Part shown: positions 1 to 64,000 of the stretch, piece by piece
Position numbering within the stretch: position 1 is the stretch's first letter
Layout of the letters: every line of letters begins with the position of its first letter
Source: Pseudonocardiaceae bacterium YIM PH 21723
Lineage (GTDB): Bacteria; Actinomycetota; Actinomycetes; Mycobacteriales; Pseudonocardiaceae
Assembly: GCA_003600225.1 (NCBI GenBank)
Contig: QZFT01000056.1
Coordinates: forward strand, 186,001 to 250,000
Direction: 5' to 3'
Length of the DNA: 64,000 bases
The notes under the pieces: generated by a model
Databases searched by the model: none
The model's input: only the letters and a program-made list of their open reading frames with translations
Told to the model about the DNA's origin: nothing
Translations under genes and position numbers: made by a program

Positions 1-266
1 CAGCGATGCATCACCGGATACCGCTTGCGGAACTGCGGCGACAGCTGGAGCAGGCCGGTCAGGTACACCGCCGAGCCCAGGATGACGTGCAGGGACATCG
101 TCACGTAATGCCAGGGGATGGAGTCGTTCCGGGACAGCGCCTGTTCCCGGTCGAAGGCCCAGTAGTTGGGCAGCCGCCAGGCGATGAACGCCAGCAGCAG
201 CCCGGCCAGGATCCAGCGCCAGACCCGGCCGCTCCGTTTCACGGGTCGTTCGACGGTCGTCGTCAT
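1..266 (-). CDS. DUF2306-type membrane protein, N-terminal part (cut by window edge)
   Basis: The minus strand reads from an ATG at 266 to the window edge without a stop (88 residues visible). A first membrane segment (WILAGLLLAFIAWRLP, about residues 17-32) is followed by a second around 55-72 and then LSPQFRKRYPVMHR, which resembles the conserved stretch of DUF2306 proteins (a membrane helix followed by a basic R-x-P-x-x-HR turn). A GGGGGA ribosome site lies just upstream of the ATG. It diverges from a TetR gene over a shared operator, so it is the likely target of that repressor. The function of the family is not established; a transport or redox role cannot be told from this fragment. Confidence 0.7.
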   Translation of the reverse strand, partial: MTTTVERPVKRSGRVWRWILAGLLLAFIAWRLPNYWAFDREQALSRNDSIPWHYVTMSLHVILGSAVYLTGLLQLSPQFRKRYPVMHR

Positions 267-282
267 GATCATTCCCCCAATT

Positions 283-317
283 GCGTATCTCGTACGCTCT
301 CTGCGTACAGAATACGC
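283..317. promoter_or_regulatory. Probable TetR operator between the divergent DUF2306 and TetR genes
   Basis: Two 15-base arms, GCGTATCTCGTACGC (283-297) and GCGTACAGAATACGC (303-317), are inverted repeats that match at 12 of 15 positions around a 5-base spacer. The site occupies the middle of the short divergent intergenic gap, where it could cover both promoters. TetR repressors of this type commonly bind such sites next to their own gene; binding here is inferred. Confidence 0.7.
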
Positions 318-332
318 ATGCACTAGGCTCGG

Positions 333-1067
333 GTGTCAATGACGAGCAATGAGGCCCTGACGGCGATCCACGCGGCCTGGGGCGTGAAGGAATCCAGGCA
401 ACGCGGCCCCCGGCCGGGCCTGTCCGCGGAGCGCATCGTCGCGGCCGCCTGCGAACTGGCCGACGCCGAAGGACTGGGCGCGGTCTCGATGAGCCGGGTG
501 GCCGCCGCACTGGACACCGGTGCCATGTCGCTCTACCGGCATGTGCCGTCCAAGGACCACCTGCTGGCGTTGATGTTCGACGCCATGGCGGGTCAGGCGC
601 CCGTCCCGGTCGACGGCGAGACCTGGCAGGACGGGATCCGGCGCTGGGCGTCGGCGCTGCGCGCGAGTTATCTGCGCCATTCCTGGGCCGCGCAGATCCC
701 GATCACCGGCCCGCCCGCGTTGCCGAACCAGGTGCACTGGATGGAGGCGATGCTGCGCTCGCTCAGCGAGACCGGCCTGCCCGGCACGCACAAGCTGGGC
801 GTGCTGCAACTGGTGGCCGGATACGTGCACGACGACGCCACGATGAACGTCACCATCGCCCGCCGGACCGGCAGCGGCGAGGACATCGGACCGCACTACG
901 CCGGGTTGCTGCGGGAACTCGCCGACGCCCAACGGTTCCCCGCGCTGCGCGGGCTGGTGGACGAGGGGGTGTTCGACCGGGCCGATCCGCCGGAGGAGCA
1001 GTTCCACTTCGGCCTGGAACGGATCATCGCCGGGGTCGGATCACTTCTGGGCACGACCAAGCCCTGA
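333..1067 (+). CDS. TetR family transcriptional regulator (TetR_C_1 type)
   Basis: A 244-residue one-component repressor. The N-terminal HTH spans roughly residues 30-78 (LSAERIVAAACELADAEGLG ... GAMSLYRHVPSKDHLL), and the helical C-terminal half resembles the tetracycline-repressor-like TetR_C_1 ligand domain. A GTG at 333 is the first start; an ATG two codons on (339) is an alternative and I cannot separate them by ribosome site. It is divergent from the DUF2306 membrane protein with an inverted repeat in the 66-base gap, the usual arrangement for a repressor that controls itself and its neighbour. The ligand is unknown. Length and domains are normal for the family. Confidence 0.92.
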   Translation: MSMTSNEALTAIHAAWGVKESRQRGPRPGLSAERIVAAACELADAEGLGAVSMSRVAAALDTGAMSLYRHVPSKDHLLALMFDAMAGQAPVPVDGETWQDGIRRWASALRASYLRHSWAAQIPITGPPALPNQVHWMEAMLRSLSETGLPGTHKLGVLQLVAGYVHDDATMNVTIARRTGSGEDIGPHYAGLLRELADAQRFPALRGLVDEGVFDRADPPEEQFHFGLERIIAGVGSLLGTTKP

Positions 1068-1096
1068 CCGCGAACGGCCAGGGCGGGGAGTCGAGA

Positions 1097-1723
1097 TCAG
1101 GGGCACTTCTTCCAGGCGAAGTTGTACTTGGTGCGAATGCTCTGATCCACCGAGTCCATGGTCACGAAGCTGGTCGAGGCCGAGCCGCCAGCATCTACCC
1201 GGAGCTCCGAGTTGATGTTGAAGTTGCGCTCCTCGCCGCACGGCTTGAAGACCAGTGCGTTGATGTCGGCGCGGTCGGTGGTCTGCCAGTTGTCGTCGGC
1301 CGGCCCGGACAGCCGGTGGTCGACGGCCGCGTTGGCCGAGTTCCCGGTGAAGTAGTAGTTACCGCGCTGGAGGGCCGAGGCCCCGTCCTCCAGGTGGGCG
1401 AAGCCGCGGTAGTCCACCGAGGAGATCGCGTAGGTGTAGCCCTGCGGGATCTTCAGCTTCAGGTTCAGCTGGCAATTCTTCCTGGCGTCGGTGGCCTTCG
1501 AGTCGCCGCCGGCCTGCGCGGTGAACGCGCTGTAGGTGACGGTGAACGAGGTGTTGTCCGAAGCGGCCGCGACGGCGGAGCTGCCCTGCGGGCAACCGGA
1601 GCCGTTGACGGTGGCCACCTCGACGGTGATCTTGCCGGCCGGCGGGGCGTCGGCAGCGGCGGCGTGGGCGGTGGGCACCAGCAGAGCCAGCGCCACGCCC
1701 GATGCCGCTAAGACGTTATACAT
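1097..1723 (-). CDS. Secreted DUF4360 protein, copy 2
   Basis: A 208-residue exported protein of the DUF4360 family. The start at 1723 (MYNVLAASGVALALLVP) gives a Sec signal peptide ending near Ala-His-Ala-Ala-Ala-Ala, and is preceded by a GGAAGGAAGG ribosome site. The mature part has four cysteines in conserved places (GSGCPQG, KNCQL, KPCGEE and the terminal KKCP), probably disulfide-bonded outside the cell. It is a close paralogue of the next gene upstream, 29 bases away on the same strand, so the pair is a tandem duplication in one operon. No enzymatic motif is seen; the family is widespread in actinomycetes and fungi with no known activity. Confidence 0.85.
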   Translation of the reverse strand: MYNVLAASGVALALLVPTAHAAAADAPPAGKITVEVATVNGSGCPQGSSAVAAASDNTSFTVTYSAFTAQAGGDSKATDARKNCQLNLKLKIPQGYTYAISSVDYRGFAHLEDGASALQRGNYYFTGNSANAAVDHRLSGPADDNWQTTDRADINALVFKPCGEERNFNINSELRVDAGGSASTSFVTMDSVDQSIRTKYNFAWKKCP

Positions 1724-1752
1724 AAGCCTTCCTTCCGTGCACAGGGGAGAAA

Positions 1753-2403
1753 TCACGCTTTACCGGGCTTGGGGGCCGGGCACTTCTGCAAGGCCATGTG
1801 ATAGATGGTTTGGAAGTTTCCGTCGGTCGAGTCCATGGAGATGAAATTGGTGCTCGTGGCCGGCGCGGTTCCCTGGGCGACGCGCAATTCCGCATTGATG
1901 TTGAAGTTGCGCTCCTCACCACACGGCTTGAACACCAGACTGGCAATGTCGACCTGGTCGGTCACCTGCCAGTTGTCGTCCAGCGGCGCGGCGATGTTGT
2001 GCGTCGAATACTGGGTCTGCGACATGCCCTGGAAGTAGTAGTTTGCCCGGTGAACCGCCGAGGAACCGGGCTCCAGGTGACCGAAGCCGCGGTAGTCGGT
2101 GGAGGCGATCGCGTAGGTGAAACCGTTCGGGACGTGCACCTTCAGGTTCAGCTGGCAGTTCTTCCGCATGTCCGTGGGCTTGCTGCCGACACCGGACATC
2201 GCGGTGAACGCGCTGTAGGTGACCGTGAAGGACTGGTTGTCGTCGGACACGGCGACGGCGGCGGTTCCGGCCGGGCAGCCGGTGCCGTTCACGGTCACCA
2301 GATCGACCACGATCTTGTCCGGCGGCGGCGGATTACCCGCTCCCCAGCCGGTCGGGAAAAGTAATGATGCGGCCAAACCGGCCGCAGTCAGCATATTGAG
2401 CAT
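1753..2403 (-). CDS. Secreted DUF4360 protein, copy 1
   Basis: A 216-residue secreted protein. I chose the ATG at 2403 because it opens directly into a signal peptide (MLNMLTAAGLAASLLFPTGW) and has a GGAGGA ribosome site 6-7 bases upstream; a longer frame upstream lacks both. The mature chain begins with GNPPPPDKIVVDLVTVNGTG and carries the same four cysteines as its downstream paralogue, plus the shared YSAFTA, NCQLNLK and FKPCGEERNFNIN blocks. It is the first gene of the two-gene operon, and an AT-rich leader of about 290 bases lies upstream. Function unknown. Confidence 0.85.
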   Translation of the reverse strand: MLNMLTAAGLAASLLFPTGWGAGNPPPPDKIVVDLVTVNGTGCPAGTAAVAVSDDNQSFTVTYSAFTAMSGVGSKPTDMRKNCQLNLKVHVPNGFTYAIASTDYRGFGHLEPGSSAVHRANYYFQGMSQTQYSTHNIAAPLDDNWQVTDQVDIASLVFKPCGEERNFNINAELRVAQGTAPATSTNFISMDSTDGNFQTIYHMALQKCPAPKPGKA

Positions 2404-2690
2404 CAGCGTTTCCTCCGTTGCGGAATGTACGAAAACCCTGCAATTGACGCGCCCTGAGATCAAAGCACAGTTTCCGCAATTGGCGCATACGGGATTTTAA
2501 ACAGAATGTTTTCCACACAATGCTTTGCGAATTCGTTATTTATTCTCCGTCATAATCCCGAATCCGGCGCTGCGACCTGCACTTTTCCCGAGCACCATTA
2601 CCGATACAACAAGATCCTCTGGCGCTGTTCGGATGAATCACGGCGGGGTCGCGTCATATCCCACTCGGAAGATCATTCGGATGCGGCAGG
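2404..2690. other. AT-rich intergenic region upstream of the DUF4360 operon
   Basis: This divergent gap is much more AT-rich than the surrounding genes, especially about 2490-2600. It should hold the leftward promoter of the DUF4360 operon and the rightward promoter of the gene at 2691. I see no clear palindrome and no small gene with a convincing ribosome site here. Confidence 0.5.
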
Positions 2691-3527
2691 ATGAGCCGCA
2701 TGCGCGCACTGGCTGGTCTGCGCCCGGACACGGCGATGCAGGTGGTGGTGCATCCCGGCCTGGCCGAACTGTATCTGGGCAATGTGCGGATACCCGGTCG
2801 TTTCGAACCACACCGGGTGTCCGGCTGGTGCCGCCGGGCCATGGACGTGCCGCAGACGGACGCGGTGGATCTGGCCGGGCACCTCGGCCTGCCGGCGATC
2901 GAGGGCTGGCCACGCGGCGGACCGGTGTACCTGATGCGCCTGCGCGCGGGCCATCCCTGGCTGTACACGCTGGGTTCGACGCACTCGCCGGAGTACCTGC
3001 TCAAGCTGATCGAGATTCCCCAGGGAGCCGAGCTGCTGCGGGTGGAGACGGCGGGCGGCGTGACCCGGATCGGCCGCTACGGCGACCGGCGCACCGGGTG
3101 GACCCCATGTCACGGCGCCGGCTACGGCCCGACGGCCTGGCAGCAGCCGGCGGCCCTGGCCCGCGGGGTGCGCCGGGGCCTGGTGGCGACCCACCGGGGC
3201 CGGGATTTCGACGCGGACTTCGCCGCCGAACCGGGTGCGGTGCTGTTGCAGTCCCGGCCGGACGAGAACGGCGCTCCTCCGCTGGAGGTGCTCGAACTCC
3301 AACTGGAGTCCTTCGGCTACCTGCGGCAACGGGTCGCCTGGCAGGGCGCCGCATTCGAGGTCCTGGAGGTCACCGGCCAGACGGCGGTGCTGCACTACCT
3401 GGGCTCGGACCGCGCCGTGGCGAGCGAGCTGGGGCTGATGGAGGTCAGTTACCGGGTGTGGCGCGTGGTCATCCCGCGCGGTGAGCTGGGCTCGGTCGAG
3501 GCGGAGTTCACGCCGTTGCGTACGTGA
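2691..3527 (+). CDS. Hypothetical protein, no recognised domain
   Basis: A 278-residue soluble protein without signal peptide or membrane segment. The reading frame has typical high-GC codon use and is clearly coding. Composition is arginine- and leucine-rich with several WP/GW motifs (EGWPRGGPVYLMRL, HPWLYTLG), but I recognise no family. The ATG at 2691 has GGCAGG directly before it; an ATG three codons later (2700) has AGGA at better spacing and may be the real start. It stands alone: divergent from the DUF4360 operon and convergent with pcaB, with a strong hairpin in the downstream gap. Confidence 0.7.
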   Translation: MSRMRALAGLRPDTAMQVVVHPGLAELYLGNVRIPGRFEPHRVSGWCRRAMDVPQTDAVDLAGHLGLPAIEGWPRGGPVYLMRLRAGHPWLYTLGSTHSPEYLLKLIEIPQGAELLRVETAGGVTRIGRYGDRRTGWTPCHGAGYGPTAWQQPAALARGVRRGLVATHRGRDFDADFAAEPGAVLLQSRPDENGAPPLEVLELQLESFGYLRQRVAWQGAAFEVLEVTGQTAVLHYLGSDRAVASELGLMEVSYRVWRVVIPRGELGSVEAEFTPLRT

Positions 3528-3856
3528 ATGCGGGTGGGGTCTGGCCTGTCGTCGAAGGAGGCTTTGGAGGGGGAGATGGGTGGGTAGGGGCGTCTTTCCT
3601 GCCTGGCGGTCTGGTGGGGGCACGCCGGTCTGTGCTGCCTGAGCCGCTTCGTGGGGAGACAGGTGGCGCACATGCAGTGAGGGTGCCCCTCCCTGCATGC
3701 CCGGATGATCACCGGTCACCCACAAGAGCACCACCAGCCCCACGGATCACACCAGCAACAGTCCACAGTGGACATATCCGTCTTCAAGACCGAAAAGTGC
3801 CCACTTTTCGGTCTTGAAGACGGATAACCCGACCCAAGCCCCATCAGACGCAGCAC
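3528..3856. other. Convergent intergenic region (about 330 bases)
   Basis: Between the convergent gene ending at 3527 and pcaB ending at 3857. The only structure I see is the 25-base-pair hairpin at 3775-3826; the rest, about 250 bases, holds no frame with a ribosome site and coding-type composition. Confidence 0.5.
3775..3826. terminator. Perfect 25-bp hairpin, probable bidirectional terminator
   Basis: The arms 3775-3799 and 3802-3826 are perfectly complementary over 25 bases with only a CC loop between them (tip AAAAGTG-CC-CACTTTT). It lies between two convergent genes, where such a stem can end transcription from both sides. The near-perfect symmetry is unusual for a simple intrinsic terminator, and no clear T-run follows on either side. 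Confidence 0.65.
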
Positions 3857-5152
3857 TCACCCCAGGTACGCCGCCGCCTCCGCCACCGCCCGATCCACCA
3901 GCTCAGGCGCCGCCCCGATGTACTCGGCCGGGTCCAGCAGCTCACCCAGCTCGGCCAACTCCGGAGCCTCGGCCAGCGGAGCCTCCCATGCGGACAGTTC
4001 GGTGAGCAGCCGCTTGGCCTCGGCCTTGCCCAACCGGCCGGCCAGCACGACGCTGAGCCGTTCACTGATGATGCCGCCGTCGGTGATGTCCAGGTTCCGG
4101 CGCATCTGCTCCGGGAACACCCGCAGCCCCTCGGTCAGCTCGGCCGCGGTGGCCGCCGCTCCCCCGGTCAGCCGCAGCATCTCGCGCAGCGGCTGCCACT
4201 CCGCGTGCCAGCCGCCGGCCGATCGCTCGTCCTCCTGCAGCAGCGCGCCGTGCAGGATCGCGCAGTAACCGGGCAGCTGCCGGGCCGCCGTCACCAGCAG
4301 CGTGGCGAGGACCGGGTTCCGCTTCTGCGGCATCGCCGAGGAACCACCCCGGCCCGGCGCAGCCGGTTCGGCCAGTTCGGCGATCTCGGTGCGGGTCAGC
4401 GTCTGCACATCGATGGCCACCTTGCCCAGCGCGCCACCGGTCAGGGTCAGCGCGGCACCGAGCTCGGCGACCGGGGCACGCAGCACGTGCCACGGCACAA
4501 CGGGTTCGGCCAGCCCCAGCTCGCGGGCGAACTCCCGGATGAGCGGCACCCCGGCGCCGTACTCCTGGAACGCCGCGAGGGTGCCCGCGGCACCGCCCAG
4601 CTGCGCGGGCAGTTCCAGCCGGTCCAGGGCGCGCAGCGCGGCGAGGACCTGGTGCGTCCAGCCGGCGGCCTTGAGCCCGAAGGTGGTCGGAACGGCGTGC
4701 TGGGTCAGGGTCCGGCCGGGCATCGCCGTGGTCCGGTGCTCGACGGCCAGGGCGCTCAGCGATCTGACGACCCGGCGCAGATCGGCGCGGATCCCGTCCA
4801 CCACCTGGCGGGCGATCAGCATCGTGGCGCTGTCCAGGATGTCCTGGCTGGTCGCGCCCCGGTGCACGCCGTCGGCAGCCTCTTTCGGCACCTGGGCGGT
4901 GAGCCGCGGCACCAGGCCGACGACCGGATTGCCGGCGCCACGGGCGGCGACGGCCAGCTCGGTGACGTCGATGTCCGCGGCGGCCGAGGCGATCGCGGCC
5001 GCCGTGCTCTCCGGGATCACGCCCAGCCGGGCCTGCGCCGCCGCGAGGGCGACCTCCGCCCGGACCATGGCGGCGAGCCAGGCCTCGTCGGTGGTCAGCC
5101 GGTGGGCCTGGGTACCTACCCAGGTCGGGGACAACAGGCCAGAATCGATCAT
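3857..5152 (-). CDS. pcaB: 3-carboxy-cis,cis-muconate cycloisomerase-like (PcaB) lyase
   Basis: A 431-residue member of the fumarase/aspartase superfamily. The signature GSSAMPQKRNP lies near residues 268-280, where PcaB enzymes carry the flexible catalytic serine loop. The TSQDILDSA block (His-Arg-Gly before it) and the FGLKAAGW region also match cycloisomerases of the protocatechuate branch of the beta-ketoadipate pathway, which close 3-carboxymuconate to the muconolactone. Length is normal (about 430-450). The start at 5152 (MIDSGLLSPTW) fits the family N-terminus. No other pca gene is nearby, so this copy is orphaned; adenylosuccinate lyase is a less likely alternative. Confidence 0.85.
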   Translation of the reverse strand: MIDSGLLSPTWVGTQAHRLTTDEAWLAAMVRAEVALAAAQARLGVIPESTAAAIASAAADIDVTELAVAARGAGNPVVGLVPRLTAQVPKEAADGVHRGATSQDILDSATMLIARQVVDGIRADLRRVVRSLSALAVEHRTTAMPGRTLTQHAVPTTFGLKAAGWTHQVLAALRALDRLELPAQLGGAAGTLAAFQEYGAGVPLIREFARELGLAEPVVPWHVLRAPVAELGAALTLTGGALGKVAIDVQTLTRTEIAELAEPAAPGRGGSSAMPQKRNPVLATLLVTAARQLPGYCAILHGALLQEDERSAGGWHAEWQPLREMLRLTGGAAATAAELTEGLRVFPEQMRRNLDITDGGIISERLSVVLAGRLGKAEAKRLLTELSAWEAPLAEAPELAELGELLDPAEYIGAAPELVDRAVAEAAAYLG

Positions 5153-5206
5153 GCCCCCATTATCCCTATAGAACGGGTATTCGAAAACGTGTGGTAGCGT
5201 CAGCTC

Positions 5207-5833
5207 ATGCACACCGGCCTGCAAGGTTCACTCTTCGCGGAGAGCGAGGCCCCCGAGCTGCGCCCACTGCGTGAGGTGCGCCGCACCCGGCTGGCGCACG
5301 GAGCCTGGGTGGACGTGTTGCCCGGCTGGCTGGCCGGCGCCGACACGCTGTTCGAGCACCTGGTGAGCACGGTGCCGTGGCACGGCGAGCGCAGGCAGAT
5401 GTACGACCGGGTCGTGGACGTGCCCCGGCTGCTGAGCTTCTACACCGAGCACATGCCGCTGCCCGACCCGATCCTCACCGAGGCCAGGGACGCGCTCAGC
5501 GCGCACTACGCCGAGGAGCTCGGCGAGCCGTTCAGCACGGCGGGGCTCTGCTACTACCGCGATGGCCGGGACAGCGTCGCCTGGCACGGCGACACCATCG
5601 GCCGCGGCGCCACCGAGGACACGATGGTGGCCATCCTGTCCGTCGGCGCGCCCCGCAACCTGGTGCTACGGCCCCGGGGTGGCGGCGAGTCGGTGAAGTA
5701 CCCCCTGGCTCACGGCGACCTGATCGTCATGGGTGGATCCTGCCAACGCACCTGGGAACATGCGATTCCCAAGAGCACGCACGCCACAGGTCCCCGGATC
5801 AGCATTCAGTTCCGGCCGCGCGGGGTCCGCTAG
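5207..5833 (+). CDS. AlkB-like Fe(II)/2-oxoglutarate dioxygenase
   Basis: A 208-residue dioxygenase of the AlkB fold, which removes alkyl groups from damaged nucleic acid bases using iron and 2-oxoglutarate. The HxD iron motif is in VAWHGDT (about residues 124-130), the distal histidine is in TWEHAIPK (about 185), and the C-terminal RISIQFRPRGVR supplies the two arginines expected for 2-oxoglutarate binding. The substrate-binding CYYRDGRDSVAWH stretch also fits. The size and single domain match bacterial AlkB homologues rather than Ada fusions. It is divergent from pcaB (54 bases) and its stop overlaps the stop of the convergent VOC gene by four bases. Confidence 0.9.
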   Translation: MHTGLQGSLFAESEAPELRPLREVRRTRLAHGAWVDVLPGWLAGADTLFEHLVSTVPWHGERRQMYDRVVDVPRLLSFYTEHMPLPDPILTEARDALSAHYAEELGEPFSTAGLCYYRDGRDSVAWHGDTIGRGATEDTMVAILSVGAPRNLVLRPRGGGESVKYPLAHGDLIVMGGSCQRTWEHAIPKSTHATGPRISIQFRPRGVR

Positions 5834-6264
5834 TCGAGGCAGAAGTCGTTGCCCTCGATGTCCTGCATCCAGATACAGGACTCGTGGAACCCGTCGGCCC
5901 GCTGGATCAGCACACTGGACGCTCCGAGTGCCTCCAGCCGGACACGCTCGGCATCCAGCACCGCGAAGCGCTCGTCGCCCACGAGGCCGATGCCGGCCTT
6001 CACGTCGACGTGCACCCGATTCTTGACGACCTTGTCCTCGGGGACCCGCTGGAAGAACAGCCGTGGGCCCACGCCGGAGGGGTCGATGCAGGCGAACGCC
6101 GAGCCCTGATGCTCGACCGGCAGCGATCGGTTGAAGTCATCCCAGGAATCGAACCCCTGGGGCGGTGGCGGCACGACGTACCCCAGCACCTCGCACCAGA
6201 ACCGGGCAACGCGCTCCGGCTCCTTGCAGTCGAACGTGATCTGGATCTTCCTGATCGTCCCCAT
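5830..6264 (-). CDS. VOC family (glyoxalase-like) protein
   Basis: A 144-residue single-chain vicinal oxygen chelate protein of the small actinobacterial Glyoxalase_6 type. It shows the usual beta-alpha-beta start (IQITFDCKEPERVARFWCEVLGY) and a C-terminal module ending WMQDIEGNDFCLD; the fold's metal ligands would be H/E residues such as those in NRVHVDVK and the final DIEGN. Members act in isomerisation, ring cleavage or antibiotic sequestration, and the substrate cannot be told from sequence. Tail to tail with the AlkB-like gene. Confidence 0.85.
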   Translation of the reverse strand: MGTIRKIQITFDCKEPERVARFWCEVLGYVVPPPPQGFDSWDDFNRSLPVEHQGSAFACIDPSGVGPRLFFQRVPEDKVVKNRVHVDVKAGIGLVGDERFAVLDAERVRLEALGASSVLIQRADGFHESCIWMQDIEGNDFCLD

Positions 6265-6284
6265 GGGCCTACCCTAGGAGCTAC

Positions 6285-7076
6285 CTACAGATAGGCGCCA
6301 ACCAATTCCAGCGTCCTGGCCCGCAGCGTCGCGCGCGCCTCCAGGTCATAGGCCTGCGGATCGGCCTTACCCGGCTGCAGCTGGTGGAAGTACTCGCCGG
6401 TGACGCCTTCGACGCCGACGACCAGCTGATGGATGGCGGCGATGCCCGATTCGATGGTGTCCATCGGGTCCACCCCCTCCTTGAGCACCATCTGCGTCGG
6501 CATCAGGCTGCCCGGATGCAGGCTGTTCACCGTGATCTCGGCGGCGGGCAACCGCGCGGCCAGGTCGAAACCGTGCATGATCTGCGCCAGTTTGGACTGC
6601 CGATACGCCCGCCGCGGGTCATAGGAGGTGGACAGCATCAGGTCGTCGAAGTCGAGCGGGAACTGACCGGCCGAGGCCACCTGCACGATCCGCGAGGTCC
6701 CGCCGGCGGCCCGCAACACCGGGAGCAGTTTCTCGGCGAGCAGGAACGAGGCCAGGTAGTTGACCGCGAACCGCAGCTCGTAACCGTCCCGGCTCTCCTG
6801 CCTGCCGTCCTTGAGCCCGAACCCGATCCCGGCGTTGTTCACCAGCACATCGATGTGCTCGATCTGCTCGGCGAGCCGGGCCACCTGCGCCAGCTCGGAC
6901 AGATCCGCCAGAACGGTCTGCGGCCGCGCCCCGAGAGCACCCAGTTCCCCGGTGAGCGCGGCGAGCTTCTCCTCGTTCCGGCCGTGCACGATGAGCGAGA
7001 CGCCCTCATTCGCCAACTGGAGGGCCAGCCCGCGTCCCAGTCCGTCGGTGGCACCCGTGATCAACACAGTGGTCAT
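6285..7076 (-). CDS. Short-chain dehydrogenase/reductase (SDR)
   Basis: A 263-residue classical-type SDR. It has the Rossmann TGATDGLG cofactor motif (residues 7-14), the NNAG motif near 80, a catalytic serine in VQVASAGQ and the YRQSK active site (Tyr and Lys near 156 and 160). The LHPGSLMPTQM segment after it resembles the retinol-dehydrogenase/WW-oxidoreductase-like branch. The Arg in VHGRNEEKL suggests NADP(H). Substrate unknown. Transcribed on the minus strand after the GNAT gene, with a hairpin in the gap between them, so probably its own unit. Confidence 0.88.
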   Translation of the reverse strand: MTTVLITGATDGLGRGLALQLANEGVSLIVHGRNEEKLAALTGELGALGARPQTVLADLSELAQVARLAEQIEHIDVLVNNAGIGFGLKDGRQESRDGYELRFAVNYLASFLLAEKLLPVLRAAGGTSRIVQVASAGQFPLDFDDLMLSTSYDPRRAYRQSKLAQIMHGFDLAARLPAAEITVNSLHPGSLMPTQMVLKEGVDPMDTIESGIAAIHQLVVGVEGVTGEYFHQLQPGKADPQAYDLEARATLRARTLELVGAYL

Positions 7077-7124
7077 GAATCCATCGTGCCCGAAACGGAA
7101 CCAGCCCGCCCCACAAATAAAGGG

Positions 7125-7167
7125 GCAGGGCGCTCGACCGACCTGGGGGTCATCGGGAGCGCCCTGC
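7125..7167 (-). terminator. Stem-loop downstream of the GNAT gene
   Basis: Arms GCAGGGCGCTC (7125-7135) and GAGCGCCCTGC (7157-7167) are perfect inverted repeats, with a further GACC/GGTC pairing inside the loop. The hairpin lies just past the stop of the leftward GNAT gene (7206) and before the SDR start, the position of a terminator. Confidence 0.6.
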
Positions 7168-7205
7168 TGACTTCAGGTTACCCCGCGACCCGAGGTACTA
7201 AACAC

Positions 7206-7640
7206 CTACAGGTCGATGACGTACCGCAACCGGAAGTCGTTGACCGCGACCTTGTTGTACAGCACCTGGGCCACCGCGTTGGTCTGCTGCGTGTGCCAGT
7301 ACACCCGGCCACACCCCTGCTCGGCGGCCCAGTCGGCGACCGCCTGAATCAACGCCCGGCCCACGCCCTTACCCCGCACCTCGGGGTCGGTGTACAGGTC
7401 CTGCAGGTAGCAGTCGTCCGGGCCGGAAGCGTTCGGGTGACTGAAAAAGTGCGTGAACCCGGCGACCTGGCCGTCCACCCTGGCGATCCGGGCGAGCATG
7501 TCCTTCCCGGTCAGGAAGATCGGCCACTTGGCGTCGAACAGCTCCGGTGATCCGGTTCGGCCATAGAACCCCAGGTAGGACTGGAACAACCGCTCCCAGT
7601 CGGCCCGATCGGCCTCCACCAGCGGACTCACGTCGATCAT
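7206..7640 (-). CDS. GNAT family N-acetyltransferase
   Basis: A 144-residue acetyltransferase. The acetyl-CoA binding motif is VRGKGVGRALIQAVADWA, preceded by the beta-strand DLYTDPE and followed by the WHTQQTNAVAQVLYNK helix typical of GNATs. The N-terminus (VSPLVEADRADWERLFQSYL) also fits. I prefer the ATG at 7640 to an in-frame ATG five codons upstream because a GGGGGA ribosome site sits five bases before it. Acceptor substrate unknown; the family is very broad. Confidence 0.88.
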   Translation of the reverse strand: MIDVSPLVEADRADWERLFQSYLGFYGRTGSPELFDAKWPIFLTGKDMLARIARVDGQVAGFTHFFSHPNASGPDDCYLQDLYTDPEVRGKGVGRALIQAVADWAAEQGCGRVYWHTQQTNAVAQVLYNKVAVNDFRLRYVIDL

Positions 7641-7736
7641 GATTCCCCCAATCATCCCATGTTTGCGCTCAAGCTCACACCGTGGATGGCTCCGAGCTTA
7701 TGGGAAACTCCTCGACTAGCCGTACGGGGAGGGACA

Positions 7737-10049
7737 ATGACGTCAGTAGCTCCATCGCGTTCGCAGGCGGACGAGTTCAGCACGCTGCAGGAAATCGAGC
7801 GGCGGGTGCTGTGGCTGTCCACGGCGATCATCCACCACGCCAACCAGGTACGCCCCAATCCGGGCGGCCTCAAGGTCGGTGGTCACCAGGCGTCGAGCGC
7901 CTCGATGGTGTCGATCATGAGCGCGTTGTACTTCCGGCACCTGCGGCCCCAGGACCGGGTCTCGGTGAAGCCGCACGCCTCCCCCGTGCTGCACGCGATC
8001 AACTACCTGCTCGGTGAGCTGGACGAGAAGTACCTGACCACGCTGCGCGAGTTCGGCGGACTGCAGAGCTACCCCAGCCGTTCCAAGGATCCCGACCCGG
8101 TCGACTACTCCACCGGCTCGGTCGGCATCGGCGCCACCGCGCCCATCTGGGGCGCACTGTCCCGGCGCTATGTGGACGCCACCCTGGGCGGCGCGGGCAC
8201 CGGCCGGCAGTACTCCCTGGTCGGCGACGCGGAGCTGGACGAGGGCGCGATCTGGGAGGCGATCCTGGACCCGGCCGTCGGTGAGCTGGGCGAGATCGTC
8301 TGGATCGTGGACCTGAACCGGCAGTCGCTGGACCGCGTGGTGCCGAACATCGCGGCGGAGAAGCTGCAGGGCATGTTCGCCGCCGCCGGCTGGCAGGTGC
8401 TCACCCTGAAGTACGGCCGGGTGCTGGAGGAGCTGTTCGCCCGCACCGGCGGCGCCGCGCTGCGCAGGCGGATCGACACCATGGCCAACCCGGAGTACCA
8501 GCGGCTGCTGCGCTGCCCGGCGGCGGAGCTGCGGAACCGGCTGGCGGGCGAGGACACCGAGATCGCCACCCTGCTGTCCACCCTGGACGATGACGCGCTG
8601 GTCGCCGCGGTGCGCGACCTGGGCGGCCACGACCAGGGTTCGCTGGACTGGGCCTTCCACAACATCGACGACAACCGGCCCACCGTGATCTTCGCGTACA
8701 CGGTGAAGGGCTGGAAGCTGCCGACGCAGGGTCACCCGCAGAACCACTCCTCGCTGCTCAAACCGGAGCAGTTCGCCGAACTGGCCACCCAGCTGGGTAC
8801 CTCGGCCGACGCGCCCTGGCAGCGGTTCGACCCGGACACCCCCGAGGGCAAGCTGTGTTCGGCGGCCGCCGAGCGGCTGCGCCGGGAACCCATCACCGCG
8901 CACCAGGTCGCGGAGCTGCCCACCGACATCGGGCGCACGCCCAGCGGCGTGGCCACCACCCAGGCGGCGCTGGGCCGGGTGCTGCTGGACCTGACCCGGC
9001 AGTCCCCCGAGGCGGCGCGGCGCATCGTCACCGTCAGCCCGGACGTCAGCTCGTCGACGAACCTGGGCGGCTGGGTGAACAAGGTCGGCGTCTGGTCGGC
9101 AGCCGAGCGCACCGACTGGTTCGCCGACGACGCGGAGACCCTGCTGCACTGGCGGGAACGGCCCACCGGCCAGCACATCGAGCTGGGTATCGCCGAGGTC
9201 AACCTGGTCGGCCTGCTCGGTGAACTCGGCGCTACCTGGAGCCGCTGGGGCCAGCCGCTGCTGCCCATCGGCGTGCTCTACGACCCGTTCGTGGAACGCG
9301 CCCTGGAACCGTGGTCCTTCGGCATCTACGCCGGCGGCCAGTCGATCCTGGTCGGCACCCCCTCCGGCGTCACGCTGGCCCCGGAGGGCGGCGCGCACCA
9401 ATCGATCAAGACCCCGTCCATCGGCATCGAGCAGCCGGGCTGCGTCAGCTACGAGCCGGCGTTCGCCATCGACACCGAGTGGACGCTGCTGGCCTCCCTC
9501 GCCCAGCTGGGCAAACCCGGCGGCAGCTCGGCCTACCTGCGGCTGTCCACCCGCCCGGTGGACCAGACCCTCGCCGCCGTCCCGACCGATCCGGCCGCCC
9601 GGGAGCGGCGCCGCCGCCAGGTGGTGGCCGGCGCGTATCCGCTGCGCCGCGTGGCGAACCCGAAGGTCACCATCGCGGTGATGGGCGCCGTCACCCCAGA
9701 GGCACTAGCGGCTGCCGACCGCCTCGACCAGGCAGGCGTGCCCGCCGACGTGGTCTGCGTGACCAATCCCGGACTGCTGTTCCAGGCGCTGCGCGCGCGG
9801 CAGGGTCGCGAATCGGCGGACAGCTGGATCCTGGACCAGGTGTTCCCCGCCGACCGGGCGGCGCCACTGGTCACCGTGCTGGACGGGCACCCGCACACGC
9901 TCGCGTTCCTCGGCACGATCAACCGGGTACCGACCACCACGCTGGGCGTGACCCGCTTCGGCCAGTCCGGCGGACTGGAGGACGTGTACCGGCACCACGG
10001 CCTGGACACCGATTCGATCATCCGGGCGGCCCTGGACCTGGCCGGGTGA
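7737..10049 (+). CDS. Thiamine-diphosphate enzyme of homodimeric pyruvate dehydrogenase E1 / transketolase type
   Basis: A 770-residue protein with the three-part layout of homodimeric E1 enzymes and transketolases: N-terminal ThDP domain with KVGGHQASSAS and the ThDP/metal motif GDAELDEGAIWEAI (from about residue 163), a central pyrimidine-binding domain (GIAEVNLVGLLGELGATW) and a C-terminal domain ending VTRFGQSGGLEDVYRHHGLD. IVWIVDLNRQSLDRVVPN and VIFAYTVKGWKLP resemble AceE more than plain transketolase. It is shorter than AceE (about 890). Start chosen at 7737, with GGGGAGGGA before it. No E2 or E3 genes are adjacent, so the substrate (pyruvate, other 2-oxoacid or sugar phosphate) is open. 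Confidence 0.85.
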   Translation: MTSVAPSRSQADEFSTLQEIERRVLWLSTAIIHHANQVRPNPGGLKVGGHQASSASMVSIMSALYFRHLRPQDRVSVKPHASPVLHAINYLLGELDEKYLTTLREFGGLQSYPSRSKDPDPVDYSTGSVGIGATAPIWGALSRRYVDATLGGAGTGRQYSLVGDAELDEGAIWEAILDPAVGELGEIVWIVDLNRQSLDRVVPNIAAEKLQGMFAAAGWQVLTLKYGRVLEELFARTGGAALRRRIDTMANPEYQRLLRCPAAELRNRLAGEDTEIATLLSTLDDDALVAAVRDLGGHDQGSLDWAFHNIDDNRPTVIFAYTVKGWKLPTQGHPQNHSSLLKPEQFAELATQLGTSADAPWQRFDPDTPEGKLCSAAAERLRREPITAHQVAELPTDIGRTPSGVATTQAALGRVLLDLTRQSPEAARRIVTVSPDVSSSTNLGGWVNKVGVWSAAERTDWFADDAETLLHWRERPTGQHIELGIAEVNLVGLLGELGATWSRWGQPLLPIGVLYDPFVERALEPWSFGIYAGGQSILVGTPSGVTLAPEGGAHQSIKTPSIGIEQPGCVSYEPAFAIDTEWTLLASLAQLGKPGGSSAYLRLSTRPVDQTLAAVPTDPAARERRRRQVVAGAYPLRRVANPKVTIAVMGAVTPEALAAADRLDQAGVPADVVCVTNPGLLFQALRARQGRESADSWILDQVFPADRAAPLVTVLDGHPHTLAFLGTINRVPTTTLGVTRFGQSGGLEDVYRHHGLDTDSIIRAALDLAG

Positions 10050-10060
10050 CGGTCACCATG

Positions 10061-10140
10061 CAGTAAGGGGCACCCATAGTGCGTTCAGCGCAGTAAGGGG
10101 CACCCATGCCGCGTTGAGTGCAGTAAGGGGCACCCATACT
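10061..10140. repeat. 30-bp direct repeat, 2.7 copies
   Basis: Units start at 10061, 10091 and 10121. Each begins with an invariant 17-base core, CAGTAAGGGGCACCCAT, followed by a 13-base part that is similar but not identical between copies 1 and 2; the third copy is truncated after about 20 bases. The array begins 11 bases after the stop of the ThDP enzyme and precedes the LysR gene. A degenerate reverse-complement of the core recurs near 32070-32087. Confidence 0.8.
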
Positions 10141-10208
10141 CGGACTCTGTGGAATGCGGCGGCTGGCCGAGGGATTTATTTCGGTCGGCGATCTGGTTGT
10201 CTGGACAG

Positions 10209-11107
10209 GTGATCGAGCTGCGGCAACTGGAGATGTTCGCCGCTGTGGTGCGGGCGGGCTCCTTCTCCGCCGCCGCGCGGGAGCTGCGGTGCAGCCAGCC
10301 CGCGATCAGCCAGCAGATGCGCGCGCTGGAGCGGGCCATGGGCGGACCGCTGTTCGTGCGTGCGGGCCGCTGGCTGGAACTGACCGCCGCCGGCCGGTTG
10401 CTCGCCGAACGGACCACGGTGATGCTCGCGGAACTCGCCGCCACCCGGCAGCGGGTGCGCGCGGTCGCCGCCGAGGACTTCGACACGGTGCGGGTGTGCG
10501 GCTTCCCAGCGCGAACGCGTACCTGATACCCCGCGCCGCGGCCATCCTGATGCGGGAGCGGCCCCGGTTACGGGTCGAGCTGAGCGAGCTGGAACCACCG
10601 GACTCGTTCGCCAAACTCCGCGGCGCGGAATGCGAGCTGGTCATCGGATTCGGTTACGTGGACGGGGATCAGGACGCCGCCACGGCGGACATGCTGCGTG
10701 TGCCGTTGCTGTCCGAGCAGCTGGACCTGCTGCTGCCCCGGGACCACCCGCTCGCCGACAGGTCCACGGTGGACCTGGCCGAACTGGCAGGTGAGCGCTG
10801 GATCGGCGGCTGCCTCCGCTGCCGCGACGCGGTCACCAAGGCCTGCGCCGAGGCGGGATTCGAGCCGGATCTGGCCTGTACCACCGACGACAACCTGGCC
10901 ATCCAGGCGCTCGTCGGCGCCGGGCTCGGCGTGGCGCTGGTACCCCGGCTGCTGCTGTCCGCGCTCCACCAGCAGGGGGTCGTCGCGGTGCCGCTCAAGG
11001 AACCGCTCCGCAGGCACACCGCCGTTTACACCTGGCCGGATCTGATCCAGGTTCCGGTGGTCCGGGCCGCCATCGACGCGCTGGTCAGCGCGGCCCGGCT
11101 GCCATAA
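10209..11107 (+). pseudogene. LysR family regulator with a 1-base frameshift
   Basis: The N-terminal HTH (IELRQLEMFAAVVRAGSF ... AISQQMRALE) reads from the GTG at 10209, but the frame ends at 10526. The effector-binding domain continues in another frame from about 10505 (PSANAYLIPRAAAILMRERP) to 11107. One missing C in the CCC run at 10505-10507 explains the break: a CCCC run would restore a normal LysR chain of about 300 residues (GFPSANAYLIP). Either a true mutation, a phase-variable tract or a sequencing error. The regulator sits just upstream of a YeiH-type exporter, a neighbour often controlled by LysR proteins. Confidence 0.85.
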
Positions 11108-11176
11108 CCAGCGCTTGGGCCACCCCAGGCAATCACCGGCTATCCGGCTTCACACGGTCCTGACACCGTGAGGTCC

Positions 11177-12160
11177 ATGGCCCTCCTTCGCACCAGGACT
11201 CCCTCCGCGCTGCCCGGCCTGCTGGTCACCGCGGCCGGGGTGGCGGTGGCCATGCTGATCAACGGCCTGCTGCCGATGGTCAGCGCGCTCACCGCAGCCG
11301 TCCTGCTCGGGGCGCTGCTGACGAACGCCGGCCTGCTGCGCCCGGCCTACGCCCCGGGCATCAGGCTGGCCGCCCGGCGGCTGCTGCGCATCGGCGTCGC
11401 CCTGCTGGGCCTGAAACTGGTGTTCGGCGAGGTCCTGGCCCTCGGACCCGGAGTGCTCGCGCTGGTGGTCGGCGCCGTCGCGCTGACCTTCTGCGGAACC
11501 CGGTGGCTGGGCAGCAGGCTCGGCGTCCACCCGGGGCTGTCCCTGCTGGTCGCGACCGGCTTCTCCATCTGCGGGGCGTCGGCCGTGGCGGCGATGAACG
11601 GGGTCAGCGAACAGGACGAGCGGGAGGTGGCCAGGGCACTGGGCCTGGTGACCCTGTTCGGCAGCCTGGCGATGATCGCGTTTCCGCTGGTGGAACCGGA
11701 TCTGGGCCTCACCCCGACCGGCTACGGGATCTGGGCCGGCGGCAGCCTGCACGAGGTCGCCCAGGTGGTCGCCGCAGCAGCCCCGGTCGGTGGCGCGCTC
11801 GCCATCGCGGTCGCGGTGAAGCTGACCAGGGTGGTGCTGCTGGCCCCGCTGCTCGCGGTCGTCGGCTACACCGAACGGCGCCGCTGCACCGGAACCCACC
11901 GGCCACCGATCATCCCGGCGTTCGTCGTCGGATTCCTGGTCATGGCGGTGATCCGCAGCCTCGGCGTGCTGCCCGGCGGCCTGCTGGATGCCGTGTCCTT
12001 TGTGGACACCCTGCTGCTGGCCGCGGGCATGTTCGCCCTGGGCAGCGCCGTCCGGCTGCGGGAGCTGACCCGGTCCGGCGGCCCGGTGCTGCTGCTCGGC
12101 CTGCTGTCCACCCTGTTGATCGCCGGCATCACCCTGGCCGGCGTGCTGATCCTGACCTGA
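11177..12160 (+). CDS. YeiH-type putative sulfate/sulfite exporter (UPF0324)
   Basis: A 327-residue integral membrane protein of the UPF0324/YeiH family, with about ten hydrophobic helices. The family blocks GFSICGASAVAAMNG and GSLHEVAQVVAAAA are both present, as is the N-terminal GALLTNAGLL region. The ATG at 11177 is taken; a GTG three codons upstream (11168) is possible. Family members are proposed exporters of sulfate, sulfite or organosulfonates, and in enterobacteria the gene adjoins a LysR regulator, as here. A cysteine-dioxygenase-like gene starts 11 bases after its stop, so the two are almost surely co-transcribed. Confidence 0.88.
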   Translation: MALLRTRTPSALPGLLVTAAGVAVAMLINGLLPMVSALTAAVLLGALLTNAGLLRPAYAPGIRLAARRLLRIGVALLGLKLVFGEVLALGPGVLALVVGAVALTFCGTRWLGSRLGVHPGLSLLVATGFSICGASAVAAMNGVSEQDEREVARALGLVTLFGSLAMIAFPLVEPDLGLTPTGYGIWAGGSLHEVAQVVAAAAPVGGALAIAVAVKLTRVVLLAPLLAVVGYTERRRCTGTHRPPIIPAFVVGFLVMAVIRSLGVLPGGLLDAVSFVDTLLLAAGMFALGSAVRLRELTRSGGPVLLLGLLSTLLIAGITLAGVLILT

Positions 12161-12171
12161 GCGAGGAGATC

Positions 12172-12675
12172 ATGCTGCTACTCACCCCGGCCGCCGCGCG
12201 GCTGGTCACCGACATCCGGATCGCGACCCGGACCGGCCCGGCGCGAGTGGCCCGGGCGCTGCGCCCGTATCTGACCGATCCACTGCTACTGGACCCCGAC
12301 CAGTTCCAGCCGGACCCGGATCAGTACGTGCAACACGTGCTGCACGTGGAGCCGGACGGCTCGTTCTCGCTGGTGGCGCTGGTGTGGTTGCCCGGTCAGG
12401 TGACCCCGGTGCACGACCACGTCTCCTGGTGCGTGGTCGGCGTGTGGCGCGGGGCGGAGCACGAGACCACCTACCGGATCTCCGACGATCAGCTGGTGCC
12501 GGAGTCGGTCCGGATCTCCTACCAGGGCGCGGCCGATTACCTGATGCCGCCGGGCGACATCCACCGGGTCAGCAACGCCACCGACGGCCTGGTGGTGTCC
12601 CTGCACATCTACGGCTGCGACGTGAACCGCCTCGGCTCCAGCATCCGCCGCTGCTACGACCTGCCCATACGGTGA
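12172..12675 (+). CDS. Cysteine dioxygenase-type cupin
   Basis: A 167-residue cupin of the cysteine dioxygenase family, which oxidises a thiol to a sulfinate with O2 and a ferrous ion held by three histidines. The ligands are visible: His81 and His83 in PVHDHVSWCVVG and His131 in GDIHRVSN. The Cys in this first cupin motif is where CDOs carry a motif cysteine or glycine. It starts with an ATG 11 bases after the exporter, behind GAGGAG. Making sulfinate, then sulfite/sulfate, and exporting it fits the pair. Cysteine is the likely substrate; 3-mercaptopropionate or another thiol is possible. Confidence 0.87.
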   Translation: MLLLTPAAARLVTDIRIATRTGPARVARALRPYLTDPLLLDPDQFQPDPDQYVQHVLHVEPDGSFSLVALVWLPGQVTPVHDHVSWCVVGVWRGAEHETTYRISDDQLVPESVRISYQGAADYLMPPGDIHRVSNATDGLVVSLHIYGCDVNRLGSSIRRCYDLPIR

Positions 12676-12708
12676 AGGGGCACCCCATTCCGGAATGCCC
12701 CTTCACCG
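12670..12708. terminator. Hairpin between convergent cysteine dioxygenase and helicase genes
   Basis: Arms CGGTGAAGGGGCA (12670-12682) and TGCCCCTTCACCG (12696-12708) pair perfectly over 13 bases; the loop contains the palindrome ATTCCGGAAT that can extend pairing. It overlaps the stop codon of the upstream gene and ends 10 bases before the helicase stop, so it can serve both directions. The GGGGCACCC part resembles the core of the 30-bp repeats at 10061. Confidence 0.7.
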
Positions 12709-12717
12709 CACAGCTTG

Positions 12718-14448
12718 TTAGCGCTTCTTCGGCGGGCGGCGACGCTCGGCGCCACCGAAGCCGGCACCGGTACTGCTGCCGCCACGGTCCCGGCGGACGA
12801 CCGGCTTGCGGCCGCGGATCTCGGTGCGGCGCAACGCGTTCATCACGTCTTCAACGGAGCCCTCGGGCACCTCGACCAGCGAGAACTTGTCGGTGATCTC
12901 GATGGCGCCGATGTCCTTGCCCCGCAGCGGGGACTCGCCGGTGATCGCACCGACCAGGTCCTGCGGCCGGATGCCGACGCTGCGGCCGACACCCAGGTAG
13001 ATCTTGCCCATGCCCACGGTCGTCGGGCGCGGCTTGCGCGGACCGCTGGAGTCGCGGACGGCGCCGCCGCCCTCGCGCTCGCGCGGCGGGCGGGCCGCCG
13101 GGATCTCCTCCTCGTCGGCCACCGGGCCGCTGACCTCGTGGGCCAGCTTGACCGCGGCCAGGGCCACGTCCATCACGTCGTACTCGTCGGCGAGGGTCTC
13201 GACCACGACCCGGAACTCGTCCAGGCCGCCGCCGAGGAGCATCTCCTCCAGGGAGGCCCTGGTCAGGTCCAGGCGACGGGCACGCAGGTCGGCGATCGTG
13301 GGCAGCCGGTCCACGTTGATCTTCTGCTTGGTGACCCGCTCGATGTTCTTCAGCTGCCGGTGCTCGCGCGGCTCGACCAGGGTGATGGCCACACCCTCAC
13401 GGCCGGCGCGGCCGACCCGGCCGACGCGGTGCACGTAGGCCTCGGGGGCGGACGGCACGTTGTAGTTGATGACGTGGGTGAGCTGGTCGATGTCCAGGCC
13501 GCGGGCCGCGACGTCGGTGGCGATCAGCAGGTCCACGGTGGCGGCGCGCAGCCGGTTCATCACCCGGTCGCGGTGTTCCTGGCTCATGCCGCCGTGCAGC
13601 GCCTCGGCCCGGTAACCGCGGCCGTTCATGGCCTCGGTGAGCTCGTCGACCTCTTCCCGGGTGCGGCAGAAGACGATCGCCGCGGTCGGCGCCTCGACGT
13701 CGAGCACCCGGCCCAGGGCGGCGGCCTTGTGCGGGCGGGACACCATGAAGGCGCTCTGCCGGACCTTCGGCTGGTCCTGGTCGGAGACCGGCTTGCGGGC
13801 GATCTCGATCCGGATCGGGTCGGTCAGGTGCCGCTTGACCAGGCCGTCCACCCGGTGCGGCATGGTGGCCGAGAACAGCACGGTCTGCCGGTCGCTGGGC
13901 ACCTCGGTGAGGATCTGCTCGATCTCCTCGGCGAAGCCCATGTCCAGCATCTCGTCGGCCTCGTCGAGCACGACGGTCTTGATCTCGCTCAGCCGCAGCG
14001 TGCCCCGGCCGATGTGGTCGATCGCGCGGCCCGGGGTGGCGATGACGATGTCCACGCCCCGGTTGAGGGCCTGGAGCTGACGGCCGATGGGCTGGCCGCC
14101 GTAGACCGGCAGCACCCGGGCGCCGAGGTCCTTGCCGTAGCGGTGGAACGCCTGGGCGACCTGCACCGCGAGCTCGCGGGTCGGGGTCAGCACCAGCGCC
14201 ACCGGGTTCCGGCCCCGGTCGCCCTCGGGCAGGTTGTGCAGCACCGGCAGCGCGAAGGCCGCGGTCTTGCCGGTACCGGTCGCGGCCTGGCCGAGAACGT
14301 CCTTGCCGGTGAGCAGCGCGGGGATGGAGTGCTGCTGGATGGGGGTGGGCTCTTCGTAGCCGAGCGCGGACAGCGCCTGCAGCAGCTCGGGACGAAGATC
14401 CAGGTCGGCGAAGCTCGTGGCTTCGTCAGCGGCCGTGGTGTTGCTCAT
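12718..14448 (-). CDS. deaD: DEAD-box ATP-dependent RNA helicase (DeaD/CsdA type)
   Basis: A 576-residue helicase with all core motifs: Q motif (EPTPIQQHSIP), motif I ATGTGKT, PTRELA, VVLDEADEMLD (motif II, about residue 163), SATM (III), and HRVGRVGRAGR (VI). After the RecA domains comes a DbpA-like RNA-binding domain (KIYLGVGRSVGIRPQDLVGA ... DKFSLVEVP, about 475-545) and a basic RGG-like tail ending RRRPPKKR. Such proteins unwind rRNA or mRNA structure, often during ribosome assembly and cold shock, in the cytoplasm. A leader of about 200 bases lies upstream; I see no defined element in it. Confidence 0.93.
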   Translation of the reverse strand: MSNTTAADEATSFADLDLRPELLQALSALGYEEPTPIQQHSIPALLTGKDVLGQAATGTGKTAAFALPVLHNLPEGDRGRNPVALVLTPTRELAVQVAQAFHRYGKDLGARVLPVYGGQPIGRQLQALNRGVDIVIATPGRAIDHIGRGTLRLSEIKTVVLDEADEMLDMGFAEEIEQILTEVPSDRQTVLFSATMPHRVDGLVKRHLTDPIRIEIARKPVSDQDQPKVRQSAFMVSRPHKAAALGRVLDVEAPTAAIVFCRTREEVDELTEAMNGRGYRAEALHGGMSQEHRDRVMNRLRAATVDLLIATDVAARGLDIDQLTHVINYNVPSAPEAYVHRVGRVGRAGREGVAITLVEPREHRQLKNIERVTKQKINVDRLPTIADLRARRLDLTRASLEEMLLGGGLDEFRVVVETLADEYDVMDVALAAVKLAHEVSGPVADEEEIPAARPPREREGGGAVRDSSGPRKPRPTTVGMGKIYLGVGRSVGIRPQDLVGAITGESPLRGKDIGAIEITDKFSLVEVPEGSVEDVMNALRRTEIRGRKPVVRRDRGGSSTGAGFGGAERRRPPKKR

Positions 14449-14651
14449 ACAGTCAAATCCTGGTCGTCAGGTCGTCAGCACGACTCGATGTACCCGCGAA
14501 CGGGTTCCGGTAACTGGAGGGCCGGGCACGGACATGCATCTGTTCGCGCTGTCTGCCAAGGGAGGATGCCCAACCAGTGCGGGATATGCGTGTCGAAGCT
14601 CTGCGGCCTTCCCCGGCGTCAAGATGATCTGGCCGGGGACCAGCTCTTAAT

Positions 14652-15275
14652 CTACCTGACCGGGGTCTCCGGTGGAGAACCCGCTCCCCGATCGGGTCGC
14701 CACAGGGGCCAGAACGGCGGTCCGCCGGGTAGGTGGAACACCGGTCCCCGCAGCTCGTATCCATGGCGCTCGTACAGCCTGCGCGACCCTGGGCTGCTGG
14801 CATGCAGGAAGGCCGGGATGCCCTCGGCATCCAGCCGCTCGTGCCGATGGTCCAGCAGAATGCCACCCAGACCACGTCCTTGCTGGTCAGGACGGGTAGC
14901 CAGGAACGCGAGGAACTGGTGTGGGACGTCCTGCGGATGGTTGTTCTCGAACAGTTCGTCCAGGATCCGGAACCGCTCGGTGTGCTCACCGCAGGCGGTT
15001 TTCAGCAGCACGTCGTAGTCGGCCGGCGGCGGGCCGGACGGCTCGGCGAACCACACGGCCGCCGCCACCGGCGTGTCCGGCCCGTCCTCAAGGAGATGGA
15101 TCTCACCGTGGGCGAGGGCGTGATCGACGTAGATCCGGAAGTTCGCGGGCAGCACCCGGGCCCGTTCGACGGGGTCCGCGATGAGCCAGGCGGTGGCGGG
15201 CAGGTCGTGGAAGGCGGTGGCGATCAGCCCGGCGATCCCGGCGGCGTCGTCCACGGTGGCCTGACGGATGGTCAA
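14652..15275 (-). CDS. GNAT family N-acetyltransferase, TTG start
   Basis: A 207-residue acetyltransferase with the acetyl-CoA motif RPDQQGRGLGGILLDHR and the later LHASSPGSRRLYERHGYE block. I take the TTG at 15275, which overlaps the TGA of the upstream permease (TTGA) and has AAGGAG six bases before it; no ATG or GTG near the domain start has such a site. The frame runs upstream through the permease as an overlapping open frame, but that part is a shadow. Translational coupling suggests it works with the APC permease, perhaps acetylating the imported amine or amino acid; that is inference. Confidence 0.83.
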   Translation of the reverse strand: MTIRQATVDDAAGIAGLIATAFHDLPATAWLIADPVERARVLPANFRIYVDHALAHGEIHLLEDGPDTPVAAAVWFAEPSGPPPADYDVLLKTACGEHTERFRILDELFENNHPQDVPHQFLAFLATRPDQQGRGLGGILLDHRHERLDAEGIPAFLHASSPGSRRLYERHGYELRGPVFHLPGGPPFWPLWRPDRGAGSPPETPVR

Positions 15276-16690
15276 CGATTCTCCTTGATCAGGGCCAGCA
15301 GGGCGATCGCCAGATAGGCACAGGGGATGCCCCAGCGCAGGGGCGAGGAGGGTTCGACGCCGAGCAGCGTGGCGAAGTTGGCCAAGGCCAGCCCGAGGAC
15401 GATCAGCAGGGCCACGGCGGCGATGATCGGCGCGACGAGCCTGCGCCACGCCGTCTCCCCCGTCCTGTTCCGCATGAAGAAGGCGACCACGGCGATCGCG
15501 GTGGTGGCGATGAGCAGCAGCACACCAAGGCCACCCGTGGTGCCACCCCAGAAGAACAGCTGCACCACCGGGTCGAGGCCGGCGGCCGCGTAGATCACGA
15601 TGACCACGAGTCCGATGACCGACTGCACCAGCGAGCCGAGCTGCGGTGATCCGGTGCGGGCCGACGTCCGGCTGAAGATCTCCGGCAGCACGCGCTCCCG
15701 GCCGAGCGCGAAGACGTACCGCGCGGTCGTGTTGTGGAAGCTGATCATCGCGGCGAGCACGCTCGTCACGAAGAGCACCCGGCCGATGCCGACGACGGTG
15801 GCGCCGAGGTGCGTACCGGCCAGCTGGAAGATCAGCTCGGTGCTGTGCTCCTGGGACTGCGCGACGATCTGCCCGGGTCCGGTCGCCACGCTCATCGCCC
15901 AGGAGCTGAAGGTGTACAGGCCGGCGATGACGCCCACCGCTACATAACTGGCGATCCGCACCGTCCGCTGTGGATCTCGGGCCTCCTCGGAGTACACCAC
16001 CGCACCCTCGAAGCCGACGAAGCCCAGCACCCCGAGCGCCAGGATCGCCCCGACTCCCGGCGCGGCCAGCGCGGACGGGTCCAACGCGTCGAGTGAGACA
16101 GTGCCGCCGGCCGGGTGCGCGAGGTCGGCGACGCTGAACACGACGATCACCGCGACCTCCGCCACCAGCAGCACCGCGAGGACCCGGCCGCTGACGTCGA
16201 CGTGTTGCAGGCCGAGTACCGCCACGATCAGCCAGGCGGCCAGCGCGACCATCCACCAGGCCACCGGCAGGCCGAACCAGTCCTGGAGCAACGGTGTGGC
16301 GGCCGCACCGATCGCGCCGTAGAGCGCTACCTGGAGCACGTTGTAGGCGACCAGCGCGATCCAGGCACCGGCGACACCGGTCCGGCGACCGAGGCCGCGG
16401 GCGATGTAGGTGTAGAAGGCGCCGGCGTTGGCCACATGCCGGGCCATGGACACGTATCCGACGCAGAACAGGGCCAGGATCGCGCCGATCACCAGGAACG
16501 CCACCGGCAATCCGGTGATGCCGGTGACCGCGTAGCCGGTGGTCACCACCCCGGCGACCACGGTCAGCGGCGATGCCGCGGACAGGACGAAGAAGACCAC
16601 GGACGGGACGCCGAGCCGATCGGCAGCCAATCCTGGAAGTGGTGTGCTGATAACGGTTCCCCCCGTTGTACCTGCGTGCGCATTCCGCAC
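15272..16690 (-). CDS. APC family amino acid/amine permease
   Basis: A 472-residue membrane transporter with about 12 helices. The first helix carries the family pattern LSAASPLTVVAGVV, followed by GITGLPVAFLVIGAILALF and the conserved GFEGAVVYSEEARDPQRTVRIA loop, in which the E-E-A-R-x-P element is typical of APC permeases. It moves amino acids or polyamines across the cytoplasmic membrane, probably by proton symport; substrate unknown. The GTG at 16690 follows a GGGGG stretch. It is coupled to the downstream GNAT by a 4-base overlap. Upstream, the left structured repeat begins only 55 bases away. Confidence 0.88.
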   Translation of the reverse strand: MRNAHAGTTGGTVISTPLPGLAADRLGVPSVVFFVLSAASPLTVVAGVVTTGYAVTGITGLPVAFLVIGAILALFCVGYVSMARHVANAGAFYTYIARGLGRRTGVAGAWIALVAYNVLQVALYGAIGAAATPLLQDWFGLPVAWWMVALAAWLIVAVLGLQHVDVSGRVLAVLLVAEVAVIVVFSVADLAHPAGGTVSLDALDPSALAAPGVGAILALGVLGFVGFEGAVVYSEEARDPQRTVRIASYVAVGVIAGLYTFSSWAMSVATGPGQIVAQSQEHSTELIFQLAGTHLGATVVGIGRVLFVTSVLAAMISFHNTTARYVFALGRERVLPEIFSRTSARTGSPQLGSLVQSVIGLVVIVIYAAAGLDPVVQLFFWGGTTGGLGVLLLIATTAIAVVAFFMRNRTGETAWRRLVAPIIAAVALLIVLGLALANFATLLGVEPSSPLRWGIPCAYLAIALLALIKENR

Positions 16691-16744
16691 GCGCCCCCGG
16701 TTAGGAGGTTACAAGATCTGGTTTGTTGTGGGGGTGAGTCTCCT

Positions 16745-16919
16745 GGCGGTGGGGCGGGCGCATGATATTTGCGCCTACTCACGCCTCAAGGGCGCTTCGC
16801 GTCCGGCTTCGCCGGATGTCGCTGCGCTCCACCCTTGACCCGTGAGCCTCTGGCGCAAAAACGGGCAGATAAAGGGCAGGCTGGGGCCTGCCCTATTGGG
16901 GCGCGCCCGCCCCACCGCC
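16745..16919 (+). repeat. Structured ~175-bp repeat, left copy (inverted relative to the right copy)
   Basis: The unit is closed by a perfect 17-bp stem (16745-16761 with 16903-16919). Inside it are nested stems: TTTGCGCC/GGCGCAAA (16768-16775, 16852-16859), CTCACG/CGTGAG (16778-16783, 16841-16846), CAAGGG/CCCTTG (16787-16792, 16832-16837), a TCCGGC-TTC-GCCGGA hairpin (16802-16816) and a second domain GGGCAGGC-TGGG-GCCTGCCC (16874-16893). Nearly the same sequence occurs in reverse orientation at 18175-18363, so the two copies form long inverted repeats around the DUF222/HNH gene. Could be a mobile-element end, a MITE or a structured RNA. Confidence 0.85.
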
Positions 16920-16937
16920 CTACCGGGGGGTGCTCCG

Positions 16938-18077
16938 CTAGCCATCTGGGTCGGCTCCCGGATCCATGCGGACCAGGAACTTCGCGCCACTCGGGGACGT
17001 CCACGCAAGATCACCGTTGGGGAGGATCTCGTAAGCCCACCCGTGCTGGTCTTTCAAGATGTGGTGCCTGCGACAGAGTGGCGCCATGTCCCAGCCTCGG
17101 GTGACTCGACTGTGCTGGTACTGCTCGCGATGATCCAGATCGCTGGTGACGGCCGGTGCTTGGCAGTTCGGGAATCGGCAGGTCTTGTGGCGGGTGATCA
17201 AGAAGTCCCGCTCAGCCTGACTGAGTCGATATCCCCTGCGCGAGAAATCGATCCCCACACCAGTGGCCGGGTCGGTGATCATGCGTAGCCACACCGATGA
17301 GACCACTGCCATCTGACGTGCCATCGATCCGAGAATCGCTCCGTGGCCCTGCATCTCGGCGCCGTGCTCTTGTTTGCCTTCGATCACGTCCTTCGGGATC
17401 GTGATCACGATCTTGGGATCCACCGGCGCGAACCCCTCACTACCGGCTCCACCGGCGGCGAGCACAGCAGCCGCGAGGTCAGCGCGGGCTTGATCTTGAG
17501 TCCGGCCATCATCGGTGGTTCGCGTGTTGCGGACCTGCTGATCGATGGCCTGATACGCGGCCTGCACTTCGGGTGCGGTCGAGTACAGACGCAGCTCGCC
17601 CATCCCGTCCGGTTTGCTGGTCACCGTGAACGACCGGTCTTTCTTGCGCCGCTGGTGTCGTTCTTCGGCGCCGTGTGGGTCGAGTTCTTGGATGTACCGC
17701 TCACCCAACGCGCGCATCTCGGAATTCGACAGTTCATGCGCGGTGGGCAGAACCTTCTCCTCGACCAGTCCCGCCAACTCCGCGTCGAGGGGTTTGGTGA
17801 GGGTGTGCAGCATCTGAGCTTTGGCGAGATCGATCCCACCCGAAGCGAGGGCTTCTTGCGTGCACGGCAGCTTCTCTTTCAGCGCCTCGGCGAGAGCGAT
17901 GAAATGGCGGATCCGAGCCGAACTGACCGTCATCTCGACCCGGGTCTCTTCCCGATCCGAATCACAGTCCAACGAAGTCGACAACAGCTCGCGCAGGTCC
18001 TGAAGGAAGTCAGCCGTCACCGTCGCGATGAGCCGGTATTTACCGGCCACGCTCTGCGGTGTCAGCTCTTTCCTCAT
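16938..18077 (-). CDS. DUF222 and HNH endonuclease domain protein (13E12 family)
   Basis: A 379-residue protein: N-terminal helical DUF222 region (about 20-290) and a C-terminal HNH nuclease domain (about 300-350). The HNH core reads CRFPNCQAPAVTSDLDHREQ ... CRRHHILKDQHGW, with zinc-like CxxxxC and H/C pairs and the DH catalytic motif. GC content is visibly lower than in neighbouring genes. It is the only gene between the two inverted structured repeats: its stop is 18 bases from the left copy and its start 97 bases from the right one. Such proteins are abundant repeats in actinomycete genomes and their role is unknown; nicking or cleaving DNA for element mobility is inferred. Confidence 0.88.
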   Translation of the reverse strand: MRKELTPQSVAGKYRLIATVTADFLQDLRELLSTSLDCDSDREETRVEMTVSSARIRHFIALAEALKEKLPCTQEALASGGIDLAKAQMLHTLTKPLDAELAGLVEEKVLPTAHELSNSEMRALGERYIQELDPHGAEERHQRRKKDRSFTVTSKPDGMGELRLYSTAPEVQAAYQAIDQQVRNTRTTDDGRTQDQARADLAAAVLAAGGAGSEGFAPVDPKIVITIPKDVIEGKQEHGAEMQGHGAILGSMARQMAVVSSVWLRMITDPATGVGIDFSRRGYRLSQAERDFLITRHKTCRFPNCQAPAVTSDLDHREQYQHSRVTRGWDMAPLCRRHHILKDQHGWAYEILPNGDLAWTSPSGAKFLVRMDPGADPDG

Positions 18078-18174
18078 GCCTCCATTTTAGTCGAACAGGA
18101 ATACGATTTCGAATCACTATCAGGTGATTAATGCAAGATCAACTCGCGCCGTAGGTTACCCATGAATCACTGGA

Positions 18175-18363
18175 GCGGGTCGGTGGTGGGCGGGCGCGCC
18201 CCTGAAGAGGGCAGGCCCCAGCCTGCCCTTAATCTGCCCGTTTTTGCGCCAGAGGCTCACGGGTCAAGGGTGGAGCGAAGCGACATCCGGCGAAGCCGGA
18301 CGCGAAGCGCCCTTGAGGCGTGAGTAGGCGCAAATAAACTGCGCCCGCCCACCACTGACCCGC
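18175..18363 (-). repeat. Structured ~190-bp repeat, right copy
   Basis: Reverse-complement of the left copy over about 165 bases with only scattered differences. Its closing stem is longer: 18175-18197 pairs with 18341-18363 at 22 of 23 positions plus one G-U. The internal stems seen in the left copy (TTTGCGCC/GGCGCAAA, CTCACG/CGTGAG, CAAGGG/CCCTTG, TCCGGC/GCCGGA, GGGCAGGC/GCCTGCCC) are all kept. It ends two bases before the stop codon of the XRE gene at 18366 and lies upstream of the DUF222/HNH start. Confidence 0.85.
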
Positions 18364-18365
18364 CC

Positions 18366-18908
18366 TTAACCCCGAACCCGAATCCGCTCCCCCTGCCGAC
18401 CAAACAACGCCAAAAACTCCACCGCCCCATCCCCAGTACTCCCGAACCAATGCCGGAGGTGAGTGTCGAACTCCGCCACCTCCCCCGCCCCCAGAACCAC
18501 ATCGTGCGGTCCCAGGATCAACCGCATCCGCCCGGACAACACGTAAAGCCACATATAACCCTCGTGCATCTTCGGATCCGGATGAATCCGATCCGCGGGC
18601 AGCACCATTTTGAACGCCTGCAACGGACCGGCCTCCGTGGTCAACGGGATCGCCGGATGCCCGTGCATCATCTTCGGCGCGAGCCGCACCCGCGGATCGC
18701 CCACCTCCGGCGCACCGACCAGCTCGGCGAGCGGCACCTGATAGGTCAGCGAGATCGGCAGCAGTAACTCCAGCGTCGGCTTGCGCTGCCCGGATTCCAG
18801 CCGGGACAACGTGCTCTTCCCGATGCCGGTGGCCGCCGACAACGCCGTCAGCGACAACCCCCGATCGGTGCGCAGCGCGCGCAGCCGGGGACCGACTCCA
18901 CTGATCAT
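18366..18908 (-). CDS. XRE family regulator with C-terminal cupin, copy B
   Basis: A 180-residue two-domain regulator: an XRE helix-turn-helix (residues about 8-62, LSLTALSAATGIGKSTLSRL) and a cupin sensor domain (about 75-175, HEGYMWLYVLSGRMRLILG ... GEVAEFDTHLRHWFG). Proteins of this layout sense small ligands and control nearby catabolic or resistance genes. The start codon at 18908 overlaps the GNAT stop by four bases (ATGA), so it is translated from the same message. It is a close paralogue of the regulator at 19755-20333: the same GIGKSTLSRLESGQRK and VGAPEVGDPRVR blocks occur in both. Confidence 0.9.
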   Translation of the reverse strand: MISGVGPRLRALRTDRGLSLTALSAATGIGKSTLSRLESGQRKPTLELLLPISLTYQVPLAELVGAPEVGDPRVRLAPKMMHGHPAIPLTTEAGPLQAFKMVLPADRIHPDPKMHEGYMWLYVLSGRMRLILGPHDVVLGAGEVAEFDTHLRHWFGSTGDGAVEFLALFGRQGERIRVRG

Positions 18909-19750
18909 CCGAGTTCCAGACTGGTGCCGGCGAAGATCCGTTCCGACCGCACCTCGCGGACCGGGCCGGTATACATCCGGACCGTCTCGAAGCCGGGCGT
19001 CAGCCCCCGCTCGACCATCGCCCGCGCGGCGGCCGGAGCGAACTCCGGAATGTCCAGGTATACCTCCGAATCCTCCGCCACTCCGGCGGTCAGACTGTCC
19101 ACAAGGGACGCGCCATCCGCCGGAGTGTCAGCGAAGACGGGCCCGATCTTGTAGCCCGCGTTCGCCGGGCGGATCACCCCGTAGCCGGTGATCCGATCAC
19201 CGTCGCGCAGCGCGTAGCCGACGTGTCCCGGCGCGGTGGTCCAGCGGCGGACGAACTCCGGCCGATCCGCCGGGAAACACAGGCGGTCGTACTCGGCGAC
19301 CAGCGGGATCAGGTCCTCGGTGATCGGCACCGCGTGCTCGGCCACCGAGGTCCGCGCGCTGAGCCTGCCGCCGAACCGCGTGTTCCGGTAGGCAGCGGTG
19401 AATCCGGACCTGACGTAGTTCTGCTGCTGCGCGACGACCCCGTCCAGGCCGACAACCCGGTCGCCGGCGTGCGACCAGGCCGCGCGCCAGGTGGCCAGGC
19501 CCAGTCCCCGCCCACGCAGTTCCGGGTGCACCAGGTAGTGGCCGAGGAACGCGTACTCCGGCGAGTAGTTGACGATCGACACCGCGGTGACCACCCGATC
19601 ACCGAGCCGGCCGACCAGGAACCCGCCGGGATCGGTGTCCCGGAAACAGGTTCCGTCACCGGGACCGACGTTCCAGCCCTCGCCGTTCGCCCAGCCGGTG
19701 ACCACGCTCCAGTCTTCGGCGGTCGCCGCGGAAACAACCAGTTCCGCCAT
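18905..19750 (-). CDS. GNAT family acetyltransferase with second C-terminal domain
   Basis: A 281-residue protein. The N-terminal half is a GNAT (PELRGRGLGLATWRAAW, about residues 77-93, acetyl-CoA loop); the C-terminal half, with GYKIGPVFAD and LDIPEFAPAAARAMVERGLT, fits the extra acetyltransferase-like domain of YitH-type proteins. It lies between two XRE-cupin paralogues: four bases after the first and overlapping the second. It is probably the effector gene of a small autoregulated operon that acetylates an amine-containing metabolite or toxin; the substrate is not known. Confidence 0.88.
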   Translation of the reverse strand: MAELVVSAATAEDWSVVTGWANGEGWNVGPGDGTCFRDTDPGGFLVGRLGDRVVTAVSIVNYSPEYAFLGHYLVHPELRGRGLGLATWRAAWSHAGDRVVGLDGVVAQQQNYVRSGFTAAYRNTRFGGRLSARTSVAEHAVPITEDLIPLVAEYDRLCFPADRPEFVRRWTTAPGHVGYALRDGDRITGYGVIRPANAGYKIGPVFADTPADGASLVDSLTAGVAEDSEVYLDIPEFAPAAARAMVERGLTPGFETVRMYTGPVREVRSERIFAGTSLELG

Positions 19751-19754
19751 ACGA

Positions 19755-20333
19755 TCATCCCTTCGGTTTCGCCCGCACGTGCATGCGTTCCCCCTGCTTA
19801 CCGAACAAGCTCAAGATCTCCACCGGACGGCCGTCAGCGGTGCCGAACCAGTGCGGGATGTGGCAGTCGAACTCGGCCGCCTCACCGATGCTCATGGTGA
19901 CATCGTGCTGGCCGAGAACGAGCCGGAGTTTCCCGGACAGCACATAGAACCACTCGTATCCCTCGTGCGTGCGCAGCTCGTCCGGTTCCGTCCGATCGGA
20001 GTCCAGGACGATCTTGAACGCCTGTAGCGGGCCAGGCTGCCGGGTGAGCGGGACCGCGGTGCCCGCGTGCATCTGGATCGGCGCCATCCGTACCCGGGGA
20101 TCGCCGACCTCCGGCGCACCGACCAGCTCGTCGAGAGGGACCTGGTAGGCCAGCGAGATCGGCATCAGCAGTTCCAGGGTGGCCTTGCGCTGCCCGGATT
20201 CCAGCCGGGACAGCGTGCTCTTCCCGATCCCGGTGGCCTCCGCCAGGGCCGTCAACGAGAGTCCACGGGTGGCGCGCAGCGACCTGAGCCGGGCGCCGAC
20301 ACCGTCCAGAGCTGCAGTGATCGCCTTGTCCAT
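19755..20333 (-). CDS. XRE family regulator with C-terminal cupin, copy A
   Basis: A 192-residue regulator with HTH (ALAEATGIGKSTLSRLESGQ) and a cupin domain (HEGYEWFYVLSGKLRLVLG ... GEAAEFDCHIPHWFG). I use the ATG at 20333 (MDKAITAALDGVG), which has a CTGGAGA ribosome site; a longer frame upstream would cover the operator-like repeats. First gene of the XRE-GNAT-XRE operon and the likely autoregulator. Divergent from a thioredoxin-reductase-like gene, with GTTGC half-sites in the gap. Sequence is clearly related to copy B but has a longer N-terminus. Confidence 0.9.
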   Translation of the reverse strand: MDKAITAALDGVGARLRSLRATRGLSLTALAEATGIGKSTLSRLESGQRKATLELLMPISLAYQVPLDELVGAPEVGDPRVRMAPIQMHAGTAVPLTRQPGPLQAFKIVLDSDRTEPDELRTHEGYEWFYVLSGKLRLVLGQHDVTMSIGEAAEFDCHIPHWFGTADGRPVEILSLFGKQGERMHVRAKPKG

Positions 20334-20351
20334 GTCTCCAGGAGAGCACAG

Positions 20352-20379
20352 CGTTGCTGTTTCGGCAACGAATGTTGCC
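20352..20379. promoter_or_regulatory. Inverted GTTGC half-sites, probable XRE operator
   Basis: CGTTGC (20352-20357) and GCAACG (20365-20370) form an inverted repeat with a 7-base spacer, and a third half-site GTTGCC follows at 20374-20379. They sit between the divergent XRE-cupin and flavoprotein genes, the place for an operator controlling both. Confidence 0.55.
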
Positions 20380-20410
20380 AATCATTTCCACTAAGCCGCA
20401 TGGTGGGGCC

Positions 20411-21313
20411 ATGGACGAATTCGAGGTAGTGGTGATCGGTGGAGGGGCCGCCGGCCTGAACGCCGCCTTGGTACTGGGGCGAGCTCGCCGCCGGGTGGCG
20501 GTAGTGGATGGCGGGGCGCCACGCAACGCCCCCGCGGAGCACATGCACGGATACCTGTCCCGCGACGGGCAGTCACCCGCCGAGCTGGTGAAGCTGGGGC
20601 GCGAGGAGATCGCGGGCTATGGGGTGACGCTGATCGAGGATCAGGTCGCCGCGGTCACCGCCGGTTTCCAGCTGCGGCTGGCGAGCGGCCGGACGCTGAA
20701 CGCGCGGAAGCTGATCGTGGCCACCGGTCTGGTGGACGGGCTGCCGGACATCCCGGGGATGGCCGAGCGCTGGGGCCGGGACGTGCTGCACTGCCCGTAC
20801 TGCCACGGCTACGAGGTCGCCGACCAGCCCCTGGGGGTGCTGGGCGCGGGCCCGCTGTCGGTGCACGTCGCGTTGCTGGTGCGGCAGTGGACGGATGACC
20901 TGGTGTTCTTCTCGCACACCTATGAGCTGTCCGATGTGGACCGTGCACGGCTGCGGGCCCGGGACATCCGGGTGGAACCCGGCGAGGTCACCGGGCTGGC
21001 GGTGGACGGGGATCGGTTGCAGGCGGTGAAACTGGCCGATCGCCGAGCGGTGACCCGGTCGGCGTTGTTCGTCAAGGGCGAGCTGACGCCCCGGGACGAG
21101 GTGCTGACCGCGCTGGGGTGTGTCCGGGGCGAGCACGGTTTTGTGCCGGTGGACGGGGACGGGCGCACGTCGGTTCCCGGGCTGTACGCGGTCGGGAACG
21201 TGGTGAACCCGAAGGCTTTCGTGATCACGGCCGCGGCGATGGGGGCCACCGCCGCGGTCGCGGTGAACGGGGAACTGGTCGAAGAGGCCGTATTGGAAGG
21301 GATGTCGCGATGA
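20411..21313 (+). CDS. Thioredoxin reductase-like NAD(P)/FAD oxidoreductase
   Basis: A 300-residue flavoprotein. It has the FAD motif VVIGGGAAGLNAAL (residues 7-20), a redox-active CPYC pair (Cys128/Cys131 in HCPYCHGYE) and the C-terminal FAD contact GLYAVGNVVNP. The second dinucleotide fold (LGVLGAGPLSVHVA) is less canonical than in true thioredoxin reductases. It may reduce a thioredoxin-like partner or a small disulfide; bacterial relatives also form disulfides in natural products. Its stop overlaps the start of the methyltransferase by four bases, so they are coupled. Confidence 0.87.
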   Translation: MDEFEVVVIGGGAAGLNAALVLGRARRRVAVVDGGAPRNAPAEHMHGYLSRDGQSPAELVKLGREEIAGYGVTLIEDQVAAVTAGFQLRLASGRTLNARKLIVATGLVDGLPDIPGMAERWGRDVLHCPYCHGYEVADQPLGVLGAGPLSVHVALLVRQWTDDLVFFSHTYELSDVDRARLRARDIRVEPGEVTGLAVDGDRLQAVKLADRRAVTRSALFVKGELTPRDEVLTALGCVRGEHGFVPVDGDGRTSVPGLYAVGNVVNPKAFVITAAAMGATAAVAVNGELVEEAVLEGMSR

Positions 21314-22164
21314 GCCATGACCATGAGGATTTCGACTGGGACGCCATGGCCGCTCAGCTGGAGCGGGACGCCGAGATACACCGTCCGGTGTACGCGGGTG
21401 CGGCGAGCTGGCTGCGCACGCTGATCGACGGGAAGGTCGAACGGCTGATGGACGTCGGCGGCGGTCCCGGCGTGGTGGCGAGCACCCTCGCCGAGGAGTT
21501 CACCGAGGCGTCGGTGCAGGTGGTGGACGGTGCCACCGGACTGCTGGACCGCGCCGTCCACCGGGCGGCGGCACTGGGGCTGGGTGACCGGTTCACCGTC
21601 CGGCAGGCCGATCTGCCCGCCGGGCTGGACGACCTGGAACCGGCGGACCTGGTGTGGAGCAGCCAATTCGTGCACCACCTCGGCGACCAGCAGGCCGGGC
21701 TGAACCGGCTCGCCGGGCTGCTGCGGCCCGGCGGCCTGCTCGCCGTGCTGGAGCGCGGGTTGCCGCAGCGCTCGCTGCCCAGGGACATTCGGGTCGGCAG
21801 GCCGGGTCTGGAGACGCGGCTGGATTCCCTGCTGGAGGAGCGGTTCATCGACATGCGGTCCGGTTTGGACGGCACCGTGGACATCGTGGAGGACTGGCCC
21901 GCGATGATCACGGAAGCCGGGCTGAAGCACACCGGGTCGCGTACCTTCCTGGTGGATCTGCCGTCCCCTGTGGACACTCCGGTGCGCGAGCACCTGGTGC
22001 ACCGGCTGTCCCGGTTCCGCGATCTCCTCGCGGAGCGGATGGCCACCGAGGACCTGTCCACTGTGGAGCAGCTACTGGACCCGGAGTCGCCGCAGGGACT
22101 GCTGCGCCGCCCGGACGTGTACTACCTCGCCGCGTTCACCGTCCACACCGGACAGCGCGGGTAA
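21310..22164 (+). CDS. Class I SAM-dependent methyltransferase
   Basis: A 284-residue methyltransferase with motif I LMDVGGGPGVVAS (about residues 45-58), VQVVDGATGLLDRA for the acidic SAM contact and LVWSSQFVHHLGDQ plus LRPGGLLAVLERG as motifs III-IV. Start at 21310 gives an ATGA overlap with the flavoprotein. Methyl acceptor is unknown; pairing with a thiol-redox flavoprotein suggests a small metabolite or thiol. A perfect 20-bp hairpin follows the stop. Confidence 0.88.
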   Translation: MSHDHEDFDWDAMAAQLERDAEIHRPVYAGAASWLRTLIDGKVERLMDVGGGPGVVASTLAEEFTEASVQVVDGATGLLDRAVHRAAALGLGDRFTVRQADLPAGLDDLEPADLVWSSQFVHHLGDQQAGLNRLAGLLRPGGLLAVLERGLPQRSLPRDIRVGRPGLETRLDSLLEERFIDMRSGLDGTVDIVEDWPAMITEAGLKHTGSRTFLVDLPSPVDTPVREHLVHRLSRFRDLLAERMATEDLSTVEQLLDPESPQGLLRRPDVYYLAAFTVHTGQRG

Positions 22165-22166
22165 CC

Positions 22167-22213
22167 CCGAAGTTGACGAGGTTCGGGTTCTTTCCGAACC
22201 TCGTCAACTTCGG
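22167..22213. terminator. Perfect 20-bp hairpin between convergent methyltransferase and HAD genes
   Basis: Arms 22167-22186 and 22194-22213 are complementary over 20 bases with a 7-base loop (GTTCTTT). It starts two bases after the methyltransferase stop and ends two bases before the HAD stop. The arm contains AGTTGACGAG followed by TTCGG, nearly the same as the hairpin at 57845. Confidence 0.75.
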
Positions 22214-22215
22214 AG

Positions 22216-22947
22216 TCAGAGCACTCCGCTGAGGGCGGGGATGATGTGATCGGCGTGCGACTCGCCGGAGCCGATCAGGATGGTGTCCAGGCCGGCGGCC
22301 CGGCCACCGGCGATGTCGGTGTCCTCCCGGTCGCCGATCACCGCGATCCGGGGCACCGCGAGCAGGTCCACCGCGACCCGGAAGATCTCCGGTGACGGCT
22401 TGCCGACGCTGACCGCGCGGCGACCGGCGGCCGTCTCCACGGCAGCGAGCACGGCACCGGTGGCGGGCCACAGCCCATCCGGCATCGGGAACGTCGCGTC
22501 CCGGTTGGTGGCCACCAGTTCGGCCCCCGCCGAGCAGGCCCGCAGCGCGGCGCGCAGTTCGGTGTAGTCGAACCCGGAATGCCCGGCCACCAGCACCCGG
22601 TCGGCGAGGTGGGCGTCCACATCGGACAGCACCTCTCCCCCGGCGGCGCGCACCTCGTCCTTCAGCTCGGCCGAGCCGATCACATAGACCCGGCCGGGCG
22701 CGACGCGGGCGGCGCCCGCGGAGCCGGAGGTGATCACCATGTCCGGGGTCGCCGGTATGCCGAGTCCCCGCAACCGGTCTGCGATGGACCGGCGGGTGAA
22801 GCGGGGATCGTTGGTGAGAAAGAGGATCCGCTTCCCGGTGTCCAGCAGCGTGTTCACCGTGGACACCGCGCCGGGCAACGCGGACCAGCCCAGGTGCACC
22901 ACGCCGTCGAGATCGACGATGAACCCGTCGTACCGGGCGGCGATCAC
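22216..22947 (-). CDS. HAD-IIA family phosphatase (NagD/nitrophenylphosphatase-like)
   Basis: A 243-residue HAD hydrolase. Asp12 and Asp14 of DLDGVVHLG are the nucleophile and acid/base, LFLTNDPRFTRR is motif II, and GKPSPEIFRVA with VIGDREDTDIAGG gives motifs III-IV. The cap insertion between motifs II and III is of the IIA type. Enzymes of this class dephosphorylate sugar phosphates, pyridoxal phosphate or nucleotides. A GTG start overlaps the stop of the ABC substrate-binding protein (GTGA), so it belongs to the transporter operon and may act on an imported pyrimidine or its phosphate. Confidence 0.88.
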   Translation of the reverse strand: MIAARYDGFIVDLDGVVHLGWSALPGAVSTVNTLLDTGKRILFLTNDPRFTRRSIADRLRGLGIPATPDMVITSGSAGAARVAPGRVYVIGSAELKDEVRAAGGEVLSDVDAHLADRVLVAGHSGFDYTELRAALRACSAGAELVATNRDATFPMPDGLWPATGAVLAAVETAAGRRAVSVGKPSPEIFRVAVDLLAVPRIAVIGDREDTDIAGGRAAGLDTILIGSGESHADHIIPALSGVL

Positions 22948-23906
22948 CGGGCGGGCAGGTAGTCGTTGGTGACCAGCTCCGGGCCGACGGTGATCTTCTT
23001 CTTGGTGATGCCACCGGCCTGCAACCAGTCGGCGAAGGACTGCCAGCCCGCCGGATCCATCCGGCCGAAGCCCCGCGGGTTGTCCAGCAGCGGCAGCGTG
23101 GCGTCGACCTGCTCGGTCAGCACCTCCTTCGGTGCATCGCTCATCTTCGCCTGGATCGCGGTCCGCGCGGCCGCCGGATCCTTCTTGGCGGCCTCGACGC
23201 CCTTGCCCAGGGCGGCGATGAACTTCTTCACCCGATCCCGGTAGCCGCTGTCGTTCTTGAGCTTGTCCCGGTTGGCCACCAGGACCAGCTCGTCGTACTG
23301 CGGCACGCCCGCGTCGGTGACCGGGATGATCAGCGGGTTCTTGCCCTCGTGCTTGAGCTGTACGCCCTCGATGTTGCGGTAGGCGCCGATGGTGGCGTCC
23401 ACCTGCCCGGAGAGCATCGAGGCCACCAGGTTGGAGCCGACGTTGACCTTCTTCACCGGCTTGTCGCCGATCATCTGCTTCAGGTAGAGGTCATCGGAGG
23501 GCAGTCCGGCGGTGCCCACGGTGCGGCCGGCCAAGTCGGCGGCCGACTTCACCGGCGAGTCGCCCACCGCCATCAGCGAGTTCAACGCGCGCGGGATCAC
23601 CGCGGCCACGGCGGTGACCGGCAGGTCCTGTTCGGCGGCGGCCAGCACCTCGGGTTCGTAGGTGATGCCCAGGTCGGCCTGCCCGGCGGCGACCAGCTTC
23701 AACGGATCGGCCGGGTTGGCGGGCGGGGTCAGCTCCACGGACACGCCTTCGGCGGCGAACAGACCCTTGTCCTGCGCGGTGTACAACGCCAGGTGATCCG
23801 GGTTGGGGAACCAGTCCAGCAGCACCCGCAGGTCCGTCGAGCCGCCGCCGGAGCCACACGCGGTGAGCGCCATGACCAGCGTGAGCCCCAGGGCCAGACG
23901 CTTCAT
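22944..23906 (-). CDS. ABC transporter substrate-binding lipoprotein, ThiY/NMT1-like
   Basis: A 320-residue lipoprotein with the lipobox LTAC (Cys17) after a short basic signal. The opening LRVLLDWFPNPDHLALYTAQ and PPANPADPLKLVAAGQADLG are typical of ThiY/NMT1-type binding proteins for thiamine pyrimidine precursors (HMP or formylaminopyrimidine). It would bind the ligand outside the membrane and pass it to the permease downstream of which it is encoded. Overlaps both neighbours by four bases. Riboflavin or another aromatic ligand is a possible alternative, since the binding pocket cannot be judged here. Confidence 0.88.
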   Translation of the reverse strand: MKRLALGLTLVMALTACGSGGGSTDLRVLLDWFPNPDHLALYTAQDKGLFAAEGVSVELTPPANPADPLKLVAAGQADLGITYEPEVLAAAEQDLPVTAVAAVIPRALNSLMAVGDSPVKSAADLAGRTVGTAGLPSDDLYLKQMIGDKPVKKVNVGSNLVASMLSGQVDATIGAYRNIEGVQLKHEGKNPLIIPVTDAGVPQYDELVLVANRDKLKNDSGYRDRVKKFIAALGKGVEAAKKDPAAARTAIQAKMSDAPKEVLTEQVDATLPLLDNPRGFGRMDPAGWQSFADWLQAGGITKKKITVGPELVTNDYLPAR

Positions 23907-24658
23907 TTCTTGTCCTTCCAGGTGATGATGACCCGTTCCAGCCAGGTCACCAGCAGGAACAGGGTGATGGATTCCGCCGCGAGCACGATCACGGCGGCGA
24001 AGACCAGGGCGGTGCGCAGTTGTGAGGTCGACTGCAGCATCAGGTAACCGAGGCCGCCGGTGGAGCCGGACCACTCGGCGAACACCGCGCCGATCGGCGC
24101 ATAGGTGACGGCGACCCGGGCGCCGGAGAACACGCTGGGCAACGCCGTGGGCAGTTCGACCCGGCGGAAGATCGTCCACCGGGAGGCGTCCAACGTGCGC
24201 ATCAAGCGGATCAATTGCGGGTCCACCGTGGCCAGTCCGTCCACGGTGGCCACGACCAGGGGGAAGAAGCAGGTGAGCGCGACGATCACCAGCTTGGGTC
24301 CGATGTCGAAGCCGAAGGCGATGACCAGGATCGGCGCCAGCACGACGATCGGGATGGTCTGCGAGCCGATGAGCAGCGGATACAGGCCCCGGCGGACCGT
24401 GGGCGAGGCGTGCAGCAGCAGGGCGATGCCCAGCGCGGCGACCAGCGCGATGAGCAGTCCCAGGACGACCTCCACCGTGGTCACCCAGGTGGCGGGCCCC
24501 AGCAGCCGCGCGTTGTCCACAAAGGACTCAGCGATGGCGCTGGGCGCGGGAAACAGGTAACTCCGCACCGTGAACGCCCGGCAGACCAGTTCCCACAGTC
24601 CGATCAGGACGATCACGAGTCCGGCGGCGGTCAGCTTGTCCCTGGTCGACATGGTCAT
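23903..24658 (-). CDS. ABC transporter permease
   Basis: A 251-residue permease of the BPD_transp_1 family with about six membrane helices. The EAA-like cytoplasmic loop is visible around LDASRWTIFRRVELPTALP, which contacts the ATPase. The start at 24658 overlaps the ATPase stop (ATGA), and its stop overlaps the start of the binding protein. The gene order ATPase, permease, binding protein on one message describes a complete importer, probably for a thiamine precursor. Confidence 0.9.
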   Translation of the reverse strand: MTMSTRDKLTAAGLVIVLIGLWELVCRAFTVRSYLFPAPSAIAESFVDNARLLGPATWVTTVEVVLGLLIALVAALGIALLLHASPTVRRGLYPLLIGSQTIPIVVLAPILVIAFGFDIGPKLVIVALTCFFPLVVATVDGLATVDPQLIRLMRTLDASRWTIFRRVELPTALPSVFSGARVAVTYAPIGAVFAEWSGSTGGLGYLMLQSTSQLRTALVFAAVIVLAAESITLFLLVTWLERVIITWKDKK

Positions 24659-25425
24659 CGGCGGTGTCCGTTCGCGAGCAGCCGCAGGATCTCGGTGCGC
24701 AGCGCGACGAAGGCCGGATCGGCGAGCGTGTCCTCCCGGGTGGTGCCCGCGGTGTACTCGACGGGCACCGTGCGCAGGACCCGGGCGGGGCGGCCGCTGA
24801 GCACGACCACCTGGTCGCACAGCAACAGGGCCTCCTCCACATCATGGGTGACCAGCAGCGTGGTGCGCGGCTCGGCACGCAATACGCCCCGCAGCCAGTC
24901 CTGCATGCCGCCCCGGGTGATGGCGTCCAGGCCGCCGAACGGCTCGTCCAGCAGCAACACGTCCTTGGCCGCGGCGAGGGTACGCAGGAACGCCACCCGC
25001 TGCCGCATGCCGCCGGACAGCTCCGCTGGGCGGCGCAGCTCGAATCCGGCGAGCCCGAAGCGTTCGAACAGCGGCGTCACCTCGGCCCGGGCGGCCGCCC
25101 GGGACAGCCCCCGGTTGGTCAACGCCAGCGCGGCGTTGTCCACGGCGGTCAGCCAGGGCAGCAGCAGATCCCGCTGCGGCATCAGCGCGCAGTGCGACAG
25201 GCGTCCCGCCGCGCTGGTCTGCGAGCCGACGGTGACGGTGCCGACAGCGGGATCGTCCAGGCCGGAGACGAACGAGAGCAGGGTGGACTTGCCACACCCA
25301 CTGGGACCGATCACACCCAGCGACCGGCCTGCGGGAACCTGCAGATCGATATCCTGAAGAACCTCTAGATCCCCGAAGCGGTGCCCGACCCCCGTCAGGC
25401 GCACCGCCGCCCCCGCACTCACCAC
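24655..25425 (-). CDS. ABC transporter ATP-binding protein
   Basis: A 256-residue ATPase with Walker A GPSGCGKST (residues 40-48), the signature LSGGMRQRVA, Walker B VLLLDEPFGGLD and the switch TLLVTHDVEEAL. This set resembles nitrate/sulfonate/thiamine-precursor (TauB/SsuB/ThiZ) ATPases. GTG start at 25425. First gene of the importer operon; only 42 bases separate it from the divergent phosphatase, so the promoter is compact and there is no room for a riboswitch. Confidence 0.92.
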   Translation of the reverse strand: MVSAGAAVRLTGVGHRFGDLEVLQDIDLQVPAGRSLGVIGPSGCGKSTLLSFVSGLDDPAVGTVTVGSQTSAAGRLSHCALMPQRDLLLPWLTAVDNAALALTNRGLSRAAARAEVTPLFERFGLAGFELRRPAELSGGMRQRVAFLRTLAAAKDVLLLDEPFGGLDAITRGGMQDWLRGVLRAEPRTTLLVTHDVEEALLLCDQVVVLSGRPARVLRTVPVEYTAGTTREDTLADPAFVALRTEILRLLANGHRR

Positions 25426-25467
25426 CGGCTCAACGTACCTGACGTTTCACCCGTGATCGGAGTGACG

Positions 25468-26199
25468 ATGTACACCCGTTTCCTGGACCTGGACGGCCTG
25501 CTCAACCTGCGGGACCTGGGCGGTTACCCCACCGAGGACGGTCGCACGGTCGCGTGGCGGAAGCTGTTCCGCTCCGATTCGATGCACCGGCTGACGCCGG
25601 CCGGGCAGGCGGCGTGGGACGAGCTCGGCATCCGGACGGTGATCGACCTGCGTACCCCGTTCGAGGTGGATCACCGACGGTGGACGCCGATCGACGGCTG
25701 GGCGGGCACCTGGCATCACCTGCCGGTACTGACCGAGATCCCCGACTGGACGGCCGTGGACAAGGAGTACGCCGAGGGACCGGACCTGGCCGCCGACCAC
25801 TACCTGGAGATGCTGTCACTCGGCGCGATCCCGCTGCGCGACGCGGTGACCGCGTTGATCGAACAGCCCGCCCTGTTCCACTGCGCGGCGGGCAAGGACC
25901 GCACCGGCGTGCTGGCGGCGCTGACCCTCCGGCTGCTCGGCGTGCCCGCCGAGACCGTGGTCGAGGACTACGCGCTGACCGAAAGCGCCACCCAGGCCTG
26001 GCTGGAGCTGCGGGCCGCCCAGGGAAAGACCACGTTCGACTTCTACGTGCCGCCGAGCATGCGCGGCTCCGCCCCGTACACCATGCAGCGGTTCCTGACC
26101 CGGATCGACGCCGAGCACGGCGGAGTCCTCGGCGTGGCAACCGATCTCGGGATCCCTCAGTCCACTGTGGACGAGCTGCGCCGCTCGTTGCTGATCTGA
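25468..26199 (+). CDS. Tyrosine-protein phosphatase-like (Y_phosphatase3)
   Basis: A 243-residue phosphatase of the Y_phosphatase3 group. The P-loop is HCAAGKDRTG (residues 138-147, Cys139 nucleophile, Arg145 phosphate binding). The N-terminal LNLRDLGGYPTEDGRTV block and DLRTPFEV are family hallmarks. Start at 25468 follows GGAG at 7 bases. Members dephosphorylate phosphotyrosine, phosphoinositides or small phosphates. The last 43 bases overlap the end of the convergent MFS gene. Confidence 0.9.
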   Translation: MYTRFLDLDGLLNLRDLGGYPTEDGRTVAWRKLFRSDSMHRLTPAGQAAWDELGIRTVIDLRTPFEVDHRRWTPIDGWAGTWHHLPVLTEIPDWTAVDKEYAEGPDLAADHYLEMLSLGAIPLRDAVTALIEQPALFHCAAGKDRTGVLAALTLRLLGVPAETVVEDYALTESATQAWLELRAAQGKTTFDFYVPPSMRGSAPYTMQRFLTRIDAEHGGVLGVATDLGIPQSTVDELRRSLLI

Positions 26200-27317
26200 T
26201 TCGCGCACAACGCCAGCACCAGCGGGAACACCACCAGCAGGGACAGCGCGAAGCGCATGCTGCTGACAGTGGCCAGCGCACCGATCAGCGGTGGCCCGGC
26301 CAGCAGTCCCAGGTAGCCCAGGGTGGACACCGTGGCCAGGGCCGCAGCCGGCCGGGCATGGAAAGACGCGGCGGCGCTGAACACCGTCGGCACCACCCCG
26401 GCCACCCCGAGGCCGAGTAACGCGAAGCCGATCATCCCGGCGGCCGGATCGGTGACCAGCAACGCGGGCGGGAAGCCGATCCCGGCCACCAGCCCACAGG
26501 CGCGCAGGTAGGCCCGGCGGCCCCAGCGGGCCACCAGGTGATCGCCGACGAACCGGCCACCGGCCATGGTCAGCGAGAACACCGCGAAGGCCAGCGCCGA
26601 GGTCGCCTCGGTCGCGCCGAGGGTGTTGTGCAGGTAGAAGGAGGTCCAGTCATTGGCCGCGCCCTCACACAGCAGGATCGCGCTGACCAGCACACCGAGC
26701 ACCAGCAGCGGCCGGTTCCACGCGCGTCCACGCTCGGCGGGCGGGGTGGGCGCGGCGGGTAGCAGCCACCAGGTGAACGGCAGTCCCACGCCGACCAGCA
26801 CGACCGCGACCAGCGGGAAGTGCACGGAAACCGGGACATCGGCGGCCAGTACTCCGGTGAGCGCGCCCGCCAGGCCACCGAGGCTCCACACCCCGTGGAA
26901 GGTGGACATGATCTGCCGCCCGATCACCGCCTCCACCTGCGCCGCCGCGGTGTTCTGCGCCACGTCCAACAGGCTCACACATATCCCGAGCACACCGAGC
27001 GCGGCAGCCAGTTGCCACACCGACGAGGCGAGGCCGACCCAGCTGAGCGCCAGCCCGTTGGCGACCAGCGACCAGCGGATCACCGCGGTGCTGCCCAACC
27101 GGTGGATCACCACGCCGGCCAACGGGAGTCCGACCACGGCGCCGACGGCGAGGCTGAACACCACGGCGGACATGGTGGCCGTGGTGAGACCGAGATCGGT
27201 GGCCATCACCGGCGTGCGGCTGGCCCACACCAGGAAGCCGCCGCTGACGAAGAAGATCACCGTTGCCGCCCACCTGGCGCGGACAACGGGAGCGAGACCT
27301 GCGGTTATATTCGCCAC
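26157..27317 (-). CDS. MFS transporter
   Basis: A 386-residue major facilitator protein with 12 predicted helices, opening ARWAATVIFFVSGGFLVWASR, which resembles FucP/YbjJ-like carriers. The RFVGDHLVARWGRR loop between helices 8 and 9 is the MFS motif A-like element. It probably exports or imports a small hydrophilic molecule by proton coupling; substrate unknown. Its 3' end overlaps the convergent phosphatase by 43 bases. Upstream of its start lies a hairpin that separates it from the YchJ gene. Confidence 0.88.
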   Translation of the reverse strand: MANITAGLAPVVRARWAATVIFFVSGGFLVWASRTPVMATDLGLTTATMSAVVFSLAVGAVVGLPLAGVVIHRLGSTAVIRWSLVANGLALSWVGLASSVWQLAAALGVLGICVSLLDVAQNTAAAQVEAVIGRQIMSTFHGVWSLGGLAGALTGVLAADVPVSVHFPLVAVVLVGVGLPFTWWLLPAAPTPPAERGRAWNRPLLVLGVLVSAILLCEGAANDWTSFYLHNTLGATEATSALAFAVFSLTMAGGRFVGDHLVARWGRRAYLRACGLVAGIGFPPALLVTDPAAGMIGFALLGLGVAGVVPTVFSAAASFHARPAAALATVSTLGYLGLLAGPPLIGALATVSSMRFALSLLVVFPLVLALCANQISNERRSSSTVD

Positions 27318-27356
27318 AAATCGACCCTATTGGCTATGGCCAGCGATTTAGTGATT

Positions 27357-27400
27357 CCGCGAACAGGGGCTGTCGCGCAGTAGGCATGCCCTGTTCGCGG
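27357..27400 (-). terminator. Hairpin between YchJ and MFS genes
   Basis: Arms CCGCGAACAGGG (27357-27368) and CCCTGTTCGCGG (27389-27400) are perfect inverted repeats over 12 bases with a 20-base loop. Located six bases past the stop of the leftward YchJ-like gene, so probably its terminator. Confidence 0.6.
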
Positions 27401-27406
27401 GACCAC

Positions 27407-27787
27407 TCAGTGATGGTCGCCGTCGACGTAGAACCAGCTGCCGTTCTCCCGGCGGAACCGGCTGTGCTCGCGCAGCGCACCGGAAGCACCGGACAGCTCG
27501 TAGTGGGCGGCGAACTCGACGGTGCCCTGCAGGTCGAACGGGCCGCCGCCGGTGCGGTCCAGGATCTCCAGCCGGATCCACCGCAGTTCGGGCTCGAACT
27601 CCACGGACCGGGGCCGGGTAGACGGATGCCAGGAGGCCAGCAGGTAGGACTCGTCGCCGACGTAGAACGCGGCGAACCGGGAGCGCATCAGCTGCTCCGC
27701 GGTCGCTGCCCGCGCCGATCCGGAGTGCAGCCGGCCACAACACTCGTCGAAACCGGCACCGGCACCGCACGGACATTGTCGAATCAT
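27407..27787 (-). CDS. YchJ family (UPF0225) SEC-C motif protein
   Basis: A 126-residue protein starting MIRQCPCGAGAGFDECCGRL, which is the SEC-C zinc-binding motif (CxC ... CC). The following AEQLMRSRFAAFYVGDESYLLASWHPSTRP block is diagnostic of the YchJ/UPF0225 family (NTF2-like fold). I chose the ATG at 27787, as the extra upstream residues do not belong to the family N-terminus. Function is not established; some SEC-C proteins bind the protein export machinery or ribosome. Confidence 0.9.
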   Translation of the reverse strand: MIRQCPCGAGAGFDECCGRLHSGSARAATAEQLMRSRFAAFYVGDESYLLASWHPSTRPRSVEFEPELRWIRLEILDRTGGGPFDLQGTVEFAAHYELSGASGALREHSRFRRENGSWFYVDGDHH

Positions 27788-27831
27788 CCGTCCAGTGTTC
27801 CAGATGATCACAGCGAAGGAGGCACAGGTCG

Positions 27832-28770
27832 ATGGGTCTGCTTGCCGCGGCGGGAAAACTGCTGCCGGTGGCGCTGGCGTTCAGCGGCGGCGTCCTCTTC
27901 GCCCGGCGCAAGATCATCCAGGCCTCGGATGCCCGGGTGTTCAACGACTTCTGCTTCCTGTTCGCCATTCCCAGCTACCTGTTCGCCAAGATCTACACGG
28001 CGGATCTGCGACACCTGTTCGACTGGCACGCGCTGGGCAGCTACATGATCAGCGTGATCACCGGTATGGCCCTGCTCGCGGTCGCCGTGCACCTGGTGAG
28101 CAGGCCGGGGCCACGTGGGCTGGCCCTGCGGCTGATGGCGGGCGTGCAGGTGAACACCGCCTACTTCGCCATCCCGGTGTTCATCATGCTGTGGGGCGAC
28201 GCGACGCCGATCTTCCCGGTACTGCTGATGCAGACCTGCCTGCTCACCGCGACGGTCATCGCGATCATGGAGTTCGACACGGGGAGCGAGGGATCGGTCC
28301 CCGCCAAGGTGTCCAAGGCGGTGTGGTCCTCGCTGAACACCCCGGTGGTGATCGCGTGCTGGGCCGGAATCGCGTTGAACCTGGTGGACATCCCGGTTCC
28401 GCAGGCCGCGCTGGACGCGTTCGGCTTCGTCGGCCAGGCCGCGGCGCCGATCGCGTTGTTCGCCCTGGGGCTCTATCTGGGCGGCGCGGGCATCTCGTTA
28501 CGGGGCACCACGCGCGAGGAGATCGCCCTGGTGACCATCAAGTGCCTGGTGATGCCGGTGGCCATCTACCTGCTCTGCCGCTATGCCTTCGACGTCCGCC
28601 CGCCGTGGCTGCATTACCTCACGGTACTGGCCGCGATGCCCGCCGCGCAGAACCTCTTCATCGTCGCGCAGCGGTACGAGGTGGAGACCGAACTGGCGGC
28701 ATCCCTGGTGGTCAAGAGCTCCGCCGCATCCCTGGCGTTGCTTCCACTGTGGATATATCTCGTGGCCTGA
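27832..28770 (+). CDS. AEC family transporter (auxin efflux carrier-like)
   Basis: A 312-residue membrane protein with about ten helices in two halves. It opens with LLPVALAFSGGVLFARRKII and FNDFCFLFAIPSYLF and has the NTAYFAIPVF and AAMPAAQNLFIVAQ elements with conserved polar residues in helix breaks, as in AEC/PIN-type carriers for carboxylates (malate, malonate) or amino acids. A strong ribosome site, GAAGGAGG, precedes the ATG. Substrate is unknown. Stands alone, divergent from YchJ. Confidence 0.9.
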   Translation: MGLLAAAGKLLPVALAFSGGVLFARRKIIQASDARVFNDFCFLFAIPSYLFAKIYTADLRHLFDWHALGSYMISVITGMALLAVAVHLVSRPGPRGLALRLMAGVQVNTAYFAIPVFIMLWGDATPIFPVLLMQTCLLTATVIAIMEFDTGSEGSVPAKVSKAVWSSLNTPVVIACWAGIALNLVDIPVPQAALDAFGFVGQAAAPIALFALGLYLGGAGISLRGTTREEIALVTIKCLVMPVAIYLLCRYAFDVRPPWLHYLTVLAAMPAAQNLFIVAQRYEVETELAASLVVKSSAASLALLPLWIYLVA

Positions 28771-28849
28771 CCGGGGTAGGTCGTTATAACGAATGGGTCA
28801 TGTCAGGTGCACATAGCGGCACCCTGCTGCCGGATGGACCTTGACTGCA

Positions 28850-28865
28850 ACTGGTCCAGACCACA
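28850..28865. promoter_or_regulatory. DasR-responsive element (dre)-like site before the chitinase
   Basis: ACTGGTCCAGACCACA matches the Streptomyces dre consensus (ACTGGTCTAGACCACT) at 14 of 16 positions. A TTGACT box at 28841-28846 lies immediately upstream, so the site overlaps the space where a -10 region would be. DasR is a GntR repressor released by glucosamine-phosphate ligands; control of chitinases through dre sites is established in Streptomyces. Confidence 0.75.
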
Positions 28866-28917
28866 CAGTTCGGATTGAGCATCGTTTCTTTCCCTGCCTC
28901 CTTCCCTGAGGAGAAGA

Positions 28918-30144
<1,227 letters not shown>

Positions 30145-30552
30145 CTAGATGCTGATCTGACCGATCCAGGAGTCGAGTCCCTGTGCGATGGGCTCGGCTC
30201 CTGGGCGGATCTGGTCGTAGCTCTCCTGCAGGAACTCGCAGACGTGCTCGGCATTAAAGTGGATCGCCGCGTAGCCACTGGGGCTGCGCAGTTCCATCCG
30301 CACCCACACGTGGTCCATCGGCATGATCTGCACGTCACCGACCCCGGCGGCCGCGATGAGGCCATCCGCGAGGAGATCGCGGGAGAAGACCCACTCGACC
30401 CATTCGGACCGCCGGCCGGCCAGCAGGACCTTCACGGCCAGCGGGTCGTCCAGGTCGTACTCCCAGCGGGTGCGGACCGGCACCGGTACCCGTAAAAGGG
30501 TCTCGTCCCGCGCGACAATCGCGCCGTCGATTTCCTGCATTACCTGCACCAT
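30145..30552 (-). CDS. SsgA-like protein (SALP), sporulation/cell division
   Basis: A 135-residue protein of the SsgA family. VPVRTRWEYDLDDPLAVKVL, SEWVEWVFSRDLLADGLIAA and GDVQIMP with a C-terminal EFLQESYDQIRPG match SALPs, which position septa and control spore wall steps in morphologically complex actinomycetes. The ATG at 30552 has AAGGAGGG at ideal spacing; the longer frame upstream is unlikely. It is convergent with the chitinase gene, their stops 0-1 bases apart. Which SALP subclass it belongs to is not clear. Confidence 0.87.
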   Translation of the reverse strand: MVQVMQEIDGAIVARDETLLRVPVPVRTRWEYDLDDPLAVKVLLAGRRSEWVEWVFSRDLLADGLIAAAGVGDVQIMPMDHVWVRMELRSPSGYAAIHFNAEHVCEFLQESYDQIRPGAEPIAQGLDSWIGQISI

Positions 30553-30968
30553 GGAGCCCTCCTTGGCCTCGAACTCTCCATCTGCACGCGGGTTCTCAGC
30601 CATGTCAAACCCAGTTCCAGGAGCACTTCGAACAACGAGTAGGATCGCGCCATCAGCCCTGGTCATGGGTGGTTTGTGGGCAAGCTCATGCCAAGGTGTT
30701 AGTGGTTCGTGGTGTGTCTGCCGAATATCGGAATATTCAGCTGGTAACGATTCATTCTCTTGCCGTAACCACTTAGGCCAAAAGGCTTATCCACAATCTG
30801 GGAATTTCACTTATCGCGTTCGGTAGGTCACTCGGGATATGCCCAGCCCAGCAGGGGTCTAGACCAATACGCGAAGATCACCGGTGATGGGGTTCCGGTC
30901 TGATCGATGTCGACCAGGACACGATCCGGTACGACATCCAGCGGGTTGACAGGTCATGGGGGCTCCGC
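30553..30968. other. Intergenic region between SsgA-like and kinase genes
   Basis: About 415 bases, the longest gap without a gene. It is AT-richer between 30690 and 30800. It contains a dre-like palindrome (30853-30868) and a perfect 12-base palindrome ATCACCGGTGAT (30877-30888). I see no open frame with a good ribosome site. Confidence 0.5.
30853..30868. promoter_or_regulatory. Second dre-like palindrome
   Basis: AGGGGTCTAGACCAAT contains the perfect core GGTCTAGACC and matches the DasR dre consensus at 14 of 16 positions. It is 101 bases before the kinase start and about 300 bases before the divergent SsgA-like gene, so it could control either. Confidence 0.5.
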
Positions 30969-31502
30969 GTGTACGAGGTACTGCTGCTGGCCGGCCGATC
31001 CGGCTCCGGGAAATCGACCGTGGGCTATGAGGTCTCGGCCCTGCTCGAAGCGCAGCAGGTGACCCACTGCCTGCTCGAGGGCGACTACCTCGATCACGCC
31101 TGGCCGGAACCACCGAACTCGCTGCTGGAGGCCAATCTCGCCGCGATCTGGCGGAACTACACCGAACTCGGCTACCGCAGGCTCGTCTACACCAACTCGG
31201 CGTGCATCCTGGTCCCGGACATGTTCCGCCGGGCGCTCGGCGCGCCGCTGCGGATCATCCCGGTGTTGCTGACGGCCTCCGACGAGTCCGTCCTCGCCCG
31301 GTTGTCCGCTCGGGAGATCGGCAGTGGTCTGGACTCGCATGTCCGGCGGAGCGCCCATCTAGCGCGGGTACTGGAGTCGGCCGCTCCCCCGGACACCGTC
31401 CGCATCCCCACCGACAACCGCCCGATCCCCGAGATCGCCCACGATGTCGTCGCCGTCACCGGCTGGCCGCGGGTCAGCCCCGCGTCGCGATCAGCACCGT
31501 GA
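30969..31502 (+). CDS. P-loop kinase-like ATPase
   Basis: A 177-residue P-loop protein. Walker A is GRSGSGKST (residues 9-17) and the layout (LLEGDYLDHAWPEP, then VYTNSACILVPDM) resembles small-molecule kinases of the adenylylsulfate/nucleoside kinase type. A lid region may be ARLSAREIGSGLDSHVRRS. Substrate unknown. GTG start at 30969 with GGGG upstream. The 3' end overlaps the convergent lutC-like gene by 29 bases. It lies downstream of a dre-like site, which hints at a link with amino-sugar metabolism. Confidence 0.8.
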   Translation: MYEVLLLAGRSGSGKSTVGYEVSALLEAQQVTHCLLEGDYLDHAWPEPPNSLLEANLAAIWRNYTELGYRRLVYTNSACILVPDMFRRALGAPLRIIPVLLTASDESVLARLSAREIGSGLDSHVRRSAHLARVLESAAPPDTVRIPTDNRPIPEIAHDVVAVTGWPRVSPASRSAP

Positions 31503-32070
31503 GATTGCGTGGGCCGTGGACGCCCTCCACCCGGTTGAGCTCGATGTCGCTGGTGGCGCTCGGCCCGCTGATCCAGGTCTGCGGGCGCACCGCGTCCAGC
31601 CGCGCGACGGCCTCCGGCACGTCGGCGACGATCTGGTCGGTGAACACCACGCACACGTGATGATCCGGGATGAGGGTGAGCAGCCGCCGTCCCTGGGCGA
31701 ATCCGGCGTCCAGCACGACCGTCCCGGTCTCCGCGACGGCCACCGCACACCCGGTGACCACCGCAGCGAACGCGTCCACTTCGGACACCGAGAAGCCCGG
31801 ATCCCGTTCCACCGCACGACCGTCCACCCAGGACTCCGGAAGATCCGGCGGAACCACCACCGTGCCGGCGGGCAACGCGGCGGCGACCGCGGCGGACAGC
31901 TCCCCCGGTGACACCGTCCGGACCGTGGCGCGGTAGTCGGCGACCCGCTCGGCGAACAGTTCCACCAGGTCGCCGGCCGCCACGGGCACCGAAGCCGGCG
32001 GCACCGGCCCCGGCCGGGTTCCGGCGGTGGCCTGGCGGATACGGCGCAGGATCTCCTCGCGGGCGCTCAT
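31474..32070 (-). CDS. lutC: LutC/YkgG family (LUD domain) protein
   Basis: A 198-residue LUD-domain protein. It opens MSAREEILRRIRQAT and contains the family blocks CAVAVAETGTVVLDAG, LLTLIPDHHVCVVF and the C-terminal SATSDIELNRVEGVHGPRNL. LutC is a subunit of the LutABC lactate-utilisation complex together with two iron-sulfur proteins, LutA and LutB. Neither is encoded nearby, so this is an orphan copy or works with subunits encoded elsewhere. It overlaps the convergent kinase gene by 29 bases. Confidence 0.88.
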   Translation of the reverse strand: MSAREEILRRIRQATAGTRPGPVPPASVPVAAGDLVELFAERVADYRATVRTVSPGELSAAVAAALPAGTVVVPPDLPESWVDGRAVERDPGFSVSEVDAFAAVVTGCAVAVAETGTVVLDAGFAQGRRLLTLIPDHHVCVVFTDQIVADVPEAVARLDAVRPQTWISGPSATSDIELNRVEGVHGPRNLTVLIATRG

Positions 32071-32090
32071 GGCCCCTTCTTACTGCATGA

Positions 32091-33227
32091 CTAGGCCGGC
32101 GGCACGTAGATCCCGTCGTAGCCGGTGCACCGCGAGGTGCGCAGCAGTCGCTTCCGGCAGGCCTGCACGCTCACGTAGTACCCGTGCGCCGGATCCAGGC
32201 CGGTCACCGTGAACCGGTAGCCGGCCACCTCCCGGCCGTCCGCCCCGATCGCACCGGGGGTCTTCCAGCTGATGTTGAACGCGTCGGCGTGGCCGAACTG
32301 CCAGCGCACCTCGATCCGGTCGCGGTCGCGGCGCACCGAGGTGAAACACGGGACGGTGAGGTCCGTACACGGCCCCGGCGCCGTATGCCTGGGCACATAA
32401 CGGGATCCGCGCACGACCTGAACCGGGTCCATTGTGGACCAATGCAGGTGCGCACCGGGAAAATTGAGGTAGGAGACCGGACCGTCGAAGTCCCCGTCGG
32501 TGGGATACCCGAGCTCGTTCGCCGACCGCTGCCAGGTGTCGAACACCGGCAACGGCATCTCGGTCACGCCGATCGTGGGGACGACGACGAACACCTCACC
32601 GAAATCCAGCCGTTCGAACGGCTCCCCCGCGGCGGTCCGGCCGGGCTCCCCCAGCGGGCAGCCCTTCTTGTCCCGCCCGCCGTTGGCGATCCAGGCCTCC
32701 CGGATCCGCGGGTCCGCGGGCAGCCGGGTGCAGCCGTAGACACCCTGGTGGTTGTCCCACCAGGCGGTGGCCAGCACAGAGCCCGCCACGACGACCGCCA
32801 GCAGCGAGCCGCCGAAGCGCAGCGCGGTCCCCCAGCCACGACGCGGCCTGGGCGGCAGCGGGGTACGGGCGACCAGTCGCCTGGCCAGCCGGGTCTGCCG
32901 CCAGGTGAGCACGGTGGCCACCGGCTGCACGACCAGCACCGACGCGCTGATCGCGTACAACACGTGCAGCCCCAGCAGCACGCCCACGGTGGACACCACC
33001 GCCAGGCCGGCCAGGCCGATGCCGATGAACGCCTTCACCAGCCGCCACCACCAGGGGGCGCTGAGCAGCTGTTGCGCCCAGCGCAGGGCGACCCCGGCGA
33101 CCACCGGATCGGGATGCGGCAGCTGCCGGATCGCCAGCCTGCGCACCGCGCGCCGCCGGCCGAACCCCAGCTGCCACCAGGCAAGCTGGACCCCCACTAT
33201 GGTGGCGATATCCGTGGGCTCACCCAT
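32091..33227 (-). CDS. Membrane-anchored protein with LGFP-like and Fn3-like region
   Basis: A 378-residue protein (start at 33227, MGEPTDIATIVGVQ). The N-terminal third has three hydrophobic segments (about 55-85, 90-115, 138-160); the rest is predicted outside. The outer part has an LGFP-like element (GCPLGEPGRTAAG ... FERLDFGEVF, then NELGYPTDGDFDG), a repeat often found in actinobacterial cell-wall proteins, and a C-terminal Fn3-like domain (IEVRWQFGHADAFNISWKTP). Six cysteines occur in the outer part. Likely a cell-envelope protein; no activity can be assigned. Divergent from the histidine kinase gene. Confidence 0.75.
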   Translation of the reverse strand: MGEPTDIATIVGVQLAWWQLGFGRRRAVRRLAIRQLPHPDPVVAGVALRWAQQLLSAPWWWRLVKAFIGIGLAGLAVVSTVGVLLGLHVLYAISASVLVVQPVATVLTWRQTRLARRLVARTPLPPRPRRGWGTALRFGGSLLAVVVAGSVLATAWWDNHQGVYGCTRLPADPRIREAWIANGGRDKKGCPLGEPGRTAAGEPFERLDFGEVFVVVPTIGVTEMPLPVFDTWQRSANELGYPTDGDFDGPVSYLNFPGAHLHWSTMDPVQVVRGSRYVPRHTAPGPCTDLTVPCFTSVRRDRDRIEVRWQFGHADAFNISWKTPGAIGADGREVAGYRFTVTGLDPAHGYYVSVQACRKRLLRTSRCTGYDGIYVPPA

Positions 33228-33258
33228 GACAGCGCAGGTTAGACCCTGGGGGCGGTAC

Positions 33259-34452
33259 ATGTACGGGGAGTCCAGGCTGGGAGCCCACCCGGCGCCGCTG
33301 CTGCTGATCCTGGTGTTCCGGTGGCTGGCCTTCGCCTGGATGGCGCTGGTCGCCGCGCTGAGCGGCCAGATCCTGGATCAGGTCGCCTGGCTGGCCGCGC
33401 TGGTCCAGCTGGTCGTCCTGTGCTGGCTGCTCTGGCTCACCCTGGCCGCGGTGCACCGCACCGCCCCGGTACTGATCGCCGACCTGCTGCTGGCGACCGG
33501 GTTACTGCTGGTCAGCGGCTATGTCATGCCCACCGGATCGGTCCTGGCCGGGCACCCGTCACTGACCGGGGTCTATCCCCTGGCCGCGGTCGCGGCCTGG
33601 GCGGTCAGCTACGACGTGGCCGGTGGTCTGGCCGCCGGAGCGGTGCTGGCCCTGGCGCTGCCGGTGAGCTACGAGATCAACGGCGCGCCGCTGGACTCGC
33701 TGTCCTTCCTGCAGCAGTTCCAGCTGGCCGGTTCGGCGCTGGCCTTTCCCCTCGTGGGCGCGGCCGTGGGCCTGGCGGACCAGCAGTTCACCCGGCTGGC
33801 GGCCGAAGCCGGCCGGGTGAGCGACCACGCGGGCCGGTTGGAGGAACGCCAGTCGATCGCCGCGCGGATCCACGACGACGTGCTGCAACAACTGAGCAGG
33901 CTGCGCAGCCAGGGCGCGGAACTCGCCGAGCGCGGCGAGGTGCGCCCCACCGAGCTGCGGGCACTGCTGTCGGCCATCGGCGAGCAGGAACGGACGCTGC
34001 GCGAGATGGCCGTCGACGGGGCGGCGGCGCCGCCGGGCACCAGTTCGCTGCGCGCCGAACTGGTCACGCTCGCCAGTGGTTTCCCGGAACTGGACGTGCA
34101 GTTCATCTGCACCGACACCGTGTGGCTGGCCAACACCGCCGTCGAGGATGTGCGGGGCGCGGTTCGCGAGGCCCTGACCAACGTCGTCCGGCACGCGCGG
34201 GCCGAACGGGTGTGGATCTCGGTGCTGCCCGCGCAGACCGGGGTGACGATCACCGTGCGGGACAACGGCGTCGGGTTCACCTTCGACGAACAACGGTTGC
34301 GCACTTCCGGCAGGCTGGGCCTCCAACTGAGTGTCATCGCCCGCATGGCCAGGCTGGGCGGGAGTACGGTGATCCGTGGCAGGCCGGGACGTGGCGCGGA
34401 GATCGAGTTGGGCCTTCCCGCGTCCATCCTCAGCGGTCCGCCGAGTGCCTAG
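33259..34452 (+). CDS. NarL-type sensor histidine kinase
   Basis: A 397-residue membrane kinase. An N-terminal sensor of about five helices (residues 8-160) is followed by the HisKA_3 dimerisation motif ERQSIAARIHDDVLQQL with phospho-acceptor His205 and a HATPase domain (AVREALTNVVRHARAERVWI, TVRDNGVGFTF, GLQLSVIARM). The ATG at 33259 has a GGGGGC site; the open frame upstream is antisense to the previous gene and is not coding. Its partner, a LuxR-type response regulator, starts 15 bases after its stop. Confidence 0.9.
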   Translation: MYGESRLGAHPAPLLLILVFRWLAFAWMALVAALSGQILDQVAWLAALVQLVVLCWLLWLTLAAVHRTAPVLIADLLLATGLLLVSGYVMPTGSVLAGHPSLTGVYPLAAVAAWAVSYDVAGGLAAGAVLALALPVSYEINGAPLDSLSFLQQFQLAGSALAFPLVGAAVGLADQQFTRLAAEAGRVSDHAGRLEERQSIAARIHDDVLQQLSRLRSQGAELAERGEVRPTELRALLSAIGEQERTLREMAVDGAAAPPGTSSLRAELVTLASGFPELDVQFICTDTVWLANTAVEDVRGAVREALTNVVRHARAERVWISVLPAQTGVTITVRDNGVGFTFDEQRLRTSGRLGLQLSVIARMARLGGSTVIRGRPGRGAEIELGLPASILSGPPSA

Positions 34453-34467
34453 CCCGAGGGGGTCGCG

Positions 34468-35088
34468 ATGCGGGTGCTGGTGGTGGACGACCACCCGGTG
34501 ACCAGGGACGGCGTGCGGAACGGCCTGGCCAGGGCCCGCGCCGACTGGCAGCTCGGCGAGGCGGGCGACCTGACCACGGCGCGGGCGGCGATCGCCGCGG
34601 ACCCGCCGGACGTCATCCTGGTGGACCTGCTGCTGGACGGGCGCAACGACGGCATCGAGCTGATCGCCGAGGTGTCCACCGACCACCCGGCGGTCCGGCT
34701 GCTGATCGTGTCCCAGGCACCGATGGCCGATGTGCTGGACGGCATTCGCGCGGGGGCGCACGGGTACGTCGGCAAGAGCGCGACCGCCGCCCAGCTGGCC
34801 GTGGCGGTGGCCGAGGTCCTCGAAGGTCCGGTGCTACCCGCCGAACTGGCCGCGGCGATCGTCGGCGACCTGCACCGCGGCGGTGGCAGGCCGGGGCTCA
34901 CCCCACGCGAGCAGGAGGTGCTGCACTGCCTGGCGAAGGGTTACGACAACCGGGAGATCGCCGAGGATCTGGGCATCGCGCTGCGCACCGTCAGCAGGCA
35001 CCTGGACGCGATCCGGACCAAGCTCGGTACCCGGCGCCGTTCCGAACTGATCCGGCTCGCCAGAGGATGGCCGCCTGGTCATAAATGA
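34468..35088 (+). CDS. NarL/LuxR-type response regulator
   Basis: A 206-residue regulator: receiver domain with acidic DDH at 7-9 and phospho-acceptor Asp53 (VILVDLLLDG), conserved Ser/Lys (SQAP ... GKSAT), then a GerE HTH (about 140-200, LTPREQEVLHCLAKGYDNRE). Partner of the kinase just upstream. The next downstream feature on this strand is a 45-residue acidic peptide, a candidate target. Confidence 0.92.
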   Translation: MRVLVVDDHPVTRDGVRNGLARARADWQLGEAGDLTTARAAIAADPPDVILVDLLLDGRNDGIELIAEVSTDHPAVRLLIVSQAPMADVLDGIRAGAHGYVGKSATAAQLAVAVAEVLEGPVLPAELAAAIVGDLHRGGGRPGLTPREQEVLHCLAKGYDNREIAEDLGIALRTVSRHLDAIRTKLGTRRRSELIRLARGWPPGHK

Positions 35089-35172
35089 CCACACCGGCTG
35101 GGTCTGACCGGATCTGTTCGCTGCCTCCGCCCTGGGCCAATCTGGTCAGCAGGCGAGTTGGGGGGAGGCAGC

Positions 35173-35310
35173 ATGCCGGAGAAGTTCTACGCCAAGATGT
35201 TCGCCGCACTGTCGACGAACGCCGCGGCCACAGTTCCGGTCACCGCCGGTGAACCGGACACGGACGTGGAAGAGACCGACGACGAGGACTCAGAGCAGGC
35301 GCTCGCGTAG
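35173..35310 (+). CDS. Small acidic peptide, 45 residues
   Basis: An ATG at 35173 preceded by a very strong GGGGGAGG site seven bases away opens a 45-codon frame. The N-terminal half (MPEKFYAKMFAALSTNAAA) can form an amphipathic helix; the C-terminal half is acidic (DTDVEETDDEDSEQ). It follows the response regulator by 84 bases on the same strand and overlaps the end of the convergent PrsW gene by 21 bases. This layout, a leader-like part plus acidic tail, recalls short regulatory or precursor peptides, but there is no Cys or Ser/Thr-rich core, so I do not call it a RiPP. Confidence 0.6.
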   Translation: MPEKFYAKMFAALSTNAAATVPVTAGEPDTDVEETDDEDSEQALA

Positions 35311-36438
35311 CCGGGCGCGGGTGTCGAGCACCGCGCGCCGGGCGTCGGCGACGCTCAGATCGCCGTCCGGGTTGGGGCTCTCGTCGCGGATCACCGCGAG
35401 CAGGAGCTGTTCCTCCTGTAGCTGCCGTTGCAGCCGGGCCCCTTCCTGGCCGGCCAGCCTCTCGATCCGCTTCATGGCCTGGTGCCGGGTGCGCCGGGTA
35501 CGTAGTTCCTCCACTTCGGACGGTGAGATCACCTCCGGCGGCTCCGTGCAGATGGCGTACCGGAACCAGTCGAACTCGTACCGGGCGCTGATCCGGTAGA
35601 CCACGATGAAGAACGCGATCACGAAGGCCTGCTTGGCCAGCAACGCGGCCAGACCGAGATCGGCGAGCACCTGCGAGTTCCACAGGAAGTGCAGGCCCCA
35701 GGCCACCAGCATGCAGCCGGCGACCATCGCGATACGGCGGGCCCGGGGCAGGTCGGTGCGCGAGACGGCCCAGCCGAGGCCGAAGCCGGTGACGCCGGTG
35801 TACACCGCGTGCGAGCCGATGCCGACCATGAACCGGGTGAAGGTGACCAGGAACGCGCCGCTGGTGTCACTGCTGGGATCCAGCTGGGCGTAGTTGAACG
35901 CGTAGGTCATGTTCTCCATCAGCTGGAAGCCGAGCCCGACCACGGCGCCGTAGATCAACCCGTCCATGGCCCGCTGGATGTGGGCCCGCCCGATCACCAC
36001 GATGGCGATCACGCCGAGCGTCTTGAGCCACTCCTCGGAGGTGGGCCCGGCCAGCGCCGCCGTCCACCGGCTGGCGAACGAGGTGCCGCCCAGCTTGGTG
36101 ACCAGCTCGGACAGGTCGCCGTTGGCGATGACGGCCAGCCCGGGAGCGATCATGGCGCCCCAGCCGAACGCGGCGAGGAGCAGGGTGAACGGCTCCTTCT
36201 CGAAGAGGTCCAGCCAGCGGATCACCCGGTACAGCACGTAGCCGAGGATCACCTGCGCGATGAGCCCGACCAGCAGCGCGCCGGGCATGGCGATCGCCTG
36301 GCCGATGATCCGGACGCCGAAGGTGGAGAAGGTGATCACCAGCAGGATGAGGTACACCCAGAACATCGCGCGGCGTGGTTGGTAGAAGGTTCGACCCCGG
36401 CGGGCGGTGATGATCTGCATGGTCGCGGGCTCGTTCAT
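35290..36438 (-). CDS. PrsW family intramembrane protease
   Basis: A 382-residue membrane protein of about nine helices. PrsW motifs are present: GPTSEEWLKTLG (EE-x-x-K), HAVYTGVTGFGLG and HFLWNSQVLAD, which place the zinc-ligand histidines and glutamates in membrane helices. A cytoplasmic coiled-coil-like tail of about 100 residues (RRTRHQAMKRIERLAGQEG ...) follows. PrsW proteases do site-1 cleavage of anti-sigma factors in Bacillus; substrates in actinomycetes are mostly unknown. Its start overlaps the stop of the upstream envelope protein gene. Confidence 0.88.
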   Translation of the reverse strand: MNEPATMQIITARRGRTFYQPRRAMFWVYLILLVITFSTFGVRIIGQAIAMPGALLVGLIAQVILGYVLYRVIRWLDLFEKEPFTLLLAAFGWGAMIAPGLAVIANGDLSELVTKLGGTSFASRWTAALAGPTSEEWLKTLGVIAIVVIGRAHIQRAMDGLIYGAVVGLGFQLMENMTYAFNYAQLDPSSDTSGAFLVTFTRFMVGIGSHAVYTGVTGFGLGWAVSRTDLPRARRIAMVAGCMLVAWGLHFLWNSQVLADLGLAALLAKQAFVIAFFIVVYRISARYEFDWFRYAICTEPPEVISPSEVEELRTRRTRHQAMKRIERLAGQEGARLQRQLQEEQLLLAVIRDESPNPDGDLSVADARRAVLDTRARLRERLL

Positions 36439-36950
36439 CGCGCGTGCTCGATCTGCGCCTGGGCGAGCACCGCGGTGGCCGCGTGGTCCCCCACCGCGAA
36501 GAGGGCGGTGTCGTCCTTGCCGACCAGGTAGGCGTCCCGCCGGTCACAGACCCCGGTGAACCCGTCGAGCCCGCTCCTGGTGTGGTAATCCCCGAGCCGG
36601 GCGGTGTGCTCGCAACTGCCGCCGATGTCCAGCGCCCGCAGCCTGCGGTCGAACGCGGTGCCCTTGTCACCGACCCGGCCGATGGCGGAGAAGGTGATCT
36701 GCGCATCGTCCCGGCGGACCTTCAGATCGGACTCGGAACCGGAGGCGATCACCGACCAGCCAGAAAGGGGCCCGAGGTGCAGGGTCACCCTGCCACCGAA
36801 CTGCGCCTTCAGCTCCCGGGTGGTGTCCGGCTTGATCTCGAATGTCCGATCGGGAACAGTCGCGTTGATGGCCTTGGGCAGGAAACCCATGCCCAGCGCA
36901 CCGGCCAGGACGAAGGCAGCCACGGCCACCCCCTGCAGGTTCATCTTCAC
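36435..36950 (-). CDS. Predicted membrane-anchored extracytoplasmic protein
   Basis: A 171-residue protein with one N-terminal signal/anchor helix (GVAVAAFVLAGALGMGFLP). The rest is soluble and shows two Cys residues (GSCEHT, GVCDRR) that could form a disulfide outside the cell. No family recognised. GTG at 36950 preceded by GAGGGG; an ATG two codons later is the alternative. The stop overlaps the PrsW start by four bases (ATGA), so the two are coupled, and this protein may be a partner or substrate of the protease. Confidence 0.75.
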   Translation of the reverse strand: MKMNLQGVAVAAFVLAGALGMGFLPKAINATVPDRTFEIKPDTTRELKAQFGGRVTLHLGPLSGWSVIASGSESDLKVRRDDAQITFSAIGRVGDKGTAFDRRLRALDIGGSCEHTARLGDYHTRSGLDGFTGVCDRRDAYLVGKDDTALFAVGDHAATAVLAQAQIEHAR

Positions 36951-37042
36951 CGTGCTGCCCCTCTCCCCGTCATGCCAGAGTCGAGTACCCGCTCGGGGGT
37001 GGCAACTCACCGCCACCCGTTCCGGTGAGAAGGGACGGCCAG

Positions 37043-37867
37043 ATGTACGAGTGTCCGCTGGGCTCCGGCGCCGAGGGAACCGTCTACCGGGTAGGCGACG
37101 GAACGGTCGCCAAGGTCTGGTCCGTTCCACGGGACATCGAACCCCTCCGCCGGGTGTACGCGGAGCTGGACCTGCCGTTCGCGACACCGCGGATCCATGA
37201 GGTGACCGAGCACGAGGGCAGCATGGTCACCTACGAACGCGAGTTGCCCGGGGTCCCGCTCGGCCCCGATTCGGCGGTGTACCCGATGCCCGAGCGGCTC
37301 GATCCGTCGTCGGTCGACGCGGCGGTGCACGTGCTGCGGGGGCTGGCCACCGCTCCGGGCACCGAAGCTCTGCGGCGACTCACGGTGGTGGGCGATGACC
37401 GGCCGCTCTGGCAGGACCAGGAGACGTTCGCCGGTGCGCTGGCCGCCTTGGTCGACCGGCGCAGCGCTCTCCTGCGGGAACACGTGCCCCGGCTACCGGA
37501 GATCCTGCGGTGGGTCCACCGAGGACTCGCCACGATGCCGGTGAGGCCTGCGACCTTGATCCATGGTGACCTGGTGCCGCCGAACATCCACGTGGACGAG
37601 GCGGGGATTCCGTGCGCGGTACTGGATTTCGGCTTCTGCACCACTGCTGGCGACCCGGCGTTCGACGCCGCGATCACCGCGGCCGGCTGGGACATGTACG
37701 GCCCGCATGCCGCCGCGCATCGAGCGGAACTGACACGACACTTCGCCACCGAGCTCGGCTACCCGGTTCAGGATCTCGTGCTGTACCAGGCCATCTATGC
37801 GTTGAGCACCTACGACGCCTTCGGCGTAGACGGCCACTTCCACTGGTGCGTGAACCTGCTGAACTAG
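37043..37867 (+). CDS. Aminoglycoside phosphotransferase (APH)-like kinase
   Basis: A 274-residue kinase of the APH/choline kinase fold. The catalytic loop is LIHGDLVPPNIHVDE (His174, Asp176) and the metal-binding Asp195 is in VLDFGFCTTAGDP. The N-terminal LGSGAEGTVYRVGDGTVAKV is the nucleotide loop with its lysine. Such genes are abundant in actinomycetes; targets are antibiotics, sugars or other small alcohols, and resistance should not be assumed. ATG at 37043 follows GAAGGGA. Stop overlaps the convergent HxlR gene by four bases. Confidence 0.88.
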   Translation: MYECPLGSGAEGTVYRVGDGTVAKVWSVPRDIEPLRRVYAELDLPFATPRIHEVTEHEGSMVTYERELPGVPLGPDSAVYPMPERLDPSSVDAAVHVLRGLATAPGTEALRRLTVVGDDRPLWQDQETFAGALAALVDRRSALLREHVPRLPEILRWVHRGLATMPVRPATLIHGDLVPPNIHVDEAGIPCAVLDFGFCTTAGDPAFDAAITAAGWDMYGPHAAAHRAELTRHFATELGYPVQDLVLYQAIYALSTYDAFGVDGHFHWCVNLLN

Positions 37868-38367
37868 ATCGGCTCCAGCAACCGGTGCGGGCCGGCCGCG
37901 AGCACCTGGGCCACCCGGTCCTGCCGCAACGACAGATCAGCCCCGGGCCCCGGCCGAATCTCCCACTCCCCTACCGGCGGCACCACAGCACACGAGGAAC
38001 AGAAGCCCACCGAATCCACGTCGGTCCCGCACGCGACGTGCCGGAACAGTTTCCGCCGCCCCTCGGCAGCGGCGCACTCCCGCTCACCCCACTGCTGCAA
38101 CGCGTACACCGCGGGCCACAACGACAGGCCACGCGCGGTCAGCGTGTACTCCTTGCCGGACTGCTCCAGCACACCGGCCGCCACCAGCGACTTCAACCGG
38201 TCGGACAGCACCGCACGCGGCAGGTCCAGGTGCGCCTGGATATCGCAGAACCGGCGGACCCCCAGGAAGCAGTCCCGCAGCACCAGCAGGGTCCACCGCT
38301 CGCCGACGACCTCAAGGGTGCGCGCCAGCGAACAGTCCTGCTCCGCATAGGTCCTGCCCAGTGCCAT
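37864..38367 (-). CDS. HxlR family transcriptional regulator
   Basis: A 167-residue regulator with the HxlR winged helix at the N-terminus: CSLARTLEVVGERWTLLVLRD and GVRRFCDIQAHLDLPRAVLS, then wing DRLKSLVAAGVLEQ. A C-terminal extension of about 65 residues holds CxxC-like cysteines (FCSSC). HxlR regulators often sense oxidants or electrophiles by cysteines such as the one in EQDCSLA. Start is the ATG at 38367; a GTG three codons upstream is possible. Divergent from an MFS exporter with paired palindromes between them. Confidence 0.92.
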   Translation of the reverse strand: MALGRTYAEQDCSLARTLEVVGERWTLLVLRDCFLGVRRFCDIQAHLDLPRAVLSDRLKSLVAAGVLEQSGKEYTLTARGLSLWPAVYALQQWGERECAAAEGRRKLFRHVACGTDVDSVGFCSSCAVVPPVGEWEIRPGPGADLSLRQDRVAQVLAAGPHRLLEPI

Positions 38368-38386
38368 GCACGCCACACTAGCCGAA

Positions 38387-38430
38387 GTTCATTCATTGAA
38401 CTAAAGTCGGCCAGGTTCAATCACTGAACC
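38387..38430. promoter_or_regulatory. Two GTTCA-N5-TGAAC palindromes, probable HxlR operators
   Basis: GTTCA-TTCAT-TGAAC at 38387-38401 and GGTTCA-ATCAC-TGAACC at 38414-38430. The two sites share arms and spacer length and have centres 28 bases apart. They lie in the gap between the divergent HxlR and MFS starts, so binding would control both genes. Confidence 0.75.
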
Positions 38431-38443
38431 GGAGGATACGACC

Positions 38444-39787
38444 GTGGCTACATCCGCAGCACGAACAACCCTGGCGGTGTCCTGCGTGGCCACGCTGCTG
38501 GTCCTGATCAACTTCACCGCGCCGATGGCGACCGTGCGGATCATCGGCGGCGCACTGCACGCCGGAACGGCCGGCCAGACCTGGATCCTCGGTTCGATCA
38601 GCATCGGCCTGGCCGCCTTCCTTCTCGCGGCGGGAGCACTCGCCGACGACTACGGGCGCAGGCGGGTCTTCGTGCTCGGCGCGCTGGTGCTCGCCCTCGG
38701 CTCGGTGGTCAGCGCCGTCGCCCCTAACGTCACGGTGTTCGTGCTGGGGCGGATCATCCAGGGCATGGGCAGCGCGGCGATCCTGGCCGCGAGCCTCGGA
38801 CTCATCGGCCACGAGTTCCCTTCGGGCCCCGAGCGGGCGCACGCCACCGGCCTGTGGGGTGCGGCCGTCGGCGGCGGCATCTTCCTCGGACCGCTGCTCA
38901 CCTCGTTGATCGGCGGCGACTGGTCGGTGTCCTACTGGCTGATCGCCGTGGTGTCGGTGGCCCTCGCGCTGTGGGCCAACGCCGCACTGGTCGAGTCCCG
39001 CAGCCACACACCCCGCCGGGTCGACCTGCCCGGCGTCATCACCCTCGGCAGCGGCATCGCGTTCCTGGTGGCCGCGCTGACCGAGGGTCGCGGTGGCTGG
39101 TTCCGCACCGAGGTGCTGCTCTTCCTGCTCGCCGCCGTCATCCTGCTCGGCCTGTTCGTCATCGCCGAGCGCCGCAGCGCCGAGCCGATGCTGGACCTGG
39201 GGCTGCTGCGCCGCCCGGCCTTCCTCGCCTCGGTGCTCGGCGCCCTGGTCACCGGCATCGCGGTGATCGGCCTGATGTCCTACCTGCCCGGAGCCACTCA
39301 GCGCACCCTGGGGTTCAGCCCACTGGGCAGCGCGGTGATCCTGGGCGTCTGGTCCGGACTGTCCTTCGTGGTCGCGTTGCAGTCCAAGAAGCTGATCCAC
39401 CGGATCGGCATCCGGCACCAGCTGGCCGGCGGCCTCGTGCTGTGCGCGATCGGCGCGTTGTTCCTGATCGGCATCGGCCCCTCGGCGATCTGGCGACTGG
39501 TGCTCGGCCTCGCGATCGCCGGCGTGGGCAGCGGCTTCGTGAACGCCTCCCTGGCCGGGCTGGCCGTGCAGAGTGTGCCCGCCGGCCAGGTCTCCATGGG
39601 TTCCGGCGCCAACAACACCGCCCGCTACCTGGGTTCCTCGCTGGGCATCGCGGTGATCGTCGGGATCGGTGCGCTGACCCCGGCCGCGATCGTCAGTGCC
39701 GTGGTGGCCGTGCTCGGCGCGGTCGCGGTGTATCTCTGCCGCGACCGCGTGCCGAACACGGCCGTTGCGGTTACCGCGTCGCGGTGA
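38444..39787 (+). CDS. MFS drug-efflux-type transporter (EmrB/QacA-like)
   Basis: A 447-residue transporter with 12-14 predicted helices. Motif A ADDYGRRRVFVLGAL follows helix 2, and GRIIQGMGSAAILAASLGLI (motif B/C-like) follows. Such proteins export hydrophobic or cationic compounds by proton antiport. GTG start at 38444 with GGAGGA upstream. Divergent from the HxlR gene, which very likely represses it. Its 3' end overlaps the convergent GH31 gene by 17 bases. Confidence 0.9.
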   Translation: MATSAARTTLAVSCVATLLVLINFTAPMATVRIIGGALHAGTAGQTWILGSISIGLAAFLLAAGALADDYGRRRVFVLGALVLALGSVVSAVAPNVTVFVLGRIIQGMGSAAILAASLGLIGHEFPSGPERAHATGLWGAAVGGGIFLGPLLTSLIGGDWSVSYWLIAVVSVALALWANAALVESRSHTPRRVDLPGVITLGSGIAFLVAALTEGRGGWFRTEVLLFLLAAVILLGLFVIAERRSAEPMLDLGLLRRPAFLASVLGALVTGIAVIGLMSYLPGATQRTLGFSPLGSAVILGVWSGLSFVVALQSKKLIHRIGIRHQLAGGLVLCAIGALFLIGIGPSAIWRLVLGLAIAGVGSGFVNASLAGLAVQSVPAGQVSMGSGANNTARYLGSSLGIAVIVGIGALTPAAIVSAVVAVLGAVAVYLCRDRVPNTAVAVTASR

Positions 39788-42167
39788 CGACCGCCGACTG
39801 CCCGCTGGCGACGGACGGCGTCTTCACGTAGAGCACTCCCCCGCGGTCGGTCTGGTCGAAGAACCAGCCGGTGGACGCGGCGTCGTAGGCGGCCTTGGAG
39901 CCCAGTTTGGACAGCTGCTGGCCGCCGAGCGTGACCACGCCCGGCGCCGATCCACTGTGGATGGTCAGCTCGTACGGCCGGCCGGCGGGCTTACCCGCGT
40001 AGTCGCCGTTGACCGCACCCAGATTCACCGCGATGTCCTTGTCGGCCAGCACCGAGATCTTCTGGGTGGCCGAGCCGCCGGTGCGATGCGCCCGGGTCAC
40101 GCCGTCGTCCTCGTACCGGTCGAACGTCGTCGCGCCGGACGGGTAGACGTCCACGGTGAGCCGGTCGCCGGGTGCCTGCTCGCTGTGGTTGTTGATGCCC
40201 GCCTTGTACATCGGCACCACCGAGCCCGCCTTCACGAACAGCGGCAGCTTGTCCAGCGGCGCGTTGTACCCGTTGATGGTCACCGGGCCCTCGATCTTGT
40301 CCCCGGACCAGTAGTCGATCCACTGCCCCTTGGGCAGGTAGATGTTGTTCTTGGTGCTGCCGGCGTCGAACATCGGCGCCACCAGGAACTCACTGCCGAC
40401 CATGAACTCGTACTTGGCCGCGTCGCCGTACGCCTTCGCGTCGTCCGGGTACTCCAACGGCAACGACCGCGCGATCGGCACGCCGGTGGCATTGGCCTTG
40501 GCCGCGTACGAGTACAGGTACGGCAGCAGCCGCTCGCGCAGCTTCAGGTACTTGCGGTTGATCGAGGTGTACGGGTCGCCGAAACTCCACGGCTGCTTGG
40601 CGTACGCGGGCTTCTGCCAGCCGCTCATCGTCATGAACGCGGGCGTGAACACCTTCCACTGCATGTCACGGACGTAGCTCTCGCTGCTGCCGCCGAAGAT
40701 GCCGTCCACGTCGCCCGCGGTGTAGGCCATGCCGGAGTTACCCGAACCGTGGATCGCCGGGATCTGCCACTTGATCGCGCCGAGGCTGCCGGAGTGGTCA
40801 CCGGTCCATTGCACGGCACAGCGCTGCGCGCCCGCCCAGGAGGACACCATCCACGAGTAGCCGCGGGCGTCCGAGTTGTTCTCGATGCCCTTGTAGGCCT
40901 CATCGCAGCCGGTCAGGCCCCAGCGGTAACCGGCACCGACCCAGGCCACGTCCAGCTTGCGCACCCGGACACCCGCCTTGCCGACCTCCTCGGGCTGCTT
41001 GTCCAGTTTGGACTCGGTCCACAGACCCATCTGGATGCCACGCTTGCGCAGCTCGTCGCCCGCACTGGTCAGCGCAGTGACGTCCCGGGTACCGATGTAC
41101 TTCTCCACCCCGTTCGGATCGGGGTTCTGGACGTAGTCGGTGGTGTTGCTGTAGCCGCAGCCGTAGTCGTCGTTGACCAGCATCCAGCCACGCGGCATGT
41201 CGTTGTCGACGAACTTCTGCGCGACCGTCACCGCGTCCGCCGTGGTCTGCTTCGCGGTGTTGGCTCCCTGGACCTTCCAGTCGTTGGCGGTGTCCGGGTC
41301 CTTGAGATAGTGGCCGCGGTTGTAGCAGTCGGAGTCGCCGTATTCGAGGCCGTAGATGGGCGGCAGGAACGGGCGGCCGGTCAATTCGGTGTACCGGTCC
41401 AGGCTGGTCTTGTAGTCACCGACGAAGTAGTAGGCGTCGAACCGGTTCTCCTTGTGCGTGGTGCGCACGGGCTCGGTGAACGCGTAGCTGCCCTCGGTGA
41501 AGGTGTTGCGGAAAACGCCGTAGCCCGCGCTGCTCATGTAGTACGGCGACGGATTCGGGGCGTCGCCGTCCTCCCATTCGCCCTCGGGCAGGATCTTCAG
41601 CGTCTGGTCCCGGTGCGAGAAGCGGCCGTTCTGCATGCCGCCGCCCAGGTACTGCTCGGTCGCGCCCCGGCTGAGCGACTGGCTGGCCGAGCTGCCGGTC
41701 CAGGTCAGGCCCTTGGCCTCCGACCAGATCTGTCGTCCGTCCGGAGTGGACAGCGAGAAGCGCAGCGGGTTCCGGTTCGCGGTGAGCACCGCCTTGGCGG
41801 TACGCAGTTCGTAGCGGTCGGCGAGGTCCACCCGGGTCACCGGGACGGCGGGGTAATCGCGCTTGACCACCATGTCGGCGTTGGGCTGACCGGGCGCCGG
41901 GTCGTCGTTCGGGTCGGTGAAGGTACCGGTCGGCGCCAGCCAGATGCGGAACACGTCGTCGCGCTGGAAGACCACCCGGACCTTGGCCGAGCCGGCGGTG
42001 AAGGTGGTGGTGGAGCCGTTCGTCTCGACGTTCGAGACGGCGCCGATGGTGGTGTCCGCAGCCGAGGCGGCGGGCGCGAAGGGGACGATGAGTGCCGCCC
42101 CCAGCACCACCGCGAAACAGCGTTTCACAAGCTTGGGTTGCAGGAATCTGTTCACAGGGGTTCCCAA
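39771..42167 (-). CDS. Secreted family 31 glycoside hydrolase
   Basis: A 798-residue secreted enzyme with a signal peptide (VKRCFAVVLGAALIVPFAPA, cleaved near ASA-AD). Domains in order: N-terminal galactose-mutarotase-like beta domain (about 45-240), GH31 barrel (about 255-600) and beta-sandwich C-terminal domains. The predicted nucleophile is Asp406 (RKLDVAWVG) and acid/base Asp457 (WTGDHSGS). FFV-like AGSVVPMY and YPSGATTFDRYEDDG fit the family. GH31 members split alpha-glucosides, alpha-xylosides or alpha-galactosides, or transfer glucosyl units; the exact one is not clear. No sugar transporter lies nearby. Confidence 0.9.
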   Translation of the reverse strand: MGTPVNRFLQPKLVKRCFAVVLGAALIVPFAPAASAADTTIGAVSNVETNGSTTTFTAGSAKVRVVFQRDDVFRIWLAPTGTFTDPNDDPAPGQPNADMVVKRDYPAVPVTRVDLADRYELRTAKAVLTANRNPLRFSLSTPDGRQIWSEAKGLTWTGSSASQSLSRGATEQYLGGGMQNGRFSHRDQTLKILPEGEWEDGDAPNPSPYYMSSAGYGVFRNTFTEGSYAFTEPVRTTHKENRFDAYYFVGDYKTSLDRYTELTGRPFLPPIYGLEYGDSDCYNRGHYLKDPDTANDWKVQGANTAKQTTADAVTVAQKFVDNDMPRGWMLVNDDYGCGYSNTTDYVQNPDPNGVEKYIGTRDVTALTSAGDELRKRGIQMGLWTESKLDKQPEEVGKAGVRVRKLDVAWVGAGYRWGLTGCDEAYKGIENNSDARGYSWMVSSWAGAQRCAVQWTGDHSGSLGAIKWQIPAIHGSGNSGMAYTAGDVDGIFGGSSESYVRDMQWKVFTPAFMTMSGWQKPAYAKQPWSFGDPYTSINRKYLKLRERLLPYLYSYAAKANATGVPIARSLPLEYPDDAKAYGDAAKYEFMVGSEFLVAPMFDAGSTKNNIYLPKGQWIDYWSGDKIEGPVTINGYNAPLDKLPLFVKAGSVVPMYKAGINNHSEQAPGDRLTVDVYPSGATTFDRYEDDGVTRAHRTGGSATQKISVLADKDIAVNLGAVNGDYAGKPAGRPYELTIHSGSAPGVVTLGGQQLSKLGSKAAYDAASTGWFFDQTDRGGVLYVKTPSVASGQSAVVTATR

Positions 42168-42230
42168 CTGTGCAACTTCGAGCAGGGTCTCCTCAGTATG
42201 CGCGTGAGATGCCAGGCGCTCACCGAGTCG

Positions 42231-42575
42231 TTACCTCCTCGTTATAGCGGATGGCCCCCAGCAGTCCGCACCCAGCTCGGCCACCCGGCGGCGCAGTTCC
42301 CGGTCGGCGGTCACCACCACGACCTCCCGGTCCGGATGCGCCCGCACGACCTCGACGATCGCGTCGTCCCCGGAACCGGCTGCCGCCACCACCCGCACCC
42401 CGTCGACGCCGGTGACTCCGCGCGCCCGGCCCTCCACGACCAGGACCACCTCCTCCGGCCTACCCGCGAGCGCGTCGCGCAGCCGGACCGCGGCGCCGTG
42501 CCGGTCCCGCCACCAGCCGTCGGGAACCGAGCCGACCACGTTGGCCGCGTCCACCACGAGCAGCGTCCTGTTCAT
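42231..42575 (-). CDS. Small PIN/NYN-like domain protein
   Basis: A 114-residue protein with MNRTLLVVDAANVVGSVPDGWW at its start, DAIVEVVRAHPDREVVVVTADREL near the end. Asp residues in VVDAANV, GDDAIVE and VTADREL are arranged as in PIN/NYN nuclease folds, which cut RNA with a metal ion. The frame is open further upstream but that part is antisense to prpE, so I take the ATG at 42575. Close divergent gap (27 bases) to prpE. Target unknown. Confidence 0.75.
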   Translation of the reverse strand: MNRTLLVVDAANVVGSVPDGWWRDRHGAAVRLRDALAGRPEEVVLVVEGRARGVTGVDGVRVVAAAGSGDDAIVEVVRAHPDREVVVVTADRELRRRVAELGADCWGPSAITRR

Positions 42576-42602
42576 TCCCCGAGTGTCTGCCATGATCGGG
42601 CC

Positions 42603-44477
42603 ATGAGTCTCGCGGACGTGACGGCGCACTGGCAGAACGACCCGGAAGGCTTCTGGCTCCGGGCCGCCGAGGCCATCGACTGGACCCGGGTGCCGGAGCG
42701 CGCCCTGGACGACAGCCGGGCGCCGTTCTACCGGTGGTTCCCGGACGGCGAGCTCAACATCGCGTACAACGCCCTCGACCGGCATGTCGACGCCGGCCGT
42801 GGCGAGCAGGCCGCGCTGCACTACGACAGCCCGGTCACCGGTACCAAGCGCAGTTACACCTACCGGGAACTGCGGGACGAGGTGGCCCGGTTCGCCGGGG
42901 TGCTGACCGGGCTCGGCGTCGGCAAGGGCGACCGGGTGGTCATCTACCTGCCGATGATCCCGGAGGCGGCGATCGCCATGCTCGCCTGCGCGCGGCTCGG
43001 CGCGGTGCACTCGGTGGTGTTCGGCGGATTCGCCCCCAAGGAACTGGCGATCCGGATCGACGACGCGCGGCCGGCGGTGATCGTGTCCGCTTCCTGTGGG
43101 ATCGAGCCGGGCCGGGTCGTGGAGTACCTGCCGCTGCTGGACCAGGCGATGGAACTGGCCACCCATCAGCCGGCGCACCGGATCATCCTGCAACGCCCGC
43201 AGGCCGTGGCCCGGCAGACCCGTTCCGATGTGGACTGGACAGCGGCGATGGCCGACGCGCAGCCCGTGCCGTGTGTTCCGGTGGCCGCCACCGATCCGCT
43301 GTACATCCTGTACACCTCGGGCACCACCGGGAAGCCGAAGGGAGTCGTGCGGGACACCGGCGGCTACGCGGTGGCACTGCGCTGGACCATGGGCGCGGTC
43401 TACGGCATCGAGCCGGGCGAGACCATGTTCACCGCCTCGGATGTGGGCTGGGTGGTCGGCCACTCCTACATCGTCTACGCGCCGCTGCTGGCCGGGGCCA
43501 CGACGGTGCTGTACGAGGGCAAGCCGGTGAAGACGCCGGATGCCGGGCAGTTCTGGCGGGTGGTGTCCGAGTACGGCGTGCGCAGCATGTTCACCGCACC
43601 GACCGCGTTCCGGGCGATCAAGAAGGAGGACCCGGACGGCACCCTGGCCAGGCAGTACGACCTGTCCGGCCTGCGTCACCTGTTCCTCGCGGGCGAGCGC
43701 CTCGACCCGGAGACCTACCGCTGGGCGACCGAACTGCTGGGCATCCCGGTGATCGACAACTGGTGGCAGACCGAGACCGGCTGGCCGATCGTGGCGAACC
43801 CGGCGGGCCTCGGCCTGCTGCCGATCAAGGCGGGCTCCTCGACACGTCCGCTGCCCGGCTGGGACGTGCGGGTGCTGGACGGATCGGGCAATCCGGTCGA
43901 GTCCGGTGTGGACGGGGCGATCGTGATCAAGCTGCCGATGGCCCCCGGCGCGCTGACCACGCTGTGGGGCGATGACGAGCAGTTCGTCGCCTCATACCTG
44001 TCCGCCTACCCGGGGTACTACCTGACCGGCGACGGCGGCTACCTGGACGAGGACGGCTACCTGTTCATCATGGGCCGCACCGACGACATCATCAACGTCG
44101 CCGGGCACCGGCTGTCCACCGGCGGCATGGAGGAGATCCTCGCCGCGCATCCCGCGGTCGCCGAGTGCGCGGTGATCGGCGTCGCCGACCCGGTCAAGGG
44201 CCAGGTGCCGCGCGGCCTGGTGGTGCTGAAATCCGGTGTGGACACCGATCCGGCTGTGCTGCGGGCCGAACTGGTGGCCTCGGTACGCGAACAGATCGGC
44301 GCGGTCGCCGCGTTGAAGGAGATCGACATCGTGCCGGCGTTGCCCAAGACCCGCTCCGGCAAGATCCTGCGCAAGTCCATGCGGCTCATCGCGGACGGCC
44401 GCCCGGCGAACGTGCCGTCGACCATCGAGGATCCCGCCGTGCTGGAGGCGCTGCGTCCGGTCCTGCGAAACTCCTGA
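42603..44477 (+). CDS. prpE: Propionyl-CoA/acyl-CoA synthetase (PrpE-like)
   Basis: A 624-residue AMP-forming acyl-CoA ligase. It has the AMP-binding motif YTSGTTGKPKGV (from about residue 236), NWWQTETGW (the substrate/AMP region typical of acetate/propionate ligases) and the C-terminal lysine motif LPKTRSGKILRKSM. The N-terminal extension (VTAHWQNDPEGFWLRAAEAI) is as in PrpE and acetyl-CoA synthetases. It activates propionate or another short fatty acid. Start at the ATG 42603. Its terminator hairpin is shared with the convergent LuxR gene. Confidence 0.92.
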   Translation: MSLADVTAHWQNDPEGFWLRAAEAIDWTRVPERALDDSRAPFYRWFPDGELNIAYNALDRHVDAGRGEQAALHYDSPVTGTKRSYTYRELRDEVARFAGVLTGLGVGKGDRVVIYLPMIPEAAIAMLACARLGAVHSVVFGGFAPKELAIRIDDARPAVIVSASCGIEPGRVVEYLPLLDQAMELATHQPAHRIILQRPQAVARQTRSDVDWTAAMADAQPVPCVPVAATDPLYILYTSGTTGKPKGVVRDTGGYAVALRWTMGAVYGIEPGETMFTASDVGWVVGHSYIVYAPLLAGATTVLYEGKPVKTPDAGQFWRVVSEYGVRSMFTAPTAFRAIKKEDPDGTLARQYDLSGLRHLFLAGERLDPETYRWATELLGIPVIDNWWQTETGWPIVANPAGLGLLPIKAGSSTRPLPGWDVRVLDGSGNPVESGVDGAIVIKLPMAPGALTTLWGDDEQFVASYLSAYPGYYLTGDGGYLDEDGYLFIMGRTDDIINVAGHRLSTGGMEEILAAHPAVAECAVIGVADPVKGQVPRGLVVLKSGVDTDPAVLRAELVASVREQIGAVAALKEIDIVPALPKTRSGKILRKSMRLIADGRPANVPSTIEDPAVLEALRPVLRNS

Positions 44478-44483
44478 GGGGAG

Positions 44484-44528
44484 CACTTTCTATAGATTCT
44501 GCAAAAAGCGCAGAATCTATAGAAAGTG
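44484..44528. terminator. Perfect 19-bp AT-rich hairpin between convergent prpE and LuxR genes
   Basis: Arms 44484-44502 and 44510-44528 pair over 19 bases with an AAAAAGC loop (stem CACTTTCTATAGATTCTGC). It is AT-rich, unlike its surroundings. Its right arm encodes the last residues and stop codon of the leftward LuxR gene, so it ends both messages. Confidence 0.75.
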
Positions 44529-45335
44529 GTTGGTGCGGGCCAGGTGCGCGGCGTGGGTGCGGTTGCGGGCACCCAGTTTGCGGATCGCCTGCTTCACGTA
44601 GGACTTCACCGTGTTGGGCAGCAGGCCGAGTCGCTCGGCGATGTCCACATTGGAGCAGCCGATCGCCACATAAGACAGGACGTCCCGTTCGCGCGGGGTG
44701 AGCGGATTGTCCGCGCACGGCGCCGGACCGTCCAGATTGGACGCCCGGCAGCACAGGGCCCGCAGCTTGGCGCGCAGCTCGGGGTCGGCGACCGAGTCGG
44801 TGATGGTGGCCAGTTCGTCGAAGATCTCCCTGGTCTCACCGGACACGGCCGGCCGCTGGTCGGTCATGCCGGCCAGCCGGCGCCGGACCTCGGTCTCCAC
44901 CACGATCTCCCGCTCGCACCGGCGCAGCACCGGGGCGGCCAGGTCAAGGGTCCGGTCGCCGAAGTAGTCGCCGGACCTGGTGGCCAGATACAGCACCGCG
45001 GCGACCTGATCACCGGTCTTGATGGGCGTCGCCAGCACGCCGAACAGGCCTTCCGGGGCAACCGCCCAGTCGTAGCTGTGGGTGATGCCGCGGGCGTTCG
45101 GATAGTCGTTCACGGTGACCGGTTTACCGAGGGCGAGTGCCTTGCCGCCCAGACCCAGATGGGTGCCGACGCGCAGTCCGCGTAGCGAGCGCGTCAGGGT
45201 CCCGGACAGACTGGTGAGCACGAAGCTGCGGCCGTCCCGGGCGACCGGGCCGCCGAAGCTGACCGGCAGGCCGGTGTGCTCCGCGAGGTCGCGCACCGCG
45301 CGCGCCACGACCGGTTCGATGTCCGCCACATCCAT
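44517..45335 (-). CDS. GAF-domain LuxR family regulator
   Basis: A 272-residue regulator. The N-terminal half is GAF-like (GKALALGKPVTVNDYPNARG ... GVLATPIKTGDQVAAVLYLA), a small-molecule sensor; the C-terminal GerE HTH (LTPRERDVLSYVAIGCSNVD ... GARNRTHAAHLARTN) binds DNA. Three Cys residues (ALCCRASNLDGPAPC) lie between the domains. Divergent from an acyl-CoA synthetase and convergent with prpE, so it may control fatty-acid or aromatic-acid activation. No receiver domain, so not a typical two-component regulator. Confidence 0.88.
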   Translation of the reverse strand: MDVADIEPVVARAVRDLAEHTGLPVSFGGPVARDGRSFVLTSLSGTLTRSLRGLRVGTHLGLGGKALALGKPVTVNDYPNARGITHSYDWAVAPEGLFGVLATPIKTGDQVAAVLYLATRSGDYFGDRTLDLAAPVLRRCEREIVVETEVRRRLAGMTDQRPAVSGETREIFDELATITDSVADPELRAKLRALCCRASNLDGPAPCADNPLTPRERDVLSYVAIGCSNVDIAERLGLLPNTVKSYVKQAIRKLGARNRTHAAHLARTNHFL

Positions 45336-45451
45336 GTCCGAATCCTAATTGGACCCAGGTCACGTCCACACCTCACTTGTGGGGTGGTGACCACGGACTG
45401 GGATATCGATGATGGACCACCACCACCGTCGACCACAAGGGAGCACAGTCG

Positions 45452-47146
45452 ATGACCGAGAGCACCGCGACCAGCGCCTACCGCGCCGCGCGCGACCACC
45501 TGGTCCGGCTGCGCACCGAACACGCGACCGCGGTGGAGGAGTTCCGCTGGCCCGAACTGGGCGATCGGTTCAACTGGGCGGTGGACTGGTTCGACTCTTA
45601 CGCCACCGGCAACGACGCGCGGGCACTGTGGATCATCGAGGAGGACGGCTCCGAGACCACGGTGACGTTCGACGAGATGGTGCACCGCTCGGGCCGGGTC
45701 GCCGCGCTGCTCCGCGAACTCGGCGTGGGCCGGGGCGACACGGTGATCATCATGCTGGGCAATCAGGTCCAGCTGTGGGAGTCGATGCTCGCGGTGATGC
45801 GGCTGGGCGCGGTGATCATGCCCGCGACCACCGCGCTGGGCACCGCCGATCTCCAGGACCGGATGGACCGCGGCCGGGTGCGGGCGGTGATCGCCACGGC
45901 CGCCGACACCGCCAAGTTCGAGCCCCTCGACGGCGACTACCTGCGGTTCTGCGTGGACGGCGCCCCCGAGGGCTGGCATGACTACCGCACCGCGCAGGAC
46001 CGGGAACCGCTGCTGGAGCACCCGGGAACCGCGCCGGCCGATCCGCTGCTGCTGTACTTCACCTCCGGCACCACCAGCCGGCCGAAGCTGGTGGAGCACA
46101 CGCAGATCTCCTATCCCGTCGGCCACCTGAGCACCACCTACTGGCTCGGGCTGCGGCCGGGCGACGTGCACCTGAACATCAGCTCGCCGGGCTGGGCCAA
46201 ACACGCCTGGAGCCTGTTCTTCGCCCCGTGGATCGCCGAGGCGACGATCTTCGTCTACAACTACGCCAGGTTCGACGCCGCCGCCCTGCTGGGCCGGATC
46301 CGTGACGCCGGGGTGACCACCTTCTGCGCGCCGCCGACCGTGTGGCGGATGCTGATCCAGTCCGACCTCGGCGTGAAGCCGGAGGCGCTGCGCGAGGTGA
46401 TCGCCGCCGGTGAGCCGCTGAATCCCGAGGTCATCGACCAGGTCAAGGCCGCGTGGGGCATCACCATGCGCGACGGTTACGGGCAGACCGAGACCACCGC
46501 GTCCATCGGCAACACCCCCGGTTCGCCGGTGAAGCCCGGCTCGATGGGCCGCCCGCTGCCCGGCTGTCCGGTGGTGCTGGTCGACCCGGCCACCGGCGAG
46601 CCCGCCGAGGAGGGCGAGATCTGCCTGGACCTCAGCGCCAGGCCACTGACCCTGATGACCGGGTACCAGGGCGACGAGGAGCTGAACTCCTCCGCGATGG
46701 CCGGCGGTTACTACCACACCGGCGACCTGGCCAGCCGGGATGCGGACGGCTACATCACCTACATCGGGCGCAGCGATGACGTGTTCAAGGCGTCCGACTA
46801 CAAGGTCAGCCCGTTCGAGCTGGAGAGTGTGCTGATCGAGCACCCGGCGGTCACCGAGGCCGCGGTGGTGCCCGCACCGGATCCGATCCGGCTGGCCGTG
46901 CCGAAGGCGTACATCTCCCTGGCGGCCGGGCACGAGCCATCGGAAGAGACCGCGTTGTCCATTCTGCGCTACGCCCGCGAGCACCTGGCGCCGTACCTGC
47001 GGGTGCGGCGGATCGAGTTCGCCGAGCTGCCCAAGACGATCAGCGGCAAGATCCGCCGGGTGGAGTTGCGGGCCAGGGAACACAAGCTCACCGAGCAGCC
47101 GCCACTGGAATGGCGGGATTCGCAGTTCCCCGATCTGAAGGCCTGA
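45452..47146 (+). CDS. Medium-chain acyl-CoA synthetase (AMP-forming, AcsM-like)
   Basis: A 564-residue ligase. The AMP-binding motif is YFTSGTTSRPK (about residue 200), DGYGQTETT follows near 345, and the C-terminal LPKTISGKIRRVELR carries the catalytic lysine. WAKHAWSLFFAPW and FKASDYKVSPFELE fit the medium-chain/benzoate-type subgroup. It activates a carboxylic acid to its CoA ester. Divergent from the GAF-LuxR gene, which probably regulates it. The end overlaps the convergent MFS gene by 59 bases. Confidence 0.92.
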   Translation: MTESTATSAYRAARDHLVRLRTEHATAVEEFRWPELGDRFNWAVDWFDSYATGNDARALWIIEEDGSETTVTFDEMVHRSGRVAALLRELGVGRGDTVIIMLGNQVQLWESMLAVMRLGAVIMPATTALGTADLQDRMDRGRVRAVIATAADTAKFEPLDGDYLRFCVDGAPEGWHDYRTAQDREPLLEHPGTAPADPLLLYFTSGTTSRPKLVEHTQISYPVGHLSTTYWLGLRPGDVHLNISSPGWAKHAWSLFFAPWIAEATIFVYNYARFDAAALLGRIRDAGVTTFCAPPTVWRMLIQSDLGVKPEALREVIAAGEPLNPEVIDQVKAAWGITMRDGYGQTETTASIGNTPGSPVKPGSMGRPLPGCPVVLVDPATGEPAEEGEICLDLSARPLTLMTGYQGDEELNSSAMAGGYYHTGDLASRDADGYITYIGRSDDVFKASDYKVSPFELESVLIEHPAVTEAAVVPAPDPIRLAVPKAYISLAAGHEPSEETALSILRYAREHLAPYLRVRRIEFAELPKTISGKIRRVELRAREHKLTEQPPLEWRDSQFPDLKA

Positions 47147-48443
47147 TCTGCGGAATCACCGCCAGCACGGCGAACACGATCAACGCGATCACGCCCGGCC
47201 GGAGCATCCCGTGTTCCGTGCCGGGCGCGATCATCGCGGTCACCACGGCGAGCCCGAACGCGCCGCCCACCTGCAGTGAGCTGATCAGCAGACCACTGGC
47301 CAGGCCCTGTTCGGTGTCGGCGACCCCGGCGGTGCCCAGCACCATCAACGCCGAGATGCTCAAGGCGAAGCCGATGCCCATGAGCAGCGAGGACGGCAAC
47401 AGCACCAGCCACAGATCGGGTTGCGGCCGCAGGCCGAGCAGTAGTCCATAGGCAGGTAGGAAACCGAGCAGCCCGGCCAGCAATACCCGGCGATGGCCGT
47501 ACCGGTGCAGCAGCCGGCCCAGTACCGGGGCCAGCGCGATGCCGACGAGCGCCGCCGGAGTAAGTACCAGGGACATCTGCCAGGGCTGCCAGCCGGCCAG
47601 GTTCTGCAGGTAGACCGCCAGCAGGAACTGGAATCCCATCACCCCGCAGTTGAGCAGCGCGATGCTCAGGTTGGCTGCGACCAGGCTGCGATTCCGGAAG
47701 ATGCCCAGCCGGATCAGCGGCCGCGATGCGCGTCGCTCGACGGCGACGAACGCTGTCAGCAGCAGGGCGGCAATTCCGGCCCAGCGGAGGTCTGCGGAGA
47801 CCACGGTGAACACCAGCACCAGCATGCCCCCGATCAGCGTGACAGCCCCGGCGAGGTCCAGCCGGACCCGCTCGGCGCGTGGCGGGTCGGCGGGCAGGAA
47901 CCGCAGGGCGAGCAGCAACAACAGGATCGCGATCAGGGCGGGCACCAGGAAGGTGGCGCGCCAGCTGATCGCGGTGAGCAGCCCGCCGAACAGCAGGCCG
48001 CCGGAGTAGCCGGAGGCCTCGAACAGGTTGAAGATCACGAACGCCCGGCTCCGCTGTGCGCCCTCGGGAAATGTGACGGTCAGCAGCGACATCGCGGCGG
48101 GTGCGGTGAACGCGGCGGCCAGGCCCTTCACGAACCGGATGCCGATCAGCAGTTCGGCGCTACCCGCGACGATGCCGATCAGCGAGACGGCGGCGAACAG
48201 TGCCATGCCCGCGGCGAGGGTCCGGCGGCGGCCCAGCAGGTCGGCGCAGCGGCCACCGAGCAGCAGGAAGCCGCCGTAGGACACCAGATAGGCGCCGATG
48301 AGCCACTGGGTGGCGGCCGCGGTCAGCCCGAAGGCGTGCTGGATCTGCGGCACGGCGACCGCGATCATCGAGTTCTCCAGGCCGTCCAGCATGATCACGC
48401 TGCTGATGGTGATCAGCGATATCCACAGCCGGGCAGACCACAT
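47088..48443 (-). CDS. MFS efflux transporter (EmrB/QacA-like)
   Basis: A 451-residue transporter with 12-14 helices. Motif A is GGRCADLLGRRRTLAAGM; the acidic residue in the first helix region (VIMLDGLENSMIAVAVPQI) is typical of drug-proton antiporters. Start taken at ATG 48443; GTG at 48452 is possible but too close to the ribosome site. Divergent from a MarR gene with a strong inverted repeat between them. Likely a drug or metabolite exporter derepressed by the MarR ligand. Convergent overlap of 59 bases with the acyl-CoA synthetase. Confidence 0.9.
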   Translation of the reverse strand: MWSARLWISLITISSVIMLDGLENSMIAVAVPQIQHAFGLTAAATQWLIGAYLVSYGGFLLLGGRCADLLGRRRTLAAGMALFAAVSLIGIVAGSAELLIGIRFVKGLAAAFTAPAAMSLLTVTFPEGAQRSRAFVIFNLFEASGYSGGLLFGGLLTAISWRATFLVPALIAILLLLLALRFLPADPPRAERVRLDLAGAVTLIGGMLVLVFTVVSADLRWAGIAALLLTAFVAVERRASRPLIRLGIFRNRSLVAANLSIALLNCGVMGFQFLLAVYLQNLAGWQPWQMSLVLTPAALVGIALAPVLGRLLHRYGHRRVLLAGLLGFLPAYGLLLGLRPQPDLWLVLLPSSLLMGIGFALSISALMVLGTAGVADTEQGLASGLLISSLQVGGAFGLAVVTAMIAPGTEHGMLRPGVIALIVFAVLAVIPQIRPSDRGTANPAIPVAAAR

Positions 48444-48471
48444 GACCACCACTCCCCAGTAGGCTTGTGTG

Positions 48472-48514
48472 CAGCGTGAGAAATATTTGCAGACGCGGGC
48501 TATTTCACACGCTG
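48472..48514. promoter_or_regulatory. 14-bp inverted repeat, probable MarR operator
   Basis: CAGCGTGAGAAATA (48472-48485) and TATTTCACACGCTG (48501-48514) match as inverted repeats at 13 of 14 positions, with a 15-base spacer. They sit between the divergent MFS and MarR genes and probably carry their promoters. Confidence 0.75.
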
Positions 48515-48545
48515 ACTACCGGCACACGCAAGGGGTGTGAGCAGA

Positions 48546-48986
48546 ATGGCGGATATTCCAGATGACGCCGTGGCCGCGCGTGCCCAGGGCTGGCGCACCC
48601 TCGCCGCACTGCACGCGCGCATCGAGGACGCCCTGGAACGAGCCCTGCGCGAACACGGACTGTCGGTCAGCGAGTACACCGTGCTGGACGCGCTCTCCCG
48701 GCAGCCCGAGGGCATGTACCTGCGAATGAGCCAGCTGGCCGGAGCCGTGGTGCTCAGCCAGTCGGCGACCACCCGGCTGATCACCCGCCTGGAAGAACGC
48801 GGCCTGGTGCGCCGGGACCTGTGTCCCGACGACCGCCGGGGCATCATCATCGAGGTGACGGAGGCGGGCGGAGCCCTACTGGCGGAGACCCGGCCAACCC
48901 ATGCGGCGGCGCTGGCCGCGACCCTGGACGCGGCGCGCACGGTGCCCGAACTGAGCCCGCTGGTCGACGCCTTCCACCGACTGTGA
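48546..48986 (+). CDS. MarR family transcriptional regulator
   Basis: A 146-residue winged-helix regulator. The HTH is LRMSQLAGAVVLSQSATTRLITRL and the wing DLCPDDRRGIIIEVTEAG. MarR proteins sense phenolic or other small ligands and repress divergent exporters. ATG at 48546; an in-frame GTG three codons earlier sits too close to the GGGG site. It shares its control region with the MFS gene. Confidence 0.92.
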   Translation: MADIPDDAVAARAQGWRTLAALHARIEDALERALREHGLSVSEYTVLDALSRQPEGMYLRMSQLAGAVVLSQSATTRLITRLEERGLVRRDLCPDDRRGIIIEVTEAGGALLAETRPTHAAALAATLDAARTVPELSPLVDAFHRL

Positions 48987-49067
48987 CCCCACCCACCGTT
49001 ATCGTTTCGTCATAATGGCTCCCGCCCGGCATCCGATAGGTGAGATGCCAACAGGGAGTTGATCATC

Positions 49068-50381
49068 ATGTTCCGGATCGGAATGGCAGCGGCGCTGGTA
49101 GCGAGCATGCTCGTGGCCGTGCCCGCGTCGGCCACCACCTCGACCGCCTGCTCCTCGGACGGCTGGCTGGGCGCCTGGCGGGCACAGCCGGGCGGCGCGC
49201 AGCGCTTCCTCCAGGAAGACGCCAACGACCCGCTGGCGAATTTCGCCGTCTACCCACTCGCCCTGCCACGCAAGATCTCCGACCAGACCCTGCGGATCAT
49301 CACCACCCCACTGACCAGCGGAGACACCGCCCGGCTGCGCTTCAGCAACAAGTACGGCAAGGACGCGGTCACCTTCCACAACGTCTTCGCCGGCAAGCAA
49401 CAGTCCGGCGCGGAACTGGTGTGGGGCACCAACACCCCGGTGTACTTCAACGGCGCCGACTCGGTGCGCGTGGCACCGGGCCAGGAGGTCGTCACCGATC
49501 CGTTCCCCATCTCGGTGCGCCCGTTCGACAAGATCGCGGTGAGCTTCCACATTCCGGAGAAGCTCAACTCGCCGCCGACCTACCACTTCGACGGCAACCA
49601 CACCTCGTACCTGTCGCCCACCGGCTCCGGTAACCACGCCGGCAATCTGGTCGGGACCCAGTTCACCGAGCAGACCACCTCCTCCTACTACGTGACCGGC
49701 ATCGACGTGCGCGGGACGACCCCGGCGCTGGTGGTGCTGGGCGACTCGTTCACCGAGAGCGTGGCGACGACGGTGGACGCGGACCGGCGCTGGCCGGACG
49801 TGCTGACCCGGCGCCTGCAGGCCGAAGGTTCCCCGGTGTCGGTGGTGAGCTCGGCGATCAGCTTCAACTTCGCCTCCCGGGGCATCCGGCCCACCGTGCT
49901 CGGCCCGACCCTCGCGGGTATCGGCGGCGCGGCAGGCCCGGACCGGTTCCAGAGTGACGTGGTCGACGTGCCGGGCGCCAAGGCGGTCGTCGTGCTGCTC
50001 GGCATGAACGACCTGGGGTTCTTCGGCAGCGCGGAGCAGGTCATCGCCGCCTACAAGGAACTCGCCGCCAAGGCGCACGCGGCCGGTCTGAAGATCATCG
50101 GCGGCACGCTGACCCCGACCGCGGGCGCACCGCTGGCCGAGGCGACCTACTCGCTGCCCACCGCATTGAAGGGCCGGGAGAAGGTCAACCGGTTCATCCG
50201 CACCAGCGGACTGTTCGACGAGGTCATCGACTTCGCCGCCGCGGTGGAGGACCCGGCCAGGCCCGGCCATTGGAAGGCCGGCTACTCCCCTGACAACGTG
50301 CACCCCGGAGACAAGGGCGCGCAGGCCGAGGGCGAGGCCATCGACCTGGCCATGATCAACCGGGTCACTCGCTGCGGCTGA
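49068..50381 (+). CDS. Secreted SGNH/GDSL hydrolase
   Basis: A 437-residue exported esterase/lipase-like protein. Signal peptide at the start (MFRIGMAAALVASMLVAVPASA), then a beta-rich domain of about 190 residues, then the SGNH domain: block I LGDSFTES with the nucleophile serine (about 227), block III LLGMNDLG and block V DNVHPGDKG with Asp and His. Members hydrolyse esters of polysaccharides or lipids outside the cell. ATG at 49068 has GGGAG upstream. A perfect hairpin lies ten bases after the stop. Confidence 0.9.
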   Translation: MFRIGMAAALVASMLVAVPASATTSTACSSDGWLGAWRAQPGGAQRFLQEDANDPLANFAVYPLALPRKISDQTLRIITTPLTSGDTARLRFSNKYGKDAVTFHNVFAGKQQSGAELVWGTNTPVYFNGADSVRVAPGQEVVTDPFPISVRPFDKIAVSFHIPEKLNSPPTYHFDGNHTSYLSPTGSGNHAGNLVGTQFTEQTTSSYYVTGIDVRGTTPALVVLGDSFTESVATTVDADRRWPDVLTRRLQAEGSPVSVVSSAISFNFASRGIRPTVLGPTLAGIGGAAGPDRFQSDVVDVPGAKAVVVLLGMNDLGFFGSAEQVIAAYKELAAKAHAAGLKIIGGTLTPTAGAPLAEATYSLPTALKGREKVNRFIRTSGLFDEVIDFAAAVEDPARPGHWKAGYSPDNVHPGDKGAQAEGEAIDLAMINRVTRCG

Positions 50382-51006
50382 GGAACTCCGTGACGGCGCC
50401 GGTCCACCGGACCGGCGCCGTCGTGTGTATACGGTGCCCGACCGGCACGGTGACCGTCCGGGCAGCCGGCAACAGTCGGTACCGCTCCTGGTCCAGATGA
50501 CTGGACGGGCCGCCCGCGAGCAACAGCGTGGGCGAGGACCAGCCGGCCCACCACGCCGGTTGCGGCGTACGCAGTTCGGCCAGCACATCGCGGATCAGCA
50601 CCGGATCGACCCGGCTAGGCCGCAGAAAGGCCAGGGTTCGCAGGACGACTCCGGCTCCGGATCGGCGCGCGGGCGGATCGTCCCGATCATCGCGCCGCGG
50701 CACCGGCATCTCCTCCAGAACCAGCCGCTCGACCCGGTCCGGCTCGACAATCGCGATCATGCTCGCCACGAACGCGCCGAACGAGTGGCCGACCAGTGTG
50801 ACCCGGTCCAGGCGAAGCCGATCCAGCTCCCGCAGCACCTCGTCCCGGAACACGGACAACGGGTAGGACGCGAGTCGCCGGGCATCGTGATGCCCGAGCA
50901 GCGTCGGACGGTGGACCCGGTAGCCGAGCCCGATCAGCGCGGGCAGCACCGGCTCCCAGGTAGCCGGACCACTGGCCGCGGCGTGCAGGCAGACGAGATC
51001 GTTCAC
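50365..51006 (-). CDS. Alpha/beta hydrolase
   Basis: A 213-residue hydrolase. The nucleophile elbow is VGHSFGAF (Ser75), the catalytic His is in VGHRIH near the C-terminus and the acid is expected in LLLAGGPSSHLDQE. The oxyanion turn is LHAAASGPATW. It is compact, lacking a large lid domain. Substrate unknown. Its last 17 bases overlap the end of the SGNH gene, and a terminator hairpin is embedded in its 3' coding part. Confidence 0.87.
   Translation of the reverse strand: MNDLVCLHAAASGPATWEPVLPALIGLGYRVHRPTLLGHHDARRLASYPLSVFRDEVLRELDRLRLDRVTLVGHSFGAFVASMIAIVEPDRVERLVLEEMPVPRRDDRDDPPARRSGAGVVLRTLAFLRPSRVDPVLIRDVLAELRTPQPAWWAGWSSPTLLLAGGPSSHLDQERYRLLPAARTVTVPVGHRIHTTAPVRWTGAVTEFLSRSE
50392..50422 (+). 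terminator. Perfect 14-bp hairpin downstream of the SGNH gene
   Basis: GACGGCGCCGGTCC (50392-50405) and GGACCGGCGCCGTC (50409-50422) pair completely with a 3-base loop. It is 11 bases past the SGNH stop but lies within the 3' coding end of the convergent alpha/beta hydrolase. Confidence 0.65.
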
Positions 51007-51077
51007 CGGCTAGTACTACCCCAAGAACGGGGACCAGCCGTACTGACCGCGCGACCGCAATCCGGTTAGCTCGACCC

Positions 51078-51629
51078 ATGTCCTTCTTATCCAGGAGAAA
51101 CGCGCTGCTCGGTGCCGCCGCGATCACGGTGCCACCGAGCTCACCCGGCGAGCCGAAGTTCATCCTCACCGACAAGCGGGGCCGGCAACGCATGCTGGCC
51201 GACACGGTGAAACCACCCGTGCTCCACCGTGGCAAGGAGTACCCCAGACAGGGACCCGAGGGTACTTATCTGATCTTCAACGACGAGAACGGCGACGAGA
51301 AGGGCGGCATCATCGCGGCATCCTCCGCAGCCAGCGTCTCGGTGGATTACCCGAATGCCCAGGCCATCACCATGGCCACCAGGTGGGAGGGCAAGGCGGG
51401 CGCGGCGATGCTGATGTTCAACGCCATGCCCGATCCGGAACTGCCCCTCGAACAGGCACGCGCCACCCACGCGATCGAGCTCGGCGTCTCGACCGCCGAC
51501 GGCACCATGCTGGTACTGCGGGACACCCAGGGCCGCCCCCGGATCACCCTCACCGTGGATCGGCATGACGTGCCACGCATCCAGATACTGCATGCCGACG
51601 GCACAGTGGCGGCGCAGCTCCCCGGCTAG
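51078..51629 (+). CDS. Hypothetical protein, possibly Tat-exported
   Basis: A 183-residue protein. The N-terminus MSFLSRRNALLGAAAITVPP has a twin-arginine followed by a hydrophobic stretch, like a short Tat signal, but the Tat consensus is incomplete. The rest is beta-rich, with repeated short strands (KFILTDKRGRQRML, MLVLRDTQGRPRITLTVD, IQILHADGTVAAQL). No known domain recognised. Its stop overlaps the convergent MerR gene by four bases. Confidence 0.7.
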   Translation: MSFLSRRNALLGAAAITVPPSSPGEPKFILTDKRGRQRMLADTVKPPVLHRGKEYPRQGPEGTYLIFNDENGDEKGGIIAASSAASVSVDYPNAQAITMATRWEGKAGAAMLMFNAMPDPELPLEQARATHAIELGVSTADGTMLVLRDTQGRPRITLTVDRHDVPRIQILHADGTVAAQLPG

Positions 51630-51991
51630 CCGCCGTACCAGGATCGCAGCGCTGTGCAGTCCTGCGCAGGATGGTCCCTGGTACAGCGGAGCAGGCAGTA
51701 GAGGTACTCGCGGACCGAGGTCAGCTCGGCCATCTCCGCCTCCACCTCGGCCAGCCGGGCCCGTACCCCGTCCCGCCAGCCCGGCCCGGTGAGCAGACCG
51801 GCGATCTCCTCCAGGCTGAGCCTGCCCTTCGCCTGCCAGCCCTGAATGAGCGCCACCCGATACTGCTGCTCGTCGTCGTAGTACCGGCGGCCCCCACGTC
51901 GCTGCGGTGCGATCAGCCCCCGGCGCTCCCAGTAATGCAGTGTGGACACGGCCAGCTCGAACCGTGTCGCAACATCCCCGACTGCGTCCAT
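51626..51991 (-). CDS. MerR family transcriptional regulator
   Basis: A 121-residue MerR protein. The HTH is VGDVATRFELAVSTLHYWER and the wing GLIAPQRRGGRRYYDDEQ; the coiled-coil follows (VRARLAEVEAEMAEL). The C-terminus YLYCLLRCTRDHPAQDC has three cysteines that could bind a metal or sense redox, but the pattern is not that of SoxR. Start at the ATG 51991 (MDAVGDVATRF); the longer frame upstream overlaps the operator. Divergent from an amidase gene, which it probably activates. Confidence 0.88.
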   Translation of the reverse strand: MDAVGDVATRFELAVSTLHYWERRGLIAPQRRGGRRYYDDEQQYRVALIQGWQAKGRLSLEEIAGLLTGPGWRDGVRARLAEVEAEMAELTSVREYLYCLLRCTRDHPAQDCTALRSWYGG

Positions 51992-51999
51992 TCCGCTAT

Positions 52000-52030
52000 T
52001 TGACCTCAACCCGAGTTGAGCAAGCAAGGT
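52000..52030 (+). promoter_or_regulatory. MerR-type operator/promoter before the amidase
   Basis: A TTGACC box (52000-52005) is followed by an inverted repeat CTCAAC-CCGA-GTTGAG (52005-52020) in the spacer and a CAAGGT/AAGGTA stretch at 52025-52032, giving a spacer of about 19-20 bases. Long spacers with an internal palindrome are the hallmark of MerR-activated promoters. The TTG start of the amidase follows at 52062. Confidence 0.6.
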
Positions 52031-52061
52031 AAGCCTTACCAACCTTCCTTGGGGGCTGACC

Positions 52062-53399
52062 TTGAGCACACTGATCGACGCCGGCCGCGGACTCCGCGAG
52101 GGCCGGATCACCAGCATCGAGCTGACCGAGGCCGCCATCACGGCCGCCGACAAGCACGACCGCGAACTGGGCGTCTACCTCACCCGGCTCGACGAGGCCG
52201 CCCGGCACGCGGCGCGGCGGGCCGACGCCGAACTCGCCGCCGGGCTGGATCGGGGCCCGCTGCACGGCATCCCGATCGGGGTGAAGGACTCCTTCACGGT
52301 GACCGGAGTACACGCCACCGCGCAGAGCCGGGTACCCATCCCGGACTGGAATCCCTGTCAGGAGGCCGACGTGGTGTCGCGGTTGCGGGACGCGGGCGCG
52401 GTGCTCACCGGCACGACCACCATGACCGAGTTCGCCTGCGGTCTGCCGGATCCGGAGTCGCCGTTCCCGTTGCCCCGCAACCCGTGGAACACGGAGCGGT
52501 CGGCGGGCATCTCCAGCGCGGGTTCAGCGAGCGGGGTGGCGGCCGGGATGTTCCTGGGCTCGCTCGGCGGGGATTCGGCGGGCAGCATCCGGATTCCGGC
52601 CGCCTTCTGTGGGATCACCGGGCTGGTTCCCACCTACGGCAGGATCCCCGGGGAAGGTGTGGTCCCACTGGGGCCGAGCCTGGACCGGATCGGGCCCATG
52701 GCGAGGTCCGCAGCGGACTGCGCGGCCCTGTTCACCGTGCTGTCCGGAGTCGATGTTCCGCTGGACCGACCGTGTGGACTCCGGATCGGGGTCACCCGGG
52801 AGCACCACTTCCCGCCGGAGAGCGATCCGCTGCTGGAGTCCGCATTCGACGGTGCACTCGCGGTCCTGGTCGAACTGGGCGCGGAACTCGTTCCGGTCCG
52901 CCTGCCGCATTGGGCGGAGCTGACGGAGGCCACCTTCACGGTCATCGACATCGAGGCGTACACGACCCACCGGAACTCGTTGCGGGAACACCGGGACGAG
53001 TACGGCACGGCCTGCCGGGACCTGCTCACCCGGGGCGGCCCGAGGTCCGGCGCGGACTACGTGCTGGCCCAGCGGATGGCCGAGACCGGCAAACGGGCAC
53101 TGGCGGAACTGTTCACCGAGGTGGACGTGATCGCCTGCCCGACGGTGGCCACCGGCGCGTTCCGGTTCACCGACTTCACCGGCTACAACGAGCGGCTGTT
53201 CCGCACGCTCTACACGCCGTACTGGAACACCCTGGGCAATCCCCTGCTGGCCATGCCTATGGGTTTCGGGGTGGGCGGACTCCCCCTGTCCCTGCAACTG
53301 GCCGGCCCGCGACTCGGTGAGGAACGCATCCTTCGGGTCGGCGCCGCCTTCCAGCAGCACACCGACTGGCACCTGTGCACCCCGGAGGCGCTCCGGTGA
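52062..53399 (+). CDS. Amidase signature family hydrolase
   Basis: A 445-residue amidase. The catalytic lysine is Lys75 (GVKDSF), the cis-serine lies in GISSAGSASG (about 149-158), and the nucleophile Ser174 is in GGDSAGSIRIPAAFCGITGL. It hydrolyses an amide; substrate unknown. TTG start at 52062 behind GGGGG. The stop overlaps the GTG start of the MFS gene (GTGA), so it is co-translated with an exporter. The whole MerR-amidase-MFS-GMC-GMC set looks like an accessory catabolic or tailoring block. Confidence 0.9.
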   Translation: MSTLIDAGRGLREGRITSIELTEAAITAADKHDRELGVYLTRLDEAARHAARRADAELAAGLDRGPLHGIPIGVKDSFTVTGVHATAQSRVPIPDWNPCQEADVVSRLRDAGAVLTGTTTMTEFACGLPDPESPFPLPRNPWNTERSAGISSAGSASGVAAGMFLGSLGGDSAGSIRIPAAFCGITGLVPTYGRIPGEGVVPLGPSLDRIGPMARSAADCAALFTVLSGVDVPLDRPCGLRIGVTREHHFPPESDPLLESAFDGALAVLVELGAELVPVRLPHWAELTEATFTVIDIEAYTTHRNSLREHRDEYGTACRDLLTRGGPRSGADYVLAQRMAETGKRALAELFTEVDVIACPTVATGAFRFTDFTGYNERLFRTLYTPYWNTLGNPLLAMPMGFGVGGLPLSLQLAGPRLGEERILRVGAAFQQHTDWHLCTPEALR

Positions 53400-54793
53400 A
53401 GCCGCTGGTCGTGGCCGCCCTCGGCACCTTTCTGGCGGTACTGGAGGCGACCATTGTGTCGGTCGCGCTCCCCGACATCCGAGCCGATCTGGGTTTCTCC
53501 CTCACCGACCTGCCCTGGGCGGTCAACGCCTACTCCCTGGCCTACGCCGGTTTCCTATTGCTCGGCGGGCGCTGCGCGGACATGTTCGGCAACCGGGCCA
53601 CCATGATCACCGGTGCCGTCCTGTTCGCGGTGACCCTGGTGATCTGCGGCCTGGCAACCGGCCCGGCCATGCTGCTAGCCGCCCGGGCGGCCGGTGGGCT
53701 CGGCAGTGCACTGCTGGTCCCGGTGACGCTGAACGTCATCACCAGCGCCTATCCGGAAGGTCCACCGAGAGCCAGGGCTGTGGGCGCGCTGAGCGCTGTC
53801 GGTACTCTCGCCGCGGCGAGCGGGCCGATGCTGGGTGGTGTGCTGACCCAGCTGGCCGGTTGGCGTTGGGTGTTCCTGGTCATGGTGCTGCCCGCCTGCG
53901 CCCTGGTGATCGGCGCCGCCCGGATACTGCCGAAGCGGAACAACACCGCCCCGCGGTCCGTGCTGGACCTTCCGGGCGCGCTGCTGGTCACCTGCGGCCT
54001 CCTGGCTCTGGTGTACGGCGTCACTCAGCGGTCCCTCTATATCGGTCTGGCCGGGCCCGTATTGCTCGCCGTCTTCTACCGGCAACAGGCCAGATCCCGC
54101 CGGCCACTGCTGCCGGTGGCCATCCTGCACACCAGGAGCGTGTGGAGCGGCAACCTGACGATGCTGCTACTGGGCCTGGGCTTCTTCGCCAGCCCGGTGC
54201 TGTTCTCGCTGAACCTGCAGTACGGATACGGCTTCTCCCCGATGTCCGCCGGACTGGGCTTCCTCCCGGTGGCCGTCGCGATGTGGGCGGGTGCGCGGAC
54301 GGCGGGACCACTCACCGGGCGCTGGGGTCCCCGTCGGTCCGCCTCCTTCGGTTGCCTCGTCGGCGCCACCGGATACGCCGCACTGGGGCTGACGCTGGAC
54401 CCCCACATTCCGTACTGGATCTCGGTCCTGCTTCCCGGGATCGTCTTCGGTTACGGCGTCACGTTCGCCTTCACCCCGATCACGGTCGCGGCCGTGGCCG
54501 GAGTTCCGGCGACACACGGTGGGGCGGCATCCGGGCTGCTGAACACGGTGCGGCAGACCACGACCGCCGTCGGCCTGGCCCTGCTCAGCACGGTGTCCAC
54601 CACCCTCGCGGGCCCCCATCCCACGCCGGATTCACTGAGCCACGGCTACGCGATGTCTTTCCTGGTGTGTGCCGGCTTCCTCGCGGCGGCCACCATCTCG
54701 GCCTGGATGTTCATCCCCGGCCGGCACACCGGAACGCTACGCACAGTGGTCGAACCTCTTACGAAAGGCATCGCAATAGATCGCCACAAGTAG
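53396..54793 (+). CDS. MFS transporter (DHA2-like)
   Basis: A 465-residue transporter with about 14 helices. Motif A GGRCADMFGNRATMITG follows helix 2 and the helix 1 region has EATIVSVALPDI, the drug-proton antiporter pattern. GTG start overlaps the amidase stop, with a CCGGAGG site. It likely exports the amidase product or a toxic substrate. About 50 bases downstream starts the first GMC oxidoreductase, with its own promoter-like motif. Confidence 0.9.
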   Translation: MKPLVVAALGTFLAVLEATIVSVALPDIRADLGFSLTDLPWAVNAYSLAYAGFLLLGGRCADMFGNRATMITGAVLFAVTLVICGLATGPAMLLAARAAGGLGSALLVPVTLNVITSAYPEGPPRARAVGALSAVGTLAAASGPMLGGVLTQLAGWRWVFLVMVLPACALVIGAARILPKRNNTAPRSVLDLPGALLVTCGLLALVYGVTQRSLYIGLAGPVLLAVFYRQQARSRRPLLPVAILHTRSVWSGNLTMLLLGLGFFASPVLFSLNLQYGYGFSPMSAGLGFLPVAVAMWAGARTAGPLTGRWGPRRSASFGCLVGATGYAALGLTLDPHIPYWISVLLPGIVFGYGVTFAFTPITVAAVAGVPATHGGAASGLLNTVRQTTTAVGLALLSTVSTTLAGPHPTPDSLSHGYAMSFLVCAGFLAAATISAWMFIPGRHTGTLRTVVEPLTKGIAIDRHK

Positions 54794-54800
54794 ATCATCC

Positions 54801-54809
54801 TGCTATACA
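54801..54809 (+). promoter_or_regulatory. Extended -10-like element before GMC gene 1
   Basis: TGCTATACA fits an extended -10 (TG-N-TATACA) 37 bases before the ATG. The same nine bases recur before the second GMC gene. No convincing -35 is seen. Confidence 0.45.
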
Positions 54810-54845
54810 AAAATGTGGCACGCTCACGCAAACCCTGGGGGCTCC

Positions 54846-56279
54846 ATGGGTACTCGCGCGTATGACACCGTGATCGTCGGCGGCGGATCGGCCGGGGCGG
54901 TGCTGGCCGCCCGCCTCACCGAGAACCCCGATCGCACCGTGTTGCTCCTGGAGGCGGGCCCCGCGTATCCACCGGACGCCTACCCGGATTCGGTGCTGAG
55001 CAGCAGCGTCGTCGGCTCGGCGACCGGTCACGACTGGGGCTACTTCACCGAACCGGTCGGCGCCGGTCACCGGGTACAGGCGCACCGCGGCAAGGTACTC
55101 GGCGGCAGCTCCGCGGTGAACGGCGCAGTCATCGTGCGTGCCCTGCCGGTCGACTTCCAACGGTGGGCCATCCCTGGTTGGAGCTGGGACGAGCTGCGGC
55201 CGGTCTTCGACCGGACCCTGGTACCGATCCGCGAACTGGAGCGAGACGAACTGACGCCGATGGAGCGGATGTTCATCGACTCCGCTCTGGCGGTGGGCAT
55301 TCCACCGTGCGACGACTTCAACGGGCCCAAACCTGAGGGCGCCGGGTCCTGGCCGCTGAACGTGCTCGACGGACAGCGGATCAACACCGGCGTCGCCTAC
55401 CTGACCGCCGAGGTACGAGCGCGACCGAATCTGGACATTCAGGGCGACGCCCTGGTCGACCAGGTACTTCTGGACGAGGTCCGGGCGACCGGCGTGCTGT
55501 TGTCAGACGGGTCCGAGATCGCCGCCGGCGAGGTCATCCTGTCAGCAGGCGCCTATGGCAGCCCGGCCATCCTGTTGCGCTCCGGCATCGGCCCGGCCGC
55601 CGATCTCACCGCTCTGGACATTCCGGTGATCACGGACCTGCCCGTGGGATGCGCGTTGCAGGACCACCCCTTCTTCCTGAACAGCTACGCGGTGTCCCCG
55701 GACCGGATCGGCGCACTGGAGCCGGTACTCGGCGGCCTGGCCTGGTTGGCCAGCTCCGAAGCGGAGCCGGGCGAACTGGACCTGCAGATCAGCGCCACGC
55801 ACCTGTTCGACCCCGGCTGGAGCCCATCGAACTCTGGCTTCCTGCTGGCTGTCGGCCTGATGCGACCGCACTCGATCGGCACCCTGACCCTGGCTTCTCG
55901 AGACCCACTCGCGGCGCCGCGAATCCAGCCGAACTACCTGGCCACCGAGTCGGACCGGCGCCGGCTGCTGGAGGGCGCGAAACTGGCCCGCCGGATCGCC
56001 ACCACCGATCCCCTTGCCGGGCTCATCGAGTCGGAGCTGATGCCCGGATCCTCGGTCGTCGACGATGCCGGACTGCTGACCGCCATGCTGTCCACGGTGG
56101 ACACCTACCACCATCCGACCTCGACGGCGCCGATCGGCGCCGTGGTCGATCCGCTCGGCGCCGTACACGGGATCGAGGGCCTTCGGGTGGTGGACGCGTC
56201 GATCTTCCCGGACGTCCCCCAGGTACCGACGAACTTGACCACCATCGCGGCCGCCGAGCACGTCGCGGCACGCCTCTAG
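54846..56279 (+). CDS. GMC family oxidoreductase 1
   Basis: A 477-residue flavoenzyme of the glucose-methanol-choline group. FAD motif VIVGGGSAGAVLAARL (residues 9-24), the GMC signature GKVLGGSSAVNG (about 80-95), and the C-terminal active site TYHHPTST ... GLRVVDASIFPDVPQVPTNLTTIAA. These oxidise alcohols or aldehydes with FAD. Start at ATG 54846 with GGGGG upstream. It is a close paralogue of the next gene, so the pair is a tandem duplication. No mycofactocin genes are nearby. Confidence 0.92.
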   Translation: MGTRAYDTVIVGGGSAGAVLAARLTENPDRTVLLLEAGPAYPPDAYPDSVLSSSVVGSATGHDWGYFTEPVGAGHRVQAHRGKVLGGSSAVNGAVIVRALPVDFQRWAIPGWSWDELRPVFDRTLVPIRELERDELTPMERMFIDSALAVGIPPCDDFNGPKPEGAGSWPLNVLDGQRINTGVAYLTAEVRARPNLDIQGDALVDQVLLDEVRATGVLLSDGSEIAAGEVILSAGAYGSPAILLRSGIGPAADLTALDIPVITDLPVGCALQDHPFFLNSYAVSPDRIGALEPVLGGLAWLASSEAEPGELDLQISATHLFDPGWSPSNSGFLLAVGLMRPHSIGTLTLASRDPLAAPRIQPNYLATESDRRRLLEGAKLARRIATTDPLAGLIESELMPGSSVVDDAGLLTAMLSTVDTYHHPTSTAPIGAVVDPLGAVHGIEGLRVVDASIFPDVPQVPTNLTTIAAAEHVAARL

Positions 56280-56338
56280 GCCACATCTCACCATTTCCGC
56301 CAGACGGGAATTTTAACCGTCAACCTTTTGCTTCGGGT

Positions 56339-56347
56339 TGCTATACA
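56339..56347 (+). promoter_or_regulatory. Extended -10-like element before GMC gene 2
   Basis: TGCTATACA, identical to the element before the first GMC gene, 38 bases before the ATG. Same distance to the start codon in both genes. Confidence 0.45.
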
Positions 56348-56384
56348 GGCCTAGCAAGGCTGTCGTGCTCCCGAAGGAAATGTA

Positions 56385-57830
56385 ATGAGCGAGCGCTCTT
56401 TTGACACTGTCATCGTCGGCGGCGGCTCAGCAGGCGCGGTTCTCGCCGCCCGGCTGACCGAGGACTCCTCGCGGCGGGTCCTGCTGCTGGAAGCCGGCCC
56501 GGTATACCCGCCCGACGGCTACCCGGAGGCGGTCGCCTCCAGCAGCGTGTTGGGTGCCTACACCGGACACGACTGGGGCTACCAGTCCGAGCCCGGCGTG
56601 ATCGGTCACCCGGTCGGCGCCTACCGGGGCAAGGTCCTCGGCGGCAGCTCGGCCGTGAACGGCTCCGTGGCGATCCGCCCGCTGCCCTCGGACCTGGAGC
56701 GCTGGACCCGTCGCGGCATCAAGGGCTGGACCTGGGATGAGGTACTGCCCGCTATCGAGCGGATCCAGCTGCCGATCCACCAGCTGAGCCTGGACGAGGT
56801 CAGCCCGATGCAGCGCGCCTTCGTCGAGGCCGCGCTGGCCGAGGGCGTTCCGGCCACCGACGACTTCAACGGACCGAACCCCCAGGGTGTCGCGCCGTAC
56901 CCGATGAACGTGCAGGACGGCGTCCGGGTCAACACCGGCATCGCGTACCTGACCGACGAGGTGCGCTCCCGGCCCAACCTGGAGATCCAGGGCGACGCGC
57001 TGGTCGACCGCGTGCTGTTCGACGGGAGCACGGCTACCGGCGTGCTGCTGGCCGACGGCACCGAGATCGCGGCGGACGAGGTCATCCTGTCCGGCGGCGC
57101 CTACGGCAGCCCGGCGATCCTGCTGCGCTCCGGTGTCGGCCCGGCCGCCGATTTGTCCGCCCTGGACATCCCGGTGGTCGCCGACCTTCCGGTGGGCGCA
57201 AAGCTGTACGACCACCCGTTCTATTACAACGCCTACGCGGCGAACCCGGACACCATCGGCGAGCAGACCCCGGTGATCGGCGCCAAGGTCTGGACCGCCA
57301 GCTCCGAGGCAGCCGAGGGCGAGCTGGACCTGCACATCACCGCCACCCACCTGTTCCCGCACGACCAGAGCCCCACCGGTGTCGGTTTCGTGCTGGCCGT
57401 GGCCCTCACCCGCCCGGAGTCGGTCGGTTCACTGACGCTGACCTCCCGCGACCCGGAGGCCGCGCCGCGGATCGAGCTCAACTTCCTGGCCGAGGAGTCC
57501 GACCGCCGCCGTCTGCTGGAAGGCATCGCGCTGGCCCGCAAGATCGGGATCACCGCGCCGCTGACCGAGCTGATCGACCGCGAACTGGCCCCCGGTGACG
57601 TGGACGTGCTGGAGTCGGCGCTGGCCACCCTGGACACCTATCACCACCCCACCTCCACCGTGCCGATGGGCGCGGCTGACGACCCGACCGCCGTGGTCGA
57701 CGAGCTGGGTGTGGTGCGTGGCCTGACCGGACTGCGCGTGGTCGACGCGTCGATCTTCCCGGACGTGCCCGGGGTGGCCACCAACCTGACCACCATCGCG
57801 GCCGCCGAACACATCGCCGCACAGATCTGA
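56385..57830 (+). CDS. GMC family oxidoreductase 2
   Basis: A 481-residue paralogue of the gene upstream, with the same motifs: VIVGGGSAGAVLAARL, GKVLGGSSAVNGSVAI and the C-terminal TYHHPTSTVPMG ... LRVVDASIFPDVPGVATNLT. The two differ mainly in the substrate cap region and a two-residue insertion near 110 (RRGIKGWTWDE). They may have split function on related alcohols or form a heteromer. ATG at 56385 with GAAGGAAA upstream. A perfect-stem hairpin follows. Confidence 0.92.
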   Translation: MSERSFDTVIVGGGSAGAVLAARLTEDSSRRVLLLEAGPVYPPDGYPEAVASSSVLGAYTGHDWGYQSEPGVIGHPVGAYRGKVLGGSSAVNGSVAIRPLPSDLERWTRRGIKGWTWDEVLPAIERIQLPIHQLSLDEVSPMQRAFVEAALAEGVPATDDFNGPNPQGVAPYPMNVQDGVRVNTGIAYLTDEVRSRPNLEIQGDALVDRVLFDGSTATGVLLADGTEIAADEVILSGGAYGSPAILLRSGVGPAADLSALDIPVVADLPVGAKLYDHPFYYNAYAANPDTIGEQTPVIGAKVWTASSEAAEGELDLHITATHLFPHDQSPTGVGFVLAVALTRPESVGSLTLTSRDPEAAPRIELNFLAEESDRRRLLEGIALARKIGITAPLTELIDRELAPGDVDVLESALATLDTYHHPTSTVPMGAADDPTAVVDELGVVRGLTGLRVVDASIFPDVPGVATNLTTIAAAEHIAAQI

Positions 57831-57844
57831 TCCCCTCTCCCCGG

Positions 57845-57885
57845 AGTTGACGAGAATCGGACCCTCGTCCCGATTCTCGTCAACT
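57845..57885. terminator. 16-bp hairpin between convergent GMC 2 and response regulator genes
   Basis: AGTTGACGAGAATCGG (57845-57860) pairs with its complement at 57870-57885, loop ACCCTCGTC. The arm differs at only two positions from that of the hairpin at 22171-22186. Confidence 0.7.
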
Positions 57886-57896
57886 TCAGGCCCCGT

Positions 57897-57941
57897 TGAA
57901 TCAAACACTGCTGAATCAGGCGCTGCTGAATCAAGCGCTGC
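57897..57941. repeat. 15-bp tandem repeat, three copies, spanning a stop codon
   Basis: TGAATCAAACACTGC, TGAATCAGGCGCTGC and TGAATCAAGCGCTGC follow head to tail at 57897, 57912 and 57927. The third contains the stop codon and last residues (GSA) of the leftward response regulator; the other two repeat the stop beyond it. Confidence 0.85.
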
Positions 57942-59385
57942 CGCCGAGCAGCCGGCGATACAGCCGCTGCACCGGATCCCCCGGCTCGATGCCCAGGTCA
58001 TCCGCCAGCCGATCCCGCAGCCTGCGGAAGACCGCGAGGGCATCGGCGGTCCGGCCACACCGGTCATACGCCCGCATGAGCAATCCAGCTAGCGGCTCGC
58101 TGTGCGGGTATCCGGCCATCAACGCGGTCAGATCACCGAGCGCCTCCACCGCCCGGCCCAGCGTCAGCTGCAACTCGGCCCGCTGCTGGCTCAACGCGAG
58201 CCGCCGCTCGGCCAGCCGCCGCCGCTGTCCTTCGGCATACGGACCGGGGATGCCCGCCAGAGGCTCGCCGTAGAACAGGTCGAGTGCCGAGTCACAGGCC
58301 TGCACAGCCGCCTCCGGATCCCCCGCCTGCTGCGCGAGCCGTGCCTCGGCGCTCAACCGGGCCAGCCGGGTGGTGTCCAGCTCGACTCCCTGGCTGACGA
58401 ACCGGTATCCGCACCGGTCCGAGACGATCGCCGCATCCCGGCCGGCCTGCCCGGCACGCAGGCTCTCCCGTACCAGGTAGGCATACCTGGGTAGCACGTC
58501 CGCTCCGGTACCGGGCGGTTCCAGCCCCCACATGCCGCTGAGCAGTTCCGCCTTGCTGACCGGCACATCCGGCCGCAGCAGCAAGGCGGTCAGGAACGCC
58601 TGCTGCCGCACCGGGCCCAGGTTCAGCGGTGCCCCACTGGACCAGGCCCGCAGCGGGCCGAGCACGGAGAACCGTAATCCACCCGGTGCCTCTCCGGTGG
58701 ATGCGTCGTCCTGGATGGATGCACTGTTCCCAATGGTCACACCGCTGGGGGCCACGATGCCGTGGTCGAAGGCGTACACGATGGCAGCGGACCGATCCCG
58801 CAGCCCGAGCTTGCTGAAGATCCGGCCGACATGGCTCTTCACGGTGACCTCGCTGATCTCCAGCGCCTGGGCGATCTCCGCGTTCGTCTGTCCATTGGCA
58901 ATGGATCGCAGCACGTCCCGTTCCCGCTTGGACAGCTCCTCCGGCGAGCCGGAGGGCCCCGCTGGCCGTTTCCGGTAATCGGCCAGCACTCGGCCGGTGA
59001 CCGCGATGTCCAGATAGCCGGATCCGGCGGCCACCGCCCAGACGGCACGGATCAGTTCCTCGGCGGAGTTGTGCTTCAGGATGTACCCGGCCACGCCGGC
59101 CCGGAGCGCGGCGGCGAGCAGCTCGTCATCATCGAAGGTGGTCAGCGCGAGGATCGGCGGAGCGTCCGGCACCCGCCGCAGTCGCCGGGTGGCCTCCACA
59201 CCGTCCACCTGGCGCATCCGCAGATCCATGATCACCACATCGGCGGGAGCGGCGGCCAGCGCGCCGGGTACCTCGCTGCCATCGGCGCACTCCCCCACCA
59301 CCTGGAATCCCTCACGCTCACACAGGATCCGAGCCAGCCCAGAGCGCACCGAAGCCTGGTCGTCCACGATCAGCAGCCGGATCAT
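57931..59385 (-). CDS. Response regulator fused to SARP-type DNA-binding and BTAD domains
   Basis: A 484-residue four-part regulator. Receiver domain (1-120, DD at 8-9, phospho-acceptor Asp54 in VVIMDLRM), LuxR-type HTH (150-210, LSKRERDVLRSIANGQTNAE), a linker, a winged helix of the OmpR/SARP type (238-331, LRFSVLGPLRAWSSGAPLNL) and a bacterial transcriptional activation domain (337-480, LDTTRLARLSAEARLAQQAG ... DLGIEPGDPVQRLYRRLL). It thus joins a complete NarL regulator with a complete SARP, two DNA-binding domains in one chain. ATG at 59385 overlaps the stop of the kinase. Likely controls a nearby accessory or secondary-metabolism set. Confidence 0.9.
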   Translation of the reverse strand: MIRLLIVDDQASVRSGLARILCEREGFQVVGECADGSEVPGALAAAPADVVIMDLRMRQVDGVEATRRLRRVPDAPPILALTTFDDDELLAAALRAGVAGYILKHNSAEELIRAVWAVAAGSGYLDIAVTGRVLADYRKRPAGPSGSPEELSKRERDVLRSIANGQTNAEIAQALEISEVTVKSHVGRIFSKLGLRDRSAAIVYAFDHGIVAPSGVTIGNSASIQDDASTGEAPGGLRFSVLGPLRAWSSGAPLNLGPVRQQAFLTALLLRPDVPVSKAELLSGMWGLEPPGTGADVLPRYAYLVRESLRAGQAGRDAAIVSDRCGYRFVSQGVELDTTRLARLSAEARLAQQAGDPEAAVQACDSALDLFYGEPLAGIPGPYAEGQRRRLAERRLALSQQRAELQLTLGRAVEALGDLTALMAGYPHSEPLAGLLMRAYDRCGRTADALAVFRRLRDRLADDLGIEPGDPVQRLYRRLLGGSA

Positions 59386-60521
59386 CGGGGGACCACCACG
59401 TCCACCACCCACTGCCCGGCCGTCGGTCCCGCGGACAGCTGGGCACCGAGTTGCACCGCCCGGTCCGACATACCCACGAGGCCGGTCCCCGTCCTGTTCT
59501 CCGGAGGCGACGCGGACAACCGGTTGCTCACGGTGAGCCGGATTCCGTCGGCCCCGGCACACAGCCGCATCCTGGCCACCGAGTCCGGCGCGTGCTTGAC
59601 GATGTTGGCCAGCGACTCCTGCGCGATGCGATAGAGCCCCAGCCCGGCCGCAGGCCCCACCTCCGCCAGGTCACCCTCCTGCTCATACCGAACGTCGACC
59701 CCGGCGGCGCGGGTGCGCACAGCGAGCTCGGCGATGTCCTGCACATCCGGCAGCGGCCGGGTTCCCGGCGCGGCACGGTGCAGCAGCCCGACGGCGCGGC
59801 GGATGTCGGTCATCGCCGACCGGGCCAGCTGCTCGGCCTCGGCCAGCCCCTCCACCGCCTCGGAGATGTCGGCATCCCGCTGCAACGCGCGGCGGGCTCC
59901 GGTGAGGTGCAGCAACGTGATGCTCAGCGAGTGGGCGACCACGTCATGCACCTCACGGGCGATGCGTTGCCGTTCGTCCAGGATTGCCCGCTCACGCAGT
60001 ACCGTCTGCTGCCCACGTTCGGCCTCGGCAGCCCGCAGATACCAGCGGAACCCCAGTCCGACGGTCAGTCCGAGCAGCAACATGACCAGATAGATCGGCC
60101 AGCCGGGCAGTCCGTTGACCAGGCCGGCACCCACCACCAGCAGCACGCTCGCTGCCGCCACCGCCCAGGCCAGCCGCGCGTTCCACACCCCGGCCATCTC
60201 GGTGACCAGCACGATCAGCAGTAACGGGGCGAAGTCGAGTCCCATCGGCGTGGACATCAGCACGCCCGCCGTGATGGTCAGCGCGACCGCTTTCCACGCG
60301 GGTACGAATCGCCCGGTGATCCCCCAGTACACCGCCGAACTGATCGCCAGCAGCACCGTGCCCACCAGCACCACCGCCGGCAGCGCGTGTACCCGCTGTC
60401 CGACGGTGATCGCGGTGAAGACGATGAGGAAGGCGCTGGTCAGGAAAGCGACCCACCAAGGCGCCTGGATCCCCATTCCCGCCAGCGTCCGATCCAACCG
60501 GTCCCGCACTCTCCTGAGCAC
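59382..60521 (-). CDS. NarL-type sensor histidine kinase
   Basis: A 379-residue kinase with about five to six membrane helices (residues 20-160), HisKA_3 motif DERQRIAREVHDVVAHSLSI with His192, and a HATPase domain (YRIAQESLANIVKHAPDSVA, GTGLVGMSDRAVQLG). I use the GTG at 60521, which has GGAGGG six bases upstream; a longer open frame has no such site. Stop overlaps the start of the fused response regulator, so they are cognate. The esterase gene 16 bases upstream is probably co-transcribed. Confidence 0.9.
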   Translation of the reverse strand: MLRRVRDRLDRTLAGMGIQAPWWVAFLTSAFLIVFTAITVGQRVHALPAVVLVGTVLLAISSAVYWGITGRFVPAWKAVALTITAGVLMSTPMGLDFAPLLLIVLVTEMAGVWNARLAWAVAAASVLLVVGAGLVNGLPGWPIYLVMLLLGLTVGLGFRWYLRAAEAERGQQTVLRERAILDERQRIAREVHDVVAHSLSITLLHLTGARRALQRDADISEAVEGLAEAEQLARSAMTDIRRAVGLLHRAAPGTRPLPDVQDIAELAVRTRAAGVDVRYEQEGDLAEVGPAAGLGLYRIAQESLANIVKHAPDSVARMRLCAGADGIRLTVSNRLSASPPENRTGTGLVGMSDRAVQLGAQLSAGPTAGQWVVDVVVPR

Positions 60522-60537
60522 CGATGTCCCTCCAGTC

Positions 60538-61491
60538 CTACCGTGGTAGGAGTCTGCCGATGATCCCGTCGATATCCGCGCGCACCATGTAGTCGCGGAT
60601 GAAGTGCCCGCCCGGCTCCTCATGCCACTCGTGCCGGATGCCCGCCCGGCTCAGTAGGCCACGGAACTCCCGCTGACCGGTGAGGACCGCCGTCTCGTTG
60701 GCCATGTCGAGCCCGTTCACCGGATCCGGGCTGGTACCCGCCACCAGGAAGATCCGCTTTTCCCGGTAGCCCTCCAGTTGCTCGACCGGATTGTCCGCGC
60801 TCACCTTGGCCTCGTCCCAGAGCGGCGCGCCGTACACGGTGCCGCCACCCAGCTCCACCGCCGCCGAGGACAGGTTCGCCCAGTGCACCACCACACCGGC
60901 ATCCCGGCGCAGGCTGGCCGGCCCGGAGTGGGCGCTCACCGAGGCGAACAGGTTCGGATACCGGGCCGCGTACTTGAGCGCGCCGAATCCACCCATCGAG
61001 AACCCCGACACGGCCCGGCCTTCCTGCTCGGCGTAGGTGCGGAAATGGGCGTCCACCCACGGAACCAGCTGCTTGATGTGGAAGTTCTCCCAGTTACGTG
61101 GACCGGCATGGGAGCTGACCGGGTTCGAGTACCAGCCCGCGTGACCGCCGTCCGGCATCACCACGATGATCGGCTTGCCCGCGGTGAAGTCGCGGATCCC
61201 GGCGCGATCCCAGGTGAGGAAATCCTGGTCGGTGCCGCCCCCGTGCAGCAGATACAGCACCGGATACCGGCGTCCATTGGTCCGATAATCCGCCGGCAGC
61301 AGCACGTTCACCGCGGGATTCCAGCCGATCTCGCCGGTCTGGAACCGGTAGTACCACATGCGTGGATCGGTCTCGTTCCGCTCTACGACCCGCAACGCCT
61401 CGTCATCTGCCCGCGCCAGCACTGAGCTGCCCAACGTCAGAGCGGCTGCGGCACCCCCTGCGGCCAGCAGAAACCCCCTGCGACTCCCCAT
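60538..61491 (-). CDS. Exported esterase of the Esterase_D/antigen 85-like family
   Basis: A 317-residue alpha/beta hydrolase with a twin-arginine signal (GSRRGFLLAAGGAAAALTLG). The nucleophile is Ser165 (SGFSMGGFGALKYAA), the oxyanion region LYLLHGGGTDQDF and the catalytic His lies in EEPGGHFIRDY. It resembles Esterase_D proteins (PF00756), which include mycolyl transferases and feruloyl/enterobactin esterases; which ester it cuts is not known. First gene of a three-gene operon with the kinase and the fused response regulator. Confidence 0.9.
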   Translation of the reverse strand: MGSRRGFLLAAGGAAAALTLGSSVLARADDEALRVVERNETDPRMWYYRFQTGEIGWNPAVNVLLPADYRTNGRRYPVLYLLHGGGTDQDFLTWDRAGIRDFTAGKPIIVVMPDGGHAGWYSNPVSSHAGPRNWENFHIKQLVPWVDAHFRTYAEQEGRAVSGFSMGGFGALKYAARYPNLFASVSAHSGPASLRRDAGVVVHWANLSSAAVELGGGTVYGAPLWDEAKVSADNPVEQLEGYREKRIFLVAGTSPDPVNGLDMANETAVLTGQREFRGLLSRAGIRHEWHEEPGGHFIRDYMVRADIDGIIGRLLPR

Positions 61492-61573
61492 GATCCTGCC
61501 TCCCCTGTCGAATCCGGAGACTTGAAAGTAGGCCGAGGCGATGAATTCACCATGAAACCAAATCCGGAGGCAA

Positions 61574-61750
61574 CTATCGGCGTCTCCGGGGCGTGATACG
61601 GAAGAAGTCCGCGAGCGCGCGGATGATGGCCGGGCGGTCCCGGGGATTGGTACCCCGGAGGGCGATGATCAGTCCGGTCAGCCGCACCAGGCCACCGGCC
61701 AGCGTCATTCCGACCAGGAGGTAGATGTTGGTACTGGTCAGCAGGTTCAT
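61574..61750 (-). CDS. Small membrane protein, 58 residues
   Basis: A short frame starting at the ATG 61750 with a GGAG site at good spacing. Sequence MNLLTSTNIYLLVGMTLAGG ... LTGLIIALRGTNP has one or two hydrophobic stretches followed by a basic tail (RITPRRRR). Composition fits a real small protein. No family recognised. It sits 82 bases upstream of the esterase start, on the same strand, and may be part of its unit. Confidence 0.6.
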   Translation of the reverse strand: MNLLTSTNIYLLVGMTLAGGLVRLTGLIIALRGTNPRDRPAIIRALADFFRITPRRRR

Positions 61751-61933
61751 CGGGCATCTCCGCTGAAAAGGGCACAGCCTTCCCACCGGAGGTCTCTTCC
61801 GCTCGTACTGAACGAGCCGACGGCACCGGGCCCGGGCTGGCCGGACCGCGTTGACGACACCGCCGCGAAGGAATACTCCCCTCCCTGACGAACTCAGTGT
61901 GACACCATGCGTACTCCCTTGACTACCCGGCGT

Positions 61934-62560
61934 TCATTTGCCCCACTCAGCGGCGATCCTGGCCCTACGGGCGAACACGGCCTCCCGGTTGTTCTCCATC
62001 TCCCGAAGCGCGACCTTGCGCGCCCGATCCGGGACGCGGTCCACGTACAGCCCACCGTTCAGATGGTCGGTCTCATGCTGCAGCGCCCGGGCGAAATAAC
62101 CGGAGCCCTCGATGACCAGTGGGTTTCCGTGCATGTCCCAACCTCGCACGATCGCCTTGTCCGGGCGCGCGAGATCCGCACGTGCGCCAGGTACCGATAG
62201 ACAGCCCTCCCGTGCCTCCACCAGGTTCCGACGGTCGGCGGGCAGTGTGTTCAGGATCGGGTTCGCGATGTGGCCGACGTGGCGGACGCCGTAATCGTCC
62301 TCGCAATCCCAGACGAACACACTCAGATCCACGTCCACCTGGTTGGCAGCCAACCCGCAGCCCTCGGCGACCCGCATCGTCGCGAACATGTCATCGATCA
62401 GCGCCGCCAGCTCCGAGGTGCCGAATTCGACCACCGGTGCGCAGATCTTGCGCAGGATCGGCTCACCGATCACGGTCACCCGTCGCACGGCACCACGTTC
62501 CGCCTCCGGCGGGATATCCGGATAGGCGTCGACCCGCTTCCCCAACACGAGCACCGGCAT
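61934..62560 (-). CDS. def: Peptide deformylase
   Basis: A 208-residue deformylase with all three motifs: GCGLAANQ (67-74), EGCLS (118-122, Cys120 metal ligand) and HETDH (162-166, metal ligands plus catalytic Glu163). It removes formyl groups from nascent proteins at the ribosome exit. I take the ATG at 62560 with AAGGGGGA upstream. No fmt gene follows, so this is probably a second or accessory deformylase; such copies are sometimes kept for resistance to deformylase inhibitors. Divergent from an ArsR regulator across two palindromes. Confidence 0.93.
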   Translation of the reverse strand: MPVLVLGKRVDAYPDIPPEAERGAVRRVTVIGEPILRKICAPVVEFGTSELAALIDDMFATMRVAEGCGLAANQVDVDLSVFVWDCEDDYGVRHVGHIANPILNTLPADRRNLVEAREGCLSVPGARADLARPDKAIVRGWDMHGNPLVIEGSGYFARALQHETDHLNGGLYVDRVPDRARKVALREMENNREAVFARRARIAAEWGK

Positions 62561-62585
62561 GTTTCCCCCTTCGACTTGCTCGATG

Positions 62586-62612
62586 CTTTGCAAAGTAGCA
62601 GGCTTTGCAAAG
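62586..62612. promoter_or_regulatory. Two CTTTGCAAAG palindromes, probable ArsR operator
   Basis: Identical perfect 10-bp palindromes at 62586-62595 and 62603-62612, 17 bases apart centre to centre. The second ends on the first base of the ArsR start codon. They fill the divergent gap to def. Confidence 0.8.
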
Positions 62613-62992
62613 TGACCTCACTTCCCACCCACCCGATTCGCGTTGCCCTGCTGGACCTACTCGCCGATCGCGGCACCGTGACCTCCACGGAGGCCGCCAC
62701 CTCACTGAACCTGTCGTCTGGCCTGTGCTCGTTCCACCTGCGCCAACTGGCCCGCCATGGCCTGGTCGAGGAGGCGGACCGGGTCGACGGCCGGGCACGG
62801 CCCTGGCAACTGTCCTGGGGAACTGTGGATCGATCGCCCGTGGAGTTCTCGGCTGTGGATGGCGGGTTTGACGCCTCGATCCGGGTGACCGAGGCTGAGC
62901 GGGACGAATTGCTGGGGCGGATGCGGGAACTGGTGGCCTCCTATGACGGCGGGGCCGGCACAGGCCAGGTTCTGTCGGTGCGGGTTTCCTGA
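62612..62992 (+). CDS. ArsR family transcriptional regulator
   Basis: A 126-residue winged-helix regulator. HTH: THPIRVALLDLLADRGTVTS and LNLSSGLCSFHLRQLARHGL, wing EEADRVDGRARPWQLSWG. No metal-binding CxC motif is seen, so it likely senses something other than arsenic or heavy metals. GTG start at 62612 is inside the second palindrome. Divergent from peptide deformylase, the likely target. Confidence 0.85.
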   Translation: MTSLPTHPIRVALLDLLADRGTVTSTEAATSLNLSSGLCSFHLRQLARHGLVEEADRVDGRARPWQLSWGTVDRSPVEFSAVDGGFDASIRVTEAERDELLGRMRELVASYDGGAGTGQVLSVRVS

Positions 62993-63112
62993 TTTGACTG
63001 TTCGCCACCGCTTGCGCTTTACCGCAGGAACGTCCGGACCGCAGATTATTGCATCCATGTGGGTTATCGTACGGATTCGATATCCTCTCCTCATGCGAGT
63101 AATGTCGAAGAT

Positions 63113-64000
63113 GTGAGCGACAATTATGAGTTCCCAGTGAGCGGTTTTGCGGACCTGGTCAAGCGACACCGTGAGACCACTGCGTCCATGTACTGGTATG
63201 CGGCTCGGATGGCCGAGGAGCGGGGTGACTCCGACTTCGTCGCCGACACCGTCGCCGAGGTAATGGGCATGTCACGTCAGCGCGGGGCGAACTGGCTGGA
63301 GGTCGCGCAGGCTCTGGACAGCCCGTTGGAGTCCACCTTCGAGGCCTTGCTGGAGGGGCTGATAGACGAGGAGCGGATGCGGGCGATCTATTCCAAGACC
63401 CGCTGGCTGTCCCCGGACAACCTCGTGCTGGTGGAGCGGATCGCGTTGGACAACGCGGGCTGGATGTCGGCGCGGCAACTGTGCGGGGTCATGGAAAAGG
63501 AGATCCTGCGCATCGACCCCGACGGCCACGCGAAGCGAAGGTCGCGACGGATATCGCACCGCAGGCTGGAGCACCTTCCCGGATCCGATGGGGTATCGAC
63601 CCTGTCGATCACCGGGGATGAGGTCACCAACCATGCGATCCGCCAGCATGTGGGTGCGCTGGCGAAGCGGTTGCGAGGTGAGGGGGATGAGCGGGAGATG
63701 GATCAGTTGCGCTGCGACATCTCTCAACAGCTCCTGCTAGGGAAGTTCGACGGCGCGGGGGATGTGCAGGCCGACATCATCATCCACCTGAACCCGGACA
63801 TTCTGGCGGGATTCTCCAACGCTCCGGCCGAGGTCGCGGGCATGGGGCCGATGGCCGCCGAAGTCGCCCGGAGCTACGCCGCCAAAGGCGATTGGTACCG
63901 CCTCGTCGAGGATCCGGTGACCGGTGTCGGGATCACCGCCGAGACGAAGTCGAGGTTCCCCACTCCGGAGATGCGGAGGCTACTGCTCTCCAACTCCAAG
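63113..64000 (+). CDS. DUF222 protein, N-terminal part (HNH domain beyond window)
   Basis: From the GTG at 63113 the frame stays open to the edge (296 codons). It has DUF222 features: GMSRQRGANWLEVAQALDSP ... MSARQLCGVMEKE and the pre-HNH segment VEDPVTGVGITAETKSRFPT followed by MRRLLLSNSK. In the related gene at 16938 the equivalent part precedes the CxxxxC of the HNH domain, so an HNH domain should follow immediately outside the window. It is not a recent duplicate of that gene: sequence is only distantly similar, and I see no structured repeat upstream. Confidence 0.8.
   Translation, partial: MSDNYEFPVSGFADLVKRHRETTASMYWYAARMAEERGDSDFVADTVAEVMGMSRQRGANWLEVAQALDSPLESTFEALLEGLIDEERMRAIYSKTRWLSPDNLVLVERIALDNAGWMSARQLCGVMEKEILRIDPDGHAKRRSRRISHRRLEHLPGSDGVSTLSITGDEVTNHAIRQHVGALAKRLRGEGDEREMDQLRCDISQQLLLGKFDGAGDVQADIIIHLNPDILAGFSNAPAEVAGMGPMAAEVARSYAAKGDWYRLVEDPVTGVGITAETKSRFPTPEMRRLLLSNSK

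What the first reader, a model, noticed from the sequence alone, without database searches (positions are those of the whole stretch)
16745..18363. DUF222/HNH gene between inverted, highly structured 175-190 bp repeats
A single nuclease gene is framed on both sides by nearly identical repeats in opposite orientation, each ending within 20-100 bases of the gene. Each copy by itself folds into a closed multi-stem structure. DUF222/HNH genes are common actinobacterial repeats without a known mode of spread; paired structured repeats would make this a candidate mobile unit, or a nuclease with a structured RNA or DNA target. The gene's lower GC supports transfer.
Basis: partly seen in the sequence, partly recalled or inferred. 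Interest (0 to 1): 0.88.

Follow-up and report, generated by a model that had tools for sequence, protein, structure and literature searches.

The report
Nuclease gene between branched DNA ends
A small nuclease gene, boxed in by two mirror-image copies of a long DNA sequence that can fold into a branched shape, is present as one unit at fourteen places in this bacterium's genome, and the same folding sequence turns up on its own in many related bacteria.

Summary
A DUF222/HNH gene (16938-18077, minus) lies between two inverted, about 180-nt branched palindromic arms (16745-16918; 18177-18361). The host genome holds 14 such genes, all open (median dN/dS 0.09). Twelve have arms on both sides (some left arms carry deletions); two are cut by contig ends. 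Similarity stops at the arms' outer ends, the 12 measurable sites look intergenic, and no target duplication was found.

The arm is a structured family without Rfam match. Its fold is conserved with strong covariation (90 arms: 95.4% of cells paired; 40 of 49 pairs with two-sided changes). It occurs in 27 of 200 genomes of the family and 27 of 394 of the class. In two genera it sits just 5' of DUF222 genes (27 of 28 and 11 of 14 arms). Elsewhere it is solo, even where DUF222 is absent; one solo site is empty in four sister species.

Selection looks DNA-level: G.T and A.C mismatches are equally common, and most hairpin triloops are GNA on the strand whose 3' end points outward, as in Streptomyces telomeres.

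Best reading: a dispersing unit with telomere-like ends that works like REP/RAYT but is no member. The nuclease's role is inferred.

The parts
16745..16918 (+). Right arm (3' of the gene): branched palindromic module, read outer to inner. Closing stem 16746-16761 with 16903-16918; long arm with small hairpins about 16768-16857; hairpin GGGCAGGC..GCCTGCCC about 16872-16893.
16938..18077 (-). DUF222/HNH gene, 379 aa, one of 14 copies in the genome
17052..17180 (-). HNH-type motif region (residues 300-342: C-x4-C .. DxDH .. LCRRHH). The position of the motif's Asn is Asp in 14 of 14 copies.
   Evidence: motif reading recalled
18084..18089 (-). TAAAAT, possible -10 element close to the start (leaderless start possible)
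   Evidence: inference
18091..18106 (-). SOS-box-like TCGNNTNNNNGTTCGA, in 13 of 13 copies with sequence there (the 14th is cut by a contig start)
   Evidence: consensus of the mycobacterial LexA box recalled
18113..18128 (-). Operator-like imperfect palindrome ATCACCTGATAGTGAT
18177..18361 (-). Left arm (5' of the gene), same module in inverted orientation, outer end at 18361
16745..18361 (-). Whole unit arm-gene-arm; similarity between copies ends at the arms

Best explanation
It is a dispersed, mobile-like gene unit of about 1.6 kb: a possibly DNA-damage-inducible DUF222/HNH nuclease gene bounded by two inverted copies of a branched palindromic DNA module. The module acts at DNA level as a terminal fold-back structure. 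It is independent of the gene in distribution and occurs alone in many Actinomycetes. Here it stands at both ends of the DUF222 gene, and the composite was copied as a unit into intergenic sites. Proposed working: when the region is single-stranded or supercoiled, the strand whose 3' end points outward folds into a branched hairpin with GNA minihairpin tips; the HNH nuclease nicks or breaks DNA at or near this structure; host repair or replication copies the unit to a new place through a fold-back intermediate, without target duplication. SHOWN: the unit and its ends, copy number, intact selected genes, conserved structure, strand-polar GNA loops, fixed 5' position beside DUF222 in other genera, solo copies. 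INFERRED: that the nuclease acts on the arms, the fold-back intermediate, the SOS control and the direction of spread.
For: Fourteen open copies sharing the same ends; 12 of 12 measurable units 1576-1629 bp. dN/dS 0.05-0.14, median 0.092, over 91 pairs at dS 0.35-0.88. Fold conserved in 90 arms: 95.4% of cells paired, 40 of 49 pairs with two-sided changes, 0 of 500 shuffles as high, slid controls 36-47% paired. Mismatches G.T 59 and A.C 57 in core helices. Triloops GNA on the 3'-outward strand 162 of 209, reverse 1 of 209; by distinct context 46 and 1 of 79; all four bases in the middle; shuffled arms 30 and 54 of 649. Arms 5' of DUF222 on the same strand: G007 27 of 28, G029 11 of 14 plus 1 inverted 3' arm, G055 5 of 18, and G574 in another family. 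In G007 the same arm stands before DUF222 genes that do not align as DNA.
Against: No copy pair shows a recent jump (best other copy 89% to the window unit). No target duplication and no empty site for the unit. Arms occur without DUF222 (G065 15, G109 2, G009 2). Arm presence and DUF222 presence are not associated over 200 genomes: 19 of 27 against 110 of 173, Fisher p 0.67. Outside these genera arms are mostly solo. G007 units have only a 5' arm. Left and right arms of one unit are no more alike than those of different units (0.792 against 0.779, p 0.27). Other DUF222 subfamilies of the same genome are dispersed without these arms. The predicted protein model is weak and matched no fold. HNH enzymes are not known to me to transpose DNA by themselves.
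Confidence: 0.45

Rival explanations
1. Passenger/composite model. The arm is a MITE- or REPIN-like structured element moved by some other factor. DUF222 genes are repeatedly caught beside or between arms and then copied along with them; the nuclease plays no part.
For: Arms in genomes without DUF222, no genome-level association, a solo arm stretch absent in 4 of 4 sister species with both flanks aligned, solo arm-like sequences on plasmids, arm shared by different DUF222 subfamilies in G007.
Against: Position and orientation are fixed in three genomes (27 of 28, 11 of 14, 25 of 30), which random capture does not predict. No other mobilising gene was found beside the solo arms I looked at (ORF lists, partly cut).
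Confidence: 0.3
2. Arms as transcription insulators or terminators and nuclease-resistant spacers: cis elements that shield the gene from read-through. The genes spread by ordinary duplication or homologous recombination and are kept for a host function.
For: Arms lie outside the putative promoter and after the stop. Some units start close behind a stop codon in the same direction (flanks). Genes are under purifying selection. REP13E12 loci are gene-conversion hot spots (PMC13061034, passages).
Against: Insulation does not explain the strand-polar GNA loops, the near-total Watson-Crick covariation of a multi-branch fold, or solo copies that come and go.
Confidence: 0.17
3. Structured RNA model, HEARO/IscB-like: the arm is a non-coding RNA that works with the HNH protein, for example as a guide.
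For: HNH gene directly downstream of a conserved structure, with solo copies elsewhere. A DUF222 profile touches IscB HNH domains weakly (E 0.066-0.13; the top hit there is a ribosomal protein at 0.052). The G007 arms alone show 27 G.T against 2 A.C, though these copies are closely related.
Against: Over all arms the core helices have G.T 59 and A.C 57, and by pair-and-genome events 31 against 49 (binomial p 0.057), whereas an RNA read from the sense strand should favour G.U. Loops are GNA on the antisense strand. The putative promoter lies between arm and gene. No Rfam match at E <= 1.
Confidence: 0.06

Closest known systems
REP13E12 / 13E12 repeat family (DUF222-HNH repeats of mycobacteria)
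   Same: Same protein family by Pfam DUF222 (that REP13E12 genes are DUF222/HNH is stated in a passage of PMC10589994); multicopy, dispersed, function unknown. REP13E12 loci are reported as gene-conversion hot spots with 87 events (PMC13061034, passages).
   Different: No inverted structured arms are mentioned in the passages I saw. I did not examine mycobacterial chromosomes for arms.
REP/REPIN and RAYT (PMC3116915, passages)
   Same: Nuclease-type gene near palindromic repeats that also occur alone, extragenic, predicted to fold as single strands; inverted doublets.
   Different: RAYTs are IS200/IS605-like tyrosine transposases; here the protein is DUF222/HNH. The arm is about 180 nt and multi-branched. 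In this genome 1 solo arm stands against 14 units.
Streptomyces telomeres (PMC4513846, PMC8743542, passages)
   Same: 3' end folds inward around hairpins with 3-nt GNA-type loops (GAA, GGA, GTA; GCA closed by G:A sheared pairs); similar length (a 167-bp minimum is cited there); same strand polarity as the arms.
   Different: The arms lie inside chromosomes, not at replicon ends. No terminal-protein or Tap gene was sought. No telomere sequence was aligned to the arms.
HEARO / IscB omega RNA
   Same: Conserved structure just upstream of an HNH-protein gene, with solo copies (HEARO features recalled).
   Different: No Rfam match, no RuvC domain found by Pfam, mismatch pattern over all arms not RNA-like.

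Membership tests
DUF222/HNH (13E12-type) gene family | Pfam DUF222 domain above the curated cut-off | tested here: met
   82.7 bits against cut-off 24.4
DUF222/HNH (13E12-type) gene family | C-terminal HNH motif | tested here: inconclusive
   Motif CxxxxC..DxDH..LCRRHH present by eye in 14 of 14 copies, Asn position replaced by Asp; the Pfam HNH model is not matched by the window protein
REP/RAYT | Y1 (HUH) tyrosine transposase | tested here: not met
   Only DUF222 is matched
REP/RAYT | palindromic repeats beside the gene and solo copies elsewhere | tested here: met
   25 of 30 arms in units, 1 solo, 4 at contig ends; solo arms in other genomes
Insertion sequence or MITE with TIR and TSD | target-site duplication | tested here: not met
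   Shared flank words not above shuffled pairs, 12 units, 0.147 of shuffles as high
Insertion sequence or MITE with TIR and TSD | terminal inverted repeats at the unit's ends | tested here: met
   Arms in inverted orientation at both ends
Insertion sequence or MITE with TIR and TSD | known transposase in the unit | tested here: not met
   Only DUF222 found by Pfam, nothing by NCBIfam
HEARO / IscB omega RNA | Rfam family match of the structure | tested here: not met
   0 matches at E <= 1
HEARO / IscB omega RNA | RuvC nuclease domain besides HNH | tested here: not met
   Only DUF222 matched
Streptomyces-type telomere | location at the end of a linear replicon | tested here: not met
   14 units at internal places of contigs or cut by contig ends of a draft assembly
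Streptomyces-type telomere | hairpins with GNA-type 3-nt loops on the 3'-outward strand | tested here: met
   162 of 209 triloops, reverse 1 of 209; telomere loops after PMC8743542
Homing endonuclease | cuts an unoccupied homologous site that it then occupies | not testable with these tools
   No empty allele for the unit: genus of one genome

The most novel reading that the evidence does not exclude
A categorically new class of mobile element: an HNH (DUF222) nuclease-driven element that moves through a linear or single-stranded fold-back intermediate whose ends are telomere-like branched DNA, built from a module that also exists as non-autonomous solo copies across Actinomycetes and may share function or origin with actinobacterial telomeres.
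Probability: 0.25. Interest if true: 0.93.

Novelty: new variant of a known kind. Interest (0 to 1): 0.78.

Why it matters
DUF222/HNH genes are abundant in Actinobacteria (found in 129 of 200 genomes of this family alone) and include the REP13E12 repeats of M. tuberculosis, yet how they spread and what they do is not known to me from any paper my searches listed. A conserved, branched, strand-polar DNA structure at the unit's ends gives a concrete substrate to test, and a covariance model that finds it. The structured module is itself widespread and has no Rfam match, and its likeness to telomere hairpins could link chromosome-end biology with the spread of repeats.

Tried and rejected
Rfam search of the unit: nothing at E <= 1. 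Close relatives of the gene outside the own genome: none at E <= 1e-80 in 149 other family genomes. Two genome-contig scans gave 0 and 8 distant loci, 27-33% identical, 7 of them from one Microbacterium. Plasmid and phage records hold only distant DUF222 relatives. NCBIfam and PADLOC gave no family. Structure prediction (pLDDT 71.6, pTM 0.35) and Foldseek (0 of 334 matches at E <= 0.001) were uninformative. Left and right arms of one unit converted to each other: not supported. Target duplication: not supported. Genome-level association of arm and DUF222: absent. Long inverted pairs around other DUF222 subfamilies of the same genome: the 402-, 394- and 403-aa loci examined show none, apart from a 60-nt, 80% pair at L035 and 24-nt hairpin pairs in three 403-aa loci; L122, a DUF222 fragment locus, has a 53-nt, 81% pair; not followed. 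A telomere identity of the Streptomyces plasmid hit: only the arm tip matches, about 600 bases from the record's end.

Limits. R1 was made from 23 of 26 own arms (C1a_L and C18_L left out as deleted, C33_L as partly deleted), and A3 is fitted to R1, so pair counts lean towards the structure. Helices 7-9 (misaligned tip) were left out of the G.T/A.C count; the whole structure with them has more G.T (own arms 33 to 12, others 85 to 63). One search scored 13, seven and ten candidates per genome, so counts there are lower bounds. One search saw only about 1.5 kb on each side of most arms. Arm-DUF222 distances use HMM match ends, not annotated genes. Loops were counted on RNA-parameter folds with special-loop bonuses off.

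Full report
1. Observation. The window holds a 379-aa DUF222 gene on the minus strand at 16938-18077 between two inverted arms, 173 nt and 90% complementary. The right arm region folds far better than shuffles (z -7.4). Gene GC is about 0.62 against about 0.70 around it.

2. Copies in the own genome (G000, 7.6 Mb, 111 contigs). The arm region gives 34 BLAST matches. A search with the protein finds 14 full-length genes at 87-100% identity, all open; the next are a 48% gene (C17) and a 61% partial one (C68). Read in gene orientation, the 14 show one plan: left arm, about 100 nt of conserved promoter region, gene, right arm. Two are cut by contig ends (C29a lacks the left arm, C82a has a cut right arm). 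Two left arms carry large deletions (C1a, C18) and one a smaller one (C33). The other 13 units align to the window's unit at 81-89%, and similarity among copies ends at the arms. Twelve measurable units are 1576-1629 bp and look intergenic; joining the flanks restored a candidate open frame in 1 of 12 (C18, doubtful). With the wider model R2 the genome has 30 arms: 25 in these units, 4 at contig ends, 1 solo in C96. Flanks share no target duplication.

3. Selection. The 14 genes give dN/dS 0.05-0.14 (median 0.092) with dS 0.35-0.88 over 91 pairs. So the copies are old, none is broken, and function has been kept.

4. The arm as a structure. The 26 arms extracted from the units share one plan: a closing stem of about 16-21 bp, a long arm ending in several small hairpins, and a separate hairpin GGGCAGGC..GCCTGCCC; the arms with deletions lack parts of it. 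Five right arms (C43, C26, C46b, C13, C18) and two left arms (C1a, C29b) have different sequence; all but the deleted C1a left arm keep the fold. A covariance model (R1) found arms in 27 of 200 genomes of the same family, 15 of 46 genera. Aligned, 90 arms give 95.4% paired cells, two-sided changes at 40 of 49 pairs and 736 cells, 0 of 500 shuffles as high, and slid controls at 36-47% paired. A second model (R2) finds arms in 27 of 394 genomes of the class, 15 of 138 genera, in ten families by their labels.

5. DNA rather than RNA. In the well-aligned helices mismatches are G.T 59 and A.C 57. Counted once per pair and genome they are 31 and 49 of 1065 (p 0.057). A sense-strand RNA should favour G.U. 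One genome, G007, departs (27 to 2), and the pooled single-genome arms depart the other way (8 to 29); copies within a genome are close kin. Triloops: 162 of 209 read TNC on the outer-to-inner strand, that is GNA on the other strand, and 1 of 209 the reverse. In distinct contexts it is 46 to 1 of 79, with all four bases in the middle; shuffled arms give 30 TNC and 54 GNA of 649. The bias is strong in the own genome (59 of 64) and G007 (46 of 48), weaker in G065 (7 of 20) and G055 (6 of 14). GNA triloops are known as very stable in DNA (recalled; one such hairpin, CGCGAAGCG, is given a melting point of 88.5 degrees in a passage of PMC10527192). The strand bearing them has its 3' end at the outer end of each arm. 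Streptomyces telomeres have mostly GAA, GGA and GTA loops at 3' replicon ends (PMC8743542, passages), and a first palindrome that pairs inward around hairpins closed by G:A sheared pairs, likened there to parvovirus rabbit ears (PMC4513846, passages). The arms share loop type, polarity and outline with these. I aligned no telomere sequence, so kinship is not claimed.

6. Relation to DUF222 elsewhere. In G007, 27 of 28 arms lie just 5' of a DUF222 match on the same strand, covering 27 of 44 DUF222 matches. In G029, 11 of 14 arms do so and one more is an inverted 3' arm, making one unit with both arms. In G055 it is 5 of 18; 10 of the other 13 lie within 450 bases of a contig end, where a gene may be missing. 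G574, in another family of the class, has an arm 5' of a DUF222 gene. In G007 one arm type, about 92-96% alike in most pairs, precedes DUF222 genes of groups that do not align to each other as DNA over the gene, so the arm is a module. Against a tight link: G065 (15 arms), G109 (2) and G009 (2) have no DUF222 match. Of 27 arm-holding family genomes 19 have DUF222, against 110 of the 173 others (Fisher p 0.67). Of the loci L260-L287 brought, L285 is the own genome; of the other 27 only L260 holds DUF222 in the roughly 1.5 kb on each side. Solo arm-like sequences lie on plasmids of Nocardia, Mycobacterium, Streptomyces and Gulosibacter, with no DUF222 gene found in the stretches fetched.

7. Empty sites. 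The genera of G000 and G007 hold one genome each, so the DUF222 unit could not be tested. In the genus of G065 (6 genomes) the stretch holding a solo arm (about 530-560 nt between aligned flanks) is replaced by about 75-240 nt in the four sister species where both flanks align (L242-L245). So a solo arm stretch came or went on its own; exact ends cannot be read. At the L167 site only one flank aligned in each relative looked at, which is no test.

8. Promoter. Between the left arm and the gene, 13 of 13 copies with sequence there have TCGNNTNNNNGTTCGA, close to the mycobacterial LexA box as I recall it, plus an operator-like palindrome. A TAAAAT stands a few bases before the start codon in most copies (TAGAAT in C1a), so the gene may be leaderless and the left arm is then not part of its message. 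This is inference; no transcript was seen.

9. Other DUF222 units. The same genome has DUF222 subfamilies of 402, 394 and 403 aa, also dispersed units of roughly 1.3-1.65 kb, 74-96% alike. They lack these arms, but most 403-aa copies read end in a long 3' hairpin, and the 402-aa copies have a 19-bp hairpin upstream. Structured ends may be a wider habit of DUF222 units. This was not tested statistically.

10. Verdict. The paired arms make a real, old, maintained, dispersed unit whose ends are a widespread, DNA-level branched structure that no call matched to a known family. That the HNH protein acts on the arms is the natural but unproven link. It works like a REP/RAYT pair or a telomere-ended element, but fails defining features of both. 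The passenger model is the chief rival.

Noticed in passing
window about 63212-64000, plus strand (runs past the window end): A second DUF222 gene in the window, 415 aa open frame, a divergent relative (about 75% DNA identity) of the 403-aa DUF222 subfamily of this genome.
   Followed up: partly
L029-L039, L107-L117, L123-L125 (own genome): Copies of the 402-, 394- and 403-aa DUF222 subfamilies share a left-end motif like GCTTCTGG..GTTGTCGAAAG..GGCTTTGGAGGGGGAG, although the genes differ.
   Followed up: no
L029-L038 and L124 (own genome), upstream of the gene: A perfect 19-bp hairpin whose loop GCGGCGAGGAACGAGCCC is kept while the stem differs in L124.
   Followed up: no
L185, L188 (G007) and L189 (G029), 3' of the DUF222 gene: Long hairpins with the shared frame GTGGCAAG[stem]..[stem]GCGGCAGC just after DUF222 genes of two genera, possibly another structured end.
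   Followed up: no
window 17052-17180: The central Asn of the HNH motif is Asp in 14 of 14 copies of this subfamily, while the C17 relative has Asn.
   Followed up: partly
L027 2573-2750 (own genome, C96): The only complete solo arm of the own genome away from contig ends lies about 300 bases from what looks like an SRP RNA gene (recognition recalled, not searched).
   Followed up: no
L227 and L228, arm 5' of the gene at 4292 / 4264: Two Nocardia plasmids carry an arm at the same place, about 120 bases upstream of a protein phosphatase 2C gene.
   Followed up: no
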